NCBI GenBank assembly: GCA_016926755.1
Contig: JAFGNZ010000047.1
Span: 1-33,283 of the forward strand
Length of the DNA stretch: 33,283 bases
Direction of reading: 5' to 3'
Origin: Myxococcaceae bacterium
GTDB taxonomy: Bacteria; Myxococcota; Myxococcia; Myxococcales; Myxococcaceae
In this document: piece after piece, positions 1 through 33,283 of the stretch
Layout: the number at the start of each line of letters is the position of its first letter
Position numbering within the stretch: the first letter of the stretch is position 1
Program-made: the position numbers and the translations under genes
The notes under the pieces: generated by a model
What the model was told of the DNA's origin: nothing
Database searches by the model: none
What the model saw: only the letters and a program-made list of their open reading frames with translations

Positions 1-867
1 CGGCAGGCGGCGGAGATCGGCTACCGGCTCACCGGCTCCTCGGATCTGTACGCGCTCTCCGGGCGCGGGCCCACCGCCAGCGTGAACTTCGTCACCGCGC
101 ATGACGGCTTCACCCTGAGGGATCTCGTCACCTACAACGAGAAGCACAACGAGGCGAACCTGGAGGGCAACCGGGACGGCGCCAACGACAACCACTCGTG
201 GAACTGTGGGGTGGAGGGCGAGACGGAGGAGCCGGTCATCACCGCCCTGCGCGAGCAGCAGCAGCGCAACTTCCTCACCACGCTCTTCGTGTCCCAGGGC
301 GTGCCCCTGCTGGTGGCCGGAGACGAGCTGGGGCGCACGCAGCGGGGCAACAACAACGCCTACTGCCAGGACAACCCGCTGTCCTGGGTGGACTGGGAGC
401 TGAGCCAAAGCCAGCGCGCGCTGCTGGAGTTCACCGTGCGCCTGAGCCAGCTGCGGCGCCACCAGCCCGTGCTGCGCAAGCGCCGCTTCTTCCGCGGCGC
501 CCACATCTGGGACAGCGAGCTGAAGGATCTGGCGTGGTTCCGGCCGGACGGCCGGGAGATGCGCAAGGAGGACTGGGAGAAGCCCTATGTGCGCTCGCTG
601 GGCTTCCTGCTGGGCGGGGATGCCATCGCCACCCTGGACGAGCAGGGCCAACGGATCGTCGGGGACACGCTGCTGGTGTTGATGAACGCCCACCACGAGC
701 CCATCACCTTCTCGCTGCCGGCCATCGAGTGGGGCGCGGACTGGGAGCTGGTGGTGGACACCACCACCGCCGAGGACTCCTCCCACGCCCACACGCCCGC
801 GGGCGGCAAGGTGCGGGTGGCGGGGCGCTCCATGGTCGTCCTGCGCCGGCCCGCCACGGAGTTGTAG
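1..867 (+). CDS. glgX: Glycogen debranching enzyme GlgX, C-terminal part (5' end outside window)
   Basis: This is the C-terminal 288 residues of a GH13 isoamylase-type debranching enzyme, which hydrolyses alpha-1,6 branches of (phosphorylase-trimmed) glycogen in the cytoplasm. The open frame runs in from base 1 without a start. Family signatures visible are SVNFVTAHDGFTL (the conserved HD region carrying a substrate/transition-state His-Asp), then NHSWNCGVEG and a GVPLLVAGDELGRTQRGNNNAYCQDN block, which is diagnostic of GlgX/TreX rather than alpha-amylase. The last ~100 residues are the beta-sandwich C-terminal domain. It ends in TAG at 865-867, 35 bases before the terC start. Assignment to GlgX rather than archaeal-type TreX is by overall similarity and bacterial context. 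Confidence 0.93.
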   Translation, partial: RQAAEIGYRLTGSSDLYALSGRGPTASVNFVTAHDGFTLRDLVTYNEKHNEANLEGNRDGANDNHSWNCGVEGETEEPVITALREQQQRNFLTTLFVSQGVPLLVAGDELGRTQRGNNNAYCQDNPLSWVDWELSQSQRALLEFTVRLSQLRRHQPVLRKRRFFRGAHIWDSELKDLAWFRPDGREMRKEDWEKPYVRSLGFLLGGDAIATLDEQGQRIVGDTLLVLMNAHHEPITFSLPAIEWGADWELVVDTTTAEDSSHAHTPAGGKVRVAGRSMVVLRRPATEL

Positions 868-902
868 CGGCCGGGGCACGGACGGGGTAGGCAGGGGTAC
901 TG

Positions 903-1886
903 ATGAACACGCAAGTCGCGCTCTGGGTGGGCTTCAACGTCTTCGTGGCGGCCATGCTCGCCATCGATCTCGGCGTCTTCCACAAGAAGGATCACGCCGT
1001 CTCCCCCAAGGAGGCGGGCGCCTGGACGGGCGTGTGGGTCACCATCAGCCTGATCTTCTGCGCGGGCATCTGGTACTTCTCCGGGCGCGAGCCGGCGCTG
1101 CAGTGGCTCACCGCCTACGTCGTCGAGTACTCGCTCTCCGTCGACAACCTGTTCGTCTTCCTGATGGTGTTCGGCTACTTCCGGGTGGCGCTGGAGCACC
1201 AGCACCGGGTGCTCTTCTGGGGCATCATCGGCGCCTTCATCATGCGCGCGGTGCTCATCATCGCGGGCACCGCGCTGGTGAAGGAGTTCCACTGGCTCAT
1301 CTACCTGTTCGGCGCCTTCCTCGTCTTCACCGCGGTGAAGATGTTCTTCTCCAAGGAGGATGACGACGCGGATCCGGAGCAGAAGCTGGTGGTGCGCTTC
1401 TCGCGGCGGGTGCTGCCCGTGGCCAGCCAGGGGCAGGGCAGCCGCTTCTTCACCCGCGAGGATGGGCGGCTGAAGGTGACGCCGCTGTTCCTGGTGCTGC
1501 TGGTGGTGGAGGCCACGGATCTGCTCTTCGCGCTGGACTCCATCCCCGCCGTGCTGGGCATCAGCACGGACGCCTTCATCATCTACACCTCCAACGTGTG
1601 CGCCATCCTCGGGCTGCGCTCGCTGTTCTTCGTGGTGGCCAGCCTGATGGACAAGTTCCACTTCCTCAAGGTGGGCCTGTCCGGGATCCTCGGCTTCGTG
1701 GGGGTGAAGATGCTCATCACCTACTTCAACATCCACGTCCCCATCGCGATCTCGCTGTTGGTGATCGCCGGCATCCTGGCGGCCAGCATCGTCGCCTCGC
1801 TCATCTGGCCCAAGGCGCCGGAGGCGCTCGAGGGCCCCGCGGGGACGAAGCTCCCAGAGCAGGAGCACGAGCGCGCCGAGCGGTAG
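903..1886 (+). CDS. TerC/Alx-family integral membrane protein
   Basis: A 327-residue polytopic inner-membrane protein of the TerC family, close in length to E. coli Alx (about 320). Hydrophobic segments run through the whole length. The paired acidic family motifs are present: VEYSLSVDNLFVF near residue 77 and VEATDLLFALDSIPAV near residue 202, each placing Asp/Glu in the membrane. A charged cytoplasmic loop with many Asp/Glu/Lys (SKEDDDADPEQK) lies between the halves. Alx/TerC proteins are linked to manganese export and to tellurite or pH response; the exact substrate here is inference. An AGGGG-like ribosome site precedes ATG 903. The 35-base gap from glgX leaves no room for the yybP-ykoY manganese riboswitch found before many homologues. 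Confidence 0.9.
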   Translation: MNTQVALWVGFNVFVAAMLAIDLGVFHKKDHAVSPKEAGAWTGVWVTISLIFCAGIWYFSGREPALQWLTAYVVEYSLSVDNLFVFLMVFGYFRVALEHQHRVLFWGIIGAFIMRAVLIIAGTALVKEFHWLIYLFGAFLVFTAVKMFFSKEDDDADPEQKLVVRFSRRVLPVASQGQGSRFFTREDGRLKVTPLFLVLLVVEATDLLFALDSIPAVLGISTDAFIIYTSNVCAILGLRSLFFVVASLMDKFHFLKVGLSGILGFVGVKMLITYFNIHVPIAISLLVIAGILAASIVASLIWPKAPEALEGPAGTKLPEQEHERAER

Positions 1887-1937
1887 CCCCGGCGATTTCC
1901 TTGCAACCGGGGCGCAACCCGGCCAAAGGTGATGCGC

Positions 1938-2321
1938 ATGTCCACGACGATCACCGAGGGCATCGAGATCAAGGTGAAGCCCGCCTACTGGCCCGAGCGC
2001 AGCGCGCCGGAGTCGGGGCACTTCGCGTTCATGTACACGGTGGAGATCTCCAACCAGGGCACGCAGCCGGCGCAGCTGCGCAGCCGGCACTGGGTCATCA
2101 CGGACGCCAACGGGCGGGTGGAGGAGGTGCGGGGCGAGGGCGTGGTGGGCAAGCAGCCGCGGCTGGCCCCCGGGGAGCGCTTCGAGTACACGAGCTGGGC
2201 CATGCTGCGCACGCCCTTTGGCTCCATGCGCGGCAGCTACGCCATGGTGCGGCCCAACGGCCAGCAGTTCGAGGCGAAGATCGGCGAGTTCGCGCTCACC
2301 CAGCCGCACGCCCTGCACTGA
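1938..2321 (+). CDS. apaG: ApaG domain protein (Co2+/Mg2+ efflux-associated family)
   Basis: A 127-residue single-domain protein of the ApaG family, a fibronectin-III-like beta-sandwich. Characteristic blocks are VKPAYWPERS, FAFMYTVEISNQG, RHWVITDANGRVEEVRGEGVVGKQP, APGERFEYTSW and GSMRGSYAMV, which together cover the entire family fold; length matches E. coli ApaG (125). The biochemical role is not settled: mutants in enterics affect cobalt resistance and Mg2+ efflux. Three in-frame starts exist (GTG 1929, ATG 1932, ATG 1938); 1938 is chosen because AAAGG at 1925-1929 then sits about 8 bases upstream. The stop lies 4 bases before the hemH start, so the two are probably co-transcribed. Confidence 0.92.
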   Translation: MSTTITEGIEIKVKPAYWPERSAPESGHFAFMYTVEISNQGTQPAQLRSRHWVITDANGRVEEVRGEGVVGKQPRLAPGERFEYTSWAMLRTPFGSMRGSYAMVRPNGQQFEAKIGEFALTQPHALH

Positions 2322-2325
2322 GTCC

Positions 2326-3420
2326 ATGCCCACGCCGAAGAGAGGGGTGTTGCTGGTCAACCTGGGGACGCCGGACGCGCCCGAGGCCGGGCCGGTGCGC
2401 CGCTACCTGCGCGAGTTCCTGAGCGATCCGCGCGTGGTGGACATCCACCCCGTGGGGCGGTGGCTGCTGCTCAACCTGATCATCCTCCCCGTGCGGCCGG
2501 CCCGGAGCGCCGAGGCCTACCGGAAGGTGTGGATGAAGGAGGGCTCGCCGCTGCTCGTCCACAGCCGGGCGCTGGCCGCCGCCGTGGCCGAGCGCCTGAA
2601 GGGGGAGTACGAGGTGGAGCTGGCCATGCGCTACGGCAACCCCTCGCTGCCGGACGCGGTGAGGGCGCTCCAGGCGCGCGGGGTGCGCGAGTTCATCCTC
2701 CTCCCGCTCTACCCGCAGGAGGCCACCTCCTCCACCAGCTCCACCCTGGCGCGCGCCTACGAGGTGCTGAGCCAGGGGTGGGACGTGGCCTCGGTGCGCG
2801 TGGTGCCGGCCTTCCATGATCACCCGGGCTTCCTGGACGCGTTCACCGAGGTGGCCCGGCCCGTCATCGCCGAGGCGCGCGCCGACCACGTGCTGTTCAG
2901 CTACCACGGGCTGCCCGAGCGCCACCTGCGCAAGAGCGACGCCTCCGGTCAGCACTGCCTGGCCTCCGCGGGCTGCTGTGATGTGCTCACGGAGGTGAAC
3001 CGCCACTGCTACCGGGCGCAGTGCTTCGCCACCACGCGCGCGCTGGCCGAGCGCCTGGCGCTGCCGAGCGGTGGCTACACCGTGTCCTTCCAGTCGCGCC
3101 TGGGGCGCACGCCGTGGATCAGCCCGTACACGGATCTGGTGCTGCCGGAGCTGGCCGGGCGCGGGGTGAAGCGGCTGGCGGTGATGTGCCCGGCCTTCGT
3201 CGCTGACTGCCTGGAGACGCTGGAGGAGGTGGGGCTGCGGGCCCGGGAGCAGTTCCTCGCGTGCGGGGGCGAGTCGCTGACGCTCGTCCCCTCGCTCAAC
3301 TCCCACCCGGCCTGGGTGGACGCGGTGGTCCGCCTCGTGCGAGAGGCGGACTGCGCCGCGCCCCCCGCTACTTCTGCGCGGACTGCTCCAGCCACGCCGG
3401 CACCGCCTCCAGCGCGGTGA
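2326..3420 (+). CDS. hemH: Ferrochelatase, internal-cysteine ([2Fe-2S]-type) variant
   Basis: A 364-residue ferrochelatase that inserts Fe2+ into protoporphyrin IX, the last step of protohaem synthesis. Conserved blocks: GVLLVNLGTPDAPE at 7, WMKEGSPL at 69, LPLYPQ at 126, the active-site SYHGLPERH with His194, FQSRLGRTPW near 255, and MCPAFVADCLETLEE with the catalytic Glu near 297. Compared with E. coli HemH there is an extra segment after SYHG that carries Cys211, Cys217, Cys218, Cys228 and Cys233. An internal cluster-binding cysteine motif of this sort is known in a class of delta-proteobacterial ferrochelatases. The family core ends near residue 341; the last ~23 residues are Ala/Pro/Thr-rich and lie in the 53-base overlap with the convergent gene. 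Confidence 0.95.
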   Translation: MPTPKRGVLLVNLGTPDAPEAGPVRRYLREFLSDPRVVDIHPVGRWLLLNLIILPVRPARSAEAYRKVWMKEGSPLLVHSRALAAAVAERLKGEYEVELAMRYGNPSLPDAVRALQARGVREFILLPLYPQEATSSTSSTLARAYEVLSQGWDVASVRVVPAFHDHPGFLDAFTEVARPVIAEARADHVLFSYHGLPERHLRKSDASGQHCLASAGCCDVLTEVNRHCYRAQCFATTRALAERLALPSGGYTVSFQSRLGRTPWISPYTDLVLPELAGRGVKRLAVMCPAFVADCLETLEEVGLRAREQFLACGGESLTLVPSLNSHPAWVDAVVRLVREADCAAPPATSARTAPATPAPPPAR

Positions 3421-4327
3421 GCCGCAGCTTGAGCGTGCCCGCGGGCATCAGCGCCACGGCCTTGTCCGGGGAGGCCGGCTTGTAGCCCTCCGTCTTCGTC
3501 GTGAGCGTGCCCGTCCAGGAGCGCCAGCGGCCCGCCTTCACCAGGAACTCGCCGCGCCCGGTGAACGTCACCGCGGCGGTGAACTCGCCGGCGTTCTTGG
3601 CCTCTGCCGGCTTCTCCTCGGCCTTGCCCTTGCCCTTCTTGCCCTTGCCCTTGGCGGGCGGCGCGCCGTGGTCATGGTCCTCCTCGTCCGAGGCGCGCAT
3701 GGCCGGCGCGAGGATGCCGCCGACGCTCTCATGGAGATCGTACTCGAGGGTGGCCACCTGATCGTCGCCGTCGGGAGCGAGCGCGGCGAGCTTCACGGTG
3801 TTGCGCCGGTCCGCCTTCTTCTGGGCGAAGCTGGGCCCCAGCGGCTCGGTGTCCACCAGATCGGCGCCCAGGGCCCAGGTGTCCCCCACGCCCACGGCGT
3901 TCTTCGGCAGCTCCAGCAGCAGCGTGGCGAGGTTCCTGTCCACGTTGCCGAGGCCGTCCAGGATGAAGCCCCGCTCGCTGAAGGTGCCCTGATCCTGGGC
4001 GGAGGCGCGGCCCTCCGCGGCGAGGCGCAGGATGTAGTCCCCCGCCTCGGGGCGCTGGAGGACGTAGACGGTCTTCAGATCACTCAGCCCGGCGCCCTCT
4101 TGCGAGCCACTCAGCCGCAAGGCCATGGGGGCGCCCTCGGCGAGCTTCCAGCGCAGCACCACCTTGCTGGGATCCGCGGGGGGCTCCGCCTGTTTGCCAG
4201 CGCCACCCTTGGCGGGCTCCACGTAGCCGGCGGGGCGGGGAATGGGCTCGAGCTTGCCGGGCGGCTCGTCCTTGCACGCGGACAGGGAACCCAGCACGAG
4301 GAGGACACAGAGGAGACTTCGCTTCAC
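3368..4327 (-). CDS. Hypothetical secreted lipoprotein
   Basis: A 319-residue lipoprotein of unknown function. The N-terminus has a type II signal peptide: MKRSLLCVLLVLG then the lipobox LSAC with Cys18 as lipidation site. A Pro/Lys/Ala linker follows, then a beta-rich body starting VVLRWKLAEGAPMALRL; near residues 220-245 there is a low-complexity KGKGKKGKGK stretch followed by EEKPAEAKN. The body reads like a secreted beta-protein that could bind a ligand or envelope component, but I recognise no catalytic motif. Start is GTG 4327, with AAGGAG 9 bases upstream. It lies 55 bases downstream of the sua5 gene on the same strand and its 3' end overlaps hemH by 53 bases in antiparallel orientation. 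Confidence 0.82.
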   Translation of the reverse strand: MKRSLLCVLLVLGSLSACKDEPPGKLEPIPRPAGYVEPAKGGAGKQAEPPADPSKVVLRWKLAEGAPMALRLSGSQEGAGLSDLKTVYVLQRPEAGDYILRLAAEGRASAQDQGTFSERGFILDGLGNVDRNLATLLLELPKNAVGVGDTWALGADLVDTEPLGPSFAQKKADRRNTVKLAALAPDGDDQVATLEYDLHESVGGILAPAMRASDEEDHDHGAPPAKGKGKKGKGKAEEKPAEAKNAGEFTAAVTFTGRGEFLVKAGRWRSWTGTLTTKTEGYKPASPDKAVALMPAGTLKLRLTALEAVPAWLEQSAQK

Positions 4328-4382
4328 GGCAACACGCTCCTTGGAGGAAGCATCTCCGGGATATCGGAGTGCGCGCGGCGCT

Positions 4383-5354
4383 TCAAGCCTCGGGGGGCCT
4401 GGGGGCCGCGGCGCGGGAGAGCCTATCCCTCACGGCCAGTCCAAGTCCCTCCGCGGGTGGCAGGCAGGCGACGAGCACGTCCAGGCCCGCCTGATCGGCC
4501 TCGCGCAGGCGCAGGTAGAGGAAGCGGGCCACCCCGGCGGCGTCCTCGGGGATGTCGAAGCGCGGCAGCCCGCTCGGCAGGGCGAGGCTCGCCGGGCCCA
4601 GCACCCCCACCTGGAGCCCCTGCGCCCGCAGCGCCTCGGCGCGCGAGGCCGCCTCGGCGCGCTCTACCAGCACCACCCCCGCGCGCGGGGCGTAGTGGGA
4701 GGCCAGCGAGCCGGACACCCTCACGTTTGACGCGGTGCGTATCGGCACGGGGTGGCCGAGCACGCGCTCCAGCTCCTCGGCCGCCAGGCCCCCGGGGCGG
4801 AGGATGGCGGGCGGGCCGGCGCTGAGGTCCACGATGGTGGACTCCACGCCCACCGTGCAGGGCCCCCCGTCGAGGATGAGGTCCACCTCGGCGCCGAGAT
4901 CCTGGCGGACATGCTCCGCGGTGGTGGGGCTGACGCGGCCGAAGCGGTTGGCGCTGGGCGCCGCCAGGCCACCCCCCAGGGCGCGCAGGACGGCGAGGGC
5001 CACGGGGTGGGAGGGCACGCGCAGGGCGACGGTGTCCTGGCCTCCGGTGACGGCGTCCGTGGCGCGGGGGGTGCGCGGCAGCACCAGGGTGAGCGGGCCG
5101 GGCCAGAAGGCGGCGGCCAGGCGCCGGGCCTCCTCGGGGATGTGGCGGGCCCATTCGGGCAGGGCCTCCGCGCCGGCCAGGTGGACGATCAGCGGGTGGG
5201 TGGCGGGTCGGCCCTTGATGGCGAAGACGCGGCGCACGGCCAGCTCGTCCTCGGCGTTGGCGGCCAGCCCATACACCGTCTCCGTGGGCAGGGCGATTAC
5301 CCCGCCGCGTCGAAGGATTTCCACTGCGCGTTCGAGGAGCTCCGGAGTAAGCAT
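4383..5354 (-). CDS. Sua5-type L-threonylcarbamoyladenylate synthase
   Basis: A 323-residue two-domain protein that forms threonylcarbamoyl-AMP from threonine, bicarbonate and ATP for the tRNA t6A37 modification. The N-terminal YrdC domain (about 1-200) shows GGVIALPTETVYGLAANA, the KGRPATHPLIVHL nucleotide-binding block, FWPGPLTLVL, VALRVPSHP, and APSANRFGRVSPTTAEHV. The extra C-terminal ~110 residues (beginning SGSLASHYAPRAGVVLV) are the Sua5 domain, so this is the long Sua5/YwlC form rather than the short TsaC. ATG 5354 begins MLTPELLERAVEILRRGG, right at the domain start; the longer open frame upstream is antisense to the next gene. It is divergent from the TIGR01777 gene with 33 bases between the two starts. 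Confidence 0.94.
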   Translation of the reverse strand: MLTPELLERAVEILRRGGVIALPTETVYGLAANAEDELAVRRVFAIKGRPATHPLIVHLAGAEALPEWARHIPEEARRLAAAFWPGPLTLVLPRTPRATDAVTGGQDTVALRVPSHPVALAVLRALGGGLAAPSANRFGRVSPTTAEHVRQDLGAEVDLILDGGPCTVGVESTIVDLSAGPPAILRPGGLAAEELERVLGHPVPIRTASNVRVSGSLASHYAPRAGVVLVERAEAASRAEALRAQGLQVGVLGPASLALPSGLPRFDIPEDAAGVARFLYLRLREADQAGLDVLVACLPPAEGLGLAVRDRLSRAAAPRPPEA

Positions 5355-5387
5355 GTGCGGCCTGCACTGTCGCGGCCTGGAGGGGTG

Positions 5388-6818
5388 ATGGGCAAGTCGT
5401 TGATGTTCAACGCTCGCAGCCGGATGCCCGTGCCAGCCGCGGAGCTGTTCGCCTGGCACACCCGCCAGGGGGCCTTCGAGCGCCTGATGCCCCCCTGGGA
5501 GACGGTGGAGGTGGTGGAGCGCAGCGGCGACGGCATCCGCGAGGGGGCCCGGGTGGTGGTGCGGATGCGCGTGGGCCCCGTGATGCGGCGGTGGGAGGCG
5601 CGGCACACGAAGTACATCGAGGGCTCGCTCTTCCAGGACGAGCAGGTGTCCGGCCCCTTCGCGCGCTGGGTCCACACCCACCGGATGTGGCCCGAGCCCC
5701 CCTCCGCCTCGGTGCTGGAGGATGAGGTGGTGTACGCGCCGCCCCTGGGCGCGGCGGGGCGAGCGCTGGGCGGCGGGGTGGTCCGCGACCGGCTGGAGCG
5801 GATGTTCGCGTACCGGCACGCGGTGACGCGCGAGGATCTCCGGCGGCACGCGGCCTTCGCGGGGCAGGGGCCGCTCACGGTGGCGGTGAGCGGGGCCACC
5901 GGCCTGCTGGGCAGCGCGCTGGTGCCCTTCCTCACCACGGGCGGCCACCCGGTGCGGCGGCTGGTGCGGCGGGGCGGGGACGCCTCGCGCGGGGACGTGG
6001 CCTGGAACCCGGGCAAGGGGGAGATCGACGCGGCGGCGCTGGAGGGGGTGGACGCGGTGGTGCACCTGGCGGGGGCGAACGTGGCCCAGCGCTGGACGCC
6101 CGAGGCCAAGGAGGCCATTCGCGGCAGCCGCACCCGGGGCACGCGGCTGCTGTGCGAAACGCTCGCCCGCCTCGAGCGCAAGCCGCGGGTGCTGGTGAGC
6201 GCCTCGGCCGTGGGCTTCTACGGGGACCGGGGGGATGAGGTGGTGACGGAGGTGAGCGCCCCGGGCGAGGGCTTCCTCGCCGGCGTGTGCCGGGACTGGG
6301 AGGCCTCCACGGCGCCCGCGGAGGAGGCGGGCATCCGCGTGGTGCGCCTTCGCATCGGCGTCGTGATGGATGCCCGGGGCGGCGCGCTGGCGAAGCTGGT
6401 GCCCGCCTTCCTCATGGGCGCCGGCGGGCGTGTGGGCAGCGGGCGCCAGTGGATGAGCTGGATCTCACTGGAGGACGTGCTGGGCCTCATCCACTTCGCC
6501 CTCTTCACGCCGGAGCTGCGCGGGCCGGTGAACGCGGTGGCCCCTCAGGCGGTGCGCCAGGAGGAGCTCGCCCGGACGCTGGGGCGGGTGCTCTCCAGGC
6601 CCGCGGTGTTCCCCCTGCCGGGGGCGGTGGTGCGCACGCTCTTCGGAGAGATGGGGCAGGAGGCCCTGCTGGCGGGGGCCCACGTCCGCCCCGAGGCCGC
6701 CGAGCGCCACGGCTTCTCCTTCCTCTACCCGCGGCTGGAGGCCGCCCTGCGTTTCACGCTCGGTCGCACCTCCGAGGGCCCCCGGTTTTCCCACGCGGCC
6801 GTGGCCGAACCGCCTTGA
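5388..6818 (+). CDS. TIGR01777-family NAD-dependent epimerase with N-terminal SRPBCC domain
   Basis: A 476-residue fusion. Residues 1-150 form an SRPBCC (START-like) lipid/ligand-binding domain: FNARSRMPVPAAELFAWH at the start, then VRMRVGP, RWEARHTKYIEGS and FQDEQVSGPFARWVHTH. From about residue 165 a Rossmann-fold extended SDR follows, with the NAD(P) motif SGATGLLGSALVPFL, then GVDAVVHLAGANVA, the family-specific SASAVGFYGDRGDE and RIGVVMDARGGALAKLVPAF. The end (from NAVAPQAVRQ) is the DUF1731 tail of the family (YfcH-like). Substrate is unknown. ATG 5388 is preceded by GGAGG about 4 bases upstream. Its stop codon overlaps the likely -35 box of the ABC operon. Confidence 0.93.
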   Translation: MGKSLMFNARSRMPVPAAELFAWHTRQGAFERLMPPWETVEVVERSGDGIREGARVVVRMRVGPVMRRWEARHTKYIEGSLFQDEQVSGPFARWVHTHRMWPEPPSASVLEDEVVYAPPLGAAGRALGGGVVRDRLERMFAYRHAVTREDLRRHAAFAGQGPLTVAVSGATGLLGSALVPFLTTGGHPVRRLVRRGGDASRGDVAWNPGKGEIDAAALEGVDAVVHLAGANVAQRWTPEAKEAIRGSRTRGTRLLCETLARLERKPRVLVSASAVGFYGDRGDEVVTEVSAPGEGFLAGVCRDWEASTAPAEEAGIRVVRLRIGVVMDARGGALAKLVPAFLMGAGGRVGSGRQWMSWISLEDVLGLIHFALFTPELRGPVNAVAPQAVRQEELARTLGRVLSRPAVFPLPGAVVRTLFGEMGQEALLAGAHVRPEAAERHGFSFLYPRLEAALRFTLGRTSEGPRFSHAAVAEPP

Positions 6819-6863
6819 CAAACGCTCTTGCTGCGCGAATTAAGACCCGCTTTTTCGCGGGGT
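6815..6863 (+). promoter_or_regulatory. Promoter and leader hairpin of the ABC exporter operon
   Basis: A perfect -35 hexamer TTGACA lies at 6815-6820 across the stop codon of the upstream gene. A weak -10-like AT patch (AATTAA, 6838-6843) follows at 17 bases. Just downstream, CCCGC (6846-6850) and GCGGG (6857-6861) form a 5-bp hairpin with loop TTTTTC before the ribosome site. The -35 is seen directly; function is inference. Confidence 0.5.
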
Positions 6864-6876
6864 AACGAGGCTCCGG

Positions 6877-7814
<938 letters not shown>

Positions 7815-7818
<4 letters not shown>

Positions 7819-8537
7819 AGGCGCTGTTGATCGCGCGCCGCGAGCTGGCGGGCTACCTGCGCACGCTCAGCGGCTACATCATCATCGCGGCGATCCTCGC
7901 GTTGAACGGGCTGTTCTTCAACGCGTTCGCGCTCGGCAAGGCCGCCGAGCGCTCCGCCACGGTGCTGTCCAACTTCTTCTACTACTCGAGCGGCTTCACC
8001 ATCGTCGCCTCGGTGTTCATCTCCATGCGGCTGCTGGCCGAGGAGCGGCAGGCGGGCACGCTGTCGCTCCTGTACTCCTCGCCGCTCAAGGATCGCGACA
8101 TCATCCTGGGCAAGTACCTTGCGGGGCTGGCCTTCCTGGCGGTGTACCTGGTGTGCACCCTCTACATGCCGCTGCTGATCATGGTGAACGGGAAGGTGTC
8201 CGCCGGGCACATCTTCGCCGGGTACCTGGGGCTGCTCTTGCTGGGCAGCGCCTCGCTGGCGGTGGGGACGTTCGGCTCGGCGCTGGCGCGCAACCAGGTG
8301 ATGGCCGCCATCCTCACCGCGGTGATGCTGGTGGCGCTCATCCTGAGCTGGCTGGTGGCGCGCATCGCCGAGCAGCCGCTCGCCAACGTGTTCAGCGCGC
8401 TGTCCCTGTGGAACCAGCACTTCCCGCCGTTCCAGGCCGGCCTCGTGCACGTGCGAGACGTGGCCTACTACCTCTTGCTCACCTACGTGGCGCTCTTCGC
8501 GGCCACGCGGGTGCTGGAAGCGCGGAGGTGGCGATGA
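7815..8537 (+). CDS. ABC-2 type permease (GldF-like)
   Basis: A 240-residue integral membrane subunit with six predicted hydrophobic segments, in the ABC-2 superfamily. It opens MKALLIARRELAGYLRTLSGYIIIAAILALNGLFFNAFAL, the usual arrangement of an amphipathic start followed by the first membrane helix. The conserved RLLAEERQAGTLSLLYSSPL block (near residue 73) matches the RxxxEEKxxGTxELLxTxPx coupling helix of ABC-2 permeases that contacts the ATPase. GTG 7815 overlaps the stop of the ATPase gene (GTGA) and its own stop overlaps the next start (ATGA), which argues for fixed stoichiometry within one complex. Confidence 0.92.
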
Positions 8538-10387
8538 GCCCCCGGGGAAGCAGTCTTCTGCTGAGCATCTTCTTCGCCGTTATCGTGGTGGGGGGCCTGA
8601 TCGCCGAGCGCATCGCCGGCGCGGGCACCGCCCTCACCGTGGCCGTGGCGGTGCGCACGGCGCTGCTGCTGGGGATCCTCGCCTGGGCCGCCGTGCGCAT
8701 GGGCCAGGCCCGCGGCGAGCGGCGGGTGCTGTGGCGCTGGGCGCTGCTCTGCTACGGGGTGGGCTTCGTGGGGCTGCTGCTCTACACCGCCCAGTCGGAG
8801 CTGGGGGCGCGGCTGCTCGGCACGCCGCTGTCCCAGTCCGCGCCGAAGCTGGCGGTGGCCTTCCAGGCGCTCTTCCCGGCGCTGCTGGTGCTCTCGCTGG
8901 TGCCGCTGGCGCTGCTGGAGGCCTCGGCCGCGGCCATGGTGCGCGCGCCGGTGCTGGAGACGGACAGGGCCCGCGGGGCGCTCTTCTCCGGCCTGGGCGT
9001 GGGCTTCGTGCTCGTGTTCGCCTTCTCGGCCATGTACGTGGCCACCCAGCTGGACGTGACGTGGGATCTGTCCTACTTCCGCACCGCCCGGCCGGGGGAG
9101 TCCTCCCGAAAGCTGGTGCGCGGCCTCAACGAGCCGCTGCAGGTGACGCTCTTCTTCCCGCCGGCCAACGAGGTGGGCGAGGCGGTGGCGCAGTACTTCA
9201 ACGAGCTGGCCCAGGAGTCCCCGCAGCTCCAGGTGGAGCGGCTGGATCAGGCCGTGGAGCCCACCCGGGCGCGCGCGCTGGGCGTCTCCACCAACGGCGT
9301 CGTCGTCCTCTCCCGAGACAAGCAGCGCGAGCTGCACACGGTGGGGCTGGACATCGACCGCGCGCGCGGGCAGCTCCAGCGGCTGGATCAGGAGGTGCAG
9401 AAGCGCCTGCTCACGGTGGCGCGGCCTCGCCGGGTGGTCTACCTCACGGAGGGCCATGGCGAGCGCAGCGCCGGGCGGGCCGCCCCCGGGCAGACGGAGC
9501 GCCCGGGCATCTCCCAGCTCAAGGAGCTGCTGCGCGGGCAGAACGTGGAGGTGCAGTCCTTGAGCGCCGCCGAGGGGCTGGGCTCGGAGGTGCCGCGTGA
9601 CGCGGCGGCGGTGATCATCCTCGGCCCCGAGAAGGAGTTCCTCCCGGAGGAGGTGTCCGCCCTGCGCGAGTACCTGGACAGGGGCGGGCGGCTGTGGATT
9701 GCCCTGGAGCCGGAGGGCCCCGCGCACGCCTCGCTGCTGGAGCCGCTGGGGGTGAGGTACCTGCCCACGACGCTGGCCAACGATCGGGTGTACTTCCGGA
9801 CCACGCGCCAGCAGAGCGATCGCACCAACCTGGGCACGGACAGCTTCTCCTCGCACCCCTCCGTCTCCACGCTGATGACGCTGGGGAAGCAGGCGCCGGT
9901 GGCCTTCCTGGGCGCCGGGGCGATCGATCCGCGCGTCCCGCCGCCGCCGGGCCTCTCGCATGACGTGACGGTGCGCTCCGATAAGGACACGTTCCCGGAT
10001 CCCAACGGCAACTTCACCGAGGATCCAGGGGAGGAGCGCAAGTCCTGGGCCCTGGTGGTGGCGGTGCAGAAGCCGGTGAGCGGCAAGGAGCCGGCGCGGG
10101 CGGTGGTGATGGGAGACGTGGACGCGCTGGCGGACGGCGTGCTGCCGAACCTGGGCAACGCCTACCTGGCGCTGGACACGCTGCGCTGGCTCACGGGCGA
10201 GGAGGCCATCTCCGGCACGGTGTCCAGTGAAGAGGACGTGCCCCTCCAGCACACGCGCGAGCAGGACACCGTCTGGTTCTACGCCACGGTGCTCCTGGCG
10301 CCGGCCCTGGTGCTCGGAGCGGGCTTCTTCGTGACGCGGCGGCGAGGCCGTCGCGCGCCGGCGGTGCCGGAAGGAGGTGCGCGATGA
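8534..10387 (+). CDS. GldG-family ABC exporter auxiliary protein
   Basis: A 617-residue protein with four hydrophobic segments in the first ~180 residues, a large extracytoplasmic middle region and one C-terminal helix (FYATVLLAPALVLGAGFFV) followed by a basic tail RRRGRRA. The middle part has the GldG/ABC_transp_aux features: SRKLVRGLNEPLQVTLFFPPANEV, QYFNELAQESPQLQVERLD, VVYLTEGHGERS, AAVIILGPEKEFLPEEVSALREYLDRGGRLWIALEPEG, and AVVMGDVDALADGVL near the end. Such proteins partner ABC-2 permeases; their biochemical role is unknown. ATG 8534 overlaps the permease stop and the 3' end overlaps the DUF4340 start by 4 bases. Confidence 0.9.
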   Translation: MSPRGSSLLLSIFFAVIVVGGLIAERIAGAGTALTVAVAVRTALLLGILAWAAVRMGQARGERRVLWRWALLCYGVGFVGLLLYTAQSELGARLLGTPLSQSAPKLAVAFQALFPALLVLSLVPLALLEASAAAMVRAPVLETDRARGALFSGLGVGFVLVFAFSAMYVATQLDVTWDLSYFRTARPGESSRKLVRGLNEPLQVTLFFPPANEVGEAVAQYFNELAQESPQLQVERLDQAVEPTRARALGVSTNGVVVLSRDKQRELHTVGLDIDRARGQLQRLDQEVQKRLLTVARPRRVVYLTEGHGERSAGRAAPGQTERPGISQLKELLRGQNVEVQSLSAAEGLGSEVPRDAAAVIILGPEKEFLPEEVSALREYLDRGGRLWIALEPEGPAHASLLEPLGVRYLPTTLANDRVYFRTTRQQSDRTNLGTDSFSSHPSVSTLMTLGKQAPVAFLGAGAIDPRVPPPPGLSHDVTVRSDKDTFPDPNGNFTEDPGEERKSWALVVAVQKPVSGKEPARAVVMGDVDALADGVLPNLGNAYLALDTLRWLTGEEAISGTVSSEEDVPLQHTREQDTVWFYATVLLAPALVLGAGFFVTRRRGRRAPAVPEGGAR

Positions 10388-11469
10388 ACGTGCGAGGCGT
10401 GGCGCTGCAGGGCACGCTCGCGGCCGTGGGGCTCGTGGCGGCGTTCCTCACCTGGCAGCGCGAGCCGGAGGGGCTGCCCGGCGAGGTGACGGTGCTGGAC
10501 ATCTCCAAGCGGGCGCTCCAGAAGGCGCGCTACGACGACGCCAGCCGCTTCGTGGAAGTGCGCCGGGATCCCCAGGACGAGGAGACGATCTGGGTGTTGC
10601 TCGGGGACAAGCCGAAGCCGCCGCCTGCCCCGGCCATGGCGGATGGCGGGGTGCCGGACGGGGGCGTGGCGGGGGGCGCGGCGGATGCCGGGACCGCCCT
10701 GGCCACCACGGCGGGGGGCGCCGATGCCGGGACGCCACCCGCGCCGCCCGCGCCGCCTCCTCCGCCTCGCGAGCTGCGCGGCAACCAGATGGCGGAGGCG
10801 CTCCTGGATCGCCTGGCGCCGCTCAAGGGCACACGCGCCCTGGGCGAGCTGGACGCGAAGAAGCTCGAGGAGCTGGGGCTGGTGAACAGCCCGCGCAAGC
10901 TGACGCTGACGGTGGGGGGGCGGGAGCAGGTCCTCACCCTGGCCAATCTGGCGGCCGGCTGGAGCAGCCCCTACGCGCTGCGCGAGGATGGCCGCGTCTT
11001 CCTGCTGGGGCCGGCGATCCTCCCGGACTTCGAGGTTGCGCTGAACCGGCTCGTCGACCGCCGGCAGCACACCTTCGAGCAGTACGAGGCCGACAGCTTC
11101 ACCCTCGCTCAGGGGAAGAACTCGCGCACCTTCATCGTGAGTGGCAAGCCGCCGGCGCCGGTGACGGTGGCGCCCAAGGAGGCGCCGGACAAGCCGGACG
11201 AGCTCGTCCGCAACTGGTACGATCGCATCTGGAGGACGGTGCCGGTGGAGGTGCTCGGCCGAGGAGAGGAGCCGCCGGGTGGAGCGCCGGAGGAGGTGTT
11301 CCGCCTGGAGTACCGGAAGGGTGACGAGGTGCTGGGTCACCTCACGCTGGCGCGCGGCGCCAAGGGTGACTTCTTCGTGCGCACCGAGCACACCGCGGGC
11401 TGGATGAAGGTGCACGCCACCGTGGACACGCTCGTGGGCGAGGCCACGAAGATCGCCTCGGGCGGCTGA
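10384..11469 (+). CDS. DUF4340 domain-containing protein, last gene of the ABC exporter operon
   Basis: A 361-residue, probably membrane-anchored extracytoplasmic protein. An N-terminal hydrophobic segment (VALQGTLAAVGLVAAFLTW) serves as uncleaved anchor. A low-complexity Gly/Ala/Pro linker spans about residues 75-128 (ending APPAPPPPP). The remainder is the DUF4340 beta-rich body with LTVGGREQVLTLANLAAGW, LREDGRVFLLGPAIL, LNRLVDRRQHTFEQYEADSFTL and a second half ending WMKVHATVDTLVGEATK. DUF4340 proteins regularly follow GldG-type genes in myxobacteria and other phyla, which supports a shared complex. It starts inside the GldG stop codon (ATGA) and ends 3 bases from the convergent gvpL/F-like stop. 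Confidence 0.87.
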   Translation: MNVRGVALQGTLAAVGLVAAFLTWQREPEGLPGEVTVLDISKRALQKARYDDASRFVEVRRDPQDEETIWVLLGDKPKPPPAPAMADGGVPDGGVAGGAADAGTALATTAGGADAGTPPAPPAPPPPPRELRGNQMAEALLDRLAPLKGTRALGELDAKKLEELGLVNSPRKLTLTVGGREQVLTLANLAAGWSSPYALREDGRVFLLGPAILPDFEVALNRLVDRRQHTFEQYEADSFTLAQGKNSRTFIVSGKPPAPVTVAPKEAPDKPDELVRNWYDRIWRTVPVEVLGRGEEPPGGAPEEVFRLEYRKGDEVLGHLTLARGAKGDFFVRTEHTAGWMKVHATVDTLVGEATKIASGG

Positions 11470-11472
11470 GCC

Positions 11473-12270
11473 CTACTTCGGGGCAGCGGGGAGGGCTGGC
11501 GCCTCGCGCTCCAGCCTCAGGCGGATGTCCGCGAAGTGGTAGGGCGCCCACGGGCCGGTGAACTGGAACGTGAGCAGCTCGAAGCGCGCGGCCAGGGAGC
11601 GCACCTGCGCGTCGAAGGCGGCCTCCTGCTCGCGCGCCACGAGGAAGGCCGCGTTGAGGATCATCCGCTCGCCCACGGGGCTCACCACCCGCGTGGCCGT
11701 GGCCACGGCGCTCAGCGCCTCCAGGATGCTCCGCGCGTCGTGCTCGGCCATCTCCTGCGGCATCAGATCCCTGTCCCAGAGCACCTTGAGGCCCAGCTCC
11801 AGGTGCCCCTCCAGCTTCTCCAGCACGCCCGTGAAGGCGTCCCGGGCCGAGCGCAGCAGCTCCTCCACCTCCTCGCGCCCGCGCAAGGTGAGCCCGAAGG
11901 CCATGGGCAGCAGCGTGTGCTCGCGCATCACCTCCTCCTGCGCGCGGTGATGGGCCAGCACGTTGTCCCGCGTGGGATCCGGGACGCCCAGCGGGCCCGA
12001 GGACACCACCGCCAGCAGCTCACCGTGGCGCACCGTCCCCACCATCGCCGGGGGCGTGCCCAGGCCGATGGGGCCAAAGCTCGGCTCCCCCTCCGCGCGC
12101 AGCACCCCGTAGACATAGAGGCCGCGGGCGCTCGCGGGCTCGCTGGAGGGCATGGGAGGGCGCGGGGGCTCGGCCTCTGGCGTGGGCGCCGCGGGGGAGG
12201 GCTCGGCTCGCTGCTTCACCGTGCGCTTGGCGGGGCGCGCTGCCCCCTTTCGGGACGAGGTCCGGGCCAT
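11473..12270 (-). CDS. GvpL/GvpF-family gas vesicle protein
   Basis: A 265-residue GvpL/F family member. The first ~48 residues are a basic then Pro/Ala/Glu-rich extension (RKGAARPAKRTVKQ...) not typical of the family. The domain opens at GLYVYGVLRAE (50-59) and includes HHRAQEEVMREHTLLPMAFGLTL (107-129), LGLKVLWDRD, ERMILNAAFLVAREQEAAF, and the hallmark end FQFTGPWAPYHFADIRLRLE (236-255). GvpF/GvpL are accessory proteins that bind GvpA and act in vesicle nucleation, and are structurally required in known systems. It is the last gene of a four-gene unit, 9 bases after the response regulator. No GvpG, GvpN, GvpK or GvpO gene is visible here, so participation in a true gas vesicle is doubtful. 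Confidence 0.87.
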   Translation of the reverse strand: MARTSSRKGAARPAKRTVKQRAEPSPAAPTPEAEPPRPPMPSSEPASARGLYVYGVLRAEGEPSFGPIGLGTPPAMVGTVRHGELLAVVSSGPLGVPDPTRDNVLAHHRAQEEVMREHTLLPMAFGLTLRGREEVEELLRSARDAFTGVLEKLEGHLELGLKVLWDRDLMPQEMAEHDARSILEALSAVATATRVVSPVGERMILNAAFLVAREQEAAFDAQVRSLAARFELLTFQFTGPWAPYHFADIRLRLEREAPALPAAPK

Positions 12271-12279
12271 GGCGCTCCC

Positions 12280-12690
12280 TCACCGTGCCGCGGAGGCCTT
12301 GCGCGCCGCCAGCACCCGCCGCACCTCCGCCACCAGCGCGTCCGGCAGGCAGGGCTTGATGACGAAGGCGTCGCAGCTCACCTGCTGATCCCCGGTCGCC
12401 TGGCCCGCCATCGCGTGCCCCGTCAGCGCCACCACCGGAATGGCGCGCGTGCGCTCATCGCTCTTGAGCCGGCGCGTGGCCTCCCACCCGTCGATGATGG
12501 GCAGCGAGAGATCCATCAGGATGACGTCCGGCAGCAGCGCGAAGGCCTTCTCCAGGGCCTCGGCGCCGTTCTGGGCCTGCGCCACCCGGAAGCCGGAGAA
12601 CTCCAGGTACTCCGCATACATCTCCCGCGCGTCCTGGTAGTCGTCCACCACCAGCACGAGCGGTTTATCGGCCCCCTGAGCGTTCGTCAT
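12280..12690 (-). CDS. Single-domain response regulator (REC only)
   Basis: A 136-residue CheY-like receiver with no output domain. The acidic pocket is Asp16/Asp17 in LVLVVDDYQD; the phosphoacceptor is Asp60 in VILMDLSLP; Thr90 is in VVALTGHAM and Lys112 in FVIKPC. All residues needed for phosphotransfer are present. Its ATG overlaps the stop of the preceding histidine kinase by 4 bases, so it is very likely phosphorylated by that kinase. With no DNA-binding domain it must act by protein contact, possibly on the GvpL/F-like protein encoded 9 bases downstream or on a distant partner; that is inference. Confidence 0.94.
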   Translation of the reverse strand: MTNAQGADKPLVLVVDDYQDAREMYAEYLEFSGFRVAQAQNGAEALEKAFALLPDVILMDLSLPIIDGWEATRRLKSDERTRAIPVVALTGHAMAGQATGDQQVSCDAFVIKPCLPDALVAEVRRVLAARKASAAR

Positions 12691-14375
12691 GCCTGCCTCA
12701 TACGCCGCGGCAAGTGCAGTGTGAAGGTGGAACCCTGGCCGGGCGTGCTCTGGACGGCGACGCTGCCTCCCATCATGGTCGCCAGACGTCGGCAGATGGA
12801 CAGCCCCAGCCCCGTCCCGCCGTAGGCGCGCGTGGGCGAGCTGTCCACCTGCTGGAAGTCCTCGAAGATCTTCTCCAGGTGCTCCGCGGCGATGCCGATG
12901 CCGGTGTCCTTCACGGAGATGCTCACCGTGGAGGTGGCTGGCGCGGAGTCGGCGGAGACCTGCACGGAGCCCTCGTGCGTGAACTTCAGCGCGTTGGACA
13001 GCAGGTTGAGGACGATCTGCTTCACCTTCTGCCGGTCGCCATGCACCGGGGGCAGCTGCGGCGCCAGCGCGGTGTGCACCGCCAGCTTCGTGCGCGCCAC
13101 GATGGGGTCCATCTCCGCCATCACCTCCTGGAGCAGCTCCGGCAGCTCGAAGTCGGCGGCGTTGAGCGGCATCCGCCCCGCCTCGATGCGCGTGATGTCG
13201 AGGATCTCGTTGATGACCTGGAGCAGGTGCCGGCCGTTGGAGTCGATGCGCTGCAGGTTGCGCCGCTGCTGGGGCGTCATCTCTCCGGAGACGCCCTGCA
13301 GCAGCATGTTGGTGTAGCCGAGGATGGCGTTGAGCGGGGTGCGGAACTCGTGGGACATGTTGGCCAGGAACTGCGACTTGGCCGCGCTCGCCTGCTCCAA
13401 CTGGAAGGCCTGCCGGCGCAGCTTCTCGTTCTGCTCGGCCAGCTCCGCGGTGGCCGCGTGCACCTTGGCCTCCAGCTTGTTCGAGGCCGCCCGGAGCTGC
13501 TCCAGCAGCCGGGCCTTCTCCAGCGCCTCGGTCCGATCATGCAGCAGGGTGACGATGGAGATCGTCTCCCCCTGATCCGAGAGCACCTTGCTGGCCACCG
13601 CCTCCATGGGCATGGGGGCGCCGGTGCCAGGCTCCACCAGGGGCAGCTCGCCGCGCCAGCGCCGCGCGTTGCCCGGGGAGAGCAGGTGGGACAGGAACGA
13701 GGAGAGGTGCGCGTCGTTGGTGCGCGCGCGCCGCCGGGTGGCCTCGCCGCTGTCGTGGGGGGCGGCGAAGAGGCGCTCGGCCGGATCGTTCATCAGCACC
13801 GTGCCGCCGGCCGGATCCGTGAGGAGGATGGGGTCCGCCACCGAGTCGAGGATCAGATCCAGGCGCAGCCGCTCCGAGCGCGCCTGCTGCTCCGAGGCCC
13901 GCAGCCGCCGGTAGCTCTCCCCGAGCGCCCGTGTGGCGCGGCCCAGATCCGTCATGTTGCGCAGCACGCACACCACGCCGGGAGTGCAGCCCGGCTCCTG
14001 CACCGGGGTGCTCACCAGCTCGAAGAGCAGATCCGTGCCCTCCACCGGATCCACCAGGGAGAGATCCCTGCGGCGCACGGCGGAGGCGCCGCCGGTGGCC
14101 AGGCTGGCCAGCGCGGTGTCCAGCAGCCGCTGGTTGAGCTCCACCGCGCGGCGGCGGCCCGCGTTGCTGGCCTCGTCCGCCACGAAGAGCTGGCGCGCGC
14201 TCGCGTTGGCGATCAGCAGCCGCCCCTCGAGGCCGGTGAAGAAGCAGGGATCCGTCACCGCGTCCACCAGGCGCCACAGCAGGGCGCGCTCGCGGTCGGC
14301 GGACAGGGGCTCCGACTCGGTGCGCGCCTCGGAGCCAGGTGCGGCGGGAGGCGTGAGGGGGGCGGTGGACGGCAA
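12687..14375 (-). CDS. PAS-domain sensor histidine kinase (soluble)
   Basis: A 562-residue kinase without transmembrane segments, hence probably cytoplasmic. Two PAS domains (about 30-145 and 170-285) lead into a coiled coil (about 285-335; LEAKVHAATAELAEQNEKLR), then HisKA with His342 in NMSHEFRTPLNAILGYT, and a HATPase with N-box NLLSNALKF (457-465), G1 DTGIGIA (490-496) and G2 GGTGLGL (519-525). The start is TTG at 14375, with GGAG 9 bases upstream; translation to MPSTAPLTPP fits. It begins 4 bases after the stop of the GvpA-like gene and its own stop overlaps the response regulator start, so the three are coupled. The signal sensed is unknown. Confidence 0.93.
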   Translation of the reverse strand: MPSTAPLTPPAAPGSEARTESEPLSADRERALLWRLVDAVTDPCFFTGLEGRLLIANASARQLFVADEASNAGRRRAVELNQRLLDTALASLATGGASAVRRRDLSLVDPVEGTDLLFELVSTPVQEPGCTPGVVCVLRNMTDLGRATRALGESYRRLRASEQQARSERLRLDLILDSVADPILLTDPAGGTVLMNDPAERLFAAPHDSGEATRRRARTNDAHLSSFLSHLLSPGNARRWRGELPLVEPGTGAPMPMEAVASKVLSDQGETISIVTLLHDRTEALEKARLLEQLRAASNKLEAKVHAATAELAEQNEKLRRQAFQLEQASAAKSQFLANMSHEFRTPLNAILGYTNMLLQGVSGEMTPQQRRNLQRIDSNGRHLLQVINEILDITRIEAGRMPLNAADFELPELLQEVMAEMDPIVARTKLAVHTALAPQLPPVHGDRQKVKQIVLNLLSNALKFTHEGSVQVSADSAPATSTVSISVKDTGIGIAAEHLEKIFEDFQQVDSSPTRAYGGTGLGLSICRRLATMMGGSVAVQSTPGQGSTFTLHLPRRMRQA

Positions 14376-14379
14376 GGCG

Positions 14380-14589
14380 CTACGCTCCGGTCCCTGTCAG
14401 CACGGGAGCCTCCTGGAGGGGCTCCAGGTGGGTCTCCACGGACTCGACGACGATGCGGACACGCTCTGCGGGCGGGCGGGCCCCCGCCAGCGTCACCTGG
14501 GGCCACGCATGGATCCGGATGCCCTGATCCAGGACGCGATCCAGGATGTCGACGAGGCTGGTGCTTCCAGGGTTTTTGACGACAGGCAT
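14380..14589 (-). CDS. Divergent GvpA/GvpJ-family small protein
   Basis: A 69-residue protein that aligns end-to-end with the gas vesicle shell protein GvpA/GvpJ. SLVDILDRVLDQGIRIHAW corresponds to GvpA SLAEVIDRILDKGIVIDAW, and VRIVVESVETHLE to ARIVIASVETYLK. The start at 14589 is chosen because AGGAG sits 6 bases upstream; an in-frame ATG at 14619 would add 10 residues. The central hairpin differs from GvpA: AWPQVTLAGARPPAERV replaces AWVRVSLVGIELLAIEA, adding prolines and charge where GvpA is hydrophobic. It is the first gene of a unit running through a histidine kinase and response regulator to a GvpL/F protein. Family membership is well supported; shell-forming ability is doubtful. Confidence 0.78.
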   Translation of the reverse strand: MPVVKNPGSTSLVDILDRVLDQGIRIHAWPQVTLAGARPPAERVRIVVESVETHLEPLQEAPVLTGTGA

Positions 14590-14809
14590 CCTGCGCTCCT
14601 GGCGTGTGGGCCGACCCATCCTCTTCCTACATAGCGCGCCCCCTGGCGCGCCCCCACGGTTTCGGTGGAAGTCCGCGAATTGCCAACACCCTGGGGTGCA
14701 CTCTGTTGCCTCGCATACACCCTGTCCACTTCATGCTGGCAGGGCAGGCGGGCATGCGAGCCGCGGCCACTGGCTTACCGCCCTCGGAGGCCATCCCTAG
14801 CCTTGGGCC
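14590..14809. other. Intergenic region between the divergent gvpA-like and FAD/Rieske genes
   Basis: A 220-base gap holding the promoters of two divergent units. No convincing sigma-70 or sigma-54 match was found. Two features stand out: a perfect inverted repeat CACCC-TG-GGGTG at 14687-14698, and a direct repeat ACACCCTG at 14686-14693 and 14717-14724, 31 bases apart (about three helical turns). These could be regulator sites for either direction. Confidence 0.35.
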
Positions 14810-16363
14810 ATGACCGACGAGCGGCTCCACAAGTCCCTCTGGACGACGACGGCTCCAGGGCGGCGGTTCCCGGCGCTGGCGGGGGACCTGACGGTGGATG
14901 TGGCGGTGGTGGGCGGAGGGATTGCGGGCCTCACCACGGCCTGGCTCCTCCAGCGGGCGGGGAAGAGGGTGGCGGTGCTGGAGATGAACCGGCTGCTCAC
15001 CGGGCAGACGGGGCAGACGACGGCGCACCTCACGGAGCTGCTGGACACGCCCTACGCGACGCTCCGCTCGGACTTCGGGGAGAAGGGGGCGCGGATGGCC
15101 GCCGCCTCCAGCCGCGCCGCGCTCGAGGAGATCGTCGCGCTCGTGGCGGAGCTGGACGTGGACTGCGGCTTCCAGCGGGTGCCCCTGTACCGCTACGCGG
15201 AGACGGAGCGCGAGCTGCGCGAGCTGGAGCGCGAGGTGGAGGCAGCGCAGGCGGTCGGGCTGCGCGCCCGCTTCACGCGGGACACGCCGCTGCCGTACCC
15301 GGTGGAGGGGGCGCTGCGGCTGGAGGATCAGGCGCAGTTCCACCCGCGGGCGTACCTGCTCGCCCTGGCGGAGCGCCTCGAGGCGGCCGGCTGCCTCATC
15401 TTCGAGGACACGCGGGCGGTGGAGCTCCAGGACGGGCAGCCCTGCCGGGTCATCACCGAGCGCGGCGTCGTCACCGCCACGGACGTGGTGGAGGCAACGA
15501 CGACTCCGCTCAACCGCCTCTTCCTCCACACCAAGCTCTACCCGTACCGCACCTACGCGGTGGCGGGTCCGCTGGAGGGGCCGCTGGAGGCGGGCCTCTA
15601 TTACGACAGCCAGGAGCCGTACCACTACCTCCGCACGCAGCGGGTGGAGGGGGTGGACTACCTGATCGTCGGCGGCGAGGACCACAAGGTGGGCCACGAG
15701 GAGGACACGGAGCAGCACTTCGCGGCGCTGGAGGCGTACACGCGGCGGCGCTTCCCCGTCACCCGCCTCACGCACCGCTGGTCCGGCCAGGTGATCGAAC
15801 CGGCGGACGGCCTGGCGTACATCGGCCGCAACAGCGCCTCGCGCCACACGTGGGTGGCCACGGGCTTCTCCGGCACGGGCATGACGTGGGGGACGCTGTC
15901 CGGGATGATCCTCTCGGATCTGATCCTCGGCAGGGAGAACCCGTACGCCGCGCTCTATGACGCCACGCGAGTGAAGGTGAGGGCGGGCGCGAAGGACTTC
16001 TTCTGGGAGAACGCGGACGTGGCCTTCCGCTTCGTCGTGGACAGGCTCTCCCGGCCGGACGGCCACCGGCTGTCCGAGGTGGCTCCCGGGGAGGGGAAGA
16101 TCCTCGAGGTGGAAGGGAAGAAGGTGGCCGTCTACCGCGAGGAGGGAGGGGCCTGCCACGCGGTCTCGCCGGTGTGCACGCATGTGGGGTGCCACGTGCA
16201 CTGGAACAGCGCGGAGCGGTCCTGGGACTGCCCGTGCCACGGCACCCGCTACAGCCCGACCGGGAAGGTGCTCAACGGCCCGGCGGTGAAGGATCTGGCC
16301 TCCAAGCGGCTCTCGCCGGAGGCGGCCCCTGACACACCCACCACGCACGGAGGCGAACCATGA
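14810..16363 (+). CDS. FAD-dependent oxidoreductase with C-terminal Rieske [2Fe-2S] domain
   Basis: A 517-residue fusion. The N-terminal DAO/DadA-like domain has the dinucleotide motif VDVAVVGGGIAGLTTAWLL near residue 29, then GQTGQTTAHLTELLDTPY, and near residue 345 the closing FAD motif THVWVATGFSGTGMTWGTLSG. The C-terminal Rieske domain (about 415-500) carries Cys456-x-His458 in CTHVGC and Cys474-x-x-His477 in CPCHGTRYS, with extra Cys461 and Cys476 placed to form the disulfide seen in bc1-type Rieske proteins. The family is annotated in many soil bacteria but the substrate is not known; electron transfer between FAD and cluster is inferred. No good ribosome site lies close to ATG 14810. 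Confidence 0.9.
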   Translation: MTDERLHKSLWTTTAPGRRFPALAGDLTVDVAVVGGGIAGLTTAWLLQRAGKRVAVLEMNRLLTGQTGQTTAHLTELLDTPYATLRSDFGEKGARMAAASSRAALEEIVALVAELDVDCGFQRVPLYRYAETERELRELEREVEAAQAVGLRARFTRDTPLPYPVEGALRLEDQAQFHPRAYLLALAERLEAAGCLIFEDTRAVELQDGQPCRVITERGVVTATDVVEATTTPLNRLFLHTKLYPYRTYAVAGPLEGPLEAGLYYDSQEPYHYLRTQRVEGVDYLIVGGEDHKVGHEEDTEQHFAALEAYTRRRFPVTRLTHRWSGQVIEPADGLAYIGRNSASRHTWVATGFSGTGMTWGTLSGMILSDLILGRENPYAALYDATRVKVRAGAKDFFWENADVAFRFVVDRLSRPDGHRLSEVAPGEGKILEVEGKKVAVYREEGGACHAVSPVCTHVGCHVHWNSAERSWDCPCHGTRYSPTGKVLNGPAVKDLASKRLSPEAAPDTPTTHGGEP

Positions 16364-16404
16364 ACGCGCTGCCGATGCAGACGGACACCGCCGCGCCCAG
16401 CTGA
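16360..16404 (+). other. 14-codon ORF coupled to the FAD/Rieske gene; possible gene remnant
   Basis: GGAGG at 16350-16354 followed by ATG 16360, overlapping the upstream TGA (ATGA), gives a textbook translationally coupled start. The frame encodes only MNALPMQTDTAAPS before TGA 16402-16404. It may be the stub of a deleted downstream gene or an incidental leader; no family can be assigned. Confidence 0.3.
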
Positions 16405-16447
16405 ACTTGCGTGCAGTCCTCGCGCGCGGGTGGCACCATGGCCCGCC

Positions 16448-17131
16448 ATGCTCTCCACTTCGCGCGCCGTCTCTGCTGTCCCGCTCCTCCCCGAGGCCTT
16501 CACCCTCGGAGCCCGCCGGGCCCTGGCTCGTGTCGATCCCACCCTGGGCGCGTTGATGCGGCGGGTGGGGCCCTTCCGGCTCCAGCTCCAGCCCCTGCAC
16601 AGCCCGTTCGAGGCGCTGGCCCGCTCCATCGTCTACCAGCAGCTCCACGGCCGCGCGGCGGCCACCATCTTCGGCCGGCTGTGCGAGCGCGTCGGCACGG
16701 GGCCGCGGTTCACCCCCGAGGCGCTGCTGGCCACGCCGGACGAGGCGCTGCGCGCGGCGGGCCTGTCCGCCGCCAAGGCCGCGGCGGTGAAGGATCTGGC
16801 GCAGAAGACGCGGGAGGGCGTGGTCCCCTCGCTGGCCGAGGTGCGGCGGCTGCGCGACGCGGAGCTGATCGAGCGCTTCACGGTGGTGCGCGGGATCGGC
16901 CAGTGGACGGTGGAGATGCTGCTCATCTTCCGGCTCGGGCGGCCGGACGTGCTGCCGGTGGATGACTTCGCCATCCGCAAGGGCTTCATGTTGATGCAGG
17001 GCCTGAAGGAGTCGCCTCGGCCGCGGGAGGTGCTGGCGTACGGAGAGCGCTGGCGGCCGTGGCGGACGGTGGCGAGCTGGTACCTCTGGCGCTCGCTGGA
17101 GCTGCCCGAGGCTCAGGCGCATCGGAAGTAA
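16448..17131 (+). CDS. DNA-3-methyladenine glycosylase II family (AlkA-type HhH-GPD)
   Basis: A 227-residue base-excision-repair glycosylase that removes alkylated purines from DNA. The helix-hairpin-helix is VRGIGQWTVEMLLIF at about 147-161, followed by the Gly/Pro-rich turn and the catalytic Asp in LPVDDFAIRKGF (Asp173). The FEALARSIVYQQLHGRAAATIF block near residue 54 is the conserved QQ region of the family. It is shorter than E. coli AlkA (282) because the N-terminal TBP-like domain is mostly absent, as in yeast MAG-like and AlkA2-like forms. ATG 16448 is preferred; an in-frame GTG at 16430 would add MAPWPA. The final ADGGE/WRSLEL helix ends normally. Confidence 0.92.
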   Translation: MLSTSRAVSAVPLLPEAFTLGARRALARVDPTLGALMRRVGPFRLQLQPLHSPFEALARSIVYQQLHGRAAATIFGRLCERVGTGPRFTPEALLATPDEALRAAGLSAAKAAAVKDLAQKTREGVVPSLAEVRRLRDAELIERFTVVRGIGQWTVEMLLIFRLGRPDVLPVDDFAIRKGFMLMQGLKESPRPREVLAYGERWRPWRTVASWYLWRSLELPEAQAHRK

Positions 17132-17282
17132 CGGGCTCGAGCGAACGAGCGAGCACTCCGCCGGCGCGCTGCAATCCAGGGTCGCCCGCTCGGCTGCCCC
17201 GGCGCCCAGGGGTTGGGGGATGGGCTCGCCTTGCCCCGGCGTCCCAGCATCCTCGCCCCTAGGGGAAAGGAGCGGACTGCCA

Positions 17283-17375
17283 ATGCGCGCACTGACGTAT
17301 CAGGGGCCCTATCAGGTCCGTGTGGAGGACAAGCCCGACCCGAGCATTGAACATCGGCGCGGCGATGAACAAAGT
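17283..17375 (+). pseudogene. Remnant of a zinc-dependent alcohol/formaldehyde dehydrogenase gene
   Basis: AAAGGAG precedes ATG 17283, which opens MRALTYQGPYQVRVEDKPDP then SIEH. This is the standard N-terminus of the Zn-dependent, glutathione-independent formaldehyde dehydrogenase-like alcohol dehydrogenases. Instead of the expected PxD...CGSDLH zinc region, the DNA continues aacatcggcgcggcgatgaac (split over the junction near 17350). In another frame this reads NIGAAMNK, which resembles an internal motif (IGxAMNKNLTxRMG) located some 270 codons later in intact enzymes. The simplest reading is a large internal deletion leaving both ends. The open frame runs on to 17432 but the extra residues match nothing. 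The N-terminal match is strong; the second motif is short and therefore less certain. Confidence 0.55.
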
Positions 17376-17421
17376 CCCGTGGCCGCGATCCTCCTCGCCG
17401 GAGGGCTCACGGTGAGGTGGC

Positions 17422-18672
17422 TCAGGCGCTAGGGCTCCCGGTGGAGGGACGCGAAGCGGGAGCGTCCCTCCGCTGCCGCAGGGGCAGGATCAGGAAGAGG
17501 AAGGCGATGGAGAGCACCACGCCCGTGAGGAAGACCTGGGCGTAGCTCCAGTGCGCCTGGCCCACGAGCAGTCCTCCGAGAGGGCCGGCCGCCACCTTGC
17601 CCACCAGCTCCATGCCCGCGAGCATCGTGAAGTGGGCGGCGCCGATGCGGCGATCCACCCGTGACATCATGAAGGCGAACATCACCGTGGTGATCGCCCC
17701 GCCGAAGAACTCCTCCGCCAGCGTGACGCCGATGACCCGCGCCGCGGAGGGGCCCAGGGCCGCCAGCAGCCAGCGCCCCATGAGGGGAATCACCCGCAGG
17801 GTGGCGGTGATGGCGAGCCCGCCCAGCAGCGGCAGCCGGGTCGCGAGCCACCCGCCAGCCGTGGAGCCGGCCAGCGAGGCCACGGTGCCCCACGTCCCCG
17901 TCCACAGGGCGACCTGCGCGCCCTCGAAGCCCGACTGCAGGAGGAAGGGCTTGTAGAGCACGTCCGACATGGACTCGCCGAACTTGTAGGTGCCGATGAG
18001 GAGCAGCAGCCACCCTGTCCCGGGCACCCCCAGGGCGCTCCGGAGCAGAGCCAGCACCTCCCGCAGGGTGGTGCGTGGGGCCTCCGCGCCGCCCTCGCGC
18101 GCCGGCTCTCGCATGAACGCCGTCACCGCGAGCGCCAGCAGCGAGAGCGCCGCCATGATGAGGAAGACCTTCTGCCAGCCGATGTACTTGCTGGCCCAGC
18201 CGAGCAGCCCGCCTCCCGCCAGCGAGCCCAGCTTGTAGCCCACGACCTGGATGGCGTTTCCCCAGCCGAGATCCTCGCTCTTGAGCAGATCCACCGCGAT
18301 CCCATCCACGGGGATGTCCTGGGTGGCGGCGAAGAGGTTCATCAGGAAGACGAGCCCGAGCAGCGCCGGGATGGCCTCGGGAGAGGTCGCCAGGGAGGCG
18401 GCGAGGTAGGTGCCGGCGAGCGCCACCTGCAGCGGGAGGATCCACGACTTGCGGTGGCCGATGCGCTCCGAGCCATAGCGCTCCACGAGCGGCGCCCAGA
18501 GCGGCTTGAGCAGCCAGGGGAGCGAGAGCGCTCCCAGGAAGCTGATCCCCGTCACCGAGACGCCCTGTTGCCACAGGTAGATGGGGAGCGCGGTGGACTG
18601 GAAGCCGAAGGGCATCCCCTGGACGAAGTAGAGCGTGCTGAGCAGGCCCAGCTTGGAGGCGGAGAGCTTCAC
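17422..18672 (-). CDS. MFS transporter, AmpG/SLC33-like
   Basis: A 416-residue, roughly 12-helix inner-membrane permease. The opening LGLLSTLYFVQGMPFGFQSTALPIYL and the ATQDIPVDGIAVDLL motif near residue 130 are typical of the AmpG muropeptide permease and the acetyl-CoA transporter (SLC33) branch of the major facilitator superfamily. Other blocks are SLPWLLKPLWAPLVERYGSERIGHRKSWILP and VGYKLGSLAGGGLLGW. Start is placed at GTG 18672 (VKLSASKLGLL) because the frame upstream is low-complexity and would overlap the divergent gene; there is no clear ribosome site, so the start is uncertain. Substrate could be an anhydro-muropeptide or another amphiphile. It is divergent from the PLP enzyme gene, with 53 bases between starts. 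Confidence 0.88.
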   Translation of the reverse strand: MKLSASKLGLLSTLYFVQGMPFGFQSTALPIYLWQQGVSVTGISFLGALSLPWLLKPLWAPLVERYGSERIGHRKSWILPLQVALAGTYLAASLATSPEAIPALLGLVFLMNLFAATQDIPVDGIAVDLLKSEDLGWGNAIQVVGYKLGSLAGGGLLGWASKYIGWQKVFLIMAALSLLALAVTAFMREPAREGGAEAPRTTLREVLALLRSALGVPGTGWLLLLIGTYKFGESMSDVLYKPFLLQSGFEGAQVALWTGTWGTVASLAGSTAGGWLATRLPLLGGLAITATLRVIPLMGRWLLAALGPSAARVIGVTLAEEFFGGAITTVMFAFMMSRVDRRIGAAHFTMLAGMELVGKVAAGPLGGLLVGQAHWSYAQVFLTGVVLSIAFLFLILPLRQRRDAPASRPSTGSPSA

Positions 18673-18725
18673 GGGGGGGCCGGGGGCGTGGATTGCATCG
18701 CGGGGCGCATTATCGTGGAGCCCCC

Positions 18726-19826
18726 ATGGAGAGGCCATCGCTGGAGAGCCTGGAGACGCCCGCCGCCCTCGTTGACATGACGCGCGTGGAGGCAAACCTG
18801 CGGCGCGTGGAGGCGTACGCCCGGCAGCACGGTCTGAAGTGGCGGCCCCACACGAAGACGCACAAGGTGCCGGAGCTCGCGGCGCTGCAGCTTCGGGCGG
18901 GGGCCTCGGGCATCACGGTGGCGACGCCCCACGAGGCCCAGGTGATGGCCTCGGTCGCGGAGGATGTCTTCCTGGCGTATCCCCCCGTGGGGGCCGCCCG
19001 GCTCGAGCGCCTGATGCGGCTCCCCGCGCACGTCCGGCTCTCGGTGGGGCTGGACTCGCGTGAGGCGCTGGAGGGGCTGAGCGCCGCCGCGCGGAGGGCT
19101 GGGAGGACGGTGGGGGTCCTGGTGGAGCTGGATCTCGGGATGCATCGGGTGGGGGTGCAGGGCCCCTCGGAGGCGGTCGACCTGGCCCGGCAGCTCGAGG
19201 CGACGGACGGAGTCGAGTACCGCGGCATCACGTTCTACCCGGGGCACGTCCGCTCACCCGTGGGGAGCCAGGACACCGTCCTGAAGGAGCTGTCCGCCCG
19301 CCTGGAGGAGTTCATCGACGTGCTCTCCGGCGCCGGGCTCCGGTCGCCCGTGGTGAGCGGAGGCTCCACGCCCACCCTCTGGCGCTCGCACGAGGTGGTC
19401 GGGCTGACGGAGATCCGCCCTGGCATCAACATCTTCAACGATCGCAACACCGCCTCGCTGGGGGCCTGTGCCTGGGAGGAGTGCGCCTATTCGGTGCTGG
19501 CCACGGTGGTGAGCACCGCCGTCTCGGGGCAGGCCGTCATCGACGCGGGCTCCAAGGCGCTGGCGAAGGAGGAGGGGCTCGCGCCCGGCGGCGGGTACGG
19601 CGTGCTGCTGGAGCGGCCCGAGGTGGTGGTCCGGGGGCTCTCCGAGGAGCATGGCCTGCTGGAGCTCGCGGGCACCTCGTGGCGGCCTCGGGTGGGAGAG
19701 CGCGTGCGGGTGGTGCCGAACCATGTCTGCGCCTCGGTGAACCTGCACGAGCGGCTCTGGGCCGTGCGCGGCGGCGCGGTGGAGGGCGCGTGGGCCGTCA
19801 CGGGGCGAGGGTGGGGAGCGCCATGA
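18726..19826 (+). CDS. D-threonine aldolase / D-serine dehydratase-like PLP enzyme
   Basis: A 366-residue fold-type III (alanine-racemase-like) PLP enzyme. The cofactor lysine lies in WRPHTKTHK (Lys44). A central VLVELDLGMHRVGV strand, GITFYPGHVR and SGGSTPT (phosphate-binding) follow. The C-terminal domain contains IDAGSKALAKEEG, LSEEHGLLEL and PNHVCASVNLHE, where the His and Cys match the metal ligands of DSD-type enzymes. Reactions in the family are retro-aldol cleavage of D-beta-hydroxy amino acids or D-serine dehydration; which applies is undecided. GGAG lies 5 bases before ATG 18726. Divergence from an AmpG-like permease gives a loose hint of D-amino-acid or wall-fragment metabolism. 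Confidence 0.9.
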   Translation: MERPSLESLETPAALVDMTRVEANLRRVEAYARQHGLKWRPHTKTHKVPELAALQLRAGASGITVATPHEAQVMASVAEDVFLAYPPVGAARLERLMRLPAHVRLSVGLDSREALEGLSAAARRAGRTVGVLVELDLGMHRVGVQGPSEAVDLARQLEATDGVEYRGITFYPGHVRSPVGSQDTVLKELSARLEEFIDVLSGAGLRSPVVSGGSTPTLWRSHEVVGLTEIRPGINIFNDRNTASLGACAWEECAYSVLATVVSTAVSGQAVIDAGSKALAKEEGLAPGGGYGVLLERPEVVVRGLSEEHGLLELAGTSWRPRVGERVRVVPNHVCASVNLHERLWAVRGGAVEGAWAVTGRGWGAP

Positions 19827-19918
19827 GGGCATCCGAATCCATCGTCGGCTATCGCGGTGGTCAGGTGGTGGCGCCGCCGCAGCTCGAGCCCGCCCCCGCG
19901 GTGCAGCCAAAGCAGTGA
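19823..19918 (+). other. 31-codon ORF coupled to the PLP enzyme gene; remnant or small protein
   Basis: ATG 19823 overlaps the upstream TGA (ATGA) with GGGGAG just before it. It encodes MRASESIVGYRGGQVVAPPQ and a Pro/Ala/Gln-rich end, stopping at 19918, and is antisense to the last 58 bases of arsS. Good initiation context, but no recognised family; it could be the start of a truncated gene. Confidence 0.28.
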
Positions 19919-20910
19919 CGATCCGTGACGATCGTCCGCGCGTCGAGCTTCGCCAGGTCGAAGTCACGGATGTGGCGCGGGGCGCTCGCCTCCACCGGCA
20001 GCTCGAGCATCTGGTTGAAGTCGCAGTCATGGAGCTGGCCATCCCAGCCCACCGAGAGGGTGTTGCGGCACATCACCCCACGCGCCGCCGCCGGGTTGAA
20101 CGCCGTCACCAGCCGCTCCAGGTACATCTCCAGATTGCCCGACTGCTCCAGCCACTCGAGGAACCGGCTGATGGGCATGTTGGTGAGGGCGAACAGCGCG
20201 TCGAAGCGGATGCCGTGGTTCCTCAGCAGCTCCCGCTTCCACTCCGCCTCCAGCGAGCCCTGGCTCCCCGGGAGGAAGGCTCCCACCGGGTTCGTCACCA
20301 GCACCAGCCGCAGCCCGCTCTGCCCGTCTCCGTAGCCCAGCGCGTTCAGTCGCTTCAGCGCCCGGATCGACTTCTCATACACGCCCTCGCCGCGCTGCTT
20401 GTCGGTGTTCAGCGCCCGGTAGTGGGGCAGCGAGCACACCACCTCCACGCGGTGCCGCGCGAGGAACTCGGGCAGGTCCGCGTGCGGCGCCGTCTCCAGG
20501 ATGGTCAGGTTGCACCGATCCATCACGTGCCGCCCCAGCCTGCGCACCTCCTCCACCAGCCAGCGGAAGTGCGGGTTCATCTCCGGCGCCCCGCCCGTGA
20601 GGTCCACCGTGGGGATGGCCGTCTTCGCCAGCGCCGCCAGGCACTGCTCCATCGTCTCCCGGCTCATCACCTCGCGCCGGTCCGGCCCCGCGTCCACGTG
20701 GCAGTGGCGGCACGTCTGGTTGCACATCTTCCCCAGGTTCATCTGGAAGATGTCCAGGCGCGTGGGGCGCAGCGGGTGGAGCCCCGCCTCCTGGAGCGCC
20801 ATGTCGAACTCGCGCGGCAGCTTCAGCCGGCGCAGTGTCTCCAGCTGGGTGGCGGGGGAGGCGAGCGGCGAGCGGCGTGAGAGGAGGGAAGGGGGCGTCT
20901 TCGTGGACAT
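19861..20910 (-). CDS. arsS: Arsenosugar biosynthesis radical SAM protein ArsS-like
   Basis: A 349-residue radical SAM enzyme of the ArsS family, proposed to attach the 5'-deoxyadenosyl group to dimethylarsinous acid in arsenosugar synthesis. The [4Fe-4S]/SAM motif is Cys63-x3-Cys67-x2-Cys70 in GKMCNQTCRHCHVD. Downstream are VDLTGGAPEMNPHFRWLVEE, CNLTILETAP, VVCSLPHY, the DUF3641-like second half beginning around LTNMPISRFLEWLEQSG, and MCRNTLSVGWDGQLHDCDFNQML. The chain ends with the family hallmark HCFGCTAGAGSSCGG. ATG 20910 is 8 bases after the stop of the associated AhpD-like gene. No ArsM methyltransferase or arsenic-resistance genes are visible nearby, so the arsenic link rests on family and partner gene only. 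Confidence 0.88.
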   Translation of the reverse strand: MSTKTPPSLLSRRSPLASPATQLETLRRLKLPREFDMALQEAGLHPLRPTRLDIFQMNLGKMCNQTCRHCHVDAGPDRREVMSRETMEQCLAALAKTAIPTVDLTGGAPEMNPHFRWLVEEVRRLGRHVMDRCNLTILETAPHADLPEFLARHRVEVVCSLPHYRALNTDKQRGEGVYEKSIRALKRLNALGYGDGQSGLRLVLVTNPVGAFLPGSQGSLEAEWKRELLRNHGIRFDALFALTNMPISRFLEWLEQSGNLEMYLERLVTAFNPAAARGVMCRNTLSVGWDGQLHDCDFNQMLELPVEASAPRHIRDFDLAKLDARTIVTDRHCFGCTAGAGSSCGGATT

Positions 20911-20918
20911 GGGGGGGC

Positions 20919-21257
20919 CTACATCCCCACCTTGTCCACGTGGTTGCGCATCTGCACGCCGTGGACCAGCGAGGCGCCTCCCCGGATGGCCGCCGCCACG
21001 TGCACCGCCTCCGTCATCTGGTCCAGATCCGAGCCCTTCTCCAGCGCGTCCTTGCTGTAGGCGTCGATGCAGTAGGGGCACTGGACGGCGTGCGCCACCG
21101 CGAGGGCGATGAGGGACTTCTCGCGCGCGGAGAGCGCCCCGTCCGCGAAGACGGCGCCGTACCAGTCGAAGAACTTCTGCGCCAGCTCCGGCCGGTTCTT
21201 CCCCACCTCGGGGAAGCGGGCGAGATCATGCGAGTGGTAGTAGTGAGGGTTCTGCAT
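20919..21257 (-). CDS. Arsenosugar-associated carboxymuconolactone decarboxylase / AhpD-like protein
   Basis: A 112-residue AhpD-fold protein of the subgroup encoded beside arsS. The opening HYYHSHDLARFPEVGKNRPEL and FFDWYGAVFADGALSAREKSLIALAVAHA are typical of this subgroup; the redox CxxC is Cys60-Pro-Tyr-Cys63 in VQCPYCIDAYSK, and the end is GGASLVHGVQMRNH. AhpD-fold CxxC proteins act as disulfide reductases or peroxidases; the specific role in arsenosugar formation is not known. GGAGG lies 7 bases before ATG 21257. It is immediately upstream of arsS and 47 bases after the aminotransferase stop, all on one strand. Confidence 0.9.
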   Translation of the reverse strand: MQNPHYYHSHDLARFPEVGKNRPELAQKFFDWYGAVFADGALSAREKSLIALAVAHAVQCPYCIDAYSKDALEKGSDLDQMTEAVHVAAAIRGGASLVHGVQMRNHVDKVGM

Positions 21258-21304
21258 GGCGGGACCTCCGGGCTCCAGGGGACACTTTCGACGGGAGTAA
21301 CGCG

Positions 21305-22591
21305 CTACGGCCGCGGGGGCGCGTGCATGTGGCGCATCACCAGGGCCTCCAGCCGCCCGAGCGCCTTGTCCAGCACCTCCATGGAGGGGCCGAAGGACAG
21401 GCGCACGTACGTGCGGAAGCGGGACGCGCGGGCGCGCCGCTTGCCTGGGTTCACGTCGAAGAACTCGCCCGGCACGCAGATGATCTTCTCCTCCAGCGCC
21501 GCGCGGAAGAAGCCCATCCCGTCGTTGAGCGGCGGGGGCAGGCCCGCCAGGTTGCCCCAGACGTAGAACGTCCCGTCGGGCGGGCGATCCGAGCGGATGC
21601 CCAGCCGCTCCAGCCGCGAGTGGAACCGATCCCGCTTCTCGCGGAAGGCCGCGTTGATGGCCTGCGTCTCCGCCACCACGTTCTGCTCCTCCAGCAGCGG
21701 CAGCGAGGCGCGCTGCAGGGGCCGGCCGCCGCCTCCATCCAGGAAGCTGCCGGCGCTGGACACCGCCTCGATGACCTGGCGCGGCCCCACCGTCCACGTC
21801 ATCCGCCAGCCTGGGTAGCGCCAGTTCTTCGTGAAGCCGTCGAAGAGGACGACCGGATCCTTGTTCACGTCCTCCACGTAGCGCGCCGCGCTCTCCACCG
21901 GGAGCTGTCCGGGGCGGCCCGTCCAGACGTAGTGCGAGTAGAACTCGTCGATGAGCAGCGAGCACTCCTGCTCTCGCGCCACGCCCACCCAGCGCGCCAG
22001 CTCGTCGCCCTGCACCAGCTTTCCGGTGGGGTTGCACGGGTTGGAGAAGAGCAGGGCGGACAGCCCGCGCCCCTGCACCTCGCGGCGCAGATCCTCGTGC
22101 GTGAAGGCGTAGCCGCGCTCGCCCTCCAGCAGGATGGGGATGGCGGTGAACGCCTTGAAGACGTCCAGCAGCTCCTCGTAGGCGGTGTAGTCCGGCAGGA
22201 AGTGGCCCAGGTTCACCCGGCCGAGGCTCGCCGCCGCCCGCGTGAGGGCCGCGCGCCCGCCTCCGGACAGGGACACGTTCTCCGCGCTGTACTGGCTCGG
22301 CAGGCCCCGCCGGTAGAGCTGGTTGTAGAGGCCGGCGACGGCCTCGCGCACCTCCCACAGCCCCGCCACCGGGGCGTACTCCAGGTCCGCCACGTCCACG
22401 GTGATCCTGTCCACCCGGGGAGGGGCGCCCGGCAGCTCGCCCGTCTCGGGCTGGCCCTGGCCCAGGTTGCACCACTCGGGGTCCCCAGGCCGGTAGCCCT
22501 GGCGGCTCGCTTCGGCGGTGACGTAGATGACGCCCGTGCGCGGCACGGAGCGGAACGCTGGAATCCTGGTGTCGTCGCTCACGGATTGCAC
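21305..22591 (-). CDS. PLP-dependent class I/II aminotransferase
   Basis: A 428-residue fold-type I aminotransferase. Seen are the N-terminal GVIYVTAEASRQGY and CNLGQGQPETG, the coenzyme-binding SGGGRAALTRAAASL, the pyridine-contact FSNPCNPTGK near 188, LLIDEFYSHYVW (Asp to PLP nitrogen), the Schiff-base Lys in DGFTKNWRYPGWRMTW near 257, and the substrate-carboxylate Arg region near the end (SRFRTYVRLSFG). Product specificity cannot be read. GTG 22591 is taken as start, with a second in-frame GTG at 22582; neither has a clear ribosome site. The neighbours (lipoprotein 36 bases upstream, AhpD-like/arsS downstream) suggest co-transcription but not a known pathway. Confidence 0.9.
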   Translation of the reverse strand: MQSVSDDTRIPAFRSVPRTGVIYVTAEASRQGYRPGDPEWCNLGQGQPETGELPGAPPRVDRITVDVADLEYAPVAGLWEVREAVAGLYNQLYRRGLPSQYSAENVSLSGGGRAALTRAAASLGRVNLGHFLPDYTAYEELLDVFKAFTAIPILLEGERGYAFTHEDLRREVQGRGLSALLFSNPCNPTGKLVQGDELARWVGVAREQECSLLIDEFYSHYVWTGRPGQLPVESAARYVEDVNKDPVVLFDGFTKNWRYPGWRMTWTVGPRQVIEAVSSAGSFLDGGGGRPLQRASLPLLEEQNVVAETQAINAAFREKRDRFHSRLERLGIRSDRPPDGTFYVWGNLAGLPPPLNDGMGFFRAALEEKIICVPGEFFDVNPGKRRARASRFRTYVRLSFGPSMEVLDKALGRLEALVMRHMHAPPRP

Positions 22592-22627
22592 GCTAGCGGA
22601 GGTTGGGCTCGTGCGCCTCTCCCGGGT

Positions 22628-23437
22628 TCACCGGAGGATGGGGACGGTCACCGGATCGCGCTCGTCGATGGTCAGCTCCATCTTCCCCAGCCGCCAGAGC
22701 GTCTTGCTGAAGGAGGCCCGGACCCGGCCGCCCGTGGCCGTCTCCAGCAGCGCCTCGCCCTCCTGGGGGGCGTACTCGCCGATCTCGTACAGCAGCTCGG
22801 TAAAGGTGAGCCGGCGGGTGCCCTCGGGGCTGGTGAACTCCCCCGGTCCGTTGAGCACCAGCGAGGTGCCGCCGATCACCGGCAGGCCCTCGCGCACGCC
22901 TACCCGGCCGTCCACCTTGTAGGTGTGCTCGGGCTTGCGGGGCAGGGGGCCCTGCGCCAGCGCGTAGTAGCGCGCCTCGTCCCCACAGGTGCCGTAGCCC
23001 ACCTCCGCCTGCAGCGGATCTCCGTCCACCTGGAGCTGGCGCAGGTCGGCCTTCAGCTCCATCCGATCCTCGCCGCCCGAGTACTTGAAGGCGGTCTGCC
23101 CGGAGACGGTGTGCTCGCGGATCTCGCAGCCCGCCTCCGCGAAGGCGAGCACCACCGCGTCCGTGGTGGCGTCCACGGACTCGGTCCCCACGGTGACGCA
23201 CCCCACCTGGGCCTGGTACGCCTCGGCGACGTTCGCCACGAAGCTCCTCCGGGGCTCACCACAGGTGTAGACCGGGAGGATGCCGAGCAGCTCGAGCGCC
23301 GCGCGGGCCTGCGCCGCCGCGCCGAGCGCGACGTCGACCTTGGCCTGGGCCTCGTCGATCTCCTCCTGGGTGGGTGGGGCTCCGCAGGCCGTGGCGAAGA
23401 GGGTGATGACGGCAAGGGGGGTGGCTCGGCGCATCAT
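22628..23437 (-). CDS. Hypothetical lipoprotein
   Basis: A 269-residue secreted lipoprotein of unknown function. The signal peptide MMRRATPLAVITLFATAC ends in lipobox ATAC with Cys18. A short helical segment (TQEEIDEAQAKVDVALGAAAQARAALELL) follows, then a beta-rich body with several Cys residues (YTCGEPRR, QVGCVTVG, AGCEIREH, GYGTCGDE) that could pair as disulfides in the periplasm. The repeated beta-strand pattern and a terminal LGKMELTIDERDPVTVPILR suggest a lipid- or lipoprotein-handling-like barrel fragment, but I cannot place it in a family. GAGGAG lies 7 bases before ATG 23437. It leads the aminotransferase/arsS strand. Confidence 0.8.
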   Translation of the reverse strand: MMRRATPLAVITLFATACGAPPTQEEIDEAQAKVDVALGAAAQARAALELLGILPVYTCGEPRRSFVANVAEAYQAQVGCVTVGTESVDATTDAVVLAFAEAGCEIREHTVSGQTAFKYSGGEDRMELKADLRQLQVDGDPLQAEVGYGTCGDEARYYALAQGPLPRKPEHTYKVDGRVGVREGLPVIGGTSLVLNGPGEFTSPEGTRRLTFTELLYEIGEYAPQEGEALLETATGGRVRASFSKTLWRLGKMELTIDERDPVTVPILR

Positions 23438-23666
23438 GCAGGGGCTCCTCGGGGCTGGCGCCGCCTGGGGGCGGCGGATGCACGAGCGGTTTAGCAACAC
23501 CCATGCCTGGGCCAACCCCGCGACAGAAGGGGCTGTGAGTGTCAGGAGGGCGGGGACGGCCGTGCACGGCGCTGCACAGCCGCGCGCCGGGTGTCGCGGT
23601 GGGAGGAGGGCGCCCGGGCTCCTCGCCTGGACGACACACCCGCGCCCGGGTAGGGTCCGCGCCCCT

Positions 23667-24461
23667 ATGTCGGCACCTCCTCCGGGCTTCTGGGGCCCAA
23701 TCACCTCGTCGGTGGACTGGTGCGAGACGAACTACGAGCACCTCCACTACATCTGCGAGCTGTTCAACACCCTCTCCAGCCTGGCGATGGTGGTTGCGGG
23801 CCTGCTCGGCATCGTCCTTCACCGCCGGGTGCTGGAGCGGCGGTTCCTGCTCGCGTTCGCGCTGCTATCGGTGGTCGGGCTCGGCAGCATCGCGTTCCAC
23901 GCGACGCTCCGCTTCGAGCTGCAGATGCTGGACGAGCTGCCGATGATCTACCTGGCCACCTTGATGGTCTACACCCTGGTGGAGAACCGCCCGGAGCCGC
24001 GCTTCGGGCGCTGGCTCCCGCTCGCGCTGCTGGGGTACGCGGTGCTCGCGACGTACCTGTCGGCGTTCACGCGGGGGCGCCTCCAGTTCTACCTGTTCCA
24101 GGTGAGCTTCGCGGCGCTTGAGCTCTTCGCGCTCGCGCGGGTGTACCTCATCCATCGCCGCGGCCAGGACGCGATGGCCCGGCGCGTCTTCCGGCTGGGC
24201 ATGGGCGCGTATGCGCTCGCGATCGCGCTGTGGATGAGTGACAACCACTTCTGCGCCACGCTCAACGAGGCGCTCCCGGTGCATGGCCTCCCCAACCCGC
24301 AGCTCCATGCGTGGTGGCACCTGCTCGTCTCCTGCGGGTTCTACGCGCTCTTGATGGTCATCGCCCACGATCGGCTGAAGACGCTCGGCCAGGCGCCTCG
24401 GTTGCAGGTGACGGCCGGGGGGGTTCCGTTCGTGCGGAGCACGGCAGTCCAGCCCTCGTAA
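23667..24461 (+). CDS. Alkaline ceramidase (ACER/Ydc1-type) homologue
   Basis: A 264-residue, about seven-helix membrane hydrolase of the alkaline ceramidase family, which cleaves ceramides into sphingoid base and fatty acid. GFWGPITSSVDWCETNY...YICELFNTLS matches the Ca2+ site of human ACER3: Asp17, Trp18, Glu20, Asn22 and Glu31 here. The zinc/catalytic set is also complete: Ser74 and His78 in GSIAFHATL, Asp89 in QMLDELPM, and His214/His218 in HAWWHLLVSCG, at nearly the same numbering as ACER3 (Ser77, His81, Asp92, His217, His221). ATG 23667 has no strong ribosome site. It is a stand-alone gene, convergent with ahpD. Substrate choice among bacterial ceramides or other N-acyl lipids is open. 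Confidence 0.9.
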   Translation: MSAPPPGFWGPITSSVDWCETNYEHLHYICELFNTLSSLAMVVAGLLGIVLHRRVLERRFLLAFALLSVVGLGSIAFHATLRFELQMLDELPMIYLATLMVYTLVENRPEPRFGRWLPLALLGYAVLATYLSAFTRGRLQFYLFQVSFAALELFALARVYLIHRRGQDAMARRVFRLGMGAYALAIALWMSDNHFCATLNEALPVHGLPNPQLHAWWHLLVSCGFYALLMVIAHDRLKTLGQAPRLQVTAGGVPFVRSTAVQPS

Positions 24462-24466
24462 GGCGC

Positions 24467-24504
24467 GGGCGCGAAAAGCAGCGCGCCCCCGGTGTCTCCA
24501 CCGG
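24467..24504. terminator. Tandem hairpins between convergent ceramidase and ahpD genes
   Basis: Two adjacent stems: GGGCGCG (24467-24473) with CGCGCCC (24482-24488), and CCGGTG (24489-24494) with CACCGG (24499-24504), loop TCTC. There is no U-tract, so intrinsic termination is plausible but not certain. Confidence 0.45.
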
Positions 24505-24536
24505 AGGGCGCCGCTACCGCGTCACTTCAGTGCTCC

Positions 24537-25061
24537 TTACGACTCCAGGCCCACCGCCGCCGCGTGGATGACGGAGGCGATGCGCACCGCGTCGTGCACG
24601 TGGTCCTCCGAGAGGCCGCCCTCGAGGACGACCTTCTCGTGGGACTTGACGCACGCCTCACAGCCGTTGATGGCGCTGACCGCGAGGCAGACCAGCTCGA
24701 AGTCCACCTTGTTCGTCAGCACCTGCGCCAGCCGGTTCATCCGCAGCCCCGGCCGCTTGGTCGAGTAGCTCTCCTTCCCGATCATGTGGCGGAAGCGGTA
24801 GTACACGTTGTTCATCCCCATCAGCGAGGCCGCGGCGCGCGCGTCCTCGATGACGGGCTCGGCGTTGGCCAGGGCCTTCTTCGCCTCGTTGAGCATGGCC
24901 TCCTTCAGCCGCTCGTTCCGGGCGGCGAAGGCGCACGCGACGGCCACGCCCCAGCGCTGCTCGGGGGTGAGGCTGCCGCTCTCCAGGACTGCCTGGAGGT
25001 TGAGGCGCGTGTCCTTGTGGGCGTCCGCCAGCTCTCCGCGGACGACTTCGAGCGAGGCCAT
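24537..25061 (-). CDS. ahpD: Alkyl hydroperoxide reductase AhpD
   Basis: A 174-residue AhpD, the adapter that re-reduces AhpC in Mycobacterium-like peroxidase systems; its length is the same as M. tuberculosis AhpD (177). The active-site pair is Cys134-Glu-Ala-Cys137 in INGCEACVKSHE, with His141 of the proton relay and Glu122 in DFELVCLAVSA. The second relay His found between the cysteines in M. tuberculosis (CSHC) is replaced by Ala here, as in many proteobacterial AhpDs. The MNNVYYRFRHMIG helix is typical. It starts 6 bases after the ahpC stop and so shares its sigma-54-type promoter. Confidence 0.93.
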   Translation of the reverse strand: MASLEVVRGELADAHKDTRLNLQAVLESGSLTPEQRWGVAVACAFAARNERLKEAMLNEAKKALANAEPVIEDARAAASLMGMNNVYYRFRHMIGKESYSTKRPGLRMNRLAQVLTNKVDFELVCLAVSAINGCEACVKSHEKVVLEGGLSEDHVHDAVRIASVIHAAAVGLES

Positions 25062-25067
25062 GACGGA

Positions 25068-25622
25068 CTACCCCGCCTTCGCCAGCTTCTTGGTGAGCGT
25101 CTCCTCGCCCTTCTGCCAGTTGCACGGGCACAGCTCGTCCGTCTGGAACGCGTCCAGCGTGCGCACCACCTCGGCCACGTTGCGGCCCACGGACAGATCA
25201 TTCACCGACACGTGGCGGATGATGCCCTGCGGATCGACGATGAAGGTGGCCCGGAGCGCCACGCCCTCCTGCTTGTGCAGGATGCCCAGCGCGTTGCACA
25301 GCTCGTGCTTCATGTCCGCCAGCATCGGGAAGGGCAGGCTCTTGAGGTCCGGGTGGTGCGTGCGCCAGGCGTGGTGCACGAACTCGCTGTCGGTGCTCAG
25401 GCCCAGGACGACCGCGTCACGGTCGTTGAAGTCCTTGTTCTTCTTCCCGAACTCGGCGATCTCCGTCGGGCAGATGAAGGTGAAGTCCTTGGGCCACGCG
25501 AACAGGATGATCCACTTCCCCTTGTACGTGTCCTGGGTGATGGTCGTGAACTCCTTGCCCTTCTCCAGGCTCACGGTGGCCTTCACGGAAAAGTTCGGAA
25601 GCTTGTCGCCAACGGTCAGCAT
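25068..25622 (-). CDS. ahpC: Peroxiredoxin AhpC (actinobacterial/AhpD-linked type)
   Basis: A 184-residue 2-Cys peroxiredoxin that reduces H2O2, alkyl hydroperoxides and probably peroxynitrite. The peroxidatic Cys51 lies in FAWPKDFTFICPTE, and Cys165/Cys167 in ELCPCNW give the three-cysteine arrangement of M. tuberculosis AhpC (Cys61, 174, 176), the form reduced by AhpD. This explains the adjacent ahpD gene and the absence of ahpF. Other family blocks are VVLGLSTDSEFVHHAW and RATFIVDPQGIIRHVSVNDL. The start at 25622 gives MLTVGDKLPNF, the usual family beginning, with AAGGAG just upstream. Transcription is predicted from a sigma-54 promoter at 25694-25709. Confidence 0.95.
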   Translation of the reverse strand: MLTVGDKLPNFSVKATVSLEKGKEFTTITQDTYKGKWIILFAWPKDFTFICPTEIAEFGKKNKDFNDRDAVVLGLSTDSEFVHHAWRTHHPDLKSLPFPMLADMKHELCNALGILHKQEGVALRATFIVDPQGIIRHVSVNDLSVGRNVAEVVRTLDAFQTDELCPCNWQKGEETLTKKLAKAG

Positions 25623-25693
25623 GCTCGACTCCTTGTGGGGTTGGGGGCCCGCCTCGCGGCCAGGCCCGAAAGGGTTCTGCCAGCTACCACTAG

Positions 25694-25709
25694 AGCAGGG
25701 GCCGTGCCA
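25694..25709 (-). promoter_or_regulatory. Sigma-54 (-24/-12) promoter of ahpC-ahpD
   Basis: Read on the minus strand, the site is TGGCACGGCCCCTGCT. It matches the consensus TGGCACG-N4-TTGC(A/T) with correct GG-to-GC spacing and one mismatch (C for T). The -12 GC at 25696-25695 puts the transcript start near 25683, leaving a leader of about 60 bases to ahpC. A sigma-54 activator gene starts divergently 220 bases from ahpC. Confidence 0.78.
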
Positions 25710-25735
25710 GAAAAACGGGTCCAGTCTTTTCGAGA

Positions 25736-25820
25736 GGTTATCAACATAACCCCCGGCAACAGCTCCGCCCTATGGGTGAATAACGAAATCTCGGTGCACT
25801 TTGCCACTGCAATTTCGGTG
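25736..25820. promoter_or_regulatory. Candidate activator-binding sites in the ahpC/activator divergent region
   Basis: A perfect palindrome GGTTAT-CAAC-ATAACC occupies 25736-25751, about 60 bases upstream of the predicted ahpC start. Direct repeats AATCTCGGTG (25787-25796) and AATTTCGGTG (25811-25820) lie 24 bases apart, in the -100 to -140 range usual for enhancer-binding proteins. Either set could bind the activator encoded next door; this is inference from position and symmetry. Confidence 0.45.
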
Positions 25821-25841
25821 GTCACTGACTATTCGTAGGCC

Positions 25842-27422
<1,581 letters not shown>

Positions 27423-27442
27423 CCCGGGGTGGGTTGTGATGG

Positions 27443-27505
27443 CCCTATCCCTTGCATAGGGATTGGAGTCGAAAAAATCCTCTCACGGTGGTGATGGATG
27501 AGAGG
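27443..27505. other. Two hairpins after the activator gene; rest of the 242-base gap unremarkable
   Basis: CCCTAT (27443-27448) pairs with ATAGGG (27456-27461), and CCTCTCA (27479-27485) pairs with TGAGAGG (27499-27505). They may terminate the activator transcript or sit in the leader of the next gene. Farther on, TACAAT at 27568-27573 is a fair -10 box but lacks a convincing -35. Confidence 0.35.
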
Positions 27506-27664
27506 GCGCACCGTTCTTCACACAGAAAACGTGTCGAGGGTGTCTGCCTTTGCGCGAGGCGTGTCGCTACAATTCGGCTTGCTCCACGTGCGACGGAGCG
27601 AGCGTCAGAGCGCCCGTTTCACGGGGGGGCAGTCAACGCAGTCTCCACCCTGAGGGCACGCTGT

Positions 27665-30600
27665 ATGAGAACTCGCGCAGTTGCGTACGTCGTACTGAGC
27701 AGCCTGCTCTGGGCCTGGCCGGGAGCAGTCCTTTCCCAAGAGCTTGCCGGCGCCGAGCAGACCTTCACCACGGATGCGGACTTCGCGCTGGGGTCCTTCC
27801 AGGGGACCCGGGCCGGAGCGCCAGACTCGGATCAGCTTCGGATCAACACAGGGGCGAGCGTGCCGCCCTACTTCTGGTTGACCCACTCCAGCTCCGGGTT
27901 CGTCACCCGGCTGGACACGCGCACGGGCCAGCAGGTGGCCCGGTACGACTCCGTCCTGGTGCGCAACTGGGACGGCTCGCTCCCGGTCGTGAGGCCCCCC
28001 CGAGAGACGTGCAACGCCCCGCTGAGCACGGCGGTGGACGCGCGGGGCGACGCCTTCGTCGTCAACCGTGGCGCCTGCTCGAGCTCCGTCGCCTCCATCA
28101 CCAAGTACGCGGGCACGCTGGCCGCGTGCGTGGATCGCAACGGCAACGGGACGATCGACACGTCCACCGACGCGAACGGGGACGGCACCGTCAACATCAA
28201 TGACGCGCTGGAGTTCCCGGGGCAGGCGGACGAGTGCATCCTCTGGACGAAGAACTACGCGGCCGCGGGTGATGCGGGGCGCTCGCTGGTGGTGGACGCC
28301 GACCAGAACCTCTGGGCCGCCGGCTTCAGCTCGTCTCAGCTCTTCAAGCTGGATGGGCAGACGGGCGCGGTGCTGAAGGTGATCGATCTGGCGGCCGAGA
28401 CGGGCGTGGCCTCCGGCATCCAGAGCCTGGCCATCGGGCCGGGCGGCGCCCTCTATACGACGGACGGCACCTCGCAGCGGCTCCTCCGGAAGGTGGATCC
28501 GGACGGCGCCCCGGGCAGCTACGTGCTGGGCACGCTCGTCGCGCCGGTGCCCACCTATGGCATCGCCGTGGACGGCAGCGGGGTGGCGTGGCTCGGCGCG
28601 GACTCCGACTCCGCCGCCGGCGTGGTGCGAGCGGACTTCGCGGCCGGCACGGCGCAGATGGTGGGCGGCGGGGGAGGGTGCACCGGCCGCACCCACGGCG
28701 TCGCGGTGGACGCCACGGGGGACATCTGGGCGGCGTGCTGGGGTGGCAACCGCCTGCTGCGCCTGGGCTCCGACGGGGCCTTCAAGGCGACCTGGTTCAT
28801 CAACTCGCGGCCCGAGGGCGTGGCGGTGGCCGCGGACGGCAGGATCTGGGTCAGCACCTCCGGCTCCACCGTCGTCGCCATCATCAACCCCAGCGTCTCC
28901 AGCACGGTCCAGACCGTGCCCCAGGGCCACACGCAGCTCACGTATGGGGACATGACGGGCTACCAGCACCACCACTTCGTCCGGCGCGAGGGCTCGTGGA
29001 GCGTGGTCCATGACAGCGGGCTGGCCGGGATGCGGTGGGGCACCTTGCGCTGGAACCAGGAGCCGCAGGGCGCCACGCCCCCCGGCAGCAGCATCACCGT
29101 GGCCGTGAGGGCGGCGGGGGCGCTGGAGTCCCTGCCCGCCCAGGCCTTTGCCCAGGTGGCCAACGGCCAGGAGTTCGCGGGGATCGAGGGCCGCTTCATC
29201 GAGGTCCGCGCCACGCTGACCTCCAAGAACCACGGCGGCGACCCGGTGCTCAGCGATCTGACCCTCATCCCGAGCAACAGCCCGCCGGTGGCGCTGTGCC
29301 GGGCCCAGGACGTGTGCGCCGGCCCGGCGTGCACCGCCGAGGTCAGCGTGGATGACGGCTCGTATGATCCGGACGGTGATGCCCTGAGCCTCTCCCAGTC
29401 GCCCGCGGGCCCGTACGGCATCGGCGCTCGCGCGGTGAGCCTCACCGTCTCGGACGGCCTGGAGAGCGCGAGCTGCTCCGGCGAGGTGCAGGTGCGTGAC
29501 TGCGAGGCCCCCTCCATCACCTGCGGGCCGCCGGTGCAGGCCGAGTGCACGGGGAACGAGTCGGCCGCGGTGTCCGCCGGCGGGGCGGAGGCGACGGACG
29601 CGTGCTCCACGGTGAGCGTGAGCGGGCCGGGGCTGGCCTCCTATCCGCTGGGCTCCACCCCGGTCACCTACACGGCGACGGACGCGGCGGGGAACACGTC
29701 CTCCTGCACCACCCAGGTGGAGGTGGCGGACACGCTGCCCCCCTCCATCACCTGCCCGGCGCCCGCCACCGCCGAGTGCGTGGGCGGCGGCGCGTCGAAC
29801 AGCGGCGTGGCCTCCGCGAGCGCCTCGGACGTGTGCTCCGCGGTGGCGGTGCAGGCGCCGGGGCTGGCGAGCTTCCCGCTGGGCACGGCGACGCTCAGCT
29901 GGTCCGCCTCGGACACCTCCGGGAACCTGGCGAGCTGCTCCACGCCCTTCACCGTGGCGGACACCCAGGCGCCCACCCTCACGCTCAACGGCGCGGCCGC
30001 CATGACGCTCGACTGCGCGCAGCCCTTCGTCGATCCGGGCGCCACCGCGGTGGACGCGTGCCACGGCGACCTCACCCCCCAGCTCACCGTCTCGGGCACG
30101 GTGGATACCCAGCACGCGGGCGCCTATGTGCTCACCTACGGCGCGACGGATCCCTCGGGGAACAGCGCGGCGCCGGTGAGCCGCACGGTGCTGGTGCGAG
30201 ACAGCCAGCTGCCCGTCATCACGCTCAACGGCGCCAACCCGCTGCCCCTGGAGTGCATGCAGGACTGGTACGCCGATCCGGGCGCGACGGCGGTGGATGG
30301 GTGCGCCGGGGACGTCTCCAGCGCCATCATCATCCAGCACCCGTACATCGACTCGGCCACCCCGGGCTCCTACCCCGTCACCTACAGCGTGGCGGACAGC
30401 GACGGCAACGTGGCCACCGCGGTGCGCGAGGTGCTCGTCCAGGACACGCTGCCGCCGACGCTCACCGTCCTGGGCTCCACCACCACGACGATGGTGGAGT
30501 GCTCGCAGGATGTCATCATCGCCGCGGGGGCCACGGCCACGGACCTGTGCGCCGGTGACGTCACCCACCGCATCACCATCTCGGGCACCCAGGGCGTCGT

Positions 30601-31621
30601 CGCGCCGGGCACCTACCCCATCACCTACAGCGTCACGGATCCCTCCGGGAACGCGGCCCAGAGCATCACGCGCAACGTCACCGTGAAGGACACCCAGGCG
30701 CCGGTGGTGACGATCCTCGGCGAGGCCAACATGGTGCTGGAGTGCAACGTGGACACGTACACCGAGCTCGGCGCCACGGCGTATGACGCGTGCCAGGGAG
30801 ACATGACGAGCCAGCTCCGCACGTATGGCAATGGCGCGAACCCCGCGGCCGTGGGCACCTACAGCATCGAGTACGGAGTGTGGGACGCGTCGGGCAACAC
30901 GACCAAGGCCCTGCGCAAGGTGAAGGTGGTGGACAGCCTCCCGCCCACGCTCACGCTGGTGGGGCCCGCCACCCTGCACCACGAGTGCGCCAGCGGCGTC
31001 TACGTCGATCCGGGCGCCACGGCGCAGGACGCGTGCTTCGGCGACCTGACGACCTCCATCTCCCGCACGGGCAGCGTGAACGCCTGGTCTCGAGGCGCCT
31101 ACACGCTCACCTACGCCGTGCAGGACAGCACGCTGCTCAAGGCCACGCCCATCACCCGCACCGTGCAGGTGGCGGACACCCAGGCGCCGACGCTCACGTA
31201 CCGGGACGTCACCCTGTGGCCGGGCGATCACACCCTGCGCAGCTTCTCGCTGGCGGACTGCGTGACGGCCAGCGACGCGTGTGATGGGTGGGCCAGCGCG
31301 AACAACGGCACCATCCTCTCCATCTACAGCGATGAGCCCGAGGATGTGGAAGGGGACAACGACGGCGGCACCCTGGAGGACATCGTCATCACCAGCAAGA
31401 GCTCGTTCAAGCTGCGCGCCGAGCGCAATAGCGGTGGCGACGGCCGGGTGTACGGGGTGAACTTCGAGCTGAAGGATCAGACGGGCAACGTCCGCGTGGG
31501 GCTCTGCCGGATCCAGGTGCCGGCCTCCCAGGGCGGCACGGCCCAGGACAGCGGCGCGGGGGCGGGCTACACGGTGCTTCCCCCGCCGCCTGCGTCGCTG
31601 GCGCAGCGCACGAGCCCCTAG
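27665..31621 (+). CDS. Large secreted beta-propeller / HYR / DUF5011 repeat protein
   Basis: A 1318-residue exported protein. A Sec signal peptide (about 1-24, ending AVLS) precedes an NHL/Vgb-like propeller at about 40-450, with repeated DxxGDxWAA-type strands. Two EF-hand-like Ca2+ loops, DRNGNGTIDTS and DANGDGTVNIND, lie near 155-182. Around 590-770 are two HYR domains (PSITC...C...YTATDAAGNTSSC). From about 768 to 1175 there are five DUF5011-like Ig repeats, each PTLTLxG...xxC...DPGATAxDAC.GD...YxVTYxxxDxxGN with a Cys pair. The tail is unique. Function is probably surface or matrix adhesion; no enzymatic motif is seen. ATG 27665 follows a GAGGG site and fits the signal peptide. A strong terminator follows at 31644. 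Confidence 0.88.
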   Translation: MRTRAVAYVVLSSLLWAWPGAVLSQELAGAEQTFTTDADFALGSFQGTRAGAPDSDQLRINTGASVPPYFWLTHSSSGFVTRLDTRTGQQVARYDSVLVRNWDGSLPVVRPPRETCNAPLSTAVDARGDAFVVNRGACSSSVASITKYAGTLAACVDRNGNGTIDTSTDANGDGTVNINDALEFPGQADECILWTKNYAAAGDAGRSLVVDADQNLWAAGFSSSQLFKLDGQTGAVLKVIDLAAETGVASGIQSLAIGPGGALYTTDGTSQRLLRKVDPDGAPGSYVLGTLVAPVPTYGIAVDGSGVAWLGADSDSAAGVVRADFAAGTAQMVGGGGGCTGRTHGVAVDATGDIWAACWGGNRLLRLGSDGAFKATWFINSRPEGVAVAADGRIWVSTSGSTVVAIINPSVSSTVQTVPQGHTQLTYGDMTGYQHHHFVRREGSWSVVHDSGLAGMRWGTLRWNQEPQGATPPGSSITVAVRAAGALESLPAQAFAQVANGQEFAGIEGRFIEVRATLTSKNHGGDPVLSDLTLIPSNSPPVALCRAQDVCAGPACTAEVSVDDGSYDPDGDALSLSQSPAGPYGIGARAVSLTVSDGLESASCSGEVQVRDCEAPSITCGPPVQAECTGNESAAVSAGGAEATDACSTVSVSGPGLASYPLGSTPVTYTATDAAGNTSSCTTQVEVADTLPPSITCPAPATAECVGGGASNSGVASASASDVCSAVAVQAPGLASFPLGTATLSWSASDTSGNLASCSTPFTVADTQAPTLTLNGAAAMTLDCAQPFVDPGATAVDACHGDLTPQLTVSGTVDTQHAGAYVLTYGATDPSGNSAAPVSRTVLVRDSQLPVITLNGANPLPLECMQDWYADPGATAVDGCAGDVSSAIIIQHPYIDSATPGSYPVTYSVADSDGNVATAVREVLVQDTLPPTLTVLGSTTTTMVECSQDVIIAAGATATDLCAGDVTHRITISGTQGVVAPGTYPITYSVTDPSGNAAQSITRNVTVKDTQAPVVTILGEANMVLECNVDTYTELGATAYDACQGDMTSQLRTYGNGANPAAVGTYSIEYGVWDASGNTTKALRKVKVVDSLPPTLTLVGPATLHHECASGVYVDPGATAQDACFGDLTTSISRTGSVNAWSRGAYTLTYAVQDSTLLKATPITRTVQVADTQAPTLTYRDVTLWPGDHTLRSFSLADCVTASDACDGWASANNGTILSIYSDEPEDVEGDNDGGTLEDIVITSKSSFKLRAERNSGGDGRVYGVNFELKDQTGNVRVGLCRIQVPASQGGTAQDSGAGAGYTVLPPPPASLAQRTSP
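29970..31190 (+). repeat. Five DUF5011-like Ig repeats within the surface protein gene
   Basis: Five tandem units of about 240 bases encode about 80-residue Ig-like repeats beginning PTLTLNG, PVITLNG, PTLTVLG, PVVTILG and PTLTLVG. Each holds one Cys before and one after the DPGATA-type motif. The copies are diverged at the DNA level, so the expansion is old. Confidence 0.75.
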
Positions 31622-31643
31622 CCGCGAGCGCGCGGGGGGTGAC

Positions 31644-31678
31644 GACGGCCGGTGTCCCTGGGTGGGGCACCGGCCGTC
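31644..31678. terminator. Strong hairpin terminator between convergent surface protein and pilin genes
   Basis: A perfect 11-bp stem, GACGGCCGGTG (31644-31654) with CACCGGCCGTC (31668-31678), has a 13-base loop and is followed by TTCGTT. It lies 22 bases after the surface protein stop and 36 bases from the pilin stop, so it can serve both. Confidence 0.75.
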
Positions 31679-31714
31679 TTCGTTCATGCGTTCACGGGTA
31701 TCACCCGCCGCGGC

Positions 31715-32356
31715 TCAGTCGCAGTTGACGTCGTTGACGACGTTGTACGGCTCGCCCGCGGCCACGTTGTCCGGGCCCCCGACGAACGGACACACGCTGA
31801 CGAGCTGAGCATCCGAGGAGGAGATGAGCCAGGTGTCGGCCATGTCATCCACGGTGTTGTCCACGTCTCCCGCGGCGTAGGCCAGGAAGCTCCAGTTCTC
31901 CGGCACGCCAAAGATGCCAGCATTGACGCTCATGCCGTGGCTGGTGCCCTTGTAGTCCCACGTCGCGCCGGCCACGGGCATGGGGGCGAAGGTGCCGGGG
32001 AAGGTGGGGTACTTGAACTGGTCCGTGCCGATGCAGTCGTCGGTGTTGGTCCGCATCGCGTCGAGGGTGCTCCGGTCCTCGTAGCCACCCGCGCAGCCGT
32101 TATCCAGGTGGTAGCTGTAGCGGTTGCCACGCTCCGGCGCGAAGCTGCTGGCGTGGATGCTGGGGGAGGGCATGCGCTGCTGGGTGCGCAGGCCGGTGAA
32201 GAGGCTCTTGAGGTTGGTGGTCACCTCGGCCTGGCGCGCGCGTGCCTGGAAGCGGATGAAGTTGGGCACGGCGATCGCCGCGAGGATGCCGATGATGGCC
32301 ACCACGATCATGAGCTCGATGAGGGTAAAGCCGTAGTGCTGACGACGACGCGTCAT
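31715..32356 (-). CDS. Type IV pilin, PilA family
   Basis: A 213-residue type IVa pilin. The prepilin leader MTRRRQHYG is cleaved before Phe, with conserved Glu5 in FTLIELMIVVAIIGILAAIAVPNFIRFQARARQAE. The globular head contains FAPERGNRYSYHLDNG and ends AGEPYNVVNDVNCD, both close to the head of M. xanthus PilA (FAPERGNRYGY..., GTPYNTRNDVACD). Four cysteines (in NGCAGG, DDCIG, VCPFVGG and VNCD) may form two disulfides. It is similar in length to PilA (220), so it is either the main pilin or a close paralogue; no other pil genes are in the window to decide. ATG 32356 has AAAGGAG 8 bases upstream. Transcription is predicted from a sigma-54 promoter. Confidence 0.92.
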   Translation of the reverse strand: MTRRRQHYGFTLIELMIVVAIIGILAAIAVPNFIRFQARARQAEVTTNLKSLFTGLRTQQRMPSPSIHASSFAPERGNRYSYHLDNGCAGGYEDRSTLDAMRTNTDDCIGTDQFKYPTFPGTFAPMPVAGATWDYKGTSHGMSVNAGIFGVPENWSFLAYAAGDVDNTVDDMADTWLISSSDAQLVSVCPFVGGPDNVAAGEPYNVVNDVNCD

Positions 32357-32924
32357 GGGAGTGCTCCTTTGCGTTTCGAGGGAAGGACAGCGACGGAGGC
32401 GAAGAGCAATCAGCGGGCCACGCGCGCGCGGCGATCCGCTCACGAGGTTGCGGGGAGTTGGCGCGCGCGCCCGCCGCGATGAGCGACGAAGCACGGCAGT
32501 GCGTGACGTGCTTGGGCACCGCGCGCGCTGGCCGCGTCAGCGCTTGATCCAGACATGGCTGGCAAATGCAACTCCTGACAGGAGTCAGGCACCGGCGGCG
32601 CACGAGTGCGGCTCGAGGCCGCACCGCGGGTGCAGCGGGGATCTGGGACGGAGTGGGCCAATGTCCGGGTGTACCTCACATTCCGGGGAATTCGTATAAA
32701 GCGAGAAATATCTGCTTGCCTGTCTCGGGCGAAAAGGTGGAAAATTGTGGGGGGACTGAAGGGGCACTGTCAGTCAGGGACAGTGGTGCGGACTCTGGGT
32801 ACTCCGGCTTGCGCCCACATCGCCGACTGCGGGTGAATCCTTCAGGACCGAGAAGAAGACCTGGGATGCCGAGAGCTTTGTTCTTTGGATCGTGTCGCAC
32901 TTCAAGCCGTGGGGGATGTACCGC
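32357..32924. other. 568-base divergent control region between pilin and lipoprotein genes
   Basis: No credible gene lies here; short ORFs have unlike composition and no ribosome sites. Besides the pilin promoter it holds two inverted repeats. ACTCCTG-A-CAGGAGT at 32571-32585 overlaps CCTGAC/GTCAGG (32574-32579 and 32584-32589), about 180 bases upstream of the pilin start. CACTGTC-N7-GACAGTG lies at 32765-32785. The 32680-32760 stretch is visibly more AT-rich than its surroundings and contains TATAAA at 32695-32700, a possible -10 toward the lipoprotein gene. No known riboswitch consensus fits. Confidence 0.5.
32405..32420 (-). promoter_or_regulatory. Sigma-54 (-24/-12) promoter of the pilin gene
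   Basis: On the minus strand the site reads TGGCCCGCTGATTGCT, matching TGGCACG-N4-TTGC(A/T) at all but one position with exact GG-to-GC spacing. The predicted start near 32394 leaves a leader of about 38 bases. M. xanthus pilA is known to be sigma-54/PilR dependent. Confidence 0.78.
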
Positions 32925-33283
32925 ATGAAACTCAAAGGCGTATGGAAAGCGTTGCTGGTGCTGGCCGCATTGGCAGCCAGCTCCTGCGAAGAGCAGCAGA
33001 GTGCGCCATTGGCCGAGCAGCCCCTGGCGTCGATGCGCACGACGGAGCAGGAGGCTCGCAGCCAGAACAAGGTGCTCGTTCTGGGCAGCAGCGTCGCGGG
33101 TGGGCTGGCCAGCCGCGAGGCCCAGGCCGCCGCCGCGCTCGGATACCCGGTGGACGTCGTCACTCCGGAGCAGTGGAGCCTGATGCTGGCCAACGACTTC
33201 ATGCTGTACCGCGCCATCATCATTGGTGACGCGGCGTGCCAGGCTGGGACGGCCGCGTTCGACGCGGCGGTCGCGAACAGCAA
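32925..33283 (+). CDS. Lipoprotein, N-terminal 119 codons (continues past window)
   Basis: The reading frame stays open to the end of the window. MKLKGVWKALLVLAALAASSC is a type II signal peptide with Cys21 in the lipobox ASSC. After a Glu/Gln/Ser-rich tether comes a compact alpha/beta segment, NKVLVLGSSVAGGLASREA then YPVDVVTPEQWSLM and YRAIIIGDAACQ. That alternation resembles the first strands of a flavodoxin- or GATase-like Rossmann module. The domain identity and total length cannot be known from here. ATG 32925 is used, with a G-rich site about 9 bases upstream; an in-frame ATG at 32916 is possible. It is divergent from the pilin gene. Confidence 0.8.
   Translation, partial: MKLKGVWKALLVLAALAASSCEEQQSAPLAEQPLASMRTTEQEARSQNKVLVLGSSVAGGLASREAQAAAALGYPVDVVTPEQWSLMLANDFMLYRAIIIGDAACQAGTAAFDAAVANS

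Follow-up and report, generated by a model that had tools for sequence, protein, structure and literature searches.

A conserved four-gene unit of Myxococcaceae, descended from a gas-vesicle cluster, that combines GvpA-like and GvpL/F proteins with a two-component system

Introduction

Dedicated regulators encoded with gas-vesicle (gvp) genes are described in Serratia ATCC 39006, where the gvr regulators lie beside a full gvp set (as outlined in PMC9501494), and ArsA homologues occur in gvp operons (according to the relevant section of PMC2963123). In Halobacterium, GvpF binds best to the GvpA fragment A1-22 and hardly at all to A20-47, and the residues R28 and E40 of GvpA are also important for GvpF binding (PMC7688916).

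The window analysed here is a 33,283-nucleotide stretch from a Myxococcaceae bacterium that contains a GvpA-like gene, a histidine kinase (HK), a response regulator (RR) and a GvpL/F gene. The resemblance to Serratia is one of gene neighbourhood, and the full gvp set distinguishes Serratia from the present locus. No earlier description of the unit was found in the open-access literature searched, and the terms 'gas vesicle' and 'gvp' are absent from the main text of a genomic survey of Myxococcaceae signalling (PMC7694542). The reading favoured here, and considered somewhat probable, is that the unit is a vesicle-free remnant of a gvp cluster in which GvpA serves as a ligand peptide for GvpL/F beside a two-component pair.

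Gene organization and conservation

All four genes lie on the minus strand, in the order GvpA-like gene (14380..14589; 69 aa), HK (12687..14375; TTG start), REC-only RR (12280..12690) and GvpL/F gene (11473..12270), with a 4-base gap, a 4-base overlap and a 9-base gap between successive genes. The first-pass annotation had proposed this tightly packed unit, and its coordinates, spacings and TTG start are confirmed. No additional gvp gene was seen at the locus. Across five genera (Hyalangium, Citreicoccus, Corallococcus, Myxococcus and g8), 52 of 53 genomes have the HK-RR pair together with Gvp genes (the scan of named genomes covering the best 80 matches), and 50 of them have at least one shared flanking gene. 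Chance can be excluded as the source of the gene order, because related genomes show it too, and 49 of the 52 with the unit carry the four genes on a single contig; the synteny suggested as a check on the first-pass annotation is thus conserved across relatives. Some Myxococcus loci have a larger distance between the RR and GvpL/F matches than the window, an observation that is counted against the favoured reading.

Upstream of the GvpA-like gene is a TGT-N10-ACA palindrome with CRP/FNR-type spacing (14704..14719, minus strand), and a TGTTGG..A element (14680..14688, minus strand) is found 31 bases downstream of it. All 47 orphan upstream regions that reach 200 bases contain the palindrome, compared with 0.67 expected from base shuffles (one of the 48 orphan loci, with fewer than 200 upstream bases, is left out), and the second element recurs at the same spacing in all 47. 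At loci that retain only the HK-RR pair, the palindrome lies about 90-114 bases from a divergent neighbouring gene in 12 of 12 cases and the second element is found in only 4 of 12, so the palindrome may instead serve this neighbour. MrpC as the regulator acting at the palindrome finds no support beyond one half of its motif (TGTYN8RAC, as given in PMC4320627), the palindrome having A or G at the position that requires Y.

Origin from gas-vesicle clusters

The same HK-RR-GvpL/F series directly follows a true gvpA in the gvp clusters of the Myxococcota groups f2, f4, f6 and g10, and also follows one in gvp clusters of Acidobacteriota, Rokuibacteriota and Planctomycetota. A kinase from an f2 gvp cluster matches the window HK with 612 bits and the second-best HK of the same genome (G000) with 174 bits; judged by these scores and by a phylogenetic tree, the window HK is orthologous to the kinase encoded within gvp clusters in other families and in other phyla. 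In that tree, 35 Myxococcaceae rows with no cluster at the locus form a single branch nested among the cluster rows (SH-aLRT 98); this tree omits the loci L106, L072 and L095, contains only five rows of Corallococcus and eight of Myxococcus, and applies its label 'orphan4' also to genome G039, although the latter lacks GvpA. Since the HK-RR-GvpL/F series lies inside gvp clusters elsewhere and the HK-RR pairs of Myxococcaceae are nested among these, the unit is best described as a gas-vesicle cluster that has lost most of its genes. With such clusters it shares co-directional GvpL/F and GvpA homologues and the orthologous HK-RR-GvpL/F series of other families and phyla; it differs in that the GvpA of the window lacks the rib-forming hairpin, GvpK is unmatched and GvpN and GvpG fall below the cut-off.

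A two-domain ArsA adjoins the HK-RR-GvpL/F series in f2 and f4 clusters and at several loci in other phyla, in keeping with the known occurrence of ArsA in gvp operons, whereas the orphan loci have no ArsA match. An ArsA gene elsewhere in the genome as a relic tied to the unit was ruled out, as 84 of 96 family genomes contain a match (29-36% identity) whether or not the unit is present.

Two-component pair

The HK contains two PAS domains (Pfam PAS/PAS_4) followed by HisKA and HATPase_c, and the RR matches Response_reg, with D17, D60, T90 and K112 invariant in an alignment of 16 rows. The sequences therefore have the features of a two-component system, namely a HisKA-HATPase kinase and an adjoining REC domain that retains its Asp, Thr and Lys residues. 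Values of dN/dS are 0.24-0.29 for the HK and 0.14-0.24 for the RR, indicating stronger constraint than on GvpL/F; HK values from the f2 clusters are left aside owing to a frameshift in one row.

Among 75 HK-RR loci, GvpA and GvpL/F are both present at 57 and both absent at 12, and five of the remaining six lie at contig ends. On the tree, the loss of both genes can be traced to no more than one or two independent events. As the HK-RR pair remains at the locus in these 12 genomes, it cannot act through Gvp parts alone, which also speaks against the role that the first-pass annotation had suggested for the regulator, gating a GvpA-like polymer or scaffold. These loci are counted against the favoured reading. 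They also lend weight to an alternative that is taken seriously here but judged unlikely: that the HK and RR work independently on a target of their own, while the GvpA-like peptide and GvpL/F have an unrelated task and are neighbours of the pair by descent only. The tighter constraint on the HK and RR than on GvpL/F agrees with such independence. However, the genes are closely spaced in the window and their order is kept at orphan loci as well as within the gvp clusters of several phyla, and in the 12 genomes without these Gvp genes the kinase match begins at window residue 285 (10 of 12), 242 or 252, past most of both PAS domains; no PAS match was obtained for the one such kinase scanned.

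GvpL/F protein

The GvpL/F protein matches PF06386 (GvpL_GvpF) with 185 bits. Its AlphaFold2 model (pLDDT 82.3) has the GvpF structures 6l5d and 4qsg as best solved counterparts, with a Foldseek E value of 3e-15 and TM-scores of 0.68/0.76 against chain A of 6l5d, and the protein is accordingly predicted to keep the GvpF fold. It differs from GvpF and GvpL in length and in constraint: in the window and in two sister genomes the protein lacks about 35-40 residues between its two halves, and dN/dS is 0.43-0.56 in orphan units versus 0.11 in full clusters (three rows). This faster evolution is counted against the favoured reading, as are two genomes in which the pair is split, G106 with the peptide kept and GvpL/F broken, and G039 with GvpL/F present and GvpA absent.

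GvpA-like peptide

The peptide matches PF00741 with 29.8 bits (cut-off 25) over profile positions 1-26 of 39 only, the match ending there because the remainder of the shell domain is degenerate; among the PF00741 matches in 145 genomes, the window copy is the only orphan peptide. A match to the GvpA of 8gbs (45 bits, E 6.6e-11, residues 2-65) places it by sequence homology in the GvpA family by descent. The frame is open at all 48 orphan loci aligned, a set that excludes L095 (which shares a contig with L058) and the frameshifted L103.

Codons 1-27 (14509..14589, minus strand), which correspond to helix 1 of GvpA, the part bound by GvpF in Halobacterium, have dN/dS values of 0.14, 0.27 and 0.16 in three genera (range 0.14-0.27), a clear sign of purifying selection, with synonymous rates resembling those of the kinase. 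The corresponding values are 1.13, 0.68 and 1.25 for codons 28-44 (the former hairpin) and a mixed 1.17, 0.16 and 0.72, with wide intervals, for codons 45-56; GvpA in clusters has values of 0.04 and 0.05. Of the residues that contact GvpF, R15 and G20 are kept in 48/48 copies and position D24 is acidic in 45/48, while the equivalents of Halobacterium R28 and E40 are kept in only 14/48 and 12/48, and the window copy has His at D24 and Gln at K19. The mixed codons 45-56, the loss of R28 and E40 and the two substitutions in the window are likewise counted against the favoured reading.

This pattern of selection bears on the idea that GvpA and GvpL/F are functionless, decaying remnants beside a useful HK-RR pair. 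Decay would account for the relaxed constraint on GvpL/F relative to full clusters, the near-neutral hairpin codons, the loss of both genes in one or two lineages and the broken GvpL/F of G106. It is nevertheless improbable given the selection on helix 1 in three genera and the uninterrupted frames at 48 orphan loci; moreover, of another gvp cluster in G000 apparently just one gene is left, yet the unit is intact.

The peptide shares with GvpA (PF00741; 8gbs, 7r1c) helix 1 and the start of strand 1, with homology over most of the window copy, but the orphan peptides lack the hydrophobicity and seam residues of the hairpin, in addition to most instances of R28 and E40. Over the 30-residue hairpin region the mean hydropathy is 0.07 in the window copy and averages -0.03 in 48 orphans, compared with 1.37-1.39 in six cluster GvpA proteins; the region contains prolines, and the GvpA seam residues V35 and I37 do not figure among the five commonest letters at their positions. 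The rib-forming hydrophobic beta-hairpin thus appears, from sequence, to have been lost, and AlphaFold2 predicts only a helix at residues 12-23 (mean pLDDT 57; weak evidence, from four rows). The 'GvpA' of the unit has lost its resemblance to a shell protein. The idea of the first-pass annotation that gas-vesicle parts have found a new use away from a vesicle cluster is supported. Its example, a phospho-regulator that gates the assembly of a small GvpA-like polymer or scaffold, is very improbable with a degenerate hairpin evolving at a dN/dS near 1, even though the window tail retains more GvpA-like letters than that of its relatives and the match to 8gbs extends to residue 65.

In the window, 4 bases separate the end of the frame from the start of the kinase gene, and its last codons overlap a likely ribosome-binding site, as those of a mere translational leader for the kinase might. 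There is little to recommend this explanation, since selection acts on helix codons distant from the kinase start, the kinase that follows this peptide in Myxococcus and Corallococcus is longer, and the 12 genomes that keep the kinase lack the peptide together with GvpL/F.

Other gas-vesicle genes

The window genome G000 (9.59 Mb, 409 contigs, completeness 100%, contamination 3.67%) encodes a single GvpL/F protein and, on contig 166, one other GvpA-family gene, apparently a lone remnant. GvpK gave no match in G000 (34 of 44 candidates scored) and is found in 27 of 145 genomes of the order. GvpG did not exceed its cut-off in G000 (26.7 versus 30.6 bits; 55 of 58 candidates scored); 14 of the 96 family genomes do have it above the cut-off, and all of these have GvpK. 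GvpN was also below cut-off (best 32.9 versus 266.8 bits; 16 of 108 candidates scored). This test is weak, since GvpN is missing from several GvpK genomes as well: it exceeds the cut-off in 3 of 145 genomes, and most of the 27 with GvpK are below it. The GvpO search gave zero matches in G000 and in control genomes alike, and hence does not speak to its absence. By the GvpL/F, GvpN, GvpK and GvpG searches, the genome-wide check invited by the first-pass annotation found no complete gvp cluster in G000. Although GvpK is encoded elsewhere in 11 of the 52 unit-bearing genomes, hardly any credence can be given to these proteins serving ordinary gas vesicles through genes at other sites, given the lack of a GvpK match in 41 of 52, G000 included, the sub-threshold GvpG and GvpN and the missing hairpin.

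Proposed function and implications

In the favoured reading, a gvp cluster with its own two-component system has been reduced to the present unit, which would no longer make vesicles. During evolution GvpA would have shrunk to the helix gripped by the chaperone-like GvpL/F, both being kept as a binding pair; that they bind is inferred by analogy with Halobacterium. A cytosolic PAS kinase would phosphorylate the neighbouring REC-only regulator, the peptide would load GvpL/F, and the HK-RR pair would set the amount of free versus bound GvpL/F or read that state, for which the regulator might conceivably contact the peptide-GvpL/F pair. The regulator would have a second output elsewhere in the cell.

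A bolder and rather doubtful extension is that an organelle assembly line has yielded a signalling module, in which a former wall peptide occupies a former chaperone and the inherited HK-RR pair controls or reads this occupancy. Under this extension, vesicle assembly in the parent clusters of soil phyla would be switched by a direct action of the same REC protein on GvpL/F. As the HK-RR pair is present in the gas-vesicle clusters of several soil phyla, control of vesicle formation there can be tested.

The unit is a clear case of an organelle gene cluster reduced to a conserved remainder that stands apart from any such cluster, and the cut in GvpA falls near the boundary between its helper-binding and wall-building parts. 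As a minimal GvpA-GvpL/F pair that occurs in nature, it lends itself to studies on the handling of the insoluble wall protein, which a 2024 review names as a crucial point to resolve (PMC10903477). Together, these results suggest that parts once used for buoyancy have taken on another role in the many soil-dwelling myxobacteria that keep the unit but show no full gvp set.

Genomic setting and distribution

The four genes are present exactly as placed by the first-pass annotation, in the minus-strand order GvpA-like protein (14380–14589), PAS histidine kinase (HK; 12687–14375), REC-only response regulator (RR; 12280–12690) and GvpL/F protein (11473–12270). Contig 4 of the myxobacterial genome G000 (9.59 Mb in all) constitutes the window; a genome-wide profile search of G000 identified a single GvpL/F protein, that of the unit, matched as two pieces. 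A check of the rest of the genome agreed with the proposal that gas-vesicle (gvp) parts occur here outside a complete cluster: GvpK gave zero matches (34 of 44 candidates scored), and neither GvpN (best 32.9 versus 266.8 bits; 16 of 108 candidates scored) nor GvpG (55 of 58 candidates scored) gave a match above the cut-off. GvpO was without a match in G000 and likewise in the control genomes. The regulator has a close paralog at G000:C315:26037–26402 (196 bits versus 237 for the unit's own), and a second regulator match of similar score is listed in many genomes of the family.

The second GvpA-family gene of G000 (contig 166, L003:8871–9194) is of the gvpJ type and stands alone, with neither a GvpL/F nor a GvpK match on that contig. 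It shares 84–86% DNA identity over ∼200 bases with the gvpJ-type gene that ends the gvp clusters of g3 and g8 genomes, and we infer that it is the last trace of a second gvp cluster, lost by the lineage while the four-gene unit remained.

A search of 145 genomes of the order, family by family, matched GvpL/F in 73, GvpA (by Pfam) in 31, GvpK in 27 and GvpN above the cut-off in three; we then retrieved the loci and queried them with the products of the window's four genes as well as with its flanking genes. The gene order is conserved in relatives. The unit is present in 52 of the 53 genomes of g8 and of g1, g5, g6 and g19 (apparently Hyalangium, Citreicoccus, Corallococcus and Myxococcus), the remaining one, G062, giving no GvpL/F match. 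HK and RR occur in all 52, the GvpA peptide in 50 (the contig stops in G115 and G119) and GvpL/F on the same contig in 51 (on a different contig in G102), so that 49 carry all four genes on a single contig; among these, GvpL/F is broken in G106 and the HK match is split in G068. In fetched stretches of unequal length, the conserved GvpL/F-side neighbour was found in 46 of the 52, the divergent neighbour, which has a FAD-binding motif by eye, in 35, and at least one of the two in 50. GvpK occurs elsewhere in 11 of the 52 genomes and has no match in 41. Myxococcus genomes and a single Corallococcus also have gvp clusters apart from the unit (L056, L064, L068, L096 and L115), which contain GvpK and GvpG, with no GvpN above the cut-off.

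Evolutionary origin

In f2, f4, f6 and g10 genomes, gvpA genes are followed by the same HK–RR–GvpL/F series, with ArsA matches at six of these loci; an f2 locus read gene by gene continues with genes for an ArsA ATPase, a further GvpL/F protein and GvpK. Among the best 80 loci of a named-genome scan for GvpL/F relatives, the series gvpA, HK, RR, GvpL/F recurs in at least 11 further loci, all gas-vesicle clusters (L117, L118, L120–L122, L124–L127, L129 and L130), from Acidobacteriota, Rokuibacteriota, Planctomycetota (two loci, with two REC matches) and one Labilithrix. Less similar kinases follow gvpA in several loci of Gemmatimonadetes and Chloroflexi among the matches listed. Against the kinases of G000, an f2-cluster kinase matches the window HK at 612 bits and the next best at 174. 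In an HK+RR tree of 55 rows, built by a quick method, a single branch (SH-aLRT 98) nested within the cluster rows unites all 35 Myxococcaceae rows whose locus lacks a cluster. The nearest forks have values of 86 and 88, no single branch sets the outgroup apart, and several terminal branches are long.

The GvpA peptide and its probable partner

In an alignment, positions 1–60 of cluster GvpA (six rows) are nearly invariant, whereas in 48 GvpA peptides from loci without a cluster (orphans) positions 1–27 are conserved, 28–44 scrambled and 45–55 partly retained. Nei–Gojobori dN/dS, computed by pairs within genus with bootstrapping over codons, for g1 (seven rows), g6 (15) and g19 (23), respectively, was 0.14 (0.04–0.35), 0.27 (0.08–0.61) and 0.16 (0.06–0.35) over codons 1–27; 1.13 (0.63–2.01), 0.68 (0.41–1.10) and 1.25 (0.89–1.72) over codons 28–44; 1.17, 0.16 and 0.72, with wide intervals, over codons 45–56; and 0.45, 0.39 and 0.53 over the rest of the gene. 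The six cluster rows gave 0.04 and 0.05 for codons 1–27 and 28–44. The former hairpin of the orphans has lost its hydrophobic character and acquired prolines, and Val35 and Ile37, named as GvpA seam residues in a 2024 review (PMC10903477), are outside the five commonest letters at their positions. Among orphan peptides only that of the window is matched by PF00741 in the 145 genomes; the others would thus be missed by routine annotation.

According to a Halobacterium study (PMC7688916), GvpF is the one strong partner of GvpA among GvpF–GvpM; fragment A1–22 (helix 1) is the best binder of GvpF (relative fluorescence 41 versus 20 for whole GvpA), fragments A20–47 and A44–76 give very low signals, and Arg15 and Gly20 are needed for binding. 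Both residues are retained in 48 of 48 orphans. Of the other residues involved in GvpF binding, Asp24 is matched by an acidic residue in 45 of 48 (the window copy has His), Arg28 is retained in only 14 and Glu40 in only 12. The 2024 review (PMC10903477) suggests a co-translational chaperone role for the GvpA–GvpF contact. The window GvpL/F is predicted to have the GvpF fold (pLDDT 82.3; Foldseek matches 6l5d and 4qsg) and is shorter by ∼35–40 residues, a loss shared by two sister genomes. With dN/dS of 0.43–0.56 in orphans versus 0.11 in three f2 rows, constraint on orphan GvpL/F is, judging from these ratios, relaxed yet present.

Exceptional loci and upstream elements

Twelve genomes (g2, g3, g7 and g20; L196–L204 and L208–L210) have HK and RR at the same locus without GvpA or GvpL/F, a joint absence that corresponds to one or two events on the HK+RR tree. 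This pattern links the peptide with GvpL/F rather than with the kinase, but it limits the account as well, since it shows that the kinase–regulator pair has a task independent of both. The kinase match in these loci starts beyond most of the PAS region, and the one row scanned with Pfam has no PAS. Single exceptions are G039, with GvpL/F present and GvpA absent, and G106, where the peptide accompanies the broken GvpL/F. The Hyalangium and g8 kinases (window 12687–14375) are without an N-terminal region of ∼150 residues, which has no Pfam name, found in the kinases of Myxococcus and of f2/f4 gvp clusters.

A TGT-N10-ACA palindrome (window 14704–14719) lies 5′ of the peptide gene in 47 of 47 orphan regions (0.67 expected from base shuffles), followed in all 47 at a fixed 31-base spacing by TGTT(G/C)G..A (in the window TGTTGG, 14680–14688). 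In the HK–RR-only loci the palindrome is present in 12 of 12, ∼90–114 bases from the divergent gene, and the second element in four of 12. The palindrome may serve either the peptide-side gene or the divergent gene.

Conclusions

The unit derives from a gas-vesicle cluster, has been conserved and looks vesicle-free; the sequences show this descent, the lost shell features and selection acting on helix 1. By analogy with Halobacterium the peptide likely binds GvpL/F, and our guess is that the kinase–regulator pair might control the peptide or GvpL/F.
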